Shown here one piece after another: positions 1 through 58,084 of a stretch of DNA of 58,084 nucleotides. The stretch comes from Candidatus Acidulodesulfobacterium ferriphilum (lineage in GTDB: Bacteria; SZUA-79; Acidulodesulfobacterales; Acidulodesulfobacteraceae). The notes beneath the pieces were generated by a model, which worked only from the letters and a program-made list of their open reading frames with translations, had not been told where the DNA came from and did not search any database. The translations under genes were made by a program, and so were the position numbers. Numbering within the stretch: position 1 is the stretch's first letter; every line of letters starts with the position of its first letter. The stretch covers positions 1-58,084 of the forward strand of contig SGBD01000007.1 of assembly GCA_004195035.1 (NCBI GenBank), read 5' to 3'.

Positions 1-2
1 TA

Positions 3-194
3 AAGGGGAATGAGTATGTCAAAATTATCGTGGAAACGCCGACGAACTTAACCTTAAAGCAAAAAAGATTGCTTGAGGAGTTTGCTTTAGAAAGCGGTGA
101 AAAAACGCATCCGTTAAAAAAATCAATTTATTTAAAACAGGAGGTTTTATATGGCAAAAGTCGCGGTTATAGTCTTAGAAGGAACCGAACTTAA
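3..194 (+). CDS. dnaJ: DnaJ C-terminal end (partial)
   Basis: This reading frame is open from the left edge and ends at TAA 192-194. It encodes a tail beginning KGNEYVKIIVETPTNLT, then QKRLLEEFALESGE, which matches the end of the second C-terminal substrate-binding domain of DnaJ/Hsp40. DnaJ delivers unfolded proteins to DnaK and stimulates its ATPase. Only about 63 codons are visible; the J domain and zinc centre lie outside. The frame overlaps the next gene by 44 bases, and the last roughly 15 residues are not typical of DnaJ, so the true stop may differ. The following gene's Shine-Dalgarno lies inside this frame. Confidence 0.7.
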   Translation, partial: KGNEYVKIIVETPTNLTLKQKRLLEEFALESGEKTHPLKKSIYLKQEVLYGKSRGYSLRRNRT

Positions 195-522
195 AGAATC
201 GGTTGCAAAGATGAGGCATGCCAAGATATACTCAAAAGAAATCAAGGCGGAAGGAAATGAAATAATCCTTATTTTCGATGGCAATGGAACAAAGTGGCTC
301 GATATAATATCCAATGACACATCCGACTTCGATTTTTTAAACAAGTTATTTAGAGAAATACAATCGATGGGAATAATTTACAGGGCGTGCGACTTCTGTT
401 CCACTAGAAAGGAGGTAAAAGACAGCCTTGTTAAAAAGAATATCGAACTCGTATCAGAATACGACGGTCATCCCAATGTCGGCAGGTTGATAAACGAAGG
501 TTATCAGGTAATAGTTATATAA
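151..522 (+). CDS. DsrE-like small sulfur-relay family protein
   Basis: A 123-residue soluble protein with an alternating beta-alpha pattern, starting MAKVAVIVLEG. The Shine-Dalgarno AGGAGG at 139-144 fixes the ATG start. Length and fold pattern fit the DsrE/DsrF/TusD-like family, some members of which carry persulfide sulfur on a cysteine; others have no known role. A CDFC pair near residue 80 (context YRACDFCST) could be the redox or sulfur-carrying site. It lies downstream of dnaJ and upstream of ccdA, in the same direction. Family assignment is from overall pattern only; a function in sulfur transfer is inference. Confidence 0.55.
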   Translation: MAKVAVIVLEGTELKESVAKMRHAKIYSKEIKAEGNEIILIFDGNGTKWLDIISNDTSDFDFLNKLFREIQSMGIIYRACDFCSTRKEVKDSLVKKNIELVSEYDGHPNVGRLINEGYQVIVI

Positions 523-544
523 TTTATGTAATTTGGAGATTTAA

Positions 545-1335
545 ATGACAGGATTTGAAAGCGGTTTTTTTGTGCCAGATGTATCATTGGCGGTAGCCTT
601 TCTGGCAGGGTTGTTCTCTTTTGCAAGCCCATGCGTTTTTCCCTTAATCCCTTCTTATCTATCATATGTATCCGGGTTTTCGGTTGCGGAACTTTCGGGC
701 GGGAAAGGGGCGGCGGACGATGAAAGAAGACGGAAAGCGGCAAGGAGAGCCGTTGTTATCAACTCGCTTTTTTTATATTAGGATTTACCGTAATTTTTGT
801 GCTTCTCGAAATGTTCAGCGGGGCGGTGGCAGATTTTATAAAATCCGCGTGGGTAATGCGGATAAGCGGCATAGTGGTTGTTCTCATGGGTTTATATATC
901 GCGGGGATTTTAAACAAGCTTAAAATATTTTCGTTTTTAAACAGGGATGTCCAATTTAATTTGAAAAACAAGCCTGCGGGCATTATCGGCTCTGCCGTAA
1001 TCGGCGCAATATTCGCGGGTGCGTGGACGCCCTGCATAGGCCCGATACTTGCCTCAATTCTTTTTATAAGCGCCACGCTTCATAATTCGCTTGAAGGCGG
1101 CTTTCTTCTATTTACATATTCCATGGGTCTTGCCGTTCCTTTTTTTATAAGCGCGGTATCGTTAAATCTGTTCTTCACCGCATTTAAAAGATTTAAAAAA
1201 TATATCCGGACAATCCAGATAATAAGCGGAGTGCTTTTGATTGCCGTCGGGGTTTTGATATTCTTTAACTATTTATCGATCATATCGCTATATTTCGGCA
1301 ATACCTTTCATTACAACATACCTTATAACGGATAG
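545..1335 (+). CDS. ccdA: CcdA/DsbD-type thiol-disulfide membrane transporter, interrupted by a one-base frameshift
   Basis: Two adjacent frames (545-781 and about 778-1335) together encode one protein of the CcdA family, which passes reducing equivalents across the inner membrane for cytochrome c maturation or periplasmic thiol reduction. The first half has the family Cys-Pro signature (FASPCVFPLIPSYLS); the second has the paired cysteine (AWTPCIGPIL) and four membrane segments. The break is at a run of seven T (768-774): one more T would join the halves as SLFFILGFTVIF. The zero frame meets TAG at 779-781. The run plus its next base reads T TTT TTA, a classic -1 slippery heptamer. It may be a pseudogene, a sequence error, a phase-variable gene, or read by slippage. 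Confidence 0.8.
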
Positions 1336-1390
1336 GCGGGTTAATGAACACCTTATCCTGTCCCTGCATCTTCAAATAAAAAACGCCGAC

Positions 1391-1406
1391 TGTCACAATC
1401 GTGACA
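1391..1406. promoter_or_regulatory. Crp/Fnr-type palindromic operator candidate
   Basis: TGTCACAATCGTGACA is a perfect inverted repeat of 6-base arms around AATC. It lies in the gap before the Cys-Gly-repeat peptide gene. A TAAAAT at 1428-1433 could be the -10 box; a start near 1440 would put the palindrome's centre about 41.5 bases upstream, the usual place for a Crp/Fnr-family activator that touches RNA polymerase directly. The regulator encoded at 3261-4004 is the obvious candidate partner. The symmetry is seen directly; binding is inferred. Confidence 0.5.
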
Positions 1407-1484
1407 TAATAATCCCAAATTGTAAAGTAAAATAGATATTGTTATGTAATAAATAAATAAAAATTAACTAACGGGAGGTGCTTT

Positions 1485-1688
1485 ATGAAAAAATTAATTT
1501 TCATGACAATGGCCGCATTTATGATGTTCGGTTTGATTGCGGTTGGAAACGCAAATGCAAGTTATACCGGCATGTCAAACCCTTGCGGCAAAAACATGTC
1601 AAATGCCTGCGGCAAGAAAAAAACCTCGATGAAAAATTCTTGCGGTAAAATGAAAAATCCCTGTGGAAACAGTGGTGGAATGAAATAA
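1485..1688 (+). CDS. secreted Cys-Gly-Lys repeat peptide
   Basis: A 67-residue protein with a typical signal peptide (MKKLIFMTMAAF..., hydrophobic to about residue 20, cleavage likely after ANA near residue 25). The mature part is almost entirely short repeats around Cys-Gly: NPCGKNMSNACGKK, then NSCGKMKNPCGN, giving four evenly spaced cysteines among Lys, Asn and Ser. A strong Shine-Dalgarno (GGGAGG, 1473-1478) sets the start. Four thiols in an exported, flexible, basic peptide suggest metal or haem-precursor binding or a thiol substrate for the CcdA pathway encoded just upstream. No family function is claimed; similar NPC-repeat peptides are generally unannotated. Confidence 0.75.
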   Translation: MKKLIFMTMAAFMMFGLIAVGNANASYTGMSNPCGKNMSNACGKKKTSMKNSCGKMKNPCGNSGGMK

Positions 1689-1750
1689 AAAAAGCCGTTT
1701 ATTGCCGGCGTAGATTAATTAGCTGTCTCTTGCTTTATTCTTTATCTTTA

Positions 1751-1781
1751 TCATTATATTATAGATTATATAATATAATGA
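1751..1781. repeat. AT-only inverted repeat before the cytochrome gene
   Basis: Perfect 12-base arms (1751-1762 TCATTATATTAT; 1770-1781 its complement) around a 7-base loop. There is no T-tract, so it is not a standard terminator. It lies 60 bases before the pentahaem cytochrome start and contains several -10-like TATAAT stretches, so it may be an operator or promoter region. Confidence 0.5.
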
Positions 1782-1840
1782 CATAATTCCGGGTTTTTAA
1801 TACTGCGCCGGTTTGTTTATTTTAACGAGGATGCGGTTTT

Positions 1841-3253
1841 GTGAAGCATAAGAAATATAAATCGTTGCATGCCCTTCAGGGTATTTTTGATATTTTTAGA
1901 TTTAAGCGGTTGAAGAACAGCCCGCTTTATTTACCCATAATTTTAATCCCGTTACTTTTTGCATCCATTATTTTTTTAACCGTTTATGTTTATGCTAAAG
2001 TTAATGCAAGAAATCAAAATGCCGATAAAAAATATTTATATTTAAAGAAACTTGCCGCACATAAAAATACCCATAAATTCCTAAATATTTACTGGAAAAC
2101 TCCTATCGATGAGGGGAAACCCCCGTATTATAAATGGCCCGAGATTCAAAAATCCCTTTCACCCTCCTCTTGCATGGCATGCCATTACGATCAATACGAG
2201 GAATGGAAGAACTCAAGAATGGCGCATTCAATGGATGCGGGAGTGGTAGCGCAGCTTTTATTAAAAAAAATGACCTCAAAACACTGGAAGCCTTGGGTGA
2301 CAAGCTGTTTGAGCTGCCATTCGCCGATCGGCGAATATTATGTAGAGCAAGGCGGATATAAAGGACTGACAGGGAAGGAAAAGAATATCTTAAAAAATGG
2401 TTCAAAAGGGCAAAAAGCGATGGTCGCCGCTTTAAATATGCTAAAAATGCCGATGGGCAAGGGTGCGTTAAGCGTCAGTTGCGCCGCCTGCCATGTCAGA
2501 TATTACCGCAGATTCGGTCCCGGCGTTAAAAAATATATGAAAGAAGGAAAAATAGCGCATGGCGGTTTCATTCCGGCTGCGGCGTTCACCGGTTCTTATT
2601 TTTGTATAAAATGCCATCAATTTGGACAGGATCAAAGGAGGCTTGACGGAAAATTATTCGAAAATACTTACGGCGAATGGAAACAAAGTATTTATGCAAA
2701 AAGGGGAATTTCATGCGAGGTTTGCCATAATCCGCAAGGGTCAATGGCTTTTAAAAGCATTTATAATAAAAATTTTATATTGAAAGCCGTAACTATTCAC
2801 CTTAAAAAGGTTAATATTAATTCCGGCAATGTCCAAACAATTTTGAGTTTGACAAACTCAGGAGTCGGACATGATTTTCCTACTTATACGACGCCTAAGG
2901 TTATTTTGAATGTCGGGCAGGAAAATATCGCGGGGAAAGTTATTAAAAAGTCTGTTAAAAGTTATATAATCGGCTGGAGCGTGAGCTTAAATTTAAAGAA
3001 GCAATATTTTGATACGCGTCTAAAGCCGTTTCAAACAGCCAAGCTCATTTATGGCCGCCCGTTAGTTGAAGGAGCGCAATATTTAAAGGCGTGGATTTAC
3101 GTTGAACCTGAATCGCATTATATACGCTTCTTTAAAACATTTTTAAAGATTAAGCGGCTGCCGAAAATTATAAAAATTTTATTTTCAAAAGCATTAAGAC
3201 AAGATTTGGAGAGCAAATATCTATTGTGGGAAAAACAGATAAAAATAAATTGA
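1841..3253 (+). CDS. membrane-anchored pentahaem cytochrome c
   Basis: 470 residues with one N-terminal membrane anchor (about residues 27-53) and five CXXCH haem-binding motifs in order: CMACH, CLSCH, CAACH, CIKCH and CEVCH, the last in GISCEVCHNPQG. Spacing and flanks (CHYDQYEEW...MAHSM after haem 1) fit the cytochrome c554-like multihaem group. After the haems comes a roughly 170-residue beta-rich domain with GVGHDFPTYTTPK, usual in this group. It should sit on the periplasmic face and move electrons between the quinone pool and a periplasmic or extracellular acceptor; the actual partner is unknown. The start is GTG behind ACGAGG (1825-1830); the ATG at 1831 is in another frame and closes after six codons. 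It meets the regulator gene tail to tail. Confidence 0.9.
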   Translation: MKHKKYKSLHALQGIFDIFRFKRLKNSPLYLPIILIPLLFASIIFLTVYVYAKVNARNQNADKKYLYLKKLAAHKNTHKFLNIYWKTPIDEGKPPYYKWPEIQKSLSPSSCMACHYDQYEEWKNSRMAHSMDAGVVAQLLLKKMTSKHWKPWVTSCLSCHSPIGEYYVEQGGYKGLTGKEKNILKNGSKGQKAMVAALNMLKMPMGKGALSVSCAACHVRYYRRFGPGVKKYMKEGKIAHGGFIPAAAFTGSYFCIKCHQFGQDQRRLDGKLFENTYGEWKQSIYAKRGISCEVCHNPQGSMAFKSIYNKNFILKAVTIHLKKVNINSGNVQTILSLTNSGVGHDFPTYTTPKVILNVGQENIAGKVIKKSVKSYIIGWSVSLNLKKQYFDTRLKPFQTAKLIYGRPLVEGAQYLKAWIYVEPESHYIRFFKTFLKIKRLPKIIKILFSKALRQDLESKYLLWEKQIKIN

Positions 3254-3260
3254 AAATTTT

Positions 3261-4004
3261 TTATTGAAGGCCGGCTATTTCTTTTAATTTATTTAAATCT
3301 TTTATAATAATTTTTTTTTTGCGAAAATCGATAATTCCCAAGTTTTTTAATTTATCCAGCACAATCGTTGTCCTTTGCCTCGAGGCTCCCGTCAGGTTTG
3401 AAATTTCTTCGTGGGTTAATTTAAATTTAATATTTATTTGGATACAGCGTTCTAATATGTTTATTGAAGATGGTACGAGAACTTCCTCGACCCCAAAATT
3501 ATTGGCAAGATAAATTAAAACCTCCGATATTCTGGCGTCCAAACTTTTATATGCCAGTGATGTAATTTTTGTTGAAATATATTTAAACCGCAAACCGATT
3601 AATTTCAAAACCCTATTGCCTATGACGGGATAAAGATTTAGTATTTTGTCGAAGTCGTCTTTTTTAAATTTGCAAACCTCCGCATCCGTCAAAGCAAAAG
3701 CACTTTCGGCATTTAAAAAATCAAAACTTGCTTCGCCGTCAAACACGTAATCGCCAAAATTCCCAAAAATTTCATCCGGCTTTAAAATCTCTACTATAAA
3801 TTCCTTTCCGCATTCCGTTGACAGCGTTATTTTAATATTGCCTTTTTTCAAAATATAAATATGGCTCGATTGAGATTCTCCTAAATATATAGTATCATTT
3901 TCCTTATAATATTCCATTTTCGATAAGTCGTCTATTAAACCGATATCCTTTTTTGAAAGATGTTCGAAAATTTTTAGATTTTGCAACAGCCAGAGTTTGC
4001 TCAT
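3261..4004 (-). CDS. Crp/Fnr-family transcriptional regulator
   Basis: 247 residues: a cyclic-nucleotide-binding-type beta-roll (about 15-130), a long dimer helix, and a C-terminal winged helix-turn-helix with FKLTHEEISNLTGASRQRTT as its turn and recognition helix. There is no N-terminal cysteine cluster, so it is not an oxygen-sensing FNR of the iron-sulfur type; the ligand (haem, NO, nucleotide or redox) cannot be told. The usual Ser-Arg-Glu of the recognition helix is Ser-Arg-Gln here. The gene converges on the pentahaem cytochrome with a 7-base gap. A local palindrome TTTAAT-N6-ATTAAA at 4009-4026, just before its start, could be for self-control. Confidence 0.88.
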   Translation of the reverse strand: MSKLWLLQNLKIFEHLSKKDIGLIDDLSKMEYYKENDTIYLGESQSSHIYILKKGNIKITLSTECGKEFIVEILKPDEIFGNFGDYVFDGEASFDFLNAESAFALTDAEVCKFKKDDFDKILNLYPVIGNRVLKLIGLRFKYISTKITSLAYKSLDARISEVLIYLANNFGVEEVLVPSSINILERCIQINIKFKLTHEEISNLTGASRQRTTIVLDKLKNLGIIDFRKKKIIIKDLNKLKEIAGLQ

Positions 4005-4233
4005 ATTATTTAATACGCGAATTAAAGATTAAATTTATATTAAAAATTTATTAAGATAAAAATATTAAAAAGAATAAGCAAATGTTAGAACGGTTATCAT
4101 TTTATTTATAGTAATAAGTAATAAACTCATAGCGCGGCGAAACCGAAAGAATCGTAAGCTAAAATTGTTTACCGAGTGAGTCGATTTTGATATTATACTA
4201 TGTAAAATAATAATTTGAAATATGTATGTAAAA

Positions 4234-4251
4234 CCCGAATCCCGATTTGGG
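4234..4251. repeat. short copy of the CCCGATTTGGG palindromic repeat
   Basis: CCCGAATCCCGATTTGGG, an isolated arm of the outer repeat found at 13817, 28196, 42489 and 50156. It lies in the 292-base gap between the Crp/Fnr regulator and rlpA, which otherwise shows only AT-rich sequence and no further gene. Confidence 0.5.
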
Positions 4252-4296
4252 TAAAAATTCAAGGTTTGCGGTATCCGCGCGGAAGGGTGTAACTTT

Positions 4297-5043
4297 ATGC
4301 CGAGGTCGATATTTAAGCTCTTAATATTAACGGTCTTATTTTTCGGTTTATCCATTGAACTTACGGGATGTATTCCTTATATAATCGGCAGGAGTTATCG
4401 GCAGTACCCATACCCGCCGTCCCATCAGCCTCCAAAATACTACCCGCCGGAGCAAATATCGCATAATGTGGAAGTGGGAATTGCGTCGTGGTATGGGCCG
4501 GGTTTTCAAGGCAGGCCGACCGCAAGCGGACAAATATACAATATGTATGATTTAACGGCGGCTTCAAGAACTCTTCCGCTCGATAGTTATGCCTATGTTA
4601 CAGACTTGGGAAACCACCGGAGCGTAGAGGTCTATGTAAACGACAGAGGGCCGTATTATGGGGATAGAATCATGGACTTATCTTACGCTGCGGCAAGGGC
4701 TTTAAAGATGCTTGGTCCCGGCACGGCTTTGGTCAGGGTTCAGTATCTTGGTCCCAAGCCGATCGTTAGGAATATAGTTAATTCTTACAATGTGAAATAT
4801 GCTATTCCTATGCTTGGCTATACATTGCAGTTTGCGGCATATACAAAAAAACATTTAGCCTTAAACAAGGTCAAGCAGATGAGAAAAGTCGTCCCCGGAG
4901 TTCATATTGTTACTAAAACGATACGCGGGATATTTTATTACAAGGTTGTGTTCGGCAAATTTAAAAATCTAAAAGATGCTTATAATTTTGCTAAAATTAT
5001 TACAAAATACGGATACGATGTTTATATTGCAAAAATAGAATAA
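4297..5043 (+). CDS. rlpA: RlpA-type lipoprotein (DPBB + SPOR domains)
   Basis: 248 residues. A lipoprotein signal ends in LTGC (Cys 25), so the protein should be anchored in the outer membrane. A double-psi beta-barrel follows with GIASWYGPGFQGRPTASG, then VYVNDRGPYYGDRIMDLSYA, the conserved core holding the catalytic Asp of RlpA septal lytic transglycosylases. The C-terminal 75 residues (YTLQFAAYTKKHLALNKV on) form a SPOR domain that binds glycan strands stripped of stem peptides at the division site. Role: trimming septal peptidoglycan to let daughter cells part. A GGAAGGG Shine-Dalgarno at 4281-4287 supports the ATG start. Confidence 0.92.
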   Translation: MPRSIFKLLILTVLFFGLSIELTGCIPYIIGRSYRQYPYPPSHQPPKYYPPEQISHNVEVGIASWYGPGFQGRPTASGQIYNMYDLTAASRTLPLDSYAYVTDLGNHRSVEVYVNDRGPYYGDRIMDLSYAAARALKMLGPGTALVRVQYLGPKPIVRNIVNSYNVKYAIPMLGYTLQFAAYTKKHLALNKVKQMRKVVPGVHIVTKTIRGIFYYKVVFGKFKNLKDAYNFAKIITKYGYDVYIAKIE

Positions 5044-5083
5044 ATATGAAAAAATAAAACTTATTTATTATAATTTTTTAAAA

Positions 5084-5215
5084 TAGATTAACGCTTCGCT
5101 CCCATCCTTCGGCATCTCCGGCACGCAAAGGCGGCGTGTGCCTTTCAACGCGTGCCGAAGGTATGTGAAGTTTATTCTAAACTTTCCCGCCCGCTGTGGC
5201 GGAACAGGGGTTGAA
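5084..5215. repeat. decayed palindromic repeat element upstream of kdsB
   Basis: The segment ATTAACGCTTCGCT ... GTGAAGTTTATTCTAAACTTTCC resembles part of the element at 42489-42701 (ATTACCGCTTCGCT ... GTGAAGTTTATCCTCGACTTTCC). Between the shared blocks is a GC-rich hairpin with arms CCTTCGGCA (5106-5114) and TGCCGAAGG (5153-5161). It fills the rlpA-kdsB gap and stops just before the kdsB start, so it may form part of that leader. Confidence 0.5.
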
Positions 5216-5220
5216 AAACT

Positions 5221-5976
5221 ATGAAAATAGCGGCGGTAATACCGGCACGATATAAATCGACTCGTTTCGAGGGCAAACCGCTTGCCCCGATTTTGAATAA
5301 ACCTATGGTCAGACATGTATATGAAGGCATCATAAAATCTGGTGCGCTGTCCGAGGTTTTGATCGCTACGGAAGACAGCCGTGTTTATGATGCATGCCGC
5401 GGTTTCGGGGCCAATGTGATCATGACCAAAGATACCCACCAGTCCGGCACCGACAGGGTCATAGAAGCGGCGGCGGGTACCGGCGCCGATATAATTTTAA
5501 ATATTCAGGGGGATGAACCCTTGGTAAACACGGAGATAATAGATGCCTTAATTAAGCCTTTTAAAGAAGGCAGCGATATTTTATATACTAGCGTGAAAAC
5601 CCCGATTTATTCTTATGAGGAATTTACCGACCCCAATAATGTAAAGGTTGTCGTCGATAAAAATAATTTTGGAATTTATTTTTCAAGGAGTCCGATTCCT
5701 TACGATAGGGAGAACCCTCAAGGGCTTAAAGATTTTAAAGACATGTTTGGTTTCAAGCATTTAGGGTTTTATGGCTACACAATGGATTTTCTTATCGAAT
5801 TTGGGAAAATGCCCCCTTCGTATTTAGAGAAAAAGGAAATGCTCGAGCAGTTAAGGGCAATAGAAAACGGCTATAAAATTAAGGTAAACACCGTTAGTAT
5901 TTCGACTATACCGGTCGATGTTCCAGGCGACATAAAAAAAGTTGAAAATTTTATTTTAAAATCGTATAATAAATAG
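5221..5976 (+). CDS. kdsB: 3-deoxy-manno-octulosonate cytidylyltransferase (CMP-KDO synthetase)
   Basis: 251 residues, the normal length. It activates KDO with CTP to give CMP-KDO, the sugar donor for the inner core of lipopolysaccharide, in the cytosol. The N-terminal nucleotide-binding signature IPARYKSTRFEGKPL (residues 7-21), HQSGTDRV (73-80) and NIQGDEPLV (94-102, with the metal-binding Asp) are all present; the C-terminal DVPGDIKKVE stretch is also typical. The gene stands alone, preceded by a GC-rich repeat-derived leader, and is strong evidence for an LPS-bearing outer membrane. Confidence 0.96.
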   Translation: MKIAAVIPARYKSTRFEGKPLAPILNKPMVRHVYEGIIKSGALSEVLIATEDSRVYDACRGFGANVIMTKDTHQSGTDRVIEAAAGTGADIILNIQGDEPLVNTEIIDALIKPFKEGSDILYTSVKTPIYSYEEFTDPNNVKVVVDKNNFGIYFSRSPIPYDRENPQGLKDFKDMFGFKHLGFYGYTMDFLIEFGKMPPSYLEKKEMLEQLRAIENGYKIKVNTVSISTIPVDVPGDIKKVENFILKSYNK

Positions 5977-6086
5977 CTTAACTATTTATTATGGTTCGTT
6001 GATAGTATATGATATGGAGTTAAAGCCAAACATCTTAAAATTAAAATTTAAAATTAAAAAATAAAAATTGAAAGGAGTTTTTAACG

Positions 6087-6296
6087 ATGAAAGAAGGAAT
6101 ACATCCAAAAATTTATCAAACAAAGGTAAAATGCGCTTGCGGTGAAGAGTTTGTTACAGGAGGTACGGTTGAAGAGATTCATGTCGATATATGCTCGAAG
6201 TGCCATCCGTTTTATACGGGCAAGCAAAAATTTGTCGATAGCGCGGGAAGGATAGACAAATTTAATAAAAAATACGGCAAAAACAATAAGAAGTAA
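6087..6296 (+). CDS. rpmE: ribosomal protein L31 (zinc type)
   Basis: 69 residues. [20 protein letters not shown] is the classic L31 start; Cys 16, 18, 36 and 39 form the zinc site of the C+ form, so this is not a zinc-free paralogue. [20 protein letters not shown] is the conserved contact with 5S rRNA and the subunit bridge. A GAAAGGAG Shine-Dalgarno precedes the start. It lies alone ahead of thyX and the prfA group, the common rpmE-prfA-prmC neighbourhood in many bacteria, here with thyX inserted. Confidence 0.96.
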
Positions 6297-6393
6297 TAAT
6301 TATATATAGAAAAGCATATAACGATATTAATAAAAGATTATAAAGCGGTAATAAAACTTAACCCGCCGTTGGCGGTTATAAAACTTGCCTTCA

Positions 6394-7104
6394 ATGGTTA
6401 AACTTATCAATTATACCTCTAAACCGGAGATTACAATAGCAATAGCCGCGAGGCTTTGCTACAGCTCTTACAATATAGCCAAAATTGAAGAGGATTTTAA
6501 TGCAGGCGAAAAAGGATTAGAAAAGGCAAGGAAATTAATTAAAAAAATCAGGTCGTCAGGCCATGAATCGGTATTGGAGCACTCAAATTTCACTTTCGGA
6601 GTAGAAAAACTCTCGAGAAGCGCCTCGCATCAATTAGTTAGACACCGTATCGCGTCATACTCTCAAAGAAGCCAGAGGTATGTTAAGGAGACGAAGCCTC
6701 AATATGTTGTCCCAGATTCCATTGTTAAAAATAGTGAATTTTTGAAAAAATATAATAAAGCGATAGACGAGGCTTTCTCTTTATACGGATATCTGCTTGA
6801 AAACGGTGTTCCCGCAGAAGACGCCAGATATATACTTCCAAATGCAACGGAAACCCAGCTCGTATTTACAATGAACGCAAGGGAACTCCTGCATTTTTTC
6901 AGATTAAGGGGATGCGAAAGGGCTCAATGGGAAATTAGGCGTGTTGCGCAGGAGATGTTTAAACTTGTTTACCCGCTTGCGCCGTCCGTTTTTCATGGCG
7001 CAGGTCCCGCATGCGTCAGGGGAAACTGTTCGGAGGGCGAGTTTTCTTGCGGAAAGCCTTCGGAGGTCAGGGCGTCATGGTTAAAAGCGGAATTTGACTT
7101 TTAA
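6394..7104 (+). CDS. thyX: flavin-dependent thymidylate synthase ThyX
   Basis: About 236 residues. It methylates dUMP to dTMP with methylenetetrahydrofolate, FAD and NADPH. The diagnostic ThyX motif RHR-X7-S is present as RHRIASYSQRS (residues 83-93), followed by QRYV. SSGHESVLEH is the second conserved block and LRGCERAQWEIR the C-terminal one. The ATG at 6394 fits the family's start (MVKLINYTS) better than a TTG three codons upstream. A small GC hairpin (6362-6376, CCGCC/GGCGG) sits just before the start and may influence translation. No thyA is visible in the window. Confidence 0.95.
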   Translation: MVKLINYTSKPEITIAIAARLCYSSYNIAKIEEDFNAGEKGLEKARKLIKKIRSSGHESVLEHSNFTFGVEKLSRSASHQLVRHRIASYSQRSQRYVKETKPQYVVPDSIVKNSEFLKKYNKAIDEAFSLYGYLLENGVPAEDARYILPNATETQLVFTMNARELLHFFRLRGCERAQWEIRRVAQEMFKLVYPLAPSVFHGAGPACVRGNCSEGEFSCGKPSEVRASWLKAEFDF

Positions 7105-7157
7105 TGGTTAAAAATGGTTGAAAAGGCTTTACATACGCAGGTGAGGTGTATATTTTA

Positions 7158-8225
7158 ATGGTAGATGATGTTTTAATAAAAAAGGCTGCAGAACTAAGCA
7201 ACGAATCGAAAGAGTTATATGAGCAAATACAAAAAGAAAGCTCGAAGGGCTTTAGCGAAGAAGCGAAAGCACTTTTTAAAAGGTATAATTTAATTAAAAA
7301 AACCGCAGAACAAGCCAATGAATATAATAAAATTACCTTCGATATAAAAGACCTCGAGAAATTGGTTAAAGTCGAAACCAATGAAGCATTGCTTGAAATG
7401 GAGCTTGAAGAGATAAATTCCCTGAAAACTAAAGCGTCAAAAATAGCAAAAGATTTGCGGGACTTTTTTTACCCGAAAGAAAATATTCAGGACAAAGATA
7501 TTTTATTGGAAATAAGGGCTGCCACAGGCGGGGAAGAAGCTGCCCTTTTTGCGCTTGACCTATTCAAAATGTATAACAAATATGCTTTGAATAAAAACTT
7601 TAAATTCGAAGTAATATCTTTGAGCGCTTCCTCTTCGGGAGGATTAAAAGAGGTAGTGGTATCGGTTAAGGGTGAAGGTGCATACCGCCTCTTAAGGAAT
7701 GAAAGCGGCGTTCACAGGGTGCAGAGGATTCCCGCCACGGAAACTCAGGGGCGCGTTCATACATCCGCCGCTACCGTTGCCGTTATGCCGGAACCGGAAG
7801 AAATTGACCTTAAAATAGACGCCCAAGATTTAAGGATAGATGTCTATCGCTCTACGGGGCATGGCGGACAAAGCGTGAACACAACCGACTCGGCCGTCAG
7901 GGTTACCCACATCCCGACGGGTCTCGTCGTTACCTGCCAGGACGAAAAATCCCAGCATAAAAATAAGGCAAAAGCCTTAAGGATACTCAGGTCAAGACTT
8001 TTGAGCAAAATAGAAGCGGATAAAAAAAGCTTAGAGGCGCAAAGCAGAAAAAGTATGGTTGGGAGCGGCGACAGAAGCGAAAAAATAAGGACATATAACT
8101 TTCCGCAGGGTAGAATTACCGATCACAGGGCAGGGATAACCATACATAAGTTAGCTTCTGTTATGGACGGCAATCTGGATGAACTTTTGATACCTTTGGC
8201 AGATTATTTTGAATCTCAAAAATAG
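7158..8225 (+). CDS. prfA: peptide chain release factor 1
   Basis: About 355 residues. It ends translation at UAA and UAG. The tripeptide anticodon PAT (in [17 protein letters not shown]) marks RF1 rather than RF2, and the universal GGQ (residues 236-238, [15 protein letters not shown]) is the peptidyl-tRNA hydrolysis loop that PrmC methylates. No internal frameshift is present, as expected for RF1. ATG at 7158 is preferred; a GTG four codons earlier is possible. Its end overlaps the start of prmC, its modifying enzyme, so the two are co-translated. Confidence 0.96.
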
Positions 8226-9243
8226 TTATAATTTTAATATAGACATAGATAAAGATTTGTCGGTTTACAAATTAATTAAATGGGGCGAACTTTGCCTTAA
8301 AGGTAAAAATATCCCAAATCCGTTTAATGAATCAGCCATCATTATGGGGTATGTTCTTAAAAAACCTTTAGACGGAGTTATTACTTCTTATAATATTAAA
8401 CCGGTTAAAAATCATATTAATTTATTTAAAAAGCTGATTATAAAGAGAAGCCTGGGAGAGCCGTACGCTTATATCGTAAAGAAAAAGGAGTTTTATTCAA
8501 CCCCCTTTTTTGTTAATAAATCTGTTTTAATACCGAGACCTGATACGGAATGTTTAGTCGAAGAAACATTAAAAGAGATTGAAAGGCTTCAAAAAAGCTT
8601 AAAAAGAAAAATATCCATTATAGATTTGGGAACCGGGTCTGGTTCTATAGCGATTTCTATTGCAAAGAATTCAAGTAATGTTATAATTTATGCTGTAGAT
8701 AATAGCTTGAAAAGTTTGGAAGTGGCAAAAAAAAACATTATTTTTAACGGCGTTGAAGATAAGGTTGTATCGGCATATTTTGATATGCTAAAACCCGATA
8801 TTTACGGGCTCAATGAAACGAAAGCGCGGCGGTCCGCAGGTCAGGCAAAGCCGGACTTAAATGCTAAGTTATTTGATAATGCCCTGTGCGGCTTTGACAT
8901 AATAGTATCGAACCCGCCTTACATTAAAACGGGGGAATTAAAAACCTTAGATGACGATGTTAAACTTTATGAGCCTTTAAAGGCATTAGACGGCGGCAAA
9001 GACGGGCTTAAATTTTATAGAAAAATATTTGAATTAGTCGCCTTAGCCGAAAACCCTTTGTCTTCGGCGTCAAAAAAGAGGAAAAGTCTTATTTTGGAAA
9101 TTGATTGCAGGGAAAAGTCTGCCATAGAACATTTATATAATGAAAAATTTAAAGATATAATATTTAAGCAAATTACTTTTATTAACGATTTAAATAAAAA
9201 GGAAAGGGCGGTTAAAATAATATATGGACAAAATGATAATTGA
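8209..9243 (+). CDS. prmC: release factor glutamine methyltransferase PrmC
   Basis: 344 residues. It methylates the Gln of the release-factor GGQ loop using S-adenosylmethionine. The SAM-binding motif [15 protein letters not shown] and the catalytic NPPY motif ([13 protein letters not shown]) are clear; the N-terminal helical domain binds the release factor. The TTG start overlaps the prfA stop; another TTG at 8257 is possible. Between the two motifs is an insertion ([18 protein letters not shown]) encoded by a GC-rich patch (about 8820-8862) unlike its AT-rich surroundings. The gene also holds an intact run of nine A at 8727-8735. It overlaps murA by 20 bases. Confidence 0.94.
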
Positions 9244-10552
9244 GGGCGGTATTCCATTAATCGGAGAGGTGCAGGTAAGCGGTTCCAAAAATGCCTCCCT
9301 TCCCATAATTGCTTCTTCCATAATGTTTGACGACACCTGCAACGAAATTTTTAATGTTCCTGACCTTGAAGATATCAAGACAATCAAAAAACTTTTGATA
9401 AGCCTCGGCGCCGAAATTAAAGAATCCGGCGAAACGGACAAGGTTATCATAAATACATCAAATATTAATAATTATGAAGCCCCTTACGACCTTGTCAAAA
9501 CGATGAGGGCATCCGTTCTGGTTTTAGGACCTCTTCTTGCAAAATATAAAAGAGCAAGGGTTTCTTTGCCCGGCGGCTGCGCGATTGGAGCAAGACCCAT
9601 AGATTTTCATTTAAATGCCCTTAAACTTTTGGGGGCTAATATCGTAGTGGATCACGGATATGTCGAAGCCTTTACGGAACAGCTCAGAGGCGCAACAATC
9701 AACTTCCCTATCCCGTCCGTTACCGGAACGGAAAATGTTGTTATGGCGGCATCGCTTGCGGAAGGGACGACTGTGATAAACAATGCCGCAAGAGAACCTG
9801 AGATTGACGACCTGATTCTTGCGTTAAATAACGGCGGAGCCGACATAAAAAGAATCGAGCCGTCCTTGATTGTCGTAAACGGGGTTAAAAAATTAAATAA
9901 ACTGAGCCACAGAGTTCTTCCCGACCGCATAGAAGCAGGAACATTTATGGTAGCTTCCGCCATAACAAGGGGGGATATTACCATAAAAGATATTAATGTA
10001 AGCCATCTTAAGTCCATTATCGATAAACTTTCGGAGGCCGGGGCAAAAATTGTTATAAATTCCCAGTCTTCTTTAAGGATAAAAGGGTCTAAGGTCATTA
10101 AAAGCGTCGATATTTCCACTGCCCCTTATCCCGATTTTCCTACCGATATGCAGGCTCAAATGATGGCATTAATGACAATTTCCAGCGGGCTTTGCGTTAT
10201 ATCCGAAAATGTATTCGAGAACAGATTTATGCATGTTGCCGAACTTATGCGCCTCGGTGCAAATGTAAAAGTCAGGAATAATTTTGCCATCGTAAAAGGC
10301 GTAAAAAGGCTTTCGGGGGCAGAAGTTATGGCCACGGATTTAAGGGCAAGCGCTTCGCTTGTTTTAGCAGGATTAGCCTCATTTGACGGTTATACGGCAG
10401 TTTCAAGAATTTACCATTTAGACAGAGGCTACGAAAAAATGGAAAAGAAATTGGCGAATCTTGGAGCCGTGATATCCAGAGTAAGCGAAGCCGAATCTTC
10501 CAATATTAACGAATTTGCAGAAAAAGATATAAATTATGGCAAGGGTATGTAA
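9224..10552 (+). CDS. murA: UDP-N-acetylglucosamine 1-carboxyvinyltransferase
   Basis: 442 residues, slightly longer than the usual 420. First committed step of peptidoglycan synthesis: transfers enolpyruvate from PEP to UDP-GlcNAc in the cytosol. The catalytic loop LPGGCAIGARPIDFHL carries the active cysteine (Cys 119), so a fosfomycin-sensitive form is expected. SGSKNASLPI (19-28) is the N-terminal substrate motif. The last 25 or so residues (SEAESSNINEFAEKDINY) are an extra acidic tail. It overlaps prmC by 20 bases and is followed by hisG after 14 bases, so prfA, prmC, murA and the his genes may share a transcript. Confidence 0.96.
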   Translation: MDKMIIEGGIPLIGEVQVSGSKNASLPIIASSIMFDDTCNEIFNVPDLEDIKTIKKLLISLGAEIKESGETDKVIINTSNINNYEAPYDLVKTMRASVLVLGPLLAKYKRARVSLPGGCAIGARPIDFHLNALKLLGANIVVDHGYVEAFTEQLRGATINFPIPSVTGTENVVMAASLAEGTTVINNAAREPEIDDLILALNNGGADIKRIEPSLIVVNGVKKLNKLSHRVLPDRIEAGTFMVASAITRGDITIKDINVSHLKSIIDKLSEAGAKIVINSQSSLRIKGSKVIKSVDISTAPYPDFPTDMQAQMMALMTISSGLCVISENVFENRFMHVAELMRLGANVKVRNNFAIVKGVKRLSGAEVMATDLRASASLVLAGLASFDGYTAVSRIYHLDRGYEKMEKKLANLGAVISRVSEAESSNINEFAEKDINYGKGM

Positions 10553-10566
10553 TAGTAAGGCATAAA

Positions 10567-11406
10567 ATGGCTAATACGCAAAAAAAGATCAAAAAACTTA
10601 AAATCGCAATTCCAAAGGGCAGAGTTTTAAAGGACAGCCTTGACCTTTTAAGGAAATCAGGATTTATTCAACATCCCGATTACGATTACGATTCAAGAAG
10701 ACTTATATTCGATTACGAAGACGACAGGGTCAGCCTTTTAATAGTCAAGCCGTGGGATGTTCCTACATTCGTAGAATACGGGGCTGCCGACGCCGGCATT
10801 TCGGGAAAGGATGTTTTACTCGAAAAACCGAAAAATGTATATGAACCTTTAGATTTAAGAATAGGCAGATGCAGGATTGTCGCTGCCGCCGGCGAGGATT
10901 TAATTAAACATGGTCTGCCTCCGCTTGCCGCTTCCGTGGTAGCAGATAACATTTTCACAGGGAATTCAATTATTAACGATGATATACATAATTGGGGCGA
11001 TATTCATATTACCAATATGAATGATAATGACAAAAAGTTATTTTTTTCAAAAATTAAAGATAATGTCAAAAAATTGTATCATTCAAAGGCAAATTTGCGG
11101 GTTGCGACAAAGTATGTTCGCATAGCAAGGGATTTCTTTAATAAAAAAGGCGTTCCAAATGTTCAAATAATAAAGCTTTACGGTAATGTCGAGCTTGCGC
11201 CCGTCTCGGGTCTTTGCGATTTTATCGTAGACCTTGTTTCGACCGGCGAAACACTGAGGCAAAATAATCTGATGCCGATTGAAGATGTTGCTGTTGTTAG
11301 CTCAAGGCTTATAGTAAACAGGGCAAGCCTTAAAATTAACCCCGGGGGGATTGCATCCCTGATAGATAATTTAAAGCGGCAGGTTGAAAAAAATGCGGAT
11401 ATTTGA
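10567..11406 (+). CDS. hisG: ATP phosphoribosyltransferase, short-type core with a large insertion
   Basis: 279 residues. First step of histidine synthesis: ATP plus PRPP to phosphoribosyl-ATP. The start (KLKIAIPKGRVLKDSLDLL) and the PRPP loop region (DFIVDLVSTGETLRQNNL) are those of HisG, and the protein ends like the short, HisZ-dependent form (about 210 residues) without the C-terminal regulatory ACT-like domain. The extra length is a roughly 60-residue insertion, about residues 108-172, rich in Asn, Asp and Lys, between RCRIVAAAG and LRVATKYVRIA. No hisZ is seen in this window. Whether the insertion replaces HisZ is unknown. Confidence 0.92.
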   Translation: MANTQKKIKKLKIAIPKGRVLKDSLDLLRKSGFIQHPDYDYDSRRLIFDYEDDRVSLLIVKPWDVPTFVEYGAADAGISGKDVLLEKPKNVYEPLDLRIGRCRIVAAAGEDLIKHGLPPLAASVVADNIFTGNSIINDDIHNWGDIHITNMNDNDKKLFFSKIKDNVKKLYHSKANLRVATKYVRIARDFFNKKGVPNVQIIKLYGNVELAPVSGLCDFIVDLVSTGETLRQNNLMPIEDVAVVSSRLIVNRASLKINPGGIASLIDNLKRQVEKNADI

Positions 11407-12694
11407 TTCAAAAGGGGATGGCTTTAAGGGATTTTTAAAAAAAAGAAGACTTAAACAGACAGGTTTTACGGACAAAATTCAGCAGGAACTCAAAGCCGTC
11501 CGCTTAGATATTCTGGATAAAGGCGACGAAGCATTGTCGTTTTATACGGAAAAATTCGATAAAATTAAGCTTTCCCCTCCAGATTTTTTAGTTACAAATA
11601 ATGAAAGCAATAGAGCCCTTAATTCGGTGAATAAAGAAGAAAGAACCATAATAGAAAAAACAATAGAAAGGGTTTACGATTACCATTCAAAACAAAGATT
11701 GCAAACATGGTTAAATTGCGATGATTCTATTATTACGGGTCAATTAATATCGCCTTTAAACAGGGTAGGAGTTTATGTTCCCGGCGGTAAAGCAAGCTAT
11801 CCTTCTTCCGTTATAATGAATGCTATTCCTGCTAAAGCGGCAGGGGTAAAAGAAATTATAATGGTTACCCCTCCTACCGAAAAGTTAAACGATTATGTCA
11901 TCGCCGCAGCCGTATTATGCGGCATCAAGAAAATATACAGGGTTGGAGGTCCGCAGGCTATATTTGCGCTTGCTTACGGGACGAATACTATCCCTCAGGT
12001 TGACAAGATAGTCGGGCCGGGCAATATATATGTTGCTACCGCCAAGAGAATGGTTTACGGCGATGTCGATATAGATATGATTGCGGGGCCGAGCGAGATT
12101 GCGATAATATGCGATGAATTTGCGGATCCAAAACTTGTCGCAATCGATATGATGAGCCAGGCAGAACACGACGAGATGGCGGTTTCGACCCTGATAAGCA
12201 GTTCGGCTGAACTTATCGGGGAGGTTAAGCATATATTACCCGGACTAATAAAAAAAGAAGATAGAAAAGACATAATTGAAAAGTCTATAAATTCTAACGC
12301 TTCTTTGGTTTTAACAGGCGGGATAGACGAGTCTATAGAGCTTGCCAACGAGCTGGCGCCGGAACATTTAGAACTTTATATTAAGGATCCGTTCGAAAAA
12401 TTATTTTTAATAAAAAATGCCGGAGCCATATTTTTAGGCGGGAATACTCCCGAAGCAATAGGGGATTATGTCGCCGGTCCAAGCCATGTTTTGCCTACGG
12501 GCGGCACGGCAAGATTTTTCTCCCCTTTAGATACGGTATCTTTTCTTAAAAGAACAAGCGTTATTTCGTCAAGCCCAGATTTTTTATCGAAAAGCGCGGG
12601 CGATGTCAAATTCTTTTCCGATATCGAAGGACTAAGCGCCCATGGCGAATCGGTAAGTTTTCGCGTTAAAAAAACAAAAAATAATAAAAATTAA
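11393..12694 (+). CDS. hisD: histidinol dehydrogenase
   Basis: About 433 residues. It carries out the last two oxidations from L-histidinol to L-histidine with NAD and zinc. The signature GPGNIYVATAKRMVYGDVDI followed by AGPSEI is intact, as are SQAEHDEMA (zinc and catalytic region) and ELAPEHLELY with the catalytic His. The ATG at 11393 overlaps the end of hisG by 14 bases; a TTG at 11384 is the alternative. hisC starts one base after its stop, so hisG-hisD-hisC form one unit. Confidence 0.96.
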   Translation: MRIFDSKGDGFKGFLKKRRLKQTGFTDKIQQELKAVRLDILDKGDEALSFYTEKFDKIKLSPPDFLVTNNESNRALNSVNKEERTIIEKTIERVYDYHSKQRLQTWLNCDDSIITGQLISPLNRVGVYVPGGKASYPSSVIMNAIPAKAAGVKEIIMVTPPTEKLNDYVIAAAVLCGIKKIYRVGGPQAIFALAYGTNTIPQVDKIVGPGNIYVATAKRMVYGDVDIDMIAGPSEIAIICDEFADPKLVAIDMMSQAEHDEMAVSTLISSSAELIGEVKHILPGLIKKEDRKDIIEKSINSNASLVLTGGIDESIELANELAPEHLELYIKDPFEKLFLIKNAGAIFLGGNTPEAIGDYVAGPSHVLPTGGTARFFSPLDTVSFLKRTSVISSSPDFLSKSAGDVKFFSDIEGLSAHGESVSFRVKKTKNNKN

Positions 12695-12695
12695 T

Positions 12696-13763
12696 ATGCC
12701 GCCCTTGAAAATAGAAAATTTTATTAAAAACAGCGTTCTAGAGCTTAGCGCTTACGAGGTAAGCGGGGTTGAACCGCGCGGGGCATTGAAACTTGATGCG
12801 AACGAATCCAATTATACTTTAAGCAAAAAGATAAAGCAAAGATACGCAAATTTTATAAAAGATACGCTTATAAATCTTTATCCCGATTCAAGTTCGGAAA
12901 ACCTTATCAAATTACTCGAAGCATTTTATAATACGGCGGCCAAAAATTTTATTTTCGGCAACGGTTCGGACGAACTTATCTCGATTATCCTCCTCAGCCT
13001 TAAAAAAGATGTTGTCGTAAACATTCCAACCCCGTCTTTTTCCATGTACGACATCATAGCAAGATATAATGATTTAAAGATTAATCATATAAAACTTGAC
13101 GAAAAATGTTTCGACCTGCCCAAAAATACAGGTATTAATCAAAACGGCGCCAATAATATATATTTTTTCAGTTATCCTAACAACCCGACTGGAAATCTCT
13201 TTGACCGCAATATTATAAAAGGTCTTTTAAAAAATAAAAATAATATTGTCGTGGCAGATGAGGCTTATATATATTTTTCAAACAAGGAATCTTTTATAAA
13301 ATATATACCGGAATACGATAACTTAATCGTTTTGAGGACCTTTTCCAAAATAGGGCTTGCAGGATTAAGGTTCGGAATGCTTTTTTCCGGCGGCAGGCTT
13401 ATAAATGAATTTAATAAAATAAAATTACCTTTTAATGTTAATTCTTTAACATTAAGTTCTATCGAATTTTTTTTAGATAATTTTAGCGAATTCGAAAAAA
13501 ATATAAAGAAAACGATAAATCAAAGGGAGAAATTATACTCCGCATTAAAGAAATTCGATTTTATCTCCATTTACCCCTCAGATGCCAATTTTATTTTAAT
13601 AAGACTTAAAGACGATAAAATAAAAACCAAATTTAACAGGTTTCTTAAAGATAATAAAATAATCATAAGAAGTTTTACCGGCGGCATGGAGTTATTTTAC
13701 AGAATAACCGTCGGCACGCCCGCCGAGAATAAAAAGCTAATCGATTATTTCAAAGCTTTTTAA
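12696..13763 (+). CDS. hisC: histidinol-phosphate aminotransferase
   Basis: 355 residues. PLP enzyme converting imidazole-acetol phosphate to histidinol phosphate. Class I/II aminotransferase marks: LDANESNYT at the N-terminus, FSYPNNPTGN (substrate and PLP contact), VVADEAYIYF (Asp to the PLP pyridine) and RTFSKIGLAGLRFG with the PLP lysine. The coding is notably AT-rich and contains an intact run of eight T. It is one base from hisD. After its stop comes a 130-base gap holding a palindromic repeat arm and a promoter for hisB. Confidence 0.95.
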   Translation: MPPLKIENFIKNSVLELSAYEVSGVEPRGALKLDANESNYTLSKKIKQRYANFIKDTLINLYPDSSSENLIKLLEAFYNTAAKNFIFGNGSDELISIILLSLKKDVVVNIPTPSFSMYDIIARYNDLKINHIKLDEKCFDLPKNTGINQNGANNIYFFSYPNNPTGNLFDRNIIKGLLKNKNNIVVADEAYIYFSNKESFIKYIPEYDNLIVLRTFSKIGLAGLRFGMLFSGGRLINEFNKIKLPFNVNSLTLSSIEFFLDNFSEFEKNIKKTINQREKLYSALKKFDFISIYPSDANFILIRLKDDKIKTKFNRFLKDNKIIIRSFTGGMELFYRITVGTPAENKKLIDYFKAF

Positions 13764-13816
13764 GAGCGTATTTATATTCCGGAACAATCCTTTATTCTTC
13801 GGATTGTAGCCGTTTC

Positions 13817-13833
13817 CTAAATCGGGATTTGGG
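13817..13833. repeat. single arm of the interspersed palindromic repeat
   Basis: CTAAATCGGGATTTGGG, the same outer arm as at 28341-28357, 42686-42702 and 50183-50199, here alone between hisC and hisB. The partner arm is absent, so it is a solo or decayed copy. Confidence 0.6.
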
Positions 13834-13847
13834 CCGTTTCATTTATA

Positions 13848-13876
13848 TTCAAATTTTTTTATTAATGGTGTATAAT
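13848..13876 (+). promoter_or_regulatory. sigma-70 promoter candidate for hisB
   Basis: TTCAAA (13848-13853), 17 bases, then a perfect TATAAT (13871-13876). Transcription would begin near 13883, about 10 bases before the hisB ATG, giving an almost leaderless message. Confidence 0.5.
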
Positions 13877-13893
13877 TTTTATATCATAAATGA

Positions 13894-14613
13894 ATGGAAA
13901 AATCTAAAGTGGAAAACAAGACTACTAAAGTTAAAAAAGACCGTCCAAAAGGGCGCAAAGGCGATTTTAAAAGAAAAACGACGGAAACCGATATAAAACT
14001 TTCGTTAAATCTTGACGGGAAAGGCATCTACGATATAGATACGGGCGTTCCGTTTTTTAACCATATGCTCGAGCAATTTTCGAAACATTCCCGTTTCGAT
14101 ATGACCCTTAAGGCAAAGGGGGATATAGATGTCGATCTTCATCACCTTATAGAAGATACGGGTATCGTTATAGGCGGCGCATTAAAAGAGTTATCGGGTG
14201 ATAAAAAGGGCATCCAGAGGTTTGGCAGCGCTTTTGTCCCAATGGACGAGGCATTGGTTCACACGGTTGTAGATTTTTCGGGAAGGTCGTTTTTTGTGTA
14301 TAAGGATAACAGCGAAGAGGCGGGCTCTGTTTATTTGATAAAATCCCTTGAAGAACTTTCCGATAAATATAGTAATTTTGATAAAGAAGGCACAAGAGAA
14401 GTCCTTATCGATAAATTTTTTTATGTTTATTCGAATATTTTTTTTGAAGCGTTGTGCAAAAATGCCCTTATAAATTTACATATCAATGTTATGTACGGTT
14501 CTAATAATCACCATATCGTCGAGGCGGTATTTAAATCGGCAGGCATAGCGATAGCGGATGCCCTTAAAGTTGCCGAAGGTTATGGAATACCGTCCACAAA
14601 AGGCAGTATTTGA
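13894..14613 (+). CDS. hisB: imidazoleglycerol-phosphate dehydratase
   Basis: 239 residues, against about 195-200 for single-domain HisB. It dehydrates imidazole-glycerol phosphate; there is no phosphatase domain. Manganese-binding motifs FFNHMLEQFSKHSRFD, DLHHLIEDTGIVIG and NNHHIVEAVFKS are all present. The extra length is a lysine-rich N-terminal tail of about 28 residues (MEKSKVENKTTKVKKDRPKG on) and an internal addition around residues 145-175. A separate promoter lies just upstream. The next gene is an amidase, not hisH. Confidence 0.95.
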   Translation: MEKSKVENKTTKVKKDRPKGRKGDFKRKTTETDIKLSLNLDGKGIYDIDTGVPFFNHMLEQFSKHSRFDMTLKAKGDIDVDLHHLIEDTGIVIGGALKELSGDKKGIQRFGSAFVPMDEALVHTVVDFSGRSFFVYKDNSEEAGSVYLIKSLEELSDKYSNFDKEGTREVLIDKFFYVYSNIFFEALCKNALINLHINVMYGSNNHHIVEAVFKSAGIAIADALKVAEGYGIPSTKGSI

Positions 14614-14668
14614 TTTATAAATTTATTTGTTTTTTAATATATTATATATAGAAATAATAAATATAGAA

Positions 14669-15709
14669 ATGGAAAGGTCATTTTATTGCAAAAGAAAGGC
14701 ATTTTTTGTTTCGTTTTTTTTACTTATATTTAATTTACTTATAGTCTTTAAAAGCGCTTATGCTTATAGCGGCAATATAACTAAAATTACCGGAGTTTCC
14801 GTTAATCGCGGCAGCGGGGCTATCGATATTTATACTATCGGCAAGCCTTTTTATAAGGGGTATTTATTTTATAAGGGACCCAAAAATTTTTTCATATTGG
14901 TTTTCGGACATTCAATTTTGTACGGAGCCGGAAAAAAGGTAGCCCGCCCTTTTAAAAATGTATTTTCGGTTTCATATTCGCAATTCAGCACAAGTCCGGA
15001 ATATTCCGTTCATATCGTAATCAGGCAAAATTTACCGGCAAAGCCGCGGATAAGGACGGTAAGCATTGGAAATAACCGTTATAAGACCGCCGTATATGTC
15101 TTAAATATTGCAAAAAAATTCAAGAAAAATATTACGGCGCCGGGAGGTAAGCCGACTCCTGCCGTCAGACATATTAATTTCAATGTTTTTATAGACGCGG
15201 GCCACGGCGGGGACGACCCGGGGGGGATCGGACCTATGGGTCTTCCTGAAAGTTTTGTAAACTTAAGCATTGCATTAAAATTAAGAAAAATTTTGGAAGC
15301 TAAGGGAATAAAAGTAGAAATAGACAGGACTTCCAATACAAATGTCGGCTTGCCGCAAAGGGCGGCGGAGGCAAATAGAAGCGGGGCAAATTTATTCATA
15401 GGGCTATATTGCAATTCCGTCGTAGTTCCTTACCTTTACGGAACTACGACTTACTATTTTCATAAAAACTCGCGCAGATTTGCAGGTTATCTGGAACACT
15501 ATATCTCATTGCACTTAAACCTTAAATATGACGGCGTTGTGCATGACGATTTATATGTATTGAGATTTACGGACATGCCCGCGGTAATAATAGAATATGC
15601 GTATATTTCCAATCCGTACGAGGAACATTTGCTGGCTTCTTCGACTTTCAGACAACTAATCGCCAACGGAATCGCGAACGCGATTATTAGATACTATAAT
15701 TTAAAATAG
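14669..15709 (+). CDS. AmiC-like N-acetylmuramoyl-L-alanine amidase with a changed zinc ligand
   Basis: About 346 residues from the ATG at 14669: signal peptide or anchor (CKRKAFFVSFFLLIFNLL), an AMIN-like beta domain (about 35-150), then an Amidase_3 domain. This family removes stem peptides from septal glycan using zinc held by His, Glu and His. The first His (DAGHGGDDPGG), the Glu (LPESFVNLS) and the catalytic Glu (VIIEYAYISNPYEE) are present, but the usual SIHAN motif reads GLYCN, so the last zinc-binding His is Tyr. It may be inactive, use another metal ligand, or act as a glycan-binding or regulatory protein. It sits inside the histidine cluster between hisB and hisH. Confidence 0.85.
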   Translation: MERSFYCKRKAFFVSFFLLIFNLLIVFKSAYAYSGNITKITGVSVNRGSGAIDIYTIGKPFYKGYLFYKGPKNFFILVFGHSILYGAGKKVARPFKNVFSVSYSQFSTSPEYSVHIVIRQNLPAKPRIRTVSIGNNRYKTAVYVLNIAKKFKKNITAPGGKPTPAVRHINFNVFIDAGHGGDDPGGIGPMGLPESFVNLSIALKLRKILEAKGIKVEIDRTSNTNVGLPQRAAEANRSGANLFIGLYCNSVVVPYLYGTTTYYFHKNSRRFAGYLEHYISLHLNLKYDGVVHDDLYVLRFTDMPAVIIEYAYISNPYEEHLLASSTFRQLIANGIANAIIRYYNLK

Positions 15710-15720
15710 AAAAAATAATT

Positions 15721-16365
15721 ATGAATATTGTTATAATAGACTATGGAATGGGAAATCTTAAAAATGTTCAGAATGCTTTTGATTATTTAGGGTATCCGTC
15801 AAAAATTACAGGCAGCTATAACGATATCGAGCGTGCTTCGCATCTTGTGCTGCCGGGTGTCGGCGGATTTAAAGACGCTATGCTTACCCTCAAACAAAAG
15901 GGACTGGTTGAACCCGTTAAGGCTGCCATAAATAGCGGAAAGCATTTTTTGGGGATTTGTCTCGGCATGCAGCTTTTATTCGAAACTTCCGAAGAATTTG
16001 GACATAGCGAGGGATTGGCCGTTTTAAAAGGAAAGGTGGTAAAATTTAACGAGGACAACACTCCTTTGATACCGCATATCGGGTGGAACGATATAGAAAT
16101 ATTAAAACAGGCGAACGAACCTGCGCCATCTGCCCGCGGGGCAGGCATGTTTAACGGAATCAAAAATAACACCTTTTTTTATTTTCTCCACTCATACTAT
16201 TGCGTGCCTGAGGAAAATATTACCGTCGCGACCTGTTATTATTATGAAAAATTTGCCGCCTGCATAAAAAAGGATAATGTTTTTGCGTGCCAGTTTCATC
16301 CCGAAAAAAGCCACACCGGCGGTTTAACATTGTTGAAAAATTTTGTCCTAAATTATACGGATTAA
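15721..16365 (+). CDS. hisH: imidazole glycerol phosphate synthase, glutaminase subunit
   Basis: 214 residues. Class I glutamine amidotransferase that feeds ammonia to HisF. The nucleophile cysteine is in FLGICLGMQLLF; the His-Glu pair is in CQFHPEKSHTGG; LPGVGGFKDAM is the oxyanion strand. A short Pro/Ala/Arg-rich insertion (EPAPSARGAGMF) sits before the last third and comes from a GC-rich palindromic patch (TGCCCGCGGGGCA, about 16130). hisA follows after six bases. Confidence 0.96.
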   Translation: MNIVIIDYGMGNLKNVQNAFDYLGYPSKITGSYNDIERASHLVLPGVGGFKDAMLTLKQKGLVEPVKAAINSGKHFLGICLGMQLLFETSEEFGHSEGLAVLKGKVVKFNEDNTPLIPHIGWNDIEILKQANEPAPSARGAGMFNGIKNNTFFYFLHSYYCVPEENITVATCYYYEKFAACIKKDNVFACQFHPEKSHTGGLTLLKNFVLNYTD

Positions 16366-16371
16366 ATTATT

Positions 16372-17094
16372 ATGTTTATAATACCTGCCGTCGATATACT
16401 GGGTTCAAAATGCGTGAGATTGACTATGGGGGATTACGGCCTTAAAAAGGAATACGAACTCTCGCCTTTGGAGTCCGCCGTTAACTGGCAGGAGATGGGG
16501 GCAAAAAGGCTCCATTTAGTCGATTTGGACGGCGCCAAATCGGGAAATCCGGATAATTTTGGTGTTATAAGGGATATTATAAAATCCGTAAAAATTCCTG
16601 TGGAGGTAGGCGGAGGAATAAGGGATAATAAAACGATAGAAAGCTATTTCGATACTGGCGCCTCTTATGTCGTTTTAGGCTCTATATTGTTTAAGGATAT
16701 AGGTTCGGTAAGTCCGTCCTTGTTAAAATATAGAGGCAGGATAATCGCAGGAATGGATATGTATGATGAAAAAATCGCTATCTCCGGCTGGAGAGAGCTT
16801 ATCGATATGCCGTTAATCGAAACCATAGGCGGATTAAAGGATAATTACGGAATAGAAACCTTTATATTTACCGATATTAAAAAAGACGGGATGCTTTCGG
16901 GGGTTAATTTAGAACTTATATCGAGGCTTGCAAAATTAAATATAAGCCTTATCGCATCTGGAGGCGTTTCCGCTTTGGACGATATTATTAAACTTAAAGA
17001 ACTGAATCTTTCCAACCTCAAAGGGGTAATAGTCGGAAAGGCTTTATATGACGGAAGGCTCGATTTGAAAAAGGCAAATGCTTTATTATCATGA
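16372..17094 (+). CDS. hisA: phosphoribosylformimino-5-aminoimidazole carboxamide ribotide isomerase
   Basis: 240 residues, a standard-size TIM barrel. It opens the aminoaldose ring of ProFAR to PRFAR. The start MFIIPAVDILGSKCVRL contains the catalytic Asp (residue 8), and the phosphate-binding loops VEVGGGIRDNKTIESYF and SLIASGGVSALDDI are intact; FTDIKKDGMLSG holds the second Asp. It lies between hisH and hisF in the usual order. Confidence 0.96.
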   Translation: MFIIPAVDILGSKCVRLTMGDYGLKKEYELSPLESAVNWQEMGAKRLHLVDLDGAKSGNPDNFGVIRDIIKSVKIPVEVGGGIRDNKTIESYFDTGASYVVLGSILFKDIGSVSPSLLKYRGRIIAGMDMYDEKIAISGWRELIDMPLIETIGGLKDNYGIETFIFTDIKKDGMLSGVNLELISRLAKLNISLIASGGVSALDDIIKLKELNLSNLKGVIVGKALYDGRLDLKKANALLS

Positions 17095-17145
17095 TAGATT
17101 AAGGATATAATATAAATACAATAAAAAATAAGGCTGAAAAATTTT

Positions 17146-17901
17146 ATGCTTGCAAAAAGAATAATACCGTGTCTCGATATTAAAAACAACGAGGTTGTTA
17201 AAGGCATCCATTTTGAGGACTTGCAAAGTGCGGGAGATCCCCTTGAGCTGGCAAAAAGATATAACGACGAACTTGCCGACGAACTTATGTTTTTAGATAT
17301 TACCGCATCGCACGAAAAAAGGAAAACAATCCTTGAGCTTGTCAGAAAGGTTTCGGAAAATATTTTTATTCCTTTCAGCGTCGGGGGTGGGGTTTCGGAC
17401 TTAGAAGATATAAGAAATTTGTTAAACAGCGGGGCGGATAAGGTGTCGATCAATACGGCCGCGGTTCTCAATCCTGATTTAATAGATTCTGCGGCAAAGA
17501 AATTCGGCTCATCCACGATAGTTATAGCAATAGATGCAAAAAAGCTCGGCGATGATTATATAGTTTTCACGCACGGCGGAAGAAATAATTCGGGAGTAAA
17601 TGCCGTAAATTGGGCAAAAGAGGTTTATAACAGAGGCGCGGGGGAGATACTTTTAACAAGCATGGATAGGGACGGGACTAAGAATGGTTACGAAATAAAC
17701 CTTACTTCATCGGTTGTCAGGAATGTTAAAATTCCGGTGATTGCGTCAGGAGGGGCAAGGGATGCCAAAGATATGGAAGAAGTCTTTGTTAAGGCAGATG
17801 CAAGCGCCGCTTTAGCCGCATCGATATTTCATTATGAAACTACCGGCATTATTTCCATAAAAAAGTATTTAAAATCAAAAGGAATAACCGTAAGATTATA
17901 A
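17146..17901 (+). CDS. hisF: imidazole glycerol phosphate synthase, cyclase subunit
   Basis: 251 residues, the standard length. With HisH it makes imidazole-glycerol phosphate and AICAR from PRFAR. MLAKRIIPCLDIKNNEVVKG carries the first catalytic Asp (11); VVIAIDAKKL and SMDRDGTKNGYEI carry the second acidic site and phosphate loop; IPFSVGGGVSDLEDIRNLL is the other phosphate site. It is separated from hisA by 51 bases, with no obvious promoter. Confidence 0.96.
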   Translation: MLAKRIIPCLDIKNNEVVKGIHFEDLQSAGDPLELAKRYNDELADELMFLDITASHEKRKTILELVRKVSENIFIPFSVGGGVSDLEDIRNLLNSGADKVSINTAAVLNPDLIDSAAKKFGSSTIVIAIDAKKLGDDYIVFTHGGRNNSGVNAVNWAKEVYNRGAGEILLTSMDRDGTKNGYEINLTSSVVRNVKIPVIASGGARDAKDMEEVFVKADASAALAASIFHYETTGIISIKKYLKSKGITVRL

Positions 17902-17924
17902 CAGGATTAAAATTGTAAAAGATT

Positions 17925-18683
17925 ATGGATGAAAAAGAAAATAATTCAGGCGATATAACTTTCGATATTTTTAACGAGGAAACCCTTGAACTATTTTTAA
18001 AAAAAATCGATTTTTCCAAACAGGGCGGACTTATTCCCGCAATAGCTCAGGATTATTTTTCAAAGGAGGTATTGATGCTGGCATTCATGAACGAAGAGGC
18101 GTTGAGAAAATCCGCCTCCAGCGGCTATGCCCATTATTTTTCGAGGTCAAGAAATAAACTCTGGAAAAAAGGGGAAACTTCAGGCAATGTTCAGGAGATA
18201 AAGGATATTTTTTTTGATTGCGATAGCGACAGTATTTTGCTTAAAGTAATTCAAAAAGGCCCCGCCTGCCATACGGGACATAAAACCTGTTTTTATTCAA
18301 AAGTCAATAATAAGCTGATAAAAAGGGATTATCTTGAAAATAAAGATAAGGATGAAAAGGAGGATTGCAAAGAATTCTATTCGCTCAAATTAATTTTTGA
18401 CCTTATAAAAAGCAGGGAGGGTTTGGCTCCGGATAAATCGTATGTGGCAAAACTATTGCAATCCGGTCCGGAGAAAATTGGAAAAAAACTTCAGGAGGAA
18501 TCGCTTGAACTTATTTTATCTGCCATAGAGAGAAAAAAGGATAAGATAATTTACGAGGCCGCCGATCTAATGTTTTTTTATATGGTTTTTTTAGTATTTA
18601 CAGGCGTTGATTTTTCTTCGATAATCGATGAGTTAAGAAGAAGGGAAGGAATTTCCGGCATAGATGAAAAAAATTTAAGATAA
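17925..18683 (+). CDS. hisIE: bifunctional phosphoribosyl-AMP cyclohydrolase / phosphoribosyl-ATP pyrophosphatase
   Basis: 252 residues with both domains. The N-terminal HisI part has [28 protein letters not shown] and the zinc cysteines in FDCDSDS and [10 protein letters not shown]. The C-terminal HisE part (from about residue 160, [10 protein letters not shown]) has [14 protein letters not shown] and [14 protein letters not shown], an all-alpha pyrophosphohydrolase. Together these catalyse steps two and three of the pathway. The two parts join through a charged linker ([14 protein letters not shown]). It closes the histidine group; only hisZ and hisN are missing here. Confidence 0.95.
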
Positions 18684-18706
18684 AAAATTAGATAAAAAAT
18701 TATTGA

Positions 18707-18736
18707 TTGACAAAGTAATAAAAAATATAAGATACT
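18707..18736 (+). promoter_or_regulatory. sigma-70 promoter candidate for rpsU-cvpA-dnaG-rpoD
   Basis: A perfect TTGACA at 18707-18712, 18 bases, then GATACT at 18731-18736. It is in the 116-base gap between hisIE and rpsU and is followed by the strong Shine-Dalgarno AAAGGAGG at 18781-18788. Confidence 0.5.
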
Positions 18737-18799
18737 ATATATAATATAAAAATATAAATAAAATAGGCGGATTGTCGATAAAAGGAGGCGAAATAAGCA

Positions 18800-18994
18800 T
18801 TGTCTATCGTAAAAATTAAGGAAAACGAATCTTTTGAAAATGCATTGAGAAGATTTAAAAAGTCCTGCGAACGAGCCGGAATTCTTTCAGAAATTAGAAA
18901 AAGGGAACATTACGAAAAACCGAGCGTAAAGAAAAAGAAAAAGGCTGCGGCCGCAAGGAAAAGAAATTCGAAAAAAAATTATTTTAACTATTAA
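18800..18994 (+). CDS. rpsU: ribosomal protein S21
   Basis: 64 residues, starting at TTG behind [28 protein letters not shown], then [21 protein letters not shown] is the S21 signature; the C-terminus is a basic tail ([16 protein letters not shown]). S21 sits on the 30S platform near the anti-Shine-Dalgarno and helps start translation. Here it leads the macromolecular-synthesis operon with dnaG and rpoD, as in many proteobacteria. Confidence 0.95.
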
Positions 18995-19003
18995 TTTATT
19001 TTT

Positions 19004-19482
19004 ATGAATTATATAGATATAGCCTTTTTAATTTTATTTGCGGCAGTTATGATAAGGGGCTTTTTTAGGGGCTTTGTTAAAGAGGCTATATCCGTAGCGG
19101 GGCTTTTTTTTGCTTATTTTGGCGGCATGTACGCTATATCAAAGGTAAGCGGTTCTTATTACCTTAAAATGTTTCACAACGAAGAAGCCGGAAAAATTAT
19201 TATTTTCACCGGTGTATTTATTTTGATAGTAATTATTTTTGCCGTTATTTCAATAATAATCACAAAAATTTTAAATTTGCTTCAACTCGGGGTTTGCAAC
19301 AGAGCCGGCGGTTTTTTTTTGCGGGAATTAAAACCTTTGTCTTTTTAAGTTTAGCCGTATATTTTCTGTTTTCCTTTTCTTTAATAAATAAATATTACGG
19401 ATATTATAAATATCATAATATTTTCCCTTACCTTCTTGAAGCCGGCAGGTTCTTAGCAGCATACATTAATAAATTTTATTAA
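19004..19482 (+). CDS. cvpA: CvpA-family membrane protein, interrupted by a one-base frameshift
   Basis: Two overlapping frames (19004-19348 and about 19322-19482) together give a complete protein of about 159 residues with four membrane helices. The opening NYIDIAFLILFAAVMIRGFF, then RGFVKEAISVAGLFFAYFGG is the CvpA/colicin V production signature. The break is at nine T (19312-19320): ten T would give GGFFFAGIKTFVFLSL without interruption; as written, the first frame ends RELKPLSF. CvpA is an inner-membrane protein linked to envelope homeostasis. Gene position between rpsU and dnaG is unusual but in-operon. It may be a pseudogene, a sequence error, phase-variable, or rescued by slippage on the T run. 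Confidence 0.75.
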
Positions 19483-19524
19483 AGTCTTGTCTTTAGCCCG
19501 GCGATTAATAATATAAGATGAACC

Positions 19525-21534
19525 ATGGATAGAAATATGGAAACAGAACAGGACGCAAGGCGGGCGGGACGCCGGTCAGGCGGAGACAACTTCGCTTCGG
19601 CGGAACTCATTTTATCATATACAAATATAGTTGACGAAGTTTCCGGATTCGTTAAATTAAAGAAGGTTGGCAATAATTACTCCGGGTTATGCCCGTTTCA
19701 TTCGGAAAAAACTCCTTCTTTTTATGTTAATGAATCAAAAGGGCTTTACTATTGTTTTGGATGCGGCAAGGGCGGCAATGTTATCGGTTTTCTAAAAGAT
19801 ATAAGGGGGGAATCGTTCGGCGAGGTTGTCCGCTACCTTAAACAGAAATATAATATCCCGCTCGAAGATACAAAATATTATAAAACAAATAACAGTCAAA
19901 AAGACGAAGAGCCGCTTAAAAAAATTCTTAACCTCTCTTTAAATTTTTATTACGAAAATCTTTTTGTTTATCTTTCGAACAGCCGCCATATAATTAAATA
20001 TCTTCAAGAAAGAGGCATAGATGAAAATACCGCAAAAGAATTTAAATTAGGATTTGCGGGACCAGGGAACGGATTAACCAAACTCCTGTCGAATAACAAA
20101 GCCGATCTCGATATCTGTGCTAATGCGGGGTTATTGGTCAGGAAATCAGGCCCCGGCAATCAATATTTTGACCGTTTTACAAATAAACTCGTTATCCCTA
20201 TATTCGATAGGAATAACGAGCCTATAGCCTTTGCCTCCAGATCTGTTTTGCAGGATTCTAACGGGCCAAAGTATATCAACACCAATAATTCCCCGATTTT
20301 TATTAAGAACAGCACCCTGTTCGGCTTAAACAAGTCTTTACCGTTTATAAAGAAAGAAAATAGCGTTATCGTGGTTGAGGGCTATTTCGATATGATAATG
20401 CTTTATTCGAGGGGCATTAAAAATGTAGCCGCGACTATGGGGACCGCGCTTTCAAAGAATCACATTATTATTTTGTCAAGGTTGTGCGATGAGATTATCT
20501 TACTTTTTGACGGGGATAAGGCGGGTATAAATGCCATTAATAGAGGTATCGAGCTTTTTCAAGGTTTTATGGATAATTCCGATAAAAATATATATGCGGC
20601 AACCTTAAGCGGAGGGGACGATCCTGACAGCTTTGTTAGAAAATATGGAAAGGAAAGGCTTATCAAATTAATTTCGGATAATAAAAAATCACCGGTAGAT
20701 TTTATTATAGATTACTATATGAATAATTTATCAGGCGAAACTGCCAAAGATGATAGCGGGAAGAATGACGAGGTTTTAATTAAAAATAATAAAAAGTATG
20801 GTATAATATATAATAAGGACGATATAAGGGAGCTTAAGAAGAAGATTTCTATATTAAAGGATGTGGCGCCTTTTATAAAAAAAATAGATAATAATATAAT
20901 ACTTTCCCATTATATAAATTTAATCTCTAACAAGCTCGGATTAAAAGAAGATATTATCAGGGATTACGTTTCTTCGAAGAAAATATCATCAGCCTTTGCG
21001 GATTCAAAAGATGAATCCGGTTTTCAGAGCGAAAATTATGAAAAAGATTTAAATATTGAGGATTTAGTTATTGCAAAGTTATTTTACAATTTGCTCTTGA
21101 CAGATTATATTAATGATGATATAATCAACGAATTTTCCGATAAAGATGCTATTTATATAATAAAAGCAACAAAAAAAACGCTGAAAGAATTAAGGAACAG
21201 CGAAGCCGACGGCGATTTTAATCGGGGAAATAGCCGCATGATAGAAGAAATAATTTCTAATACGGAAAATAAATCAAAATGGAGCCGTATCTATTATTCT
21301 ATATCATTTTCATCCGGTTATAAAGATAAAACAACTTTAGAAGATGAAAGAAGGGATATTAAGAAGCTTCTTATTAAGCTTAAAATAGATAATATTAACA
21401 AAGCCTGCGGATGTTTATTAGATGAACTTAAAAGCGGGAAATTAGATGAAAGCGTCAGATTGTTAAAATTTAAAGAACTTAATAAATTAAAATACTTATC
21501 AAAAGAATTTCAAAAGAAAATTTGCAGTTTTTAA
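19525..21534 (+). CDS. dnaG: DNA primase
   Basis: 669 residues. It makes RNA primers for replication. Zinc-binding domain with Cys 56, His 59, Cys 77 and Cys 80 (LCPFHSEKTPSF and YYCFGCGKGG); TOPRIM catalytic core with VIVVEGYFDMIML, LLFDGDKAGINA and GGDDPDSF; then a long helical C-terminal part that should bind the DnaB helicase. The N-terminus has about 20 extra residues rich in Arg and Gly (DARRAGRRSGGDN), encoded by a GC-rich patch, before the normal start region. Macromolecular-synthesis operon gene between cvpA and rpoD. Confidence 0.95.
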   Translation: MDRNMETEQDARRAGRRSGGDNFASAELILSYTNIVDEVSGFVKLKKVGNNYSGLCPFHSEKTPSFYVNESKGLYYCFGCGKGGNVIGFLKDIRGESFGEVVRYLKQKYNIPLEDTKYYKTNNSQKDEEPLKKILNLSLNFYYENLFVYLSNSRHIIKYLQERGIDENTAKEFKLGFAGPGNGLTKLLSNNKADLDICANAGLLVRKSGPGNQYFDRFTNKLVIPIFDRNNEPIAFASRSVLQDSNGPKYINTNNSPIFIKNSTLFGLNKSLPFIKKENSVIVVEGYFDMIMLYSRGIKNVAATMGTALSKNHIIILSRLCDEIILLFDGDKAGINAINRGIELFQGFMDNSDKNIYAATLSGGDDPDSFVRKYGKERLIKLISDNKKSPVDFIIDYYMNNLSGETAKDDSGKNDEVLIKNNKKYGIIYNKDDIRELKKKISILKDVAPFIKKIDNNIILSHYINLISNKLGLKEDIIRDYVSSKKISSAFADSKDESGFQSENYEKDLNIEDLVIAKLFYNLLLTDYINDDIINEFSDKDAIYIIKATKKTLKELRNSEADGDFNRGNSRMIEEIISNTENKSKWSRIYYSISFSSGYKDKTTLEDERRDIKKLLIKLKIDNINKACGCLLDELKSGKLDESVRLLKFKELNKLKYLSKEFQKKICSF

Positions 21535-21560
21535 TGTTAAAAGACTGAATAAAAAAAAAT

Positions 21561-23474
21561 ATGGAAAACAAAAACAAAAATAAAAACAAACAAAATAAAA
21601 TTATCGGGGGTGCATCTAAAGATACCTTAAAATTAGAAAGCAAAAATAAAGACCTCGACAACCAGATAATCAAGAAAAGCATCGAAAAAGCCAAAGAACA
21701 GGTCGGCAGGTTATCTTACGACGATTTTAACGATGTCCTTCCTCAGGAGATAGTATCGCCTGACCAAATCGATGATTTAATAAGCATGCTTGGCGAAAAA
21801 GATATCGACCTCAACGGAGATTCATCCGCCGTGTTTGCCCATAAAACAAAACATGCAAATGAATTATATAACGAGGAAATAGAAGAGGAAGAAGATATTG
21901 CGCTCAGAACAAACGACCCTGTCAGAATGTACCTGAAAGAGATGGGTTCCGTTTCCCTTCTTAACCGCGAAAGAGAAATAGAAATAGCCAAAAGCATCGA
22001 AGAAGGAGAAGAAGAGATTTTTTCTTCCGTTTTAAATTCCGATATTCCGATAAAGTGGGTCATATCGATGGGGGAAAAATTAAAAAATCAAGAGATAAGC
22101 GTTGCCAGTCTTATTTCCGATTTTGACGATGAGGAATTTCCAAGCGAAAAAGAGATTGAAAAAGCGGTGGGAAGGGTTTTGTCCATTATCGAAAAAATTA
22201 AAAAAGAAGTGGGTTATACTTCTTTGGAGATAAAAGAAGTTAGCGGCAACAAGAAAAAACATGGTTTTTTAAATAAAAAAAGCAAAAAAACCGCTTACGC
22301 AGAGGGTAAAGAGGGCATAGAGGGGCAGATTAAAGATTACCATGGGGGCGGCGAGTTGCATGCCGATATCGATAACGAAGATATCGTAAGCCGGATACCC
22401 GGAATAAATCGTAAAAATCAATCCGAAGCTGCTAAGAAAAAGATACTTCTCTATTTTAGAGAATTAGGACTTAAGAAGAAAATAACCGATAAAGTTATAA
22501 CGAAACTTAAGAACCAAAATTTAAAAATGCTGGAATATGAGGAAAATATAAAAGAGCTTGAAAGCGCGTTAAGGCATAAAACGGATATGTTTAATCCCGC
22601 AAGGTCTCAAGAGCATAAGCGAATCGACAGCATTAACAAACTTATTAATGAATACAAATCCAAAATATCGTTAATAGAAGACGAGGTCGGCGTCTCCAAG
22701 GATGAACTTAAAAATATTGTCGAATCGATAAAAATAGGGGAAGAAAAATCAAAAACCGCAAAAACCGAACTTGTCGAAGCCAATTTAAGACTTGTAGTGT
22801 CGATTGCCAAGAAGTATTCAAACAGGGGGCTTCAATTTCTTGACCTTATCCAGGAAGGCAACATCGGCCTTATGAAGGCTGTCGAGAAATTCCAGTATCA
22901 AAGGGGATATAAATTTTCGACATATGCAACATGGTGGATAAGGCAGGCAATAACCCGGGCGATTGCCGATCAGGCTAGAACCATCAGAATCCCGGTTCAT
23001 ATGATTGAAACTATCAACAAATTAATACGGACTTCTCGCGCTTTAGTTCAGGAGATTGGAAGAGAGCCTGCGCCCGAAGAGATTGCCGAAAGAATGGATC
23101 TCCCCATAGACAAGGTCAGGAAAGTTTTGAAAATAGCCAAGGAGCCGATATCCTTAGAGACCCCGATTGGCGAAGAGGAGGATAGCCATCTTGGCGACTT
23201 TATCGAGGATAAAACTACCGTTCTGCCCTTAGAAGCAGCCATTAACACGGACCTTGAAGAGCAAACCGGAAAGGTTCTGTCCACTCTTACCGATAGGGAG
23301 GAAAAGGTGCTCCGAATGCGGTTTGGCATTGGAATAAAATCAGATCATACATTAGAAGAAGTCGGTCAGGAGTTTGGGGTTACAAGGGAAAGAATCAGGC
23401 AGATAGAGGCTAAAGCATTAAGAAAACTCAGGCACCCGAGCCGCTCCAAAAGACTTAAAACATTTGTAAAGTAA
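21561..23474 (+). CDS. rpoD: RNA polymerase sigma-70 (RpoD)
   Basis: 637 residues, primary sigma size. Region 1.2 begins at [29 protein letters not shown] with a roughly 250-residue non-conserved insertion before region 2. Region 2 includes [40 protein letters not shown] and the -10-binding 2.4 helix. Region 4.2, [20 protein letters not shown], then [14 protein letters not shown] contacts the -35. Region 1.1 is present at the N-terminus ([20 protein letters not shown]). Last gene of the rpsU-dnaG-rpoD operon. Confidence 0.96.
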
Positions 23475-23486
23475 GTAGTGCATTAA

Positions 23487-23562
23487 GGGCCTATAGCTCA
23501 GCTGGTAGAGCGGCCGGCTCATAACCGGTTGGTCCCTGGTTCGAACCCGGGTGGGCCCACCA
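23487..23562 (+). tRNA. tRNA with CAU anticodon (elongator Met, or Ile2)
   Basis: 76 bases with a full cloverleaf and encoded CCA. Acceptor GGGCCTA pairs with TGGGCCC (one G-T); D arm AGCTCAGCTGGTAGAGC; anticodon stem CCGG/CCGG around CTCATAA; T arm CCTGGTTCGAACCCGGG. The first pair is G-C, so this is not the initiator. Telling Met from the lysidine-modified Ile2 needs comparison with tRNA sets. It lies 12 bases after rpoD and ends 7 bases before the next gene. Confidence 0.95.
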
Positions 23563-23569
23563 TTTTAAA

Positions 23570-24691
23570 ATGCCATTATTAATAAAAGATGTTATTGATA
23601 AATTAGAGAGTTTAATCCCGCTAAGCCTCCAAGAAGAATGGGATAACTCGGGGTATCAAATAAAATTAACCGATGAACCTCTTTCAGGTGTCGTAACATC
23701 CTTAGACCTTACGGATAAATGCGCAAATATTGCCCTCAAGAAAGGTTTTAATCTCATTTTAATTCATCACCCCTTTTTTTTCCACCCTTTACATTCGGTG
23801 GATTTAGATTCTAAAGATGGGAAAATCTTTAATCTTCTTGTTAAAAACAGAATCTGTGTCTATTCGATGCATACTAATTTTGATTCTTCGCGGTATTCGA
23901 TGAATCATTATATCGCAAATAAACTTGGCATTAAAGAAAGCCGCCCTCTAATACCGCATAAAAGAAAATTATACAAACTTTCGGTTTTTATTCCAAAGGG
24001 TTATGTAAAGCCTGTAAGAGACATTCTTTTTGCCTATGCAAACCCTAAAATCGGGAACTATGAAAATTGTTCCTTCGAAACTAAAGGAAGGGGTTCATTT
24101 AAGCCGCTTTCAGGAGCAAATCCGTTTATAGGCAGTCCTGAAACAACCTCTTTTACGGATGAATCTAAGCTCGAGGTCATAATCGAAGAAAGAGCCGTAA
24201 ACAAGGCGCTGGACGAATTAAAAAGGGTCCACCCTTATGAAGAAGCCGCTTTTGATTTATATCCCTTATATGACTTCGGGGGCAGTTTCCCGGACGGCAT
24301 GGGAGCCATGGGAAATTTAGAACCTCCAACCCTTCTTGAAAATCTTCTAAATAAAATCGACAGGCTATTTAATCCTTTGTTTATCCACTATTGCGGAAAA
24401 TTAAACAGTACGATAAAAAAAATTGCCGTCGTTTCGGGAAGCGGTTTTTCGTTTATAGACGAGGCAATTAAAAATAACTGCGGCATTTTAATATCTTCCG
24501 AATTAACGCATAGCAAGGCTCTTAAAGCCGATAAAAGCGGCATATGTTTAGCGGAGCTTCCTCATTTTGATATGGAAAAGTATTTTACTTCGCTTGTCAG
24601 GGATATATTGATAAAGGAATTTAGTATTCCTGTAATAGAAAATAATAATGAAAATAATCCGTTTTTTAAATATAAAGGAGGGAAGATTTGA
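23570..24691 (+). CDS. Nif3-like dinuclear metal-centre protein
   Basis: 373 residues of the Nif3/YbgI/DUF34 family, whose members form a hexameric ring with two metals per site. Metal-ligand motifs: VVTSLDLTDKCANIA, NLILIHHPFFFHPL and MHTNFDSSRYSMN in the first half, and ISSELTHSKAL with FDMEKYF in the last part. A middle insert (about 130-240) with VNKALDELKRVHPYEEAAFD is the NIF3 PII-like domain found in longer members. Biochemical role is unclear; links to GTP cyclohydrolase are annotation only. It overlaps the next gene by four bases. Confidence 0.88.
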   Translation: MPLLIKDVIDKLESLIPLSLQEEWDNSGYQIKLTDEPLSGVVTSLDLTDKCANIALKKGFNLILIHHPFFFHPLHSVDLDSKDGKIFNLLVKNRICVYSMHTNFDSSRYSMNHYIANKLGIKESRPLIPHKRKLYKLSVFIPKGYVKPVRDILFAYANPKIGNYENCSFETKGRGSFKPLSGANPFIGSPETTSFTDESKLEVIIEERAVNKALDELKRVHPYEEAAFDLYPLYDFGGSFPDGMGAMGNLEPPTLLENLLNKIDRLFNPLFIHYCGKLNSTIKKIAVVSGSGFSFIDEAIKNNCGILISSELTHSKALKADKSGICLAELPHFDMEKYFTSLVRDILIKEFSIPVIENNNENNPFFKYKGGKI

Positions 24692-25401
24692 ACCAGCAGA
24701 TTTTATTTATAATTGAGATTCAGAAAATCGATATGGATTTGTTAAAGTTAGAGGAGGCGGCAAAAGAGGCGTTTAAAGGCATCGAGGAAACAAAAGATGT
24801 TCTTAAGGCAAAAGAGGAAAGACTTGGGAAACTGAAAGAAGAGCTACTGGAGTTAAATAAGAAAATAGGCATGGAAGAGCTTAATATAAAATCATATGAT
24901 GAAAGAATTGCAAAAATGAAGGATGCTCAAAAACTTATCCAGACCAATAAAGAATACAACGCAATGCAAAAATCCATAAAGGATAACGAATCTTTAAAAA
25001 AGAAGTCCGAGGATGATATACTATCATATTTAAGCAGTAAAGATGAAGTGGATAATGAAGCATTGCAGGTTCAAAAAGAGGCGGATGAGCTGACCCATAG
25101 TTTGTCGGAAAAGAAAGATAGTTATAAAAAAAATGAAAAAGAGCTTGATGCGGCAAAAAAGGATTTTGCCGGCAAGAGAGCTTTGCTTGTTGGCAAAATA
25201 AAAAAAGAGCATTATGCGGTATATGAAACGATAAAAAGAAGCAAAAAATTACCTGCCATAGCTTCCGTAACAAAGTCGGGCGCATGCACCGGGTGTTATA
25301 GAATGCTCCCCCCTCAGCAGTTCAATGAACTTTTATCGGAAAAATTATTTATGCAATGCCCGATATGCTCAAGAATATTATACATAGAGCAGGATAATTA
25401 G
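24688..25401 (+). CDS. coiled-coil protein with C-terminal C4 zinc ribbon
   Basis: 237 residues. Starts at TTG within TTGA, overlapping the nif3-like stop, behind AAGGAGG. Residues 10-170 are a long charged coiled coil. The C-terminus has two cysteine pairs, GACTGCYRMLPP and QCPICSRILYI, a zinc ribbon of the YbgI-linked CT398/DUF164 family. This Nif3-zinc ribbon pairing is common across bacteria. Function unknown; nucleic-acid or tethering roles have been suggested for the family. Confidence 0.85.
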   Translation: MNQQILFIIEIQKIDMDLLKLEEAAKEAFKGIEETKDVLKAKEERLGKLKEELLELNKKIGMEELNIKSYDERIAKMKDAQKLIQTNKEYNAMQKSIKDNESLKKKSEDDILSYLSSKDEVDNEALQVQKEADELTHSLSEKKDSYKKNEKELDAAKKDFAGKRALLVGKIKKEHYAVYETIKRSKKLPAIASVTKSGACTGCYRMLPPQQFNELLSEKLFMQCPICSRILYIEQDN

Positions 25402-25483
25402 CGCAGCGCGAAGAAACGAAAAAATCATTCTGCATATGTGCTGTATATGCAAGTATATTACGGGGAGGGGAAATAAATAATTT

Positions 25484-25915
25484 ATGGTTATAAATGTGTA
25501 TATAGACGGAGCTTCAAGGAATAATCCGGGTAATGCCGGAGCAGGAATCCTGATAGGAGACGGGACAGGGGTCGCGATAGCGGAGTTAAAGGAATATCTG
25601 GGAATTACAACCAATAACGAGGCAGAATACAAGGCGTTAATAATTGCCTTAAACTATTTAAGTAAAATGACCGTAAGCGGCGATATCTTTAAAATAGCCT
25701 TCTTTTCGGACTCGCAACTTTTGGTAAAGCAAATGAACGGAGAATATTCGGTTAAAAGTCCCAATATATTACCTCTTTATCTTGAAGCAAAAAAAATATT
25801 AAAGAATAGAAGGTTGGATTGTTCTTTTACATACATTTCAAGAGAGTTTAACAAGCAGGCGGACAGATTGGCAAATTTGGCGATAGATGAAGCGTTAGCC
25901 CTGCGGTCATGCTGA
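25484..25915 (+). CDS. rnhA: RNase H-like protein (type I)
   Basis: 143 residues. VYIDGASRNNPGNAGAGILI gives the first catalytic Asp, EAEYKALIIALNYL the Glu, FFSDSQLLVKQMNGEY the second Asp, and REFNKQADRLANLA the last Asp-bearing helix, so all four RNase H residues are present. It lacks the basic protrusion of E. coli RNase HI and belongs to the small archaeal/Bacillus-like group. Expected role: removing RNA from RNA-DNA hybrids. It precedes rnpB on the same strand. Confidence 0.92.
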   Translation: MVINVYIDGASRNNPGNAGAGILIGDGTGVAIAELKEYLGITTNNEAEYKALIIALNYLSKMTVSGDIFKIAFFSDSQLLVKQMNGEYSVKSPNILPLYLEAKKILKNRRLDCSFTYISREFNKQADRLANLAIDEALALRSC

Positions 25916-25927
25916 CCGCCGCCGGTA

Positions 25928-25956
25928 TTGTAAATTATTAAATAAATTGTTAAAAT
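25928..25956 (+). promoter_or_regulatory. promoter candidate for rnpB
   Basis: TTGTAA (25928-25933), 17 bases, TAAAAT (25951-25956). A start near 25963-25966 matches the 5' end expected from helix P1 of RNase P RNA. Confidence 0.55.
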
Positions 25957-25966
25957 AAAAAAGTAA

Positions 25967-26312
25967 GTCGCAAGCAAAAACAGTCAGTCGCGAAAACCTC
26001 TTTATAATAGTAAGGTTTTTGAGGAAAGTCCGGGCTCCGCAGAGCATAACGCCGCTTTATATCGGTGAAGGTAACTTTAAGGAAAGCGCAACAGAAAATA
26101 TACCGCTATAATAATAATTTATTATAGCAAGGGTGAAATAGTGAGGTAAGAGCTCACTTAGGCATTATGCAAATAGTGTCTATGGCAAGCCCCGTTAGGA
26201 GCAAGAACAAATAGGAAGACTTTAAGGCTGCTCGTCTTTGATGGTTTTCGGGTTGTTCGCATAGAGAAATGACTGATTTATACAGAACCCGGCTTACGGA
26301 TTTGCTTGCGAT
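25967..26312 (+). ncRNA. rnpB: RNase P RNA (type A)
   Basis: About 346 bases. The universal core GAGGAAAGTCCGGGCTCC is at 26021-26038, the ACAGAAA block at about 26090, GGTAAGAGCTCAC at about 26144 and the 3' core ACAGAACCCGGCTTAC at 26282-26297. P1 is formed by TCGCAAGCAAA (25968-25978) with TTTGCTTGCGA (26301-26311), which sets the ends. The RNA is the catalytic part that matures tRNA 5' ends. One hairpin is built of an AT-rich TATAATAATAATTTATTATA stretch. Confidence 0.95.
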
Positions 26313-26376
26313 TTTTCATATTTCTTGTTCTTGCCTTATAATTTTTTCTTGCTTTATACTTTGCATTAATTAATCA

Positions 26377-28182
26377 ATGGAAATCAAAAACATAAGAAAT
26401 TTTTCTATCATAGCCCATATAGACCACGGGAAATCCACGCTTGCGGACAGATTTTTAGACTTTACCGGAGCAATAACCGAAAGAGAAAAGGTTTCCCAGT
26501 TCCTTGATAATATGGAACTTGAACGCGAAAGAGGCATCACCATAAAGGCTCAAACCGTCCGGTTAAATTATGATTATAACGGCGTTAATTATGCTCTTAA
26601 CCTAATAGACACCCCGGGGCATGTGGATTTTTCTTACGAGGTTTCAAAGTCGTTAGCCGCATGCGAAGGCGCGCTTCTTGTGGTTGATGCCACCCAGGGT
26701 GTCGAGGCACAGACGCTTGCTAATGTTTATATTGCTTCCGATATGAACTTAACCATTGTTCCGGTTATAAATAAGATCGATTTGCCCAGCGCGGATCCCG
26801 AAAAGACAAAAAAAGAGATAGAGGAGGTTGTCGGTCTTGATGCAGGCGATGCTATTTTGGCAAGCGCTAAAGAAGGCATAGGGATAAAGGAGATACTTGA
26901 GGCTATAATAAATAAAATTCCTGCGCCTAAAGGAGACTCGTCCGCCCCCCTCAAGGCTTTAATTTTTGATTCATGGTTCGATGCATATCAGGGTGTTGTT
27001 GCGCTTGTCAGGATATTCGACGGGAAAGTTGTTCCGGGGAACAACATACTTCTAATGAATTCAGGCGCTTATTACGAGGTTCAAAAAGTCGGCGTTTACA
27101 ATCCTTACATGAAAGAACTAAATTGTTTAAGCGCCGGCGAGGTTGGTTTTATTATCGCAAATATAAAAGACGCGGGCAGATTTAAAATCGGGGACACCAT
27201 TACCTTAAAAGAAAACCCGGCCAAAAATCCGCTTTCGGGTTTTAAAGAACCAAAACCGATGGTATTTGCGGGGATTTATCCGATAGATGCAAACGATTAT
27301 CCCGAGCTTAAGGATTCCATCGAAAAACTTAAGCTTAACGATCCTTCATTTTCCTATGAGCCCGAGAACTCTCTTGCCTTAGGTTTTGGATTTAGGTGCG
27401 GATTTTTGGGGCTTTTGCATATGGAAATAATAGTCGAAAGATTGGAAAGGGAATATAACCTTAGCCTAATATCGACATCCCCCACCGTTCTTTATAATAT
27501 CGTTACAAAAACAGGGGAAGTAAAATCTGCGCTTAATCCTATGAAATTTCCGCCGTCAAAGGAAATACCCGCGCAGGAGGTGGACTATATCGAAGAGCCG
27601 TTTATCAGGGCAAATATTTATGTTCCTTCAGAATTTTTAGGAAAGATAATAAACCTTTGTGTCGAAAAAAGGGGGCATCAGGTTGAGTTAAAGTACATAA
27701 CAAAAAACAGAGTTCAGCTTATTTATGACCTGCCGCTGTCCGAAATAGTCCTCGATTTTTACGATCAGCTCAAATCATTGTCGAAGGGCTACGCGTCTTT
27801 TGATTACGAACTCAGCGGATATAGGCAGGCCGATATGATTAAGCTTGAAATACTTGTTAATAAAGACCCTGTCGATGCGCTTTCCGTTATCGTTCACAAG
27901 GATAAGGCTTATGCCCGCGGAAGAAATATCGTGGAAAAGCTAAGAACATTAATACCGAGGCAATTATTCGAGGTTATTCTTCAGGCTCAAATAGGGTCTA
28001 AAATTATCGCAAGAGAGGAAATCAAGGCATTAAGAAAGAATGTTCTGGCGAAATGTTACGGCGGGGATATTACAAGGAAAAGAAAACTTTTGGAAAAGCA
28101 GAAAGAAGGTAAAAAGAAAATGAAGAACATCGGATCGGTTGAAATTCCGCAGGAGGCATTTCTTTCGATACTTAAGGTTTGA
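26377..28182 (+). CDS. lepA: elongation factor 4 (LepA)
   Basis: 601 residues. Translational GTPase acting on the ribosome in initiation or back-translocation. G motifs: [10 protein letters not shown] (G1), [10 protein letters not shown] (G2), DTPGHVDF (G3) and NKIDLP (G4). The LepA-specific C-terminal domain with [17 protein letters not shown] and [10 protein letters not shown]-like ([20 protein letters not shown]) is intact. The 3' end, AAGGTTTGAAAC, is repeated beyond the neighbouring palindromic element. It is followed by lepB, the usual lepA-lepB pairing. Confidence 0.96.
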
Positions 28183-28195
28183 AACATAAGGTTTT

Positions 28196-28357
28196 CCAAA
28201 TCCCGATTTAGAAAATATTTATATATTCCAATGTTAAGTAAATCTGGATTCCTGGTTTCGCAGGAATGACTTTGAGAGGATTTATCGTTTCACCCGTTGG
28301 GTGTCATTCCTGCGAAAGCAGGAATCCAGAAAATAAATTTCTAAATCGGGATTTGGG
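28196..28357. repeat. nested palindromic repeat element (REPIN/MITE-like)
   Basis: Outer arms CCAAATCCCGATTTAG (28196-28211) and the complementary CTAAATCGGGATTTGG (28341-28356). Inside are two 27-base arms in inverted orientation (28244-28270 and 28303-28329, one mismatch), each itself a hairpin with core ATTCCTGC-TTTC-GCAGGAAT. The 10-mer GGTTTGAAAC occurs on both sides (28176-28185, overlapping the lepA end, and 28359-28368), as a target duplication would. No ORF inside. It fills the lepA-lepB gap; a TATAAT at 28394 may give lepB its own promoter. Confidence 0.8.
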
Positions 28358-28470
28358 AGGTTTGAAACTTATAGACTTTAGGCAAAAAAATTGATATAAT
28401 CTATAAAATTAATCTGATTCGTTTATTTTATCAGGCAAATTCTATCTTTATTCTATAATATTATATACTT

Positions 28471-29136
28471 ATGAGCAAAAATACTTTATGGGACTATTTT
28501 AAGGCGATAGTCATAGCGATAGTCATAGCTCTTTTTTTTAGGGCATTCGTGGTGCAGGCGTTTAAAATCCCATCAGGTTCGATGGAACCCGATCTTATAC
28601 CCGGCGACCATATATTAGTCAACAAGTTTATCTACGGTGTCCATATTCCATTCACAAAGGCCGTTATTCCCGTGTCTCATCCTGAAACAGGTCAGGTCAT
28701 AGTTTTTAAATTCCCTTACGCAAAAAAATATAATTTACACCCGGGGATAGATTTTATAAAAAGAGTGGTCGGAACGCCCGGGGATAAAGTCCAGATTATC
28801 AACAACAACGTTTATGTAAATAATCGTCTGTATGTTTGCAAGTATGCCAAATGGGCATCAAAAAAGCTTTTGCCGGCCTACGATTCCCCGAGGGATAATT
28901 TCGGTCCGATAACCGTTCCTAAGGGCGAGCTTTTTGTTATGGGAGATAACAGGGATAACAGCTTAGACTCAAGATATTGGGGTTTTGTGCCGTATAAGGA
29001 TATAATAGGACAGGCATTTATGATTTATTTTTCATGGAATCCCAAAAATCATTTCGATATTTATTACAAAAGATTTTTCAAGATGGTTCCCGATTGCCCT
29101 TTTAAGTACGGGGAAGGCAAGATGCAAAATGGTTAG
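28471..29136 (+). CDS. lepB: signal peptidase I
   Basis: 221 residues. Inner-membrane serine protease that removes signal peptides from exported proteins. An N-terminal membrane helix (about 10-28) is followed by PSGSMEPDLIPGD with the catalytic Ser 37, FIKRVVGTPGDKV with the general-base Lys 97, and VMGDNRDNSLDSRYWGFV. Only one transmembrane helix is seen. It overlaps pyrR by eight bases and may drive the pyrimidine operon. Confidence 0.95.
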   Translation: MSKNTLWDYFKAIVIAIVIALFFRAFVVQAFKIPSGSMEPDLIPGDHILVNKFIYGVHIPFTKAVIPVSHPETGQVIVFKFPYAKKYNLHPGIDFIKRVVGTPGDKVQIINNNVYVNNRLYVCKYAKWASKKLLPAYDSPRDNFGPITVPKGELFVMGDNRDNSLDSRYWGFVPYKDIIGQAFMIYFSWNPKNHFDIYYKRFFKMVPDCPFKYGEGKMQNG

Positions 29137-29704
29137 TTCCGACGATTCTAAAAAATTGGATAAAAGCTTACTTTTTGACGATTCGGCAACAAACGATATT
29201 CTGAACTATTTTATAGACTCTGTTTTAAAATCAACCCCGCCGCAGACCCGGGCGGCCGCCGGAGGTTTTAACAATACCGTTATAATCGGCATAAAAGAAG
29301 GAGGGGTTCCATTAGCCGGCTTAATAAGAAATGGCATTAAGAACCGCTTTGAAATAGATTGCGAAATGGGTTATGTCGATATGACGCTTTACAGGGACGA
29401 TCCGTTTGCCGTAAAAAAAACCATAAAATCGACGGAATTGCCCTTTGACATAGAGGATAAAGATATCATTCTGGTTGACGATGTTATAAGCAGCGGAAGA
29501 ACGGTAAGGGCGGCAATAGACGAAATTTTTGATTTCGGAAGGCCTAAATGTATCAAGCTTGCCGTTTTTATCGATAAAGGGGGAAGGGAGCTGCCTATAT
29601 GTCCAGACTTTGTCGGGAAAAAAATTGAGTCGGGCAAGGATGAAATAATTCATGTCGATATTTTAAGCAAAGAAAAACATGTTGATAAAATTATTAAAAA
29701 ATAA
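29129..29704 (+). CDS. pyrR: PyrR-type phosphoribosyltransferase
   Basis: 191 residues. The PRPP motif IILVDDVISSGRTVRAA (113-129), with VIIGIKEGGVPLA and KCIKLAVFIDKGGRELPI, matches PyrR: uracil phosphoribosyltransferase that in Gram-positive bacteria also binds pyr mRNA. The first 45 residues are longer than usual and include a Pro/Ala/Arg patch (TPPQTRAAAGG). Its head position in pyrR-pyrB-pyrC-carA-carB fits control of UMP synthesis, but I see no clear anti-terminator hairpin in this window. Confidence 0.9.
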   Translation: MVSSDDSKKLDKSLLFDDSATNDILNYFIDSVLKSTPPQTRAAAGGFNNTVIIGIKEGGVPLAGLIRNGIKNRFEIDCEMGYVDMTLYRDDPFAVKKTIKSTELPFDIEDKDIILVDDVISSGRTVRAAIDEIFDFGRPKCIKLAVFIDKGGRELPICPDFVGKKIESGKDEIIHVDILSKEKHVDKIIKK

Positions 29705-29717
29705 TATTTAATTTTCA

Positions 29718-30653
29718 ATGAGCTTCGATAAAAAAGACCTCATTTCGATTAATGACCTGACAAAATCCGATATTTATTACTTTATAGAAACGGCAAAGGA
29801 ATTTAAAAAAATATCATTGAAGGATATAAAGAAGGTTCCGACTTTGAGGGGGAAAACCGTCGTGAATCTTTTTTACGAACCTTCTACAAGAACGAGATCA
29901 TCCTTCGAGATTGCCCAAAAAAGACTTAGCGCGGATTCATTAAACATCACTATTTCACAAAGCTCGGTTACCAAAGGAGAGAGTTTAAAGGACACCATAT
30001 TAAATTTAGAATCCATGAAACCTGATGCCTTTATTGTAAGGCATCATGAATCGGGGGCATCTTATTTTATATCGAAAATAACAAAAGCCTCAACCATAAA
30101 TGCGGGTGACGGGATGAATGAACACCCGACCCAATGCCTTTTGGATATTATGACCATAATGGAGGAAAAGAGAAATATCGGTTCCCTTAAGGTTGCAATT
30201 ATCGGAGATATTTACCATTCAAGGGTGGCAAGGTCCGATATTTACGGATTATCTAAGCTTGGAGCAGAGATTTATTTATACGGCCCGTATTCGCTTTTAC
30301 CCAGACTTAAAGATTTCAAGGACCAGCGGAATGTAAAAATCGCATGCAGTATGGAAGAAGCGGTTAAAAATGCCGATGTTATAATAATGCTCAGAATTCA
30401 AAAGGAAAGGGCAAGTTATTATTTTATACCGTCCATAGAAGAATACAGAAATTTCTTCAAATTAACGCCAGGTTTGTTATCTTTAGCCTCAAAAGATGTT
30501 ATGGTGCTTCACCCCGGCCCAGTAAACCGCGATGTAGAAATAGCCGGCAGTATAATAAACGAAAATAAAACCCGTATTTTAAAGCAGGTTGAAAATGGGG
30601 TGGCGGTGAGGATGGCCTGCCTTTACATTTTGCTCGGTGTAAAAAAAAAATAA
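29718..30653 (+). CDS. pyrB: aspartate carbamoyltransferase, catalytic subunit
   Basis: 311 residues. Carbamoyl phosphate plus aspartate to carbamoyl aspartate. The carbamoyl-phosphate site FYEPSTRTRSSFE (53-65) and DGMNEHPTQCLLD are intact; VMVLHPGPVNRDVEI is the aspartate site. No regulatory PyrI is seen. The last codons include an intact run of ten A (30641-30650), useful as a control for homopolymer accuracy. pyrC starts four bases later. Confidence 0.96.
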   Translation: MSFDKKDLISINDLTKSDIYYFIETAKEFKKISLKDIKKVPTLRGKTVVNLFYEPSTRTRSSFEIAQKRLSADSLNITISQSSVTKGESLKDTILNLESMKPDAFIVRHHESGASYFISKITKASTINAGDGMNEHPTQCLLDIMTIMEEKRNIGSLKVAIIGDIYHSRVARSDIYGLSKLGAEIYLYGPYSLLPRLKDFKDQRNVKIACSMEEAVKNADVIIMLRIQKERASYYFIPSIEEYRNFFKLTPGLLSLASKDVMVLHPGPVNRDVEIAGSIINENKTRILKQVENGVAVRMACLYILLGVKKK

Positions 30654-30657
30654 AAGT

Positions 30658-31935
30658 ATGCGAAAACTTATAATAAAAAACGGGGTGGTCGTCGATCCCG
30701 TTACTAAAACGGAAGTTAAAAGGGATATTTATATAGAAAACGGCGCTATCAAAGACTTTCCGCAGGAAAAGACTATAAAAGGCGCCGAAACATTAGATGC
30801 AAAGGGTTTAGTCGTTTTGCCGGGGCTTATAGATATGCATGTCCATTTAAGGGAGCCCGGTTTCGAATATAAGGAAAATATTAAGTCGGGAATGGGGGCG
30901 GCGGTAGCGGGCGGATTTACATCAATCTGCTGTATGCCGAATACCAATCCTCCAAACGATTCTAAATCCGTAAATAGTTTTTTATTAAACAGGGCAAAAT
31001 CCGTTAATCTGATTAATCTTTTTACCGTCGGCGCTATATCGAAAGATTTAAAAGGGTTATCCCTGTCTAATATCGGCGAATTAAAAGAATCGGGAGCCGT
31101 TGCGATAAGCGACGACGGAAATCCGGTAGATGACAGCTCGCTTATGGCAAGAGCGCTTTTATATGCCAAAACATTCGATTTACCCGTTATAACCCACAGC
31201 GAGGATATAAAACTGCGCGGTAAAGGAGTAATGAACGAGGGTGTGGTTTCTCAAAGCCTTGGAGTTGCGGGAATTCCAAGCATTGTCGAAGAAATAGCCG
31301 TGGCAAGGGATGCGATGCTCGCTAAATATTATGAAGCAAGGCTTCATATAGCCCATGTTTCAACTAAAGGTTCGGTTAATATAATAAGACAGGCGAAAAA
31401 GGAAGGCGCAAATATTACATGCGAAACATGCCCGCACTATTTTACCCTTTCCGAAGACTCGCTGACAAACTATAATACCAATGCGAAAATGAATCCGCCT
31501 CTAAGGACAAAGGACGATATTGCCGCCATTAAAGAGGCGCTGTTAGACGGGACAATCGATGTTATAGCTTCGGATCACGCCCCGCATAGCGAAGACGAAA
31601 AAGATACGACGCTGATCGAAGCCCCGTTTGGAATTATAGGTCTTCAAACATCGCTTCCGTTAACATTAAAGTTATACAGGGAAAAAAGGCTGACGCTGAC
31701 GGATATAGCAAGGCTTATGTCTTTAAATCCTGCAAGCATTTTGAACCTGGGCAGCAGGGGGGCTATAAAAAACGGATTTATCGGAGATATCACCGTTGTG
31801 GATATTAATAAAAAGTGGACATTCACAAAGGATAAAATTAAATCGCTAAGTAAAAATTCTCCTTTTATCGATATGGATTTTATCGGACTTCCGTTATATA
31901 TCGTCGTTAACGCCAATTTAATTAAAGCAAATTAA
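30658..31935 (+). CDS. pyrC: dihydroorotase
   Basis: 425 residues, class I type. Closes carbamoyl aspartate to dihydroorotate with a binuclear zinc site. DMHVHLREPGFEYKE (59-73) gives the first two His, VITHSEDIKLR and LHIAHVSTKGS others, and VIASDHAPHSEDEK the catalytic Asp. Amidohydrolase N- and C-terminal beta-sandwich parts are complete. Operon member between pyrB and carA. Confidence 0.96.
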   Translation: MRKLIIKNGVVVDPVTKTEVKRDIYIENGAIKDFPQEKTIKGAETLDAKGLVVLPGLIDMHVHLREPGFEYKENIKSGMGAAVAGGFTSICCMPNTNPPNDSKSVNSFLLNRAKSVNLINLFTVGAISKDLKGLSLSNIGELKESGAVAISDDGNPVDDSSLMARALLYAKTFDLPVITHSEDIKLRGKGVMNEGVVSQSLGVAGIPSIVEEIAVARDAMLAKYYEARLHIAHVSTKGSVNIIRQAKKEGANITCETCPHYFTLSEDSLTNYNTNAKMNPPLRTKDDIAAIKEALLDGTIDVIASDHAPHSEDEKDTTLIEAPFGIIGLQTSLPLTLKLYREKRLTLTDIARLMSLNPASILNLGSRGAIKNGFIGDITVVDINKKWTFTKDKIKSLSKNSPFIDMDFIGLPLYIVVNANLIKAN

Positions 31936-31956
31936 TATTTCAACTTATTTATAAAT

Positions 31957-33078
31957 ATGGACAATCTAAGCAAAGAAAAAGCCCTGCTCCTGCTTGACAA
32001 CGGGAAATATTACGAGGGTTATTACGAGGGAAAAGCGATAGAATCGGGGGGCGAAATTGTTTTTAATACGGCTATGAACGGTTATCAAGAGTTAATTACC
32101 GACCCTTCTTATAACGGGCAGGTTGTTCTTATGACTTATCCCATGATCGGCAATTACGGGATAAACGATACGGATTTTGAATCCGAAAAGGTATGGTTAT
32201 CTGGGCTTGTAACAAGAAACTATGTCCGGATGTTTTCCCATTTCGGCGCTTCAAAAAGTTTATCGGAATTTGTCAATGCTTACGGCTTTCCTGTAATTTC
32301 GGGGATTGATACAAGGCATTTAGCGATAGAATTAAGGGAGGAGGGTTCTATTAATGCGTATATTGCCCCAAAGGAATCGGGAATTACATATATTAAAAGC
32401 AAACTGACCGGTTTGCCAAAAATGGAAGGTTTAAATCTCGTTAAAAATGTTTCTACTGTGGGGGTTTATGAAAAAAAGGTTAAGTCCCCCGAGTTTAATG
32501 TAACTATTATCGATTACGGCGTTAAGTATAATACGGTGCGATGCCTTAACGATTTAAATGCCTGCGTAACTGTTGTTCCGCATAATTTTTCCAAACAGGA
32601 GATACTTAAAACCGAGCCTGACGGAATTCTTTTATCCAACGGACCGGGAGACCCTAAAACTATGAAAGAAGAAATAGAAACCTTAAAAAGCCTGTTAGGC
32701 GAAAAACCTGTTTTTGGAATATGTTTAGGGCACCAGTTGTTAGCTTTGTCGTTAGGTTTTAGTACTTACAAACTTAAATTTGGACATCACGGAATAAATC
32801 ATCCTGTTAAAAACCTCAAAACCTCAAAGATAGAAATAACCTCGCAAAATCATGGTTTTTGCGTTAATTTGTCGAATACCGGCGGCCGCATATCGAGGAA
32901 TACCGAATTAACCCATATAAGCCTTAACGATAATACCGTGGAAGGCATTAAAAATGATGAATTAAAGGCATTTTCGGTCCAATACCACCCCGAGAGTTCG
33001 CCGGGACCCAGAGATTCAAGGTATCTTTTTTCCGAATTCAAAGAGCTATGTTTGCATAATAAAAAAAGAGTTTTTTAA
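31957..33078 (+). CDS. carA: carbamoyl-phosphate synthase small subunit
   Basis: 373 residues. Glutaminase subunit that supplies ammonia to CarB. N-terminal domain with YQELITDPSYNGQVVLMTYP; triad cysteine in PVFGICLGHQLLAL, His and Glu in VQYHPESSPGPRDS. The stop overlaps the next start by one base (TAATG), so the following radical SAM gene is translated from the same message. Confidence 0.96.
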   Translation: MDNLSKEKALLLLDNGKYYEGYYEGKAIESGGEIVFNTAMNGYQELITDPSYNGQVVLMTYPMIGNYGINDTDFESEKVWLSGLVTRNYVRMFSHFGASKSLSEFVNAYGFPVISGIDTRHLAIELREEGSINAYIAPKESGITYIKSKLTGLPKMEGLNLVKNVSTVGVYEKKVKSPEFNVTIIDYGVKYNTVRCLNDLNACVTVVPHNFSKQEILKTEPDGILLSNGPGDPKTMKEEIETLKSLLGEKPVFGICLGHQLLALSLGFSTYKLKFGHHGINHPVKNLKTSKIEITSQNHGFCVNLSNTGGRISRNTELTHISLNDNTVEGIKNDELKAFSVQYHPESSPGPRDSRYLFSEFKELCLHNKKRVF

Positions 33079-34010
33079 TGAAGCCAAGACATTTGCCGTC
33101 ATATTTAAACATTTCAAATAAAGAGTTTCTGGCCAAAATCGATGGACTTTACGAGTTAATGGGAGAATGCGGGCTTTGTCCAAGAAGATGCAAAGCTAAG
33201 AGATTAAACGGCGAAAAAGGCTTGTGCGGTGCGGAAGATAAATTAAGAATCGCAAGCATAAACCTTCATTTTGGCGAGGAGCCGCCTATATCCGGCAAGA
33301 CAGGTTCGGGGACAATTTTTTTTAGCGGATGTCCGCTAAAATGTAAATTTTGCCAGAATTATCCGATTAGCAGGTATTGCGCGGGAAATTCATATAATGC
33401 CGCGGACCTTGCGGCGGGCATGCTTAAACTGCAGGAAAAAGGCGCTTGCAACATTAATTTAGTTTCGTCTTCGCATTATATGCCGTTTATTGCGGAATCT
33501 ATATTTTTGGCAAAACAAGGAGGGCTGTCGGTACCAATTGTCTATAACAGTTCGGGGTATGAAACAGGGGAGATGCTTAACTTATTGGATAAAATTATCA
33601 GCATATATCTTCCCGATATTAAGTATTCAAATAATGAAGAGGCTTTAATGTATTCGGGAATAAAAGATTATGTCGAAGTTAATAGGTCGGCTTTGAAGAT
33701 TATGTATAATCAGGTTAAGGAACTTGTTACGGATGTTAAAGGGGTTGCCGTTTCGGGTCTTATGGTCAGGCATCTCGTTTTGCCGGCAGGAATAAGCGGA
33801 CATAAAGATTCTTTTAGATTTATTGCGGACGAACTTAGCGAAAATGTCCCTGTAAGCCTTATGAGCCAATATTTTCCCGCGTATAAAGCCTGTTACGATT
33901 TTAAAATCAATCGAAAAATAACCGCGGGGGAGTATGCGGAAGCCATTTTAGATCTGGCAAACGCGAATTTAACAGGATATTTTCAGGAAGATAATTCTTT
34001 AATGTTTTAA
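33078..34010 (+). CDS. PflA-like radical SAM protein between carA and carB
   Basis: 310 residues. The radical SAM cluster [16 protein letters not shown] (CxxxCxxC) is preceded by an extra Cys set, [20 protein letters not shown], usual for the YfhA/PflA-like group annotated as putative pyruvate-formate-lyase activase homologues. FSGCPL and GISG motifs (SAM site) are present. No glycyl-radical enzyme is nearby and the substrate is unknown. Its position, overlapping carA by one base and 28 bases from carB, ties it to the pyrimidine operon, which is unusual. Confidence 0.87.
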
Positions 34011-34038
34011 TCAAAAATTTAAACCGTCCGGTAAAATT

Positions 34039-37000
34039 ATGCCTAAAAGAACCGATATTAAAAGAATTTTGATAGTAGGCTCGGGTCCTATCGTAATAGG
34101 GCAGGCGGCCGAGTTCGATTATTCCGGCACCCAGGGGGCAAAAGCCTTGGCCGAGGAGGGCTATGAAGTCATACTTGTAAATTCTAACCCTGCTACGATT
34201 ATGACGGACCCGGGTTATGCGAGTAAGACTTACATCGAACCCCTGACAAAGGAATTTATTGCAAAAATCATAGAAAAGGAAAGACCGGACAGCATATTGC
34301 CGACGCTTGGCGGACAGACCGCCCTTAACCTGACTTTAGAGCTTCACGAAAGCGGAGTTTTACAAAAATACGGATTAAAAATTTTAGGCGCCAATGTTGA
34401 CGCGATTAAAAAAGCCGAGGATAGAGAATATTTTAAAAAGAGCATGGAAAAGATAGGCGTTCCGGTTTTGCAGGGCGGTTTTGCCACTAACATGGATGAG
34501 GCTTACGAGGTTCAAAAGAGTATCGGTTTTCCCGTAATTATAAGACCTTCTTTTACGCTGGGCGGCACCGGCGGAGGCATTGCGTATAATATTGAAGAAT
34601 TTGCAGAGTTTGCCTCAAACGGTATAAACGCAAGCCCGATTAACGAGATATTAATCGAAAAATCAGTTATAGGATTCAAAGAGGTCGAACTTGAGGTCAT
34701 GACGGATAAAAATCGAAATACTATAATAATATGCTCTATCGAAAACTTTGATCCTATGGGGATTCATACGGGAGATTCGATTACCGTCGCGCCTGTTCAA
34801 ACCTTGAACGATAAAGATTTACAGAAACTTCGCGACTATTCCATTAAGATAATGAACGAAATAGGAGTCGAAACGGGCGGCTCTAATATTCAATTTGCTT
34901 TAGACCCCGATTCCGATAAGGTATATGTTATCGAGATGAACCCAAGGGTTTCAAGAAGCTCAAGTTTAGCCTCGAAGGCAACAGGGTTCGCAATAGCCAA
35001 GATTGCCGCAAAGTTAGCAGTCGGTTATACTTTAGATGAAATTACGAACGATATTACTAAAAAAACGCTTGCATGTTTCGAACCGTCGATAGATTATGTC
35101 GTTACAAAAATACCCCGTTTTACATTCGAAAAATTCCCTCAAACCGATAATACCCTGACGACCCATATGAAATCGGTCGGCGAGGTTATGGCAATAGGCA
35201 GAACATTTGCGGGTTCGATTCAAAAGGCCGCAAGGTCATTGGAAAATGGGAATTACGGGATTGAATCCCTTTACGGATTGGATTTATCTTACGGCGACAT
35301 CGAAAACAAACAAGACACCCTTATGATTAAAGAAGAAATAAGGTCGCTGATAAAAAATAACGATTATAGAAGGCTGTTTTTAATAGCCGATGCCCTCAGG
35401 ATAAATCTCACGATTGACGAGATTAATGAATTGTCCAAAATCGATAAGTGGTTTTTAAATCAAATTAAACTCATCATAGAACTTGAAAAAAAACTATTTT
35501 CTACCACGGATTTGGAAGGGAATATTCCGCTCTTAAGAGAAGCTAAAGAATTTGATTTTTCTAACTGGGTTATTGCAAAGCTGACCGCGAGATATAAAGA
35601 CGGAAAGCATATTGCCCCCGAAGATTATTCAAAAAAAGACGAAAGCGCAGTCGCATTAATCAAAGAGGCCGAAAGGTTTATAGCAGACATTTGCAAAAAG
35701 AATAATATATTAAGGGTTTATAAGAAGGTCGATACCTGCGCCGCCGAATTTGAGGCAGCTACGCCTTATATGTATTCATCTTATGATAAATTTAACGAGG
35801 TCAAACCGTTAGAAAACAAGAAAATAGTTATTCTGGGCAGCGGTCCGAACAGAATCGGACAGGGAATAGAATTTGACTATTGCTGTGTTCACTGCGCCTT
35901 AGCTTTAAAAGAAAGCGGTTATTCTTCGATAATGGTTAACTGTAACCCCGAAACTGTTTCGACCGATTATGACACCTCATCCAGATTATATTTTGAACCG
36001 TTAACTTCCGAAGATGTTATGAGTATCGAAAATATTGAGGCTAACCCGCCTATTATATTACAATTTGGCGGTCAAACGCCGCTTAAGCTGGCAAAAGGAT
36101 TTGATTCAAGCGGCATTAAAATACTGGGAACATCTTTTAAAGATATTGACACCGCCGAGGATAGGGAAAAGTTCAAAAGGGTGATCGAAAAATTAAATCT
36201 GCTGCAGCCGAATAGTTCAATGGCGTTTAACGATGAAGAGGTTTATAAGAATTCTACCAGGATCGGGTTTCCTGTTTTACTGAGGCCTTCTTATGTTCTG
36301 GGCGGAAGGGCAATGGAAATTATCTATAATGAAAATAATTTACGACAATATATCAAAAAAATATTTAAGCAGGATATTTCTTTTCCTATCCTTATAGATA
36401 AATTTTTAGAAGATGCCATCGAGGTAGATGTTGACGCATTAAGCGACTCTAAGTCCGTTTATATAGCGGGAATAATGGAGCATATAGAAGAAGCAGGCGT
36501 TCATTCCGGGGACAGCGCATGTTCATTGCCGGCATTTTCTTTAGACAGGGATATTATCGAAAGGATAAAAGAAATAACCGTAACGATTTGTTTTGAGTTT
36601 AAAGTTATGGGCCTTATCAATATTCAATATGCCGTTAAAAATAACGATATATATGTTATAGAAGTTAATCCGCGGGCATCGAGAACCGTGCCGTTTGTCA
36701 GCAAGGCTACGGGTATCCCCGTTGCTAAACTTGCGACGAAGATTCTTCTCGGGGAAGAGCTTGATTCCTTCAAACTTGGGAAGTCGTTTAATATCGATTA
36801 TTATTGCGTGAAGGAAGCCGTTTTTCCGTTCTCGAAATTTTCTAATGTCGACCCTATGCTTGGTCCGGAAATGCGTTCAACGGGCGAGGTAATGGGAATA
36901 GATGTAAATTTCGGAATGGCGTATGCCAAATCACAGATAGCCGCGGGACAAAACCTTCCATTATCGGGTGCGGTTTTGATAAGCGTTAAAGATGAGGACA

Positions 37001-37365
37001 AAAAATATTTAAGCGATATTTGCAAGCCTTTAATAGATATGGGTTTCCATATACTCGCCACAAAGGGAACATCGGAGTATTTAAGCGGGTTAAACATTGA
37101 AAATCAAAAGATAAATAAGGTAAAAGAAGGCAGGCCGCACATAATAGACGCCCTTAAAAACAAGGAGATTTCAATGATTTTTAACACGCCAAGGGGGATG
37201 AAATCCTTAGAGGATTCGTATATAATAAGAAGAAGCGCCATCGAATTTTCTTTGCCTTATTACACGACAATCAGGGGCGCTGCCGCCGCATGTATGGCAA
37301 TAAGGGCGTTGAAGGAACATAATGTATCGGTCAGGGCATTGCAAGATTATTATAAAGGAATATAA
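34039..37365 (+). CDS. carB: carbamoyl-phosphate synthase large subunit
   Basis: 1108 residues, a little longer than the usual 1070. It uses ammonia, bicarbonate and two ATP to make carbamoyl phosphate for pyrimidines and arginine. Two ATP-grasp halves start at [22 protein letters not shown] and [20 protein letters not shown]. Both carry the substrate motifs ([13 protein letters not shown] and [14 protein letters not shown]) and metal sites ([20 protein letters not shown]). The C-terminal MGS-like allosteric domain follows [15 protein letters not shown]. Confidence 0.97.
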
Positions 37366-37379
37366 GGAGGTGAGTTTTA

Positions 37380-37865
37380 TTGGCAGGGGCAGAAAAATCT
37401 TTTCCTATTACAAAAGAAGGTTACGGCAATATGGTTAAGGAATTAAAAAGGTTAAAATCCGTCGAAAGACCTGCAAACATCAAGGCAATCGAAGAGGCAA
37501 GGGCTCACGGGGATTTATCCGAGAATGCAGAGTATCATGCCGCAAAAGAAAGGCAGAGTTTTCTGGAGGGTAAGATTATGGAGCTTGAGGATAAGATAGC
37601 AGGGGCTCAGGTGATAGATATATCCAGAATTTGCGAAGAAAAGGTCGTGTTCGGCGCATTTGTAAAACTGTTGGATTTAAATGCGGAGTGCGAGGTGGAG
37701 TACCAGATAGTCGGGGATCTCGAATCAAATATAAAAGAATGTAAAATTTCCATAAGTTCCCCTATCGCTAAAGCATTAATAGGCAGATGCGTAGGAGATG
37801 AGGTAACCATAAATGTTCCCAAGGGTGTTAAAGAGTTTGAAATCCTTGACATTAAATATATTTGA
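37380..37865 (+). CDS. greA: transcription elongation factor GreA
   Basis: 161 residues, TTG start behind GGAGGTGA. N-terminal coiled coil that reaches into the RNA polymerase secondary channel, with the acidic tip GDLSENAEYHAAKE (Asp and Glu that stimulate RNA cleavage), followed by the FKBP-like domain ending VTINVPKGVKEFEILDIKYI. It rescues backtracked polymerase. It lies 14 bases after carB. Confidence 0.95.
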   Translation: MAGAEKSFPITKEGYGNMVKELKRLKSVERPANIKAIEEARAHGDLSENAEYHAAKERQSFLEGKIMELEDKIAGAQVIDISRICEEKVVFGAFVKLLDLNAECEVEYQIVGDLESNIKECKISISSPIAKALIGRCVGDEVTINVPKGVKEFEILDIKYI

Positions 37866-37970
37866 TGATAGTATTATTATAGATAGGATGAGATGAAACG
37901 GGCAAATTTTCATATATATATATGATATGTAAAATCCGTTAAGTTTCGGGCATTAATTTAAGATATTAGC

Positions 37971-38025
37971 CGTCCTGCAAGCAAACTGTTCAGTCGGTAA
38001 TATAGGTAAGAGCGGCTAAATAAGA
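37971..38025 (+). promoter_or_regulatory. possible structured leader of the NifU-like gene
   Basis: TTAGCCG (about 37967-37973) pairs with CGGCTAA (about 38014-38020) across roughly 40 bases that contain the small palindrome ACTGTTCAGT. It lies in the 183-base gap before the NifU-like gene; no known riboswitch was recognised. Only the pairing is visible. Confidence 0.25.
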
Positions 38026-38048
38026 CTAAATAAAAGGAGGATTTAATA

Positions 38049-38279
38049 ATGGCTTTAGATAGAGTTCAGGTGACAAAGGTTTTAGATGAAATCAGACCGT
38101 CTTTGCAATTTGACGGAGGTGATGTGGAGTTGGTGAACATTTTAGATGACGGAACCGTTAATGTTAGACTTAAAGGCGCCTGCGCCGGTTGCATGGGTTC
38201 TATAATGACGCTCAAGGGCGGCATCGAACGCCTGCTGAAGGAACGCGTGCCGGGCGTGAAAGAGGTCAATGCGGTTTAA
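38049..38279 (+). CDS. NifU-like C-terminal domain scaffold (Nfu type)
   Basis: 76 residues, a stand-alone Nfu domain. The CAGC pair (Cys 45, Cys 48) in LKGACAGCMGSIMTLKGGIE binds a 4Fe-4S cluster passed to target proteins; the opening VTKVLDEIRPSLQFDGGDVEL is the family signature. AAAAGGAGG-type Shine-Dalgarno at 38034-38040. A rho-independent terminator follows at 38312. Likely a carrier in iron-sulfur protein assembly. Confidence 0.92.
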   Translation: MALDRVQVTKVLDEIRPSLQFDGGDVELVNILDDGTVNVRLKGACAGCMGSIMTLKGGIERLLKERVPGVKEVNAV

Positions 38280-38311
38280 GTTAAAGTTCTGCCGATATTT
38301 TTTGGCAATTA

Positions 38312-38337
38312 AGCCCGCTTTCCAGCGGGCTTTTTTT
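38312..38337 (+). terminator. rho-independent terminator after the NifU-like gene
   Basis: AGCCCGC TTTCCA GCGGGCT hairpin (38312-38331) followed by seven T. It is placed between the convergent nfu-like and alr genes. Confidence 0.9.
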
Positions 38338-38342
38338 ATGCC

Positions 38343-39470
38343 CTAATAAATATAAGCTTTTTGATTTGATTTTCCCAAGTTAAGGCATATTTCATAGGGG
38401 ATGGTTCGGGCTTTTAAGGCGATTTCTTCCAGTCCAATCCGTTTTGTAAGACTTTCTCCCGCAATTATCACTTCATCGTCCATATTTACCCCCTTTATTT
38501 TTGTAATGTCAACTATTGTCATATTCATAGTTACTATTCCCACAATATTCGAGAAATTATCCCTGATCAAAAATCTGCCGCTATTCGATAACAGCCTTGG
38601 GATACCGTTATCGTAACCTGCCGGTATAATAGCGGTTATCATATCGTAAGGCGCCTTAAATGTATTGTTATAAGATATAAACGCCCCCCTTTTTATTTTT
38701 TTTATCTGAATGATAGACGATTTTAAAGTCATAAGCGGCTTAAGATTTAAACCCGGGTAATTATCCTGATTTGGATTTATGCCGTAAAGCGATATTCCCG
38801 GCCTTATTGCATTAGAAAAATCCTGTTCTATTTTATTATTCGTAAGTGAAGAACTTGCGCTTATATGGGTAAACTCCGGCGTAATACCCCCGGCTTTAAA
38901 TTTCGACAATATCTTTTTATAGTTTTTAAGTTGAAAATTAGTATATTCTAAGTCATTTCCGGCAGATGATAAATGACTGAAAATTCCTTCGATATTTAAT
39001 AAATTTTTATTTTTTTTTATAATTTCTATTGCCTTTTTTATTTCGGCATCGTTTAATCCTAATCTGTTCATTCCCGAATCATATTTTATATGCAGGTTCA
39101 AAGGCCGCGGCGGCTTAATGTCCCGTGCTTTATTTAAAAGAAATTTAATGTAATCCAAACTAAAAGCGGCAATACTTAAATTCATATTTAGAGCTTCCTT
39201 TATGTCGTTTTCGGAGATGCCTATTAGCATTAAAAGTTTTGCCCCGGGATGATTTTTGTGAAGGGAGATTGCCTCATCCATTTTAACGATTCCAAAAAAG
39301 TTCACGCCGTTATTTATGAGTGTGTTAGCTACAGGGATGATTCCATGCCCGTAAGCGTCGGATTTTAAAATAGCGATTATAGTTTTATTTTTAGCTAATT
39401 TAAGGGATTTTATTTGATTGATATTATTTTCTAAGTTTTTTAGATTTATAAATAGCGTGGTATCGTTCAT
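38343..39470 (-). CDS. alr: alanine racemase
   Basis: 375 residues. PLP enzyme interconverting L- and D-alanine for peptidoglycan. The PLP lysine is Lys 36 in AILKSDAYGHGIIPVANTL; the second catalytic Tyr region is GISLYGINP, and YDNGIPRLLSN is a conserved C-terminal mark. It lies opposite to its neighbours, divergent from tldD with a 134-base AT-rich gap that should hold both promoters, and converges on the nfu-like gene at a terminator. Confidence 0.95.
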   Translation of the reverse strand: MNDTTLFINLKNLENNINQIKSLKLAKNKTIIAILKSDAYGHGIIPVANTLINNGVNFFGIVKMDEAISLHKNHPGAKLLMLIGISENDIKEALNMNLSIAAFSLDYIKFLLNKARDIKPPRPLNLHIKYDSGMNRLGLNDAEIKKAIEIIKKNKNLLNIEGIFSHLSSAGNDLEYTNFQLKNYKKILSKFKAGGITPEFTHISASSSLTNNKIEQDFSNAIRPGISLYGINPNQDNYPGLNLKPLMTLKSSIIQIKKIKRGAFISYNNTFKAPYDMITAIIPAGYDNGIPRLLSNSGRFLIRDNFSNIVGIVTMNMTIVDITKIKGVNMDDEVIIAGESLTKRIGLEEIALKARTIPYEICLNLGKSNQKAYIY

Positions 39471-39604
39471 CGAAAATTAAGATTTTAATTTTAGTTTTAA
39501 TGGCAATGTATAAATTATATAAAAATCTTTATAAATAAACAATCTTATGTTAAAATTTATGGAGTTATAAATAAAAAATAATAAGTGTAATCATTGAGGG
39601 CAAA

Positions 39605-41008
39605 ATGGATATTACAAATTTGAATTTTAGTAAAATTTTTGCAAACGCATCGAATAATGAAGATGATTTTGTCGATATATTTATAGAATCCAAAGCCTCC
39701 ACTTTGTTATCTAACGAAGGGAAAAGACTCGAAAAAGCAATCAGCGGGATAACCTATGGAGCCGGTCTCAGGCTTATTTCAAATAAAAAAACATATTACG
39801 CTTATACGAATAATCTGGATGAAAAAAATCTGATGCAAATCGGGAAAAGTTTAAAAGAGGCGGCGTACAACGACCGAAGCGATACCTGTAAGATTGCGCC
39901 TCTTAACTTTAACGAGAAGAAGCCAAAAACCGACTTTAAAATCCTAAAGGATGTGGCAGAGACCCCAACCTTTGAAAAACTAAAAAAGATAGAACCCGTC
40001 GTAAAATTTGCATGGGGTTTCGATAAAAGGGTCGTTCAGATAAATATCACCTATTCCGACTATAAACAGGATGTTATAATTGTAAATTCAATGGGGGACT
40101 TCGTGAAAGATGTCAGGGAAAATTTGGCATTTTTAGCGCATGTTGTCGTGTCTAACGGCAAAAAGACGGAGGTTGGATACGAAGTGGCGGGAGGTTTTAC
40201 CGGCTTTGAATTTTTTGATAATGCTGCCCCGGAAGATATCGCTAAGGAGGCTTTGAACAGGGCAATAACCCAGCTTGACGCTCCCTTTGCACCTTCGGGA
40301 ACTATGCCCGTGGTATTATCGAGCGAGGCCGGCGGAACAATGATACATGAGGCTATAGGTCATGGGTTGGAAGCCGATATTGCGGGAAACGGCTTGAGCG
40401 TTTATTCGGACAAAATTGGAGAACAGGTAGCGTCAAAGTTAATAACGGTTATAGACGACTCTTCCTTAGCAGGAAAACGAGGATTTTATAGATTTGACGA
40501 TGAGGGAACATTCTCGAATAAAAATGTGCTTGTGGAGGACGGGATGTTAAAAAAATATATGTCCGACAGGTTATCCAATATTAAATATGGATATGAACTC
40601 ACGGGAAACGGCAGAAGGCAGTCGTATGAACACCACCCTATAGTCAGAATGTCCAATACGATGATAGCGCCGGGGGATTCCAAACCTGGGGATATTATAA
40701 AAAGCGTTGACAGCGGTCTTTTTGTAAAAAAAATGGGCGGAGGACAGGTAAATACCGTTACGGGCGATTTCGTATTTGATGTTATGGAGGGTTATATCAT
40801 AAAAAACGGGGCTATAGGTGAAGCCGTCAGCGGGGCAACCCTTATGGGAAACGGGCCTGAAGTCTTAAAAAATATCGACATGGTAGGGAATGATTTAGGT
40901 TTCGGCATTGGGACATGCGGTAAAGACGGACAGGGCGTTCCTGTATCCGACGCCCAGCCTACGCTGAGAATTCCGTCGATTGTAGTCGGCGGAAAAAGCA
41001 ACGGATGA
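39605..41008 (+). CDS. tldD: TldD-type metalloprotease subunit
   Basis: 467 residues. Zinc motif HEAIGH (248-253) within EAGGTMIHEAIGHGLEAD and the second mark NTVTGDFVF mark the catalytic TldD rather than the inactive TldE/PmbA partner. TldD-TldE trims modified peptides and degrades CcdA antitoxin-type proteins. No tldE gene is in this window, so the partner must lie elsewhere. Confidence 0.93.
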   Translation: MDITNLNFSKIFANASNNEDDFVDIFIESKASTLLSNEGKRLEKAISGITYGAGLRLISNKKTYYAYTNNLDEKNLMQIGKSLKEAAYNDRSDTCKIAPLNFNEKKPKTDFKILKDVAETPTFEKLKKIEPVVKFAWGFDKRVVQINITYSDYKQDVIIVNSMGDFVKDVRENLAFLAHVVVSNGKKTEVGYEVAGGFTGFEFFDNAAPEDIAKEALNRAITQLDAPFAPSGTMPVVLSSEAGGTMIHEAIGHGLEADIAGNGLSVYSDKIGEQVASKLITVIDDSSLAGKRGFYRFDDEGTFSNKNVLVEDGMLKKYMSDRLSNIKYGYELTGNGRRQSYEHHPIVRMSNTMIAPGDSKPGDIIKSVDSGLFVKKMGGGQVNTVTGDFVFDVMEGYIIKNGAIGEAVSGATLMGNGPEVLKNIDMVGNDLGFGIGTCGKDGQGVPVSDAQPTLRIPSIVVGGKSNG

Positions 41009-41041
41009 TTATTAGATTTTATTTAATGGGGATTTCTATGA

Positions 41042-42460
41042 ATGGAAAGAATAAAGGATTGGAAGTCGTATCAAAAAATACTTAACAGGCAAAAAAGAAA
41101 AAAAAATAATTTCGCATCTTTAATAAAATTAATCGGATTTTTAATTTTCGTTATTTTGTTGGTTTACGGTTCGGTTAGAATTTTTTACTTCGGCAAATCT
41201 TATCTTCTAATCCGCAATAAACAGTTTCGGGGAACCGGAATAAGACCTATTAATTTTATTAAAGATAAAGCAGAGGCAGTAAAATCCGCTACTCTGGATT
41301 TTAATCCTTTTTTAGACGCAGGGTTTTCCGTTAAAGCCTTAAAAGCATATTTTAGGCATAATCCTCCTGTCTTTAATAAAATTAAGAACGGCCGCTATAT
41401 TCAAAAAATAGCCGGTTATACTATTGTTTACACAATAAAACCCGTAATTCAAAAAGAAGCGGAAAAGACTTTTAAGGAATATGCCGTTCCGTTCGGGGTT
41501 ATGGCGGCCGTAAACCCCGATACCGGCGCGGTTTTAGGTTTAGCTTCTTATTCGCATAATAAAGAAAGGAAGGGCGAGATTTCAGGCCTTATTCCTTACC
41601 CTTCGGGTTCGCTGGTCAAAATAATAACGGCATCGGCTGCCATAGAATCAAAGGGCTTTTACCCCGGGTTTAATATCTGCTATAACGGCGGACTTTACGG
41701 AACTAATGAAGCCGACTGGAAACAAAATATAAGCACGGGATTAAACAGGATATCTTTTAGTCTGGCATTTGCAAAATCTTGTGATGTGGCATTCGGCAAG
41801 GTTGCAGGATTTTATGTCGGAAGAAGACTGCTGACGAAGTATTTTAATAAATTTTATTTCAATAAAAACATACCCTTTATTTTAAATCTTCAAGAAAGCA
41901 GAGCGGATGTCCCAAATCAATTTTATCAATTAGAACTTACCGGCGCCGGCTTTGAAAATGTGAAAATTACCCCTCTTCAGGCTGCTTTAATTTCTGCCGT
42001 TATAATAAACGGAGGCAAGCTGATAGAACCTTATATTATCGAAAAAATTATCAGTCCGGACGGGCATGTTATATATATTCATAAGGGAATTAAAGAGCTG
42101 GACAATCCTGTAACGGTAAAAACCGCGTTGATTTTGAAACAGATGATGATTAAAACCATTACGAGCGGCATAGGCCGTCCGGATTTTTATAATGCTTACA
42201 ATCAATATGTGCTTCCCGGTATTATTGCGGGAGGCAAAACGGGAACTATTTCGGGCAATAATCCTGAAGGGTTATACCAGTGGTTTGCCGGATTTGGCGA
42301 GGGTAACGGTAAAAAAATTGCCATATCGGCTCTTGTTATAGAAAACCCCGTGTGGAGAATCACAGGAGGAGGGGTTGCTGAAAAAACCCTTTTTGCATAC
42401 TTTTTTAAACATAATAATTTAAAAATCGCATCACCTGCAAGAAAATTAAAGGCAGGCTAA
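41042..42460 (+). CDS. single-pass penicillin-binding protein (transpeptidase) with an altered SxN motif
   Basis: 472 residues. One membrane helix (about 27-48), a linker, then a transpeptidase domain from about residue 135. SxxK is SLVK (190-193, with the acylated Ser) and the KTG triad is KTGT (399-402). The middle motif, usually SxN, reads SCD (246-248, KSCDVAFGKV) in an otherwise PbpA/FtsI-like context. No glycosyltransferase domain is present. Expected role: peptide cross-linking at the periplasmic face. The family varies at the third motif position, so activity is likely but may be modified. Confidence 0.85.
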   Translation: MERIKDWKSYQKILNRQKRKKNNFASLIKLIGFLIFVILLVYGSVRIFYFGKSYLLIRNKQFRGTGIRPINFIKDKAEAVKSATLDFNPFLDAGFSVKALKAYFRHNPPVFNKIKNGRYIQKIAGYTIVYTIKPVIQKEAEKTFKEYAVPFGVMAAVNPDTGAVLGLASYSHNKERKGEISGLIPYPSGSLVKIITASAAIESKGFYPGFNICYNGGLYGTNEADWKQNISTGLNRISFSLAFAKSCDVAFGKVAGFYVGRRLLTKYFNKFYFNKNIPFILNLQESRADVPNQFYQLELTGAGFENVKITPLQAALISAVIINGGKLIEPYIIEKIISPDGHVIYIHKGIKELDNPVTVKTALILKQMMIKTITSGIGRPDFYNAYNQYVLPGIIAGGKTGTISGNNPEGLYQWFAGFGEGNGKKIAISALVIENPVWRITGGGVAEKTLFAYFFKHNNLKIASPARKLKAG

Positions 42461-42488
42461 GTTGTTTTCGTCAAATAAGATAATGCGC

Positions 42489-42701
42489 CCAAATCCCGAT
42501 TTGGGATGTTATAATCTGGATTACCGCTTCGCTCTCGTGTCTGACGACACTCGTGAAGTTTATCCTCGACTTTCCTGCCTACGCAGGAATGACACCCGTT
42601 ATGTGAATATTTAAATTATATTTTAGTCATTCCTGCGTAGGCAGGAATCCAGTATTGCTCCGCTTTGGAATACCTAAGGCAGTTTCTAAATCGGGATTTG
42701 G
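42489..42701. repeat. nested palindromic repeat element (largest copy)
   Basis: Outer arms CCAAATCCCGATTT (42489-42502) and AAATCGGGATTTGG (42688-42701). Inner 22-base perfect inverted arms at 42572-42593 and 42626-42647, each a hairpin with core TTCCTGC-CTAC-GCAGGAA. ATGCGC is on both flanks (42483-42488; 42703-42708). Between them, a segment shared with the decayed copy before kdsB (42520-42571). It fills most of the 383-base gap between the penicillin-binding protein and comM; no gene is seen there. Confidence 0.8.
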
Positions 42702-42843
42702 GATGCGCATTTATCCCTTAGATTTAATTTCATTAAATCGTAATAAAAGTTTAACCTCTTTTTAACATTTCCTTCATAATATCTTCACAATAGGCTGATA
42801 TAATATTTATTTAAAAATACAACTATTTATCAGGTATTGTTTT

Positions 42844-44424
42844 ATGATTACCCGTCTAAAAAGCGCCACATTTATAGGTATTAACGCTATTCCGGTAGAT
42901 GTTGAAATATTTATAACGACAGGCATTCCCGGTGTTATGATTGTGGGTCTTCCCGACACTTCTACCAAAGAGGCAAAAGACAGGGTCAGGGCGGCAATTA
43001 AAAACTCCGGTTTTGATTATCCCATTAAAAAGATAACCATAAATTTGGCGCCAGCCGATATACGGAAGGCAGGCTCAACCTTTGACTTGCCGTTTGCTAT
43101 AGGTATTTTAATTTCAGCCAGGCTGCTTAAATGCAAAATTAATCTTGACGACTATATTATTGCGGGAGAATTATCCTTAAACGGAAGATTAAATAAGGTT
43201 AACGGTGTAATAGCCCTGGGAATATTAGCTAAGAAATTAAATAAAGCTATCATAATACCTGATGAAAATAAAGAAACTGCGGAATTTCTGGGGGTTAATT
43301 TTAAGTCCTTCGGCACATTAAAGGATGTTTGCAAATTCATAAGCGGCGAAGAAGGTCAATTAATTCAAGCGGCTTTTAAGGAAAACTATTTGCCGGATTA
43401 TGAATATTTTAACTTTTATGCAAAACAAATGGAATTAAGGGAAAATAAAAATAATGATTACCCCGATTTTTTGGATATAAAAGGACATGAATTTGCCAAA
43501 AGAGCGCTTGAAGTAGCGGTTTCAGGACATCATAATATTCTTATGATAGGGCCTCCCGGCAGCGGAAAAACGATGATAGCTAAAAGCGCAATGGGAATAT
43601 TGCCGGATATATCGCTGGAGGAATCTATCGAGACATCGAACATTTGCAGTTTTTCAAACAAAAAGTTTCAAGAAGAAGGCATCCTTATTTCAAAAAGGCC
43701 TTTTATTTCGGTTCATCATGCTATAACAACGGCAGGATTAATCGGGGGAGGGAGCGCTAATCCGGTACCAGGGGATATCAGTCTTGCCCACAACGGAGTT
43801 TTATTTATAGACGAGTTTTCCGAGTTAAGTAAAAAAACATTGGACTCCCTCAGGCAGCCGATGGAGGATAAAGCGGTTAATCTGTCGAGAAGCCGCTTTT
43901 CGATCCTTTTTCCATGCGATTTTATGCTTATTGCCGCAATGAATCCATGTCCCTGCGGTTATTACGGCGATGAAAATCATGAATGCAGGTGTTCAAGCGC
44001 CGAAATTTACAGGTTTTACAATAAATTGTCGGGACCAATACTCGATAGATTCGATATATTTATCGAGGTATATTCCGTTAATTTAGAAAAACTTATGGAC
44101 AACAAATCAGGCGAAAGTTCTAAAGAAATAAAAGAAAGGATTGAGCGAACCGGAAAATTTCAAGGCAAAAGATATGTGGGAACGGATATCAGGTTTAATT
44201 CTTCGTTAAATGGTTCCTGTATTAAGAAATATATTAATATATCGGATTCAACCTTAAGTTTTTATTACAATATCTGCCAAAAATTAAACATATCGTCGAG
44301 AGCTTATCATAGAACCCTGAAAGTCGCAAGGACTATCGCTGATATCGAGGGAAAAGATAAATTAGACGAAGATTCCATTCTTGAGGCGTTAAATTACAGA
44401 AATACTAAATTTCTCAAGGCTTAG
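42844..44424 (+). CDS. comM: YifB/ComM-type Mg-chelatase-like AAA+ ATPase
   Basis: 526 residues. N-terminal ChlI-like domain (VEIFITTGIPGVMIVGLPDT, then KEAKDRVRAAI), AAA+ core with Walker A MIGPPGSGKTMIA and Walker B GVLFIDEFSEL, a zinc-binding Cys cluster CPCGYYGDENHECRCS, and the C-terminal domain SRAYHRTLKVARTIADI. In naturally transformable bacteria ComM is a helicase that helps heteroduplex branch migration; elsewhere it has general recombination roles. Confidence 0.93.
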   Translation: MITRLKSATFIGINAIPVDVEIFITTGIPGVMIVGLPDTSTKEAKDRVRAAIKNSGFDYPIKKITINLAPADIRKAGSTFDLPFAIGILISARLLKCKINLDDYIIAGELSLNGRLNKVNGVIALGILAKKLNKAIIIPDENKETAEFLGVNFKSFGTLKDVCKFISGEEGQLIQAAFKENYLPDYEYFNFYAKQMELRENKNNDYPDFLDIKGHEFAKRALEVAVSGHHNILMIGPPGSGKTMIAKSAMGILPDISLEESIETSNICSFSNKKFQEEGILISKRPFISVHHAITTAGLIGGGSANPVPGDISLAHNGVLFIDEFSELSKKTLDSLRQPMEDKAVNLSRSRFSILFPCDFMLIAAMNPCPCGYYGDENHECRCSSAEIYRFYNKLSGPILDRFDIFIEVYSVNLEKLMDNKSGESSKEIKERIERTGKFQGKRYVGTDIRFNSSLNGSCIKKYINISDSTLSFYYNICQKLNISSRAYHRTLKVARTIADIEGKDKLDEDSILEALNYRNTKFLKA

Positions 44425-44457
44425 GCATTCTTTATTACACTACCTTATTTTTATAAA

Positions 44458-44620
44458 CCTAATCCTGCAATAGAAGTTTATTTTCTGGATTCCCGCTTTC
44501 GCGGGAATGACACCTTTTGGGTTAAAACCTCAATCCCCGAATAGTCATTCCCGCGAAAGCGGGAATCCAGTATTTACATATAAAAGAAACATTTAAATAT
44601 TTTCTATTGCAGGATTAAGG
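44458..44620. repeat. palindromic element with dRS3-like inner arms
   Basis: Two 27-base perfect inverted arms (44485-44511; 44544-44570), each a hairpin ATTCCCGC-TTTC-GCGGGAAT, which fits the Neisseria dRS3 consensus ATTCCC-N8-GGGAAT. The outer arms differ from the other copies: TAATCCTGCAATAGAA (44460-44475) and its complement (44602-44617). It occupies the first part of the 438-base gap before the proton ATPase; the rest is AT-rich and holds the Fur-like box. Confidence 0.8.
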
Positions 44621-44796
44621 TATAAACCCTCCCTATGAATCGGACATAAAAATATTGCCCAGTAATTAAGAGGTTAAATTCGTTCGGAATATTTTTTCAT
44701 CTTTAAAGATTTATGCAGAATAAAACATTTTTTTAAAAAAGTATTGCAATAATTTAAAAATTATGATTAAAGTCAAAAAGGCGGCAATATTATATT

Positions 44797-44811
44797 TGAT
44801 AATATTTATCA
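44797..44811. promoter_or_regulatory. Fur-box-like palindrome before the proton ATPase
   Basis: TGATAATATTTATCA, 13 of 14 matches to the 7-1-7 Fur consensus TGATAATNATTATCA, 52 bases before the ATPase start codon. Imperfect promoter boxes surround it. Regulation by iron is inferred from the site alone; no fur gene is in the window. Confidence 0.4.
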
Positions 44812-44862
44812 TTCGCCACAATTTATTTAATAGTAAAACATACTTTAAAGGAGGTTTAATTT

Positions 44863-47208
44863 ATGTCAACAAGCCAGAATTCTTCTAAGGGATTAAGCAA
44901 TGAAGAAGCAAAAAGGCTTTTGGAACAGTACGGCCCAAATGAGATCACCGAAGAGCATCTCAATCCCTTTTTGCTTTTTTTAAAAAAATTTTGGGGGCCT
45001 ATTGCATGGATGCTTGAGGCCGCACTTTTGTTGGAATGGGCTTTCGGAAAAACTCTTAATGCCGTGATTATTGCATTTTTACTCACATTTAACGCAGTCC
45101 TGGGCTTTTTTCATGAGCAAAAAGCTCATGGCGCCGTAGAGCTTTTAAAAAAGAAACTGCAGGTTATGGCAAGGGTTTTACGAGACGGCAGCTGGGTTAT
45201 GATGCCCGCAAGGGAGCTGGTGCCGGGAGATTATGTCCGTCTGAGGATGGGAGATTTTGCTCCTGCCGATATGGAAATAGAAGAGGGTCATGTCGATGTT
45301 GACCAATCTGCTTTAACGGGGGAATCCTTACCCGTAGAAAAGAGTGTAAAGGATACCATATATTCCGGTTCTATAATCAGGAGAGGGGAAGTGAGCGGCA
45401 CGGTTACGGCAACGGGCGCCAAAAGTTATTTCGGGAAAACAACCGAACTTGTAAAATTAGCCAAAGTGCCGTCTCAGGCAGAAATGTTAATTATGTCCAT
45501 AATTAAATATCTTCTTGTCATGGATGGCGTGCTTGTGGTAGCTATACTTGCGTATGCGGCTATAACCGGAATACCGATGGAAGATATGCTGCCTTTTGCG
45601 CTGATATTACTTATTGCCTCCGTTCCGGTTGCTCTTCCGCCGACATTTACTCTGTCGAATGCCGTCGGATCTTTAGCGCTGTCAAAAGAAGGCGTCCTTA
45701 CCACAAGGTTGAGCGCCGTTCAAGATTCTGCCGCAATGGAGATTTTATGCAGCGATAAAACCGGAACATTAACGCTTAACGAGCTTACGCTGTCCACGGT
45801 TCGGCCTCACGGTGATTTTAAGGAACAGGATTTGTTAAAAATGGCTTCGATTGCATCGGAAGAATCCACCATGGATGCTATAGATAAAGTTATCTTAGAT
45901 AAAACTAAGGAATTGAATGTAAGCATTCCCAAGAAAACCAAATTTATCCCTTTTGATCCCGCCACTAAGCGTTCGGAAGCCAGATACGAAGAAAACGGAA
46001 AGAGCTATGCGGCTATAAAAGGTTCTCCGTTAATCATAAAGGAATTTGACCCGACTATAGATTGGGAAAAAGAATCGGCAGAATTTGCAAAGAGAGGCGA
46101 AAGAACTATAGCGGTACTGGGCGGGGAAGAGGGAACCACTCCAAAATTTTATGGATTACTGGCGCTATCCGATCCTGTTCGTCCCGATTCTAAAGAAGTT
46201 ATAGCCAAGCTTAAAGACCTGCACGTCAATGTCAAAATGCTTACGGGCGATAACTCGGCAACGGCAATTCACATAGGCGAAAAATTAGGCATAAATGGCG
46301 AAGTTTGCGATTACAATGCCTTGAAAAAAGAAGGTAAAGTCGAATTAAAACCTGAAGTGTTGAACTGCGAAGTATATGCCGGTATTTTTCCCGAAGATAA
46401 ATATAACCTTGTTCAGGCTCTGCAGAAAGGGGGGAAAGAGGTCATAGGTATGACGGGGGACGGCGTAAACGATGCTCCTGCCCTTAAACAGGCTCAGGTA
46501 GGCATTGCGGTATCGACGGCTACCGATGTGGCCAAGGCTTCGGCAAGTCTTGTTCTAACCAATCCGGGATTGTCGGGTATGCTGGGCGCGGTAGAAACGG
46601 GAAGACGCGTTTACCAGAGATTATTTTCTTACATATCGAATAAGATAGTAAAAACAATACAAATAGGCTTATTTTTAGCTCTCGGGCTATTAATATTCGG
46701 AATTAAAAACTTTGATGTCCAGGCCATGCCGCTTATAATTCTTCTGCTTATTTTCACAAACGACTTCGTAACGATGTCTTTATCGACGGATAATGTAAGA
46801 TACTCAAAGAAACCCAATAAGTGGAATGTAAGGGAACTTATGGAAATTTCGGTAGCATTTTCTATCGGCTGGCTCGTATATATATTCGGCGTCTATATTT
46901 GGGGCTGGAAACTGCTTGATTTATCCAGACCGGCATTGGATTCTTTTATATTCTTAGGACTCGTCTATTCCGGTCATGCCAATATATTTTTGGTTCGCGA
47001 GAAATCGTTTTTATGGCACTCTATGCCGTCAAAACCGCTTTTAATAGCGGAATTCGGCGGGCTTCTTTTAGCTACGCTAATGGCAATATATGGATGGTTA
47101 ATTGCCCCTGTTCCGCTAATAATGGTTTTATATCTGATAATTTTCACATTGATTTTTATGGTGGCGTTAGACTTTATAAAAGTGCCGCTTTTAAAAAGAT
47201 ACATTTAA
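44863..47208 (+). CDS. plasma-membrane proton-efflux P-type ATPase (type IIIA)
   Basis: 781 residues. Actuator motif ALTGESLPVEK, phosphorylation site CSDKTGTLTLNEL, ATP-site KGSPLIIKEF and hinge MTGDGVNDAPALKQAQVGIA are intact; there are about ten membrane helices and the first two-helix start NPFLLFLKKFWGPIAWMLE. No N-terminal metal-binding Cys motif, so heavy-metal pumping is unlikely. It should export protons using ATP, helping pH balance; such pumps are frequent in acidophiles and archaea. It lacks the long autoinhibitory C-terminal tail of fungal enzymes. Shine-Dalgarno AAAGGAGG is 10 bases before ATG. Confidence 0.93.
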   Translation: MSTSQNSSKGLSNEEAKRLLEQYGPNEITEEHLNPFLLFLKKFWGPIAWMLEAALLLEWAFGKTLNAVIIAFLLTFNAVLGFFHEQKAHGAVELLKKKLQVMARVLRDGSWVMMPARELVPGDYVRLRMGDFAPADMEIEEGHVDVDQSALTGESLPVEKSVKDTIYSGSIIRRGEVSGTVTATGAKSYFGKTTELVKLAKVPSQAEMLIMSIIKYLLVMDGVLVVAILAYAAITGIPMEDMLPFALILLIASVPVALPPTFTLSNAVGSLALSKEGVLTTRLSAVQDSAAMEILCSDKTGTLTLNELTLSTVRPHGDFKEQDLLKMASIASEESTMDAIDKVILDKTKELNVSIPKKTKFIPFDPATKRSEARYEENGKSYAAIKGSPLIIKEFDPTIDWEKESAEFAKRGERTIAVLGGEEGTTPKFYGLLALSDPVRPDSKEVIAKLKDLHVNVKMLTGDNSATAIHIGEKLGINGEVCDYNALKKEGKVELKPEVLNCEVYAGIFPEDKYNLVQALQKGGKEVIGMTGDGVNDAPALKQAQVGIAVSTATDVAKASASLVLTNPGLSGMLGAVETGRRVYQRLFSYISNKIVKTIQIGLFLALGLLIFGIKNFDVQAMPLIILLLIFTNDFVTMSLSTDNVRYSKKPNKWNVRELMEISVAFSIGWLVYIFGVYIWGWKLLDLSRPALDSFIFLGLVYSGHANIFLVREKSFLWHSMPSKPLLIAEFGGLLLATLMAIYGWLIAPVPLIMVLYLIIFTLIFMVALDFIKVPLLKRYI

Positions 47209-47230
47209 TAACATAATACCGTCGTTTTGT

Positions 47231-47277
47231 ATATAAGGACTAAACGGCCATAACTTTTCGCCGTTTAGTCCTTATAT
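47231..47277. terminator. long hairpin between the convergent ATPase and adaptor genes
   Basis: Perfect 17-base arms (47231-47247 ATATAAGGACTAAACGG; 47261-47277 its complement) around a 13-base loop. There is no T-tract on either side, so it may act as a bidirectional RNA-stability or transcription barrier rather than a standard terminator. Confidence 0.6.
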
Positions 47278-47301
47278 GCCCAAAAATTTCACCCTTACGG
47301 C

Positions 47302-48522
47302 TTATAAAGAATTTATTTTTACGGAAGATAGAATAAGATAATGATTTATTTTTCTTAAATCACTTATATTTATCTTGCTTAAATTTTTTAATTTAAGAAC
47401 GATTTCTTTCGATTTTAAGCCTTCTATGACAGGATAATAATTACCGTCCCTTGCGCCTATAAGGATACTTTTTGCTTTAAACGCGTTTTTGCTTTTATCA
47501 TAAATTAGCACGACATCTTTATAACCTATATGAGCCACGGAAGAGACCGGCACGGCCAAGCGTTCGGTAAAAGGCATTTTTATATATGCGTTTCCGTAAG
47601 AATTAATTTTTAAGGCATGTTTTGTATTTGCTACGGATATTCTTACTTTAATAAATTTTCCTTTTTTATAGGTATATGGATAAACATATGAAATTATGCC
47701 GTGAAAAGTTCTTTTTTTATAATATGCAAATCTTAAAGAGACCCGCTTTCCTATATTGATAAATTTTAAATCGTGAACATTTATAAATATTTTCATCCAG
47801 AGTTTCGATATATTAGCCAGCTCGTAAAGTCTTTTGCTCGGCTTAATGTAACCGCCTTGAGTAATGAATTTTCTGACCACTATTCCATTTATAGGGGAAT
47901 ATACGGGTATTTGTTTAATAATTTTTTTATCTTTTTTTATTCTTTCAAGCTGGTTTTTATTTATCCCCCAGAATAAAAGTTTTTTTTCGGCGGATACATA
48001 AATTGTTTGGGCTTGCGATTTAAATGAGGTATTTTTAAGTCTTTGATAGTTTTTATATGCAAGGTTATAGTCATTTTCCGCATCTATTAAGGACGGGCTG
48101 TATAACGAAAATAAAGGCATTCCTTTGCGAACTTTAATTCCGGTTTTATCGGCGTATATCTTAGAAATATAACCGCCGAATTTCAACGAAATAGTTCTCG
48201 CTAACGGAGTGGCAAATGTAGTCCTGCCCCTTGCCCTGATTCTTGGAGATACTTTTATGGTTTTTACTATTCGGAAATAGGGTTTTATTTTTTTTATATG
48301 GCTAAGCCTTAATAGGCGCACCTTTTTACTGACGCCTATCCTGATGTTATAATTACTGAGATTATATAATTCCTTATTGTAGTAAAAATTTACCGGCAGG
48401 ATAAAAAACCTGTATATGATTAAAAATATTCCTGCCAGTATAAATAAAATAACCGGAATAAAAAATTTATTGTTCGGAACGGTCTTTTTAATATTATCGA
48501 AGAATTTCTTCATTTTAAACAT
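47302..48522 (-). CDS. CusB-like efflux periplasmic adaptor (membrane fusion protein)
   Basis: 406 residues. One N-terminal membrane helix (about 18-40), then lipoyl-like half-motifs (SLKFGGYISKIYADKTGIKV, YSPINGIVVRKFITQGGYIK), a helical hairpin and a beta-barrel (LAVPVSSVAHIGYKDVVLIY). The pattern matches adaptors of tripartite RND efflux pumps, closest to CusB-type metal or heavy-metal adaptors by length and motifs; there are no Met-rich metal sites. It follows the TolC-type gene on the same strand, but no RND pump gene is present in between or after. Confidence 0.82.
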   Translation of the reverse strand: MFKMKKFFDNIKKTVPNNKFFIPVILFILAGIFLIIYRFFILPVNFYYNKELYNLSNYNIRIGVSKKVRLLRLSHIKKIKPYFRIVKTIKVSPRIRARGRTTFATPLARTISLKFGGYISKIYADKTGIKVRKGMPLFSLYSPSLIDAENDYNLAYKNYQRLKNTSFKSQAQTIYVSAEKKLLFWGINKNQLERIKKDKKIIKQIPVYSPINGIVVRKFITQGGYIKPSKRLYELANISKLWMKIFINVHDLKFINIGKRVSLRFAYYKKRTFHGIISYVYPYTYKKGKFIKVRISVANTKHALKINSYGNAYIKMPFTERLAVPVSSVAHIGYKDVVLIYDKSKNAFKAKSILIGARDGNYYPVIEGLKSKEIVLKLKNLSKINISDLRKINHYLILSSVKINSL

Positions 48523-48587
48523 ATCTGTATCAACGCCTTTTTATAAATTATTTTTTTTATTATTTTCCGTTTTTCGTAATTTTATTG

Positions 48588-49987
48588 TTAACGATTTATT
48601 TCCCCTAAGGATGCCGATAAATCGCTTCTGTTTATTAAGAAATTAACCTCGTAGCTATTGGATAAGAGTTCCGCTTTTACCATTTTTTTGAATGAATTAA
48701 GAAGTTCAAAAGCGGAAGTTTTTCCGAATATATACCTGCTTATATATAATTTTAAAAGGAGCGAGGATTCGGGAAGATAAATCTTTTTTTCGGTTTCGTA
48801 AAGCTTGTAATATTTTTTAATTTTTGCTATGTATGCCATAATATCTCTTGCAACTCCGCTGTATTCCCAGCTTCTCGCGAACATTGACGAAATCATATTC
48901 TTTTTAGCCTTATTCATTTCGGGAAACTGCCTTTGATTAAAGTATAGCGGGATTTCAAGCCCTATCGAACCTCCTAAAGCGGGCTGTATGTCGTATCTAT
49001 AACCATATTTCACATGAAAAATAATATTTGGATACAGCCCCTGGCCGGCTAATTTTTTTTCATATTTTGACCTTTTATATAAAAAATTAGCGGCTTTGAG
49101 TGAAGGGTTATTTTTGAGAGCTGTCCTGATAATATTTCTAAATTTTTTAGCTTTTAATTTTGTTACACGCGGCAGCACAGCGTTTCCTTTAAGTTTATTT
49201 AGCTTGATTCCCGAAAGTCTCGAGAGCGCGTATAAATATTGTAACCTGTCTTTTTTCAGGATGGTTAATTGGTTTTTAAGGGCTATCATTTTTAGCTCGA
49301 TTCTTATAACATCGGTTTCTTTGGCTTTTCCTATCGCGTAGCTGTTGTCGGTATTTTTTTCTAACAGCTTTAACAGCGAATAATCGCTTTTTATTATAGA
49401 AATATCGTTTTCTAATTGCGCAAGCCGGTAGTAATAGTTTTTAACGCCCGCAACCGTCGAAACCCTTGCAGATTCCGTAATTTCCTTATTGTATCCATAA
49501 TAAATTTTCGCGATTTTACTTTTTAAAAATAGTTTAGTCGGAAACGGTATAAGCTGGGTAAAAGTAAATCTTACCTTGCTTCCCTGATATTCATGGTTTC
49601 CTATCATAAAATTATTAAAACCGTCGGAGTCGTTATAGCCGAAAGCGATTCTGGGGTTTGGCAGGCTTTTGTCTATTGTAATATTTTCTTTTAAGGCATC
49701 GGCTTTCGTCATTAAAGACATCAGATTATAATTCCCTAAGGAACTTTTGATTAACCGTTTCAAGGATAAAATCTTTTTAGGGTTTTTATTATTTATTGCA
49801 GCGGTATTAAAGGGCTGTTTTAATCCTAAATTAACAGGTTTTTTATCGTTAATTGCTAAAAAATGAAGTTTTTTTTTAAGTTTTTAAAAGCAAAAGAGGG
49901 ATTTGGATAAGCCAGAAATATTACCGTTAAGAGAGCGGGTATTAGAATCGGAAAAATAACTTTAATCGCCGTTCCTTTTTTATTCAT
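48588..49987 (-). CDS. TolC/CusC-type outer-membrane efflux protein, interrupted by a one-base frameshift
   Basis: Two frames, joined, give about 466 residues. The main frame (48588-49763 and open upstream to about 49868, with no ATG) encodes the alpha-barrel repeats of the family (DKSLPNPRIAFGYNDSDGF, KLKAKKFRNIIRTALKNNPS, SIGLEIPLYF). The missing beginning is in the other frame: ATG at 49987 gives MNKKGTAIKVIFPILIPALL and a signal peptide (AYPNPSFAF), ending at a stop after a run of nine A on this strand (49869-49877). Ten A would join them. Open question: pseudogene, sequence error, phase variation or slippage. Confidence 0.72.
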
Positions 49988-50155
49988 GGCAAGAAAGATT
50001 AAAACTAAAGGTATAATTAATTTTGCTATAAATTGAATTTAATAAATTAAGAAACAAAGAAGATTAACGAGCCTGTCGGCGGATTCAACTTAAGGATAAG
50101 GTATTCTTTATCAGATATCTATATCATATCAAAAATGAAAATAAAAATCAACCCG

Positions 50156-50198
50156 CCAAATCCCGATTTAGAAAATAAATTTCTAAATCGGGATTTGG
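50156..50198. repeat. solo outer palindrome of the repeat family
   Basis: CCAAATCCCGATTTAGAAA (50156-50174) and its perfect complement (50180-50198), 19-base arms around ATAAA. It is the outer pair seen at 28196 and 42489, here closed up with no inner hairpins. It lies in the gap before the BCAM0308-like gene's 3' end; the remaining gap 49988-50261 holds nothing else I can support. Confidence 0.85.
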
Positions 50199-50261
50199 GC
50201 TTTATATGTAGAAATAAGCCTTTATCCGCCATTAGTTTAAGCGAAAACACGGCGTCAAGCA

Positions 50262-50780
50262 TCACCTTTTCCAATAAACCCTTGTCAATCTGTCTTCTTT
50301 TGAAAAATGATATTCAACATTGCCTTTGTAAGCTTTTTCGATATTTCTGCCGATTCTTTGCGCAAGTTTATCGTCTGTGGTGATAATTTCTATTGTTTTA
50401 TTTTTTTCGTCTATATTTATATTTTCTATCTTTTCAAGAGGATCAATATAATCCGCTTTTTCAACCGTATTTTTTATAAGGCTGATAATTTCATCTTTAT
50501 GCTCAAACAAAAAATTTCCTTTAAGTTCAACCACCCCCTCCATATATTTGGTCTCGATTTTCCGGCAGGCTGGACATACGGTAAAGATTACTTTTTCAGG
50601 GTTTTTCATAAGTAAATCATATAGTTTCTTATCTTCGGCCCATCTTTTGTCATGATATATACTGCGGCATTTACTGCAAACCGACATGTCTTTATATTCT
50701 ATAGCGTTTAAATAAGAGTCCATTAAATCGTCTGCCTGCTGTTTTTTCACTTTGGCTTTGGTAGCATCCCATTTTTTCAT
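50262..50780 (-). CDS. BCAM0308-like zinc-finger protein
   Basis: 172 residues. Two cysteine pairs, CSKCRS (35-40) and CPACRK (69-74), likely bind one zinc; the second half is an alpha-beta domain (KNKTIEIITTDDKLAQRIGR, then a basic tail TRVYWKR). The pattern matches the conserved BCAM0308 family, whose start resembles the archaeal/eukaryotic NMD3 N-terminus; function unproven. A basic N-terminal tail (MKKWDATKAKVKKQQ) would suit RNA binding. Confidence 0.7.
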   Translation of the reverse strand: MKKWDATKAKVKKQQADDLMDSYLNAIEYKDMSVCSKCRSIYHDKRWAEDKKLYDLLMKNPEKVIFTVCPACRKIETKYMEGVVELKGNFLFEHKDEIISLIKNTVEKADYIDPLEKIENINIDEKNKTIEIITTDDKLAQRIGRNIEKAYKGNVEYHFSKEDRLTRVYWKR

Positions 50781-50916
50781 AAAAAGCCTCCGAAAACTTT
50801 TTCTTCTTCAAGATTAATTTTAACATCGCATTGTAATTACAAAATAGTCGTTTAACAAGCTTTAAAGGCGTATAACAACTATATAAGCTAAGCACCGTAA
50901 TAAATATAATAAACCG

Positions 50917-51540
50917 CTATAAGCGGCCAAGTAAATCTATTGCCTCTTCGTCGGAAACATCATACCAGTTCTCATAAACCTGCGCAACGGCACGAAAATT
51001 ATACGGCGTTTCAAGTATCACCAGTTCGTCCGCTAATTCATTTATCTGCCCGGCGACATCCTTTCCCGCAACGGGGGCGGCCGCTATAATCTTTTTTGCC
51101 CCCCGTTTTCTGCATAGCATTATTGCCGCGCGCATTGTCGAACCTGCGGCAATGCCGTCATCTATCAAGATAACCGTTTTATTAATAATATCGGGTAATG
51201 GCTCCCCTTTTCTTAAAATAGAAATCCTTCTTTTAATTTCATTTTTTTGAGAAAATATTATGTCATTCATTTCTTTTTCCGAAAGATACCGCGACGATTG
51301 TTTGTTTATATATATGCTGCCGTCTTCCGCTACGGCCCCGAAACCGGCTTCGGGGTTATCGGGGAAGGGCAGTTTTCTTACGATTAAAAGCGAGAATTTT
51401 GCATTCAAATATTTTGCAACCTCAAAAGCAACTTCTATTCCGCCTTTTGGAAGGGCAAGGACGGTTATATCCTCCTTGTTTTTATATTTTTCTAAAGCAA
51501 TAGCAAGCTTTTCTCCCGCTTCCCGTCTATTTTTAAACAT
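50917..51540 (-). CDS. phosphoribosyltransferase-domain protein
   Basis: 207 residues. The PRPP-binding loop KTVILIDDGIAAGSTMRAA is intact, with VLALPKGGIEVAFEVAKYL before it; the C-terminal NFRAVAQVYENWYDVSDEEAI is shared by a stand-alone group often placed with stress genes and dienelactone-hydrolase fusions. Substrate unknown. It lies close to the BCAM0308-like gene on the same strand, with a 137-base gap. Confidence 0.85.
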   Translation of the reverse strand: MFKNRREAGEKLAIALEKYKNKEDITVLALPKGGIEVAFEVAKYLNAKFSLLIVRKLPFPDNPEAGFGAVAEDGSIYINKQSSRYLSEKEMNDIIFSQKNEIKRRISILRKGEPLPDIINKTVILIDDGIAAGSTMRAAIMLCRKRGAKKIIAAAPVAGKDVAGQINELADELVILETPYNFRAVAQVYENWYDVSDEEAIDLLGRL

Positions 51541-51733
51541 TTAAAACACCGTAAAATTTTCAATTAACAAATTAATTTCTTTCAATTTTAAAAATTTAAA
51601 TGCCCATGCCGATTTTCAAGTATCTAAAAAATAATTGCATAAATAATCCCTTTAGTTATATTATATCCTGAAACAATAGAATTCCAAATTTTTATGCCTT
51701 GCAAGCCAGTCTTAATTAAATAAAAATTTTTAT

Positions 51734-53104
51734 ATGCGGATAATCCCGATCGCAATTTACATTTTGTTTTCCTGTATTTTTATTTTTACCAGGGTCTCAA
51801 ATGCCGAAAATTATTATAAACTAAGCACGGCGCAGGCACAATCCATCCCGTTAAAACAAAAAAGAATTATTGCCGCAAGTCATAATAATTCTTTTATATC
51901 CCAAATAAAACTGTTCGGAACTTTTGCCGCATCTTATACTTATAATCTTGCAAGACCTTACGCAAGCGAAGCATATCCTTTGGGCAACTACAACGGAAAT
52001 TATATAGATAATTATAAGGCAAACGGCGCTACAATTAATGAATTTGATATTACCGTATCAAAAAATCCTTTTTCAAACGGCAGAAACAAATTCGGCATCG
52101 GTTTCAAAGTATCCATAGACGCCGGCGAAAATATTCAGGCTGTCGGACCTTACACAGGCAACTATTCTTATTACACGGAACCTATCTACGATAGACCGTT
52201 ATACGGGTTTAGGCAAATTTATATTTCTTTTGGTATTCCAATCGGAAATGGGTTAAAAATTGATTTAGGCGAAAAAAATTATCTTATAGGTTTTGAATCT
52301 TATAATTTATCAAGGTTATGGGAAAATACATACTCATTGGTAACGGCAATAGAACCAGGGGAACTTACCGGAATATTTTTCAAGTACCCTTTTACAAGAC
52401 GGTTAAAAATGGTTTTCGGGGTTGCATTAACCGATAACGCTATGGTTCCTATAAACAGATACCCGACATTCGAATATATAGCTTCGTATAAACCGTTTAA
52501 ATTTTTAAAATTTCATGAAGGGGTCGTTTACGGAGCCGAAAATTTTATCATATACAACAATAACCTTTATCGGGATAATTTAGACAGGTTTTTCTATAAT
52601 TTTATAGATGCTAAATATTCGTTTTACAAACACTGGACGGCGGTATTAGATTACGAAACCGGTTTAAACGGAGGAATAAATAAATCCATAGTTTACGGCA
52701 ACAATATAAATGCCGGTCAATTTAATTCTTCCATAAATAATTATCCGTCTTACTTGATTTCTACCTCAGATTCTACCTTTAACAAATCGCATTTCTCTGG
52801 TCTGGTTTTTTATATCCATCATTATAGCATCTTAAACATAGGCAGGTTTTCGCAAACCGTAAGGGAAGCCGGCGTCTCGGATCCTAACGGCATGTGGGAA
52901 GCGGCAAGTACGCCCGGCATAGCTTATCGTTATTTCGATTCGACATTTACCTTAGGATATAGACCTGCCATGAAGATATTTAAAAATATTCAGTTTAGAC
53001 TTGAATTTGAAAATCAAATTGCAAACCGCAGGGTTTACGGAAACGGTAACAGCACTCAAAATACCGTAAACGCTATGGTTGTTTATACTTTTAAAAATTA
53101 TTGA
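51734..53104 (+). CDS. porin-like outer-membrane beta-barrel protein (uncharacterised)
   Basis: 456 residues. A signal peptide (cleavage about residue 24, SNAENYY) is followed by a long run of amphipathic strands rich in Tyr, Asn, Gly and aromatic residues, ending in TFKNY with a terminal aromatic residue, as for barrel proteins inserted by BamA. No Cys and no plug domain. I cannot name the solute; no pump or regulator gene is adjacent in the same direction. Confidence 0.7.
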   Translation: MRIIPIAIYILFSCIFIFTRVSNAENYYKLSTAQAQSIPLKQKRIIAASHNNSFISQIKLFGTFAASYTYNLARPYASEAYPLGNYNGNYIDNYKANGATINEFDITVSKNPFSNGRNKFGIGFKVSIDAGENIQAVGPYTGNYSYYTEPIYDRPLYGFRQIYISFGIPIGNGLKIDLGEKNYLIGFESYNLSRLWENTYSLVTAIEPGELTGIFFKYPFTRRLKMVFGVALTDNAMVPINRYPTFEYIASYKPFKFLKFHEGVVYGAENFIIYNNNLYRDNLDRFFYNFIDAKYSFYKHWTAVLDYETGLNGGINKSIVYGNNINAGQFNSSINNYPSYLISTSDSTFNKSHFSGLVFYIHHYSILNIGRFSQTVREAGVSDPNGMWEAASTPGIAYRYFDSTFTLGYRPAMKIFKNIQFRLEFENQIANRRVYGNGNSTQNTVNAMVVYTFKNY

Positions 53105-53226
53105 ATTTTTGCCCGGATTTTACTAAATGGATAAACTATGTCAATAAATTAAATCTGGAAAAGTTTTTCTTTCGTAGATTCGTAATCTGTGTGTCTAAAA
53201 GCATTAATTCCAAGATTGGCGGCAGG

Positions 53227-54936
53227 TCAGTCAATTCTCCCTGATTTCCATATCGACCATAAAAGGCCTATAACAAATATTAAAACCACGATGAATAAAA
53301 TGCTAAAAAATATTCCGCCTATTGCCTTCCATACAGGCGGGTGATATATAAGCATTAAAAGACCGAGTCCTATTACCAATGAACCGGTTAAAATACTCAC
53401 CGAAACCCTGTTGGCGGTTCTTTTCATTTCATTTAACGCGTCTTTTAACCCGTCGATTTCGGTTGAGGTTTTTATCCCTTCGTTATCGAATTCCCTGAAT
53501 ATTTTTTTTAAATTTTTTGGCAGTTCGTAAAAAACTTCGAGCATACCGTTTGATTCCTCAAAAAATCTTTTTACCTGATTTTTAAATGAATAACTGTCAA
53601 AGAAAAAGCGCTTAAAATATGGCTCAGAAAATTCCATCAGTTTAAACTCGGGGTCAAGTATCAACTCTAAACCTTCACCTATGGCGGTTGCTCTAAGCAG
53701 TGCAATCATATCATTGGGAAACTCAAGCTGATGACGGAATGCAATTGCCATCAATTCATTAAAAACATCCGCCGCTATAATATCTTTAAGGGGCTTATCA
53801 TATACATTTTTAATAAAATGTTTCAGGTCTCTTTTAAGAATGGACAGATTAGCGCTTCTTTTTATAACCCCCATAGTCAAAAATTCATCTATCACGTTAT
53901 CGACATTTTTTTCGGTCAAAGACAAAAAAAGTCTTAGAAGCGCCCTTTTAAGACTTTGGTCTAATGAACCGGTCATTCCGTAGTCGATAATTCCGATAGC
54001 TCCGCTATCCATTACAAATAAGTTTCCCGGGTGTGGGTCCATATGAAAAAAACCATGTTTATAAATCATCGTAAGATATATATGGGCTATTTTTTTTGCA
54101 ATATCCGTTAAATCGAATCCTTTCTTTTTTAAGGCTTCGGTATCGCTTATCTTGATTCCCGATATTATTTCCATCGTCAGTATTTTTTTACTCGAATAAT
54201 CCCAAAATATTTTAGGTATATGCAATGATGCATCCCCTTCAAAATTTTTTTCCATTCTTTCGGCATTCCTGCCTTCACCGGTATAATCGAGTTCGTTTTT
54301 AATAATAAAACTAAATTCGCCGACTATTGTATCCAGATCAACTTTTTTGGCAAGCTTGGAATGCTTCTTTGCAAAATCGGCAAGTTCCGAAAGAATTTCT
54401 AAATCTTCTTCTATTATTAATTCGACTCCAGGTTTTTGAATTTTAAGCGCAACTTCCGTACCGTCAAAAAGAATTGCCTTATGAACCTGCGCTATCGAGG
54501 CAACGGCTAAAGGCTTAACGTCAACATTTTTAAATATTTTATTCAGCGGTTTTCCAAATTCGTCCTCTATCAGTTTTTTAATTTTATCAAAACTAACGGA
54601 AGGAGCGCTGTCCTGAAGTTTAATAAATTGGTTTATATATTCCGGCGGCAATATATCAGGTCTCATACTTAATATTTGGCCGAGTTTTATAAATGTTGGT
54701 CCTAAATCTTCCAGCGCCATTCTAATATGTTCGGGTTTATTATAAGGTTCTTTTCTCTTCGGATGCCCTAATAAACCCCAGTGGAAAGGAATCAAGAATC
54801 CCAGATCCAGCTCAAGAATCAACCATCCTAAACCGTGGCGGGATAATATGGATAATATTTCCGCGTATCTTTTAAAATTGCGATGTTTTCTTTTATTTAA
54901 GAGCAAAGACGCCTCCGCATCTTCTTGTTTAGCCAT
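53227..54936 (-). CDS. ABC1/UbiB-type atypical kinase
   Basis: 569 residues. The family motif KxGQ appears as FIKLGQILSMRPDILP; SIAQVHKA with the Ala-rich loop and ALKIQKPG give the nucleotide site; HMDPHPGNLFV and IIDYGMTG carry catalytic and metal Asp residues. The C-terminus has two membrane helices (VSILTGSLVIGLGLLMLIYH and IFFSILFIVVLIFVIGLLW). UbiB-type proteins support quinone synthesis or lipid transport; the exact role here is not known, as no ubi or men genes are adjacent. Confidence 0.92.
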   Translation of the reverse strand: MAKQEDAEASLLLNKRKHRNFKRYAEILSILSRHGLGWLILELDLGFLIPFHWGLLGHPKRKEPYNKPEHIRMALEDLGPTFIKLGQILSMRPDILPPEYINQFIKLQDSAPSVSFDKIKKLIEDEFGKPLNKIFKNVDVKPLAVASIAQVHKAILFDGTEVALKIQKPGVELIIEEDLEILSELADFAKKHSKLAKKVDLDTIVGEFSFIIKNELDYTGEGRNAERMEKNFEGDASLHIPKIFWDYSSKKILTMEIISGIKISDTEALKKKGFDLTDIAKKIAHIYLTMIYKHGFFHMDPHPGNLFVMDSGAIGIIDYGMTGSLDQSLKRALLRLFLSLTEKNVDNVIDEFLTMGVIKRSANLSILKRDLKHFIKNVYDKPLKDIIAADVFNELMAIAFRHQLEFPNDMIALLRATAIGEGLELILDPEFKLMEFSEPYFKRFFFDSYSFKNQVKRFFEESNGMLEVFYELPKNLKKIFREFDNEGIKTSTEIDGLKDALNEMKRTANRVSVSILTGSLVIGLGLLMLIYHPPVWKAIGGIFFSILFIVVLIFVIGLLWSIWKSGRID

Positions 54937-55485
54937 TCAGAGTTAATTATATTATAAGCCCTGCTTACCGCAAAAGCAAGCGGACTCCCCCATCCCGCTT
55001 GCGTTGCCAAAGAGATTAAAAAGCCCGGCGTAACCTACCTTATTTTACGGCAGGAGTATATATAAAACAACCCGCCCGGCTATTTCCGCACCCTGTTTAA
55101 GTATTTTATATGAACGATTTCCGCAAGAAACTAGAGCCTTCCCACAGAAGTCATTACAGAGGCGGCGAAGCGATGTTTGCCGACTTTGATATATCCCCGT
55201 TATTCCGCCCAAGTATTCCTCTTGCAAGAACCCTTGTGTGCTTTTGCATTGCCGCTTTTTCACCTGATTCTATTTTTATTTTATGATATAATAAGTCCAT
55301 CCCGTATATTATCAAAAATATTGATGATGCGGATACGGATATTTTTGAAATTATCATTGGGGGGGGGTAAACCATCGATGCTTGCGGATGTGCCGATTAC
55401 AGGCGATAAACTAACAGGCTATGCAATAATTGGTTTATCGGATTTTGCTTTAATTTCTTTAAAATAACAGCCAATAAATAGAATT
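54937..55485. other. 549-base gap without a confident gene
   Basis: No convincing gene. It has an inverted repeat GCAAGCGG/CCGCTTGC (54976-55002) just upstream of the kinase start, and a run of nine G at 55359-55367 followed by a 29-codon frame MLADVPITGDKLTGYAIIG (55378-55467), which may be coding or a remnant. The block 55030-55260 looks conserved-RNA- or remnant-like but matches nothing I can name. Confidence 0.4.
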
Positions 55486-55614
55486 ATGTCAAATACAATC
55501 AATTTAATTGCCGCAATAATAGGTTTAGTTGTGGCAATTATTAGTCTTTATATATCTATAATAACGAAAAAACAAGCTCCACAAAATAGTAAATTCTTTT
55601 ATATCAAGGGATAA
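55486..55614 (+). CDS. small single-helix membrane protein
   Basis: 42 residues: MSNTINLIAAIIGLVVAIIS, a single membrane span, then a basic, polar tail (ITKKQAPQNSKFF). It ends seven bases before the next membrane-protein gene, so the two are likely co-translated. No family is recognised; length and context suggest a small subunit or regulator of the next protein. Its coding status rests on codon structure and neighbour spacing only. Confidence 0.4.
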   Translation: MSNTINLIAAIIGLVVAIISLYISIITKKQAPQNSKFFYIKG

Positions 55615-55621
55615 TATAATA

Positions 55622-56452
55622 ATGTCAAGGGTTATATTTTTACGCCTATTAATAGGACTATTAGGCATTGTGTTTATAGTTCTCACATTTTGGTTAGGTG
55701 CATATTTTCATTTAAACGTTTCCACAAAAATAGTAATCGTATTGGCTTTTGCATTAGCCGCTATTCTTGCGGAAATTGTAATAGCCATCGATAATCTGGA
55801 AAAAAGATTAAAGGCGGCTTTCCCGTCGTTAGAACTTCCCCTTAAGGAACAAATCGCTATTAATGAAACTATAATGCTGTATAACAGGCTTAAAAAGAAA
55901 AAATCGGATATTTCGACGCGAATAGCTCTGGAAGATTTTGAAAAAATTCATATTCTCTTAAAACAGGCGGAAAAGGGTGGAGATTTTATTTTTCACGATA
56001 TTTACGCCGCTAAATTGATTGCATTGAAAGAATTAAAACCGGGACAGTCGTTTAAGGTTGTAAGCAATCTTATAGAACCGTTTTATTGGGGATACGGCAA
56101 GGATGTGACCGAACATACAAAACAAAATTACAGGCAGGCAAAAAGAGGCGTTCATATTGAACGAATATTTCTTTTAAAGGACGAGGATGATTTCTCCAAG
56201 ATAAAAGAAATTATGGATGAGCAGGCAAAAAATAGTATCGATGTATTTTACGTTTTTCAAAACGAATTAGATAAAATGTTGCCGTACGCCAGTTTTGCGA
56301 TATCCGAAGAATTGTCGATAGGGATAATTTCACATAGGGAAGATTTATTGGGAAAGATTACCGTTACATCTAATAACCAGATAATCACGGAACTTGCCTG
56401 GCAATTCGATATTATTAAAAAACAATCAAAGAAGTTCAACGCGGCAAAATAG
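55622..56452 (+). CDS. two-helix membrane protein with a cytosolic alpha-beta domain (uncharacterised)
   Basis: 276 residues. Two N-terminal membrane helices (about 6-26 and 35-57), a charged coiled linker, and a C-terminal alpha-beta domain of about 150 residues: KVVSNLIEPFYWGYGKDVTE, RGVHIERIFLLKDEDD and SIDVFYVFQNELDKMLPYAS. The pattern recalls phospholipase-D-like or TrmB-type effector-binding folds without the HKD catalytic motif, so a sensor role is possible. Not confidently assigned. It follows a 42-residue membrane protein. Confidence 0.6.
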   Translation: MSRVIFLRLLIGLLGIVFIVLTFWLGAYFHLNVSTKIVIVLAFALAAILAEIVIAIDNLEKRLKAAFPSLELPLKEQIAINETIMLYNRLKKKKSDISTRIALEDFEKIHILLKQAEKGGDFIFHDIYAAKLIALKELKPGQSFKVVSNLIEPFYWGYGKDVTEHTKQNYRQAKRGVHIERIFLLKDEDDFSKIKEIMDEQAKNSIDVFYVFQNELDKMLPYASFAISEELSIGIISHREDLLGKITVTSNNQIITELAWQFDIIKKQSKKFNAAK

Positions 56453-56544
56453 CCGCCGGAAGCAAGGATAGTAATTCAGGCGGCTATTCCTTAAGCTCTT
56501 CGATTAGTTCCTGCACGGTCATAATGTTACCCCCCCCGTTATTT

Positions 56545-56691
56545 TTATTTCTTACCTTTCTTAACCGTGTGCTTTACCTTTATGGCAGCAAGGTTTAGTT
56601 CGAGGGTGGTCTCGCTACCGGTCGTTTCCAAGGCGCCATCGAGAATATCTCCCAGGACATCGGCCGCTTTTTCCATTTGCCTCATTTTCAT
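56545..56691 (-). CDS. small acidic-helical protein (possible)
   Basis: 48 residues from an ATG at 56691: MKMRQMEKAADVLGDILDGA then ETTLELNLAAIKVKHTVKKGKK. A 12-codon frame (MTVQELIEELKE, 56484-56522) follows on the same strand behind a run of eight G that could be its ribosome binding site. Only amphipathic helix pattern and context support it; no family is recognised. It lies left of the tRNA fragment, so outside the predicted element. Confidence 0.3.
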   Translation of the reverse strand: MKMRQMEKAADVLGDILDGALETTGSETTLELNLAAIKVKHTVKKGKK

Positions 56692-56767
56692 ACATAATTT
56701 TACATTTTAATTCATATCGTAGTCAAGAGGAAAATCTGCAGAACTGCTTATTTACTGCGGTTTTTAA

Positions 56768-56818
56768 TGGTGCGTCCAGCAGGATTCGAACCTGCGACCC
56801 ACAGCTTAGAAGGCTGTT
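56768..56818 (-). tRNA. 3' half of tRNA-Arg(UCU): probable attachment site of an integrated element
   Basis: On the minus strand this is the anticodon arm onward of tRNA-Arg (ACAGC-CTTCTAA-GCTGT), variable loop, T arm (GCAGGTTCGAATCCTGC) and TGGACGCACCA. The D arm and 5' acceptor strand are absent; the preceding bases do not match a tRNA. A 3' half tRNA is the usual scar at the far end of an element integrated by a tyrosine recombinase. A 9-base inverted repeat (GATAAGTTA, 56828-56836; TAACTTATC, 56847-56855) follows immediately, on the predicted element side. Confidence 0.75.
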
Positions 56819-56895
56819 ACCTTGATTGATAAGTTAATGAAATTACTAACTTATCGGCTATATATATTTTTTATGTGCGCTAAAATGTGATTATT

Positions 56896-57126
56896 TTATA
56901 GCAGACTTTGAAATTCATTTGATTCTAATCCCATGTCTTTAATTATTCCTGAGAGCGTTTTCGGTTTTATAATTTTTCCAGAATGAATTGGAACGACTAT
57001 CCGCCTTTTATCCGAATCGCTGTAATAAATGGCGTGGCTTCCTGATTTCCTGTCGAACTGAAAGCCTAATTTAACAGCCACCTTTATTATGTCCTTAGAA
57101 GTAATGCGAGGCAATTTGGGGCTCAA
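56896..57126 (-). CDS. hicA: HicA-type mRNA interferase toxin
   Basis: 76 residues. Double-stranded RNA-binding-like fold with the catalytic His in SGSHAIYYSD; the opening LPRITSKDIIKVAVKLGFQF is typical. HicA cuts mRNAs and is held back by HicB. It overlaps hicB by four bases (ATGA), with the antitoxin gene first, the reverse of the classic hicA-hicB order. It lies inside the predicted element. Confidence 0.9.
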   Translation of the reverse strand: MSPKLPRITSKDIIKVAVKLGFQFDRKSGSHAIYYSDSDKRRIVVPIHSGKIIKPKTLSGIIKDMGLESNEFQSLL

Positions 57127-57347
57127 ACCGCTACCCTCATAGATTTAATAGCAATGTCTTCAATTGGGATTTCTTCTTTATGCATCTTTAAACTTTCAAT
57201 ATAAAGCTTAATTGCATCTTTTATATTTTCTGATGCTTCATCGTAGTTGTCCCCGTATGTATGACATCCCGGAAGAGCCGGACAAAACGCATGAAATCCG
57301 CCGTCTTCTTCTCTTTCCAAAATAACCGTATAATTATATTCTTTCAT
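57123..57347 (-). CDS. hicB: HicB-type antitoxin
   Basis: 74 residues. The RNase H-like HicB fold is shown by YTVILEREEDGGFHAFCPAL and PGCHTYGDNYDEASENIKDA. No C-terminal DNA-binding helix is visible, so it is a short form and may not be an autorepressor itself. A strong promoter lies upstream at 57421-57449. First gene of a hicB-hicA pair. Confidence 0.9.
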   Translation of the reverse strand: MKEYNYTVILEREEDGGFHAFCPALPGCHTYGDNYDEASENIKDAIKLYIESLKMHKEEIPIEDIAIKSMRVAV

Positions 57348-57420
57348 GTTGTGTTTTTAAATCCTATAAATTTCTAATTTTTAAGAACAGCAATTATTCT
57401 TCATTTTTTATAATAAATTA

Positions 57421-57449
57421 ATTTTATCCCTTGTAAAATATTATGTCAA
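57421..57449 (-). promoter_or_regulatory. strong sigma-70 promoter for hicBA
   Basis: On the minus strand: TTGACA (57444-57449), 17 bases, TAAAAT (57421-57426). Start near 57414, giving a leader of about 67 bases before hicB, with a weak AAGAA/TTCTT inverted repeat inside it. Confidence 0.6.
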
Positions 57450-57500
57450 TAAAACTTTTATGTAAAACTTTTATGTAATTAACATTAGGGCTTTTAAAAT

Positions 57501-58084
57501 CTATTCATTAATCCACTTGGTCATTAATAACGCTTCTATATCCATATCGTTTATCGGGTTTCCCTTGACAATCATAATAACAACCCCGATAATCTTAAAA
57601 TCGGAGTTATCGTCTATGGAAAATGTCCGGGTATCGATCTCGAGGTATGTTTCATCGGTAACCGCCCTGTTGTTGATATCCCATTCAGGTTCAATATAAA
57701 AGCCGTTATCAAAAGGATTGTCCGCAATAAAAAACACGATATCTTTTGGATAATTCTTATCCGTTTTATTATTGCCCTTACCTTTAGCATTAAACCTGGT
57801 ATAATAGCGAATTTTTTTCATTCTTCTTACAAAACTTTCCTTGCCGTTAGATATAACGACGATACTGGAATCCGCAAAATACATACTTGCCAGCAAATCA
57901 TCCGGCATTAAGGTTTGCTTAAGGTATTTAATAATCAGAAAATCTCCCTCTTTAATAGTGGGTTCCATCGAGGGGTCATGCATTTTATAAGCATATATTC
58001 CATTAATTTTGCTTATTACTACGGCCATTTTGCCAGGAACGAACACAAACTGTCCTTCGGTATTTTTTTTTAATTTCAATAAGT
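57501..58084 (-). CDS. S24/LexA-type protein, 5' part outside window (partial)
   Basis: At least 192 residues, open to the right edge; a TTG at 58079 is the first possible start but the frame is open beyond, so the N-terminus (perhaps with a helix-turn-helix) is likely missing. The self-cleavage Ser motif is HDPSMEPTIKEGDFLII. Where LexA/S24 peptidases have the catalytic Lys (V-K-R), this reads FVRRMKK, so the Lys is replaced by Arg. It may be a non-cleaving repressor of the predicted element. AT-rich, with an acidic C-terminal third. Confidence 0.6.
   Translation of the reverse strand, partial: LLKLKKNTEGQFVFVPGKMAVVISKINGIYAYKMHDPSMEPTIKEGDFLIIKYLKQTLMPDDLLASMYFADSSIVVISNGKESFVRRMKKIRYYTRFNAKGKGNNKTDKNYPKDIVFFIADNPFDNGFYIEPEWDINNRAVTDETYLEIDTRTFSIDDNSDFKIIGVVIMIVKGNPINDMDIEALLMTKWINE

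Follow-up and report, generated by a model that had tools for sequence, protein, structure and literature searches.

The window analysed here, a stretch of 58,084 nucleotides, very probably includes the left boundary of a genomic island, inserted by a tyrosine integrase into a tRNA-Arg(UCU) gene within its 3' half. It is the entire contig C7 of a draft genome (G000; 7 contigs, 1.87 Mb) of Candidatus Acidulodesulfobacterium ferriphilum, from the order Acidulodesulfobacterales (described in PMC6776010). In the proposed mechanism, the attP site of the island would have carried a copy of the tRNA 3' half, and recombination would have restored a functional tRNA at the island's right end, beyond the contig; the 3' half present before insertion would have been displaced to the left end and have stayed there as a scar of 51 bases. 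The visible cargo would consist of hicBA and a gene for an HTH/S24-like regulator (Table 1). This boundary is well supported by comparison of genomes, and is not provable from the window's contig alone. It is the boundary of an ordinary tRNA-gene genomic island, whose mechanism is already textbook; its recognition fixes one boundary of a mobile island and explains the absence of an expected tRNA gene from the draft.

An earlier note on this DNA had described half of a tRNA-Arg(UCU) with its 3' end to the left, and this was confirmed: the sequence at 56768-56818 is a real tRNA-Arg(UCU) 3' fragment. It contains the anticodon arm, the variable region, the T arm, the 3' strand of the acceptor and the encoded CCA, with the CCA end leftward, and an Rfam RF00005 match was obtained at 56779-56836 on the minus strand (E 2e-4). 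Identity to the intact genes of relatives covers all 51 bases, the encoded CCA counted, and ends after GGCTGTT. The 5' half of the tRNA was absent from the scar, and no complete tRNA was called there by ARAGORN. The anticodon arm ACAGC-CTTCTAA-GCTGT (UCU), searched with zero mismatches, occurs at a single site in the whole 1.87-Mb genome, namely the scar. The fragment thus fits the description of Islander islands (PMC4383910), in which a displaced piece of the tRNA gene retains its 3' end.

Table 1. Features at the left end of the island, hairpin inserts in tRNA fragments of the family, and distances between intact tRNA genes and their fragments elsewhere in the window's own genome.
Feature	Position or distance	Strand	Remarks
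Outside-left flank	56668..56767		directly 3' of intact tRNA-Arg(UCU) in G014 (97%), G022 (93%), G013 (92%)
Displaced 3' fragment of tRNA-Arg(UCU), left attachment-site scar	56768..56818	-	51 bases including encoded CCA; Rfam 37.7 bits; equals 3' end of relatives' intact genes
Inner island end, conserved among copies (..ATTACTAA..), contains 9-base inverted repeat	56819..56869		alignment
Repeat TTTATGTGCGCTAAAATGTGATTA, at both island ends in G003; putative integrase arm-binding site	56870..56893	+	sequence comparison
hicA toxin gene	56896..57126	-	Pfam PF07927, E 1.9e-18
hicB-like antitoxin gene	57123..57347	-	Pfam PF15919, E 1.4e-10
HTH/S24-like regulator, C-terminal 193 codons, cut by contig end	57501..58082	-	full-length homologue in L088
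Hairpin inserts of ~18-36 nt in tRNA-Arg(UCU) fragments	L087:6450-6545; L088:16322-16350; L091:2600-2645, 3830-3880; L094:5485-5520; L166:7293-7321; L167:6987-7036		
tRNA-Gln(CTG), intact to fragment	7.8 kb		integrase 67-71% identical to that of G028 adjoins
tRNA-Pro(TGG), intact to fragment	13.4 kb		integrase 67-71% identical to that of G028 adjoins
tRNA-Val(GAC), intact to fragment	15.9 kb		integrase 67-71% identical to that of G028 adjoins
tRNA-Lys(CTT), intact to fragment	9.0 kb to nearest of three fragments		more distant integrase adjoins
tRNA-Lys(TTT), intact to fragment	4.4 kb		
tRNA-Thr(CGT), intact to fragment	5.3 kb		

Since the contig stops at 58084, 1.27 kb to the right of the scar, only the first 1.27 kb of the own island copy is present and the predicted partner is absent from the window. 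An intact tRNA-Arg(UCU) was not found in the own assembly by Rfam, pattern and DNA searches; 43 other tRNA genes were found with Rfam and patterns. In one of these searches 26 of 176 first-look candidates were left unscored, but the pattern and DNA searches would have revealed an intact tRNA-Arg(UCU). AGA is the most frequent Arg codon in the window's long frames (15.4 per 1000), and the genome should therefore have this gene. Based on these two results, the simplest reading is that an assembly gap very probably holds the remainder of the island, the intact tRNA-Arg(UCU) and its neighbours. A secretin gene adjoins tRNA-Arg(UCU) in the related genomes G002 and G003, and its matches in the own genome reached only 30-33%. 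Among the contig ends of the own assembly that were examined, none provides a link between the end of the window and an intact tRNA-Arg(UCU) or the integrase known from G028. The segment C4:1149-4196 was considered as a continuation of the window's end and rejected: it shares genes with the islands of the relatives G028 and G025, but is not collinear with the end of the window.

The first genes to the right of the scar code for a hicB-like antitoxin and a hicA toxin. They are adjacent, with the antitoxin gene upstream of the toxin gene as in HicBA toxin-antitoxin systems, and both Pfam matches (PF15919 and PF07927) are above cut-off. The pair differs from known HicBA systems in being island cargo that adjoins an attachment scar, and its activity is putative. 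The regulator gene that follows has a full homologue of 306 aa in G003 (L088:14638-15558), in which an HTH_3 domain was found; the S24 match of this homologue is weak, just under the Pfam cut-off (21.3 vs 23.3 bits). Comparison of the regulator with virus contigs gave only weak HTH-domain relatives. A search with PADLOC returned no defence match for hicBA or for a neighbouring gene at 55622-56452, which codes for a 276-aa predicted membrane protein and also had no Pfam match. This last gene is present in two copies in some relatives, often close to contig ends, and perhaps is therefore located on a repeat or mobile piece.

The anatomy of the whole island was observed in G003, a genome of the same genus. 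On its contig C133 (L088; 16.5 kb), the scar is followed by hicA, hicB, the complete HTH/S24-like gene (306 aa), further small genes, remnants of a tyrosine integrase gene and finally an intact tRNA-Arg(UCU) at 10538-10614; 5750 bp separate the CCA end of the scar from that of the intact gene. This is the only complete example of the tRNA-Arg(UCU) island, and in it the integrase gene adjoining the intact tRNA is frameshifted and truncated, its end missing. The earlier note had proposed an element to the right of the scar that carries hicBA and the S24-like gene, and these are the genes found before the intact tRNA in G003. It had also expected that extension to the right would lead to an integrase and an intact tRNA-Arg(UCU) bounding the island. 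This arrangement was seen end to end in G003, although with a broken integrase; for the window's own copy, the contig is too short.

Sites without the island were found as well. In G014, G022 and G013 the window's left flank follows an intact tRNA-Arg(UCU), with no scar or island there; the G014 contig starts approximately 120 bases from the tRNA, and more of the left side is visible only in G022 and G013. In G028, scar and hicBA match those of the window with 91% identity along 1.39 kb. A contig other than that of the scar, C15, carries an intact tRNA-Arg(UCU), and immediately 3' of this tRNA is an integrase gene with an open frame for 345 aa. This integrase belongs to the Phage_integrase family (PF00589, E 8.9e-30), and its sequence can be aligned to chains of XerA/XerC-like and HP1 integrases; among the matches listed, its best phage and plasmid relatives are only ~26-35% identical to it. 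In G010, ~0.2 kb separate a hicBA piece from the intact tRNA, with none of the other genes between them, so island content has been rearranged among relatives.

Islander islands (PMC4383910) consist of an intact tRNA gene and a 3' fragment in the same orientation, with a tyrosine integrase beside the intact gene and a length of 2-200 kb. An intact cognate tRNA with the fragment downstream, on the same replicon and in the same orientation, was seen on one contig in G003, whose 5750 bp fall within this length. The integrase inside the interval is broken in G003 and is represented by the 345-aa frame beside the intact tRNA in G028; the corresponding position of the own copy is off the contig. The window differs from the Islander islands in having the fragment end only, and the complete relative in its broken integrase.

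For six other tRNA genes of the own genome, the intact copy is likewise accompanied by a 3' fragment, which measures 44-49 nt and starts near the anticodon arm (Table 1). With the G028 integrase as query, no integrase was found inside the tRNA-Lys(TTT) and tRNA-Thr(CGT) intervals. At least 7 tRNA genes in this 1.87-Mb genome thus have fragments left by islands, with several related integrases at different target tRNA genes, and such a collection would lend itself to comparing the ways in which integrases switch targets. Genomes with any island have a mean of 3 in Islander, with a maximum of 19 (PMC4383910); by this measure, the genome is crowded with tRNA-gene islands without being a record. 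A further stretch, on contig C4 (L161:14936-17427), contains genes for a type II restriction enzyme, a DNA methyltransferase-like protein and a TIR (ThsB-like) protein, and ends at a tRNA-Pro(CGG) that a 350-aa integrase adjoins.

The inner end of the island contains an exact 9-base inverted repeat in the window, GATAAGTTA (56828-56836) and TAACTTATC (56847-56855), which had been suggested earlier as the recombinase core site. This suggestion was not borne out. The repeat lies outside the 51-base identity block, within which the crossover should have taken place, and the alignment did not show it to be conserved as a repeat: its two arms pair exactly in the window and both G025 scars, one pair is broken in G028, and G003, G012 and G007 have lost it, so that it is broken in 4 of the 6 other aligned rows while the surrounding bases are conserved. 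When the 82-base inner end was shuffled by dinucleotides, 1.4% of the shuffles had an inverted repeat as good, as did 11 of the 708 equal tiles into which the window was divided. The repeat is thus probably not the core. A different motif, TTATGTGCGCTAAARTGTGATTA, lies ~50 bases inward of the scar; in G003, G025 and G028, a second copy with 2-3 changes is located in the stretch from the intact tRNA to the integrase. From this placement, it is a candidate arm site of the integrase. The same end motif was detected beside a tRNA-Arg(ACG) fragment and tRNA-Phe genes in G023 (L090:13900-14120), G028 (L179:6355-6580) and G017 (L180:8460-9060), suggesting that related islands target different tRNA genes.

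The number of islands to the right of the scar deserves consideration. It is possible, if somewhat doubtful, that the scar was left by an older island, now decayed, in a stack of tandem islands, and that the right side holds several islands or debris instead of one. Stacks do occur: two scars precede the intact tRNA in G025, two scars are 1.1 kb apart in G028, and three are present at the own tRNA-Lys(CTT). Moreover, the flank on the left side of the scar resembles the integrase-side island ends at the own tRNA-Gln, Pro and Val genes, a hint that an older island, with the flank as its rim, perhaps lies there. In G003, however, the nearest complete case, a single island directly follows the scar and ends at the intact tRNA. 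A stack would affect how many islands there are and leave the kind of element as it is.

Very improbable is an origin of the tRNA half as a pseudogene, by ordinary partial duplication and without site-specific integration. The family does contain tRNA copies lacking an adjacent integrase, such as the tandem partial tRNA-Ser(GCT) copies of contig C3 (G000), but G003 has the intact partner, an integrase and matching end motifs, other relatives have empty sites, and the six sister islands have fragments of the same extent. As the window is a draft-genome contig whose end is close by, a chimeric assembly at the junction near 56.82 kb was also considered; this is refuted by the recurrence of the same junction in the separately assembled G028, G003, G025, G012 and G007, with the passage from scar to hicBA itself recurring in G028, G003, G012 and G007. 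A split or intron-interrupted gene whose halves are joined in RNA would fit the presence of only the 3' half and the lack of an intact gene in the assembly, but is hardly credible given a bacterial class A RNase P in the window, uninterrupted tRNA-Arg(UCU) genes in relatives, and scars that coexist with intact genes on one contig (L088, L091, L094, L166 and L170). Integration of an island into the tRNA-Arg(UCU) gene remains the preferred explanation.

A short hairpin was observed at one T-loop position, between GGAT and TCGAACC, in 6 of 18 tRNA-Arg(UCU) scars vs none of 25 intact genes (Fisher p 0.003; the genomes, being related, are not independent samples, and one scar among the 18, L097, is truncated where its contig ends and may be an intact gene). 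These observations come from the 30 genomes of the family, and a search at phylum level gave the same 30. The window's scar has no such hairpin. T-loop hairpins are also found in fragments of tRNA-Ser, tRNA-Arg(ACG) and others, and similar hairpin modules are dispersed outside tRNA genes. In folding comparisons, the two longer inserts did better than their shuffles (z -3.3 and -3.4), and the short insert was not clearly better than its shuffles (z -1.4); the plain T-arm alone scores z -4.1, and hence part of the folding signal of the inserts comes from the tRNA stem. No report of hairpins in tRNA T-loops was found in the literature of one open-access library. A speculative and rather unlikely reading is that displaced or duplicated fragments of several tRNA species are preferred targets of a hairpin module inserting at one exact T-loop point, which could disable the fragment as an attachment site or as RNA. 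The absence of the hairpin from intact genes is explained by selection against insertion into functional tRNA genes, which does not account for the use of a single position. Two further cases were seen in the window's own genome. On contig C3 (L038:950-1517, ~101.05-101.62 kb), four tandem hairpin-bearing copies of the tRNA-Ser(GCT) 3' end, mostly at 138-base spacing, adjoin the intact gene. On contig C1 (L198 and L237, ~308.5-308.9 kb), extra copies of tRNA-Ser(CGA) with hairpins in the T-loop and the anticodon arm lie beside the intact gene.
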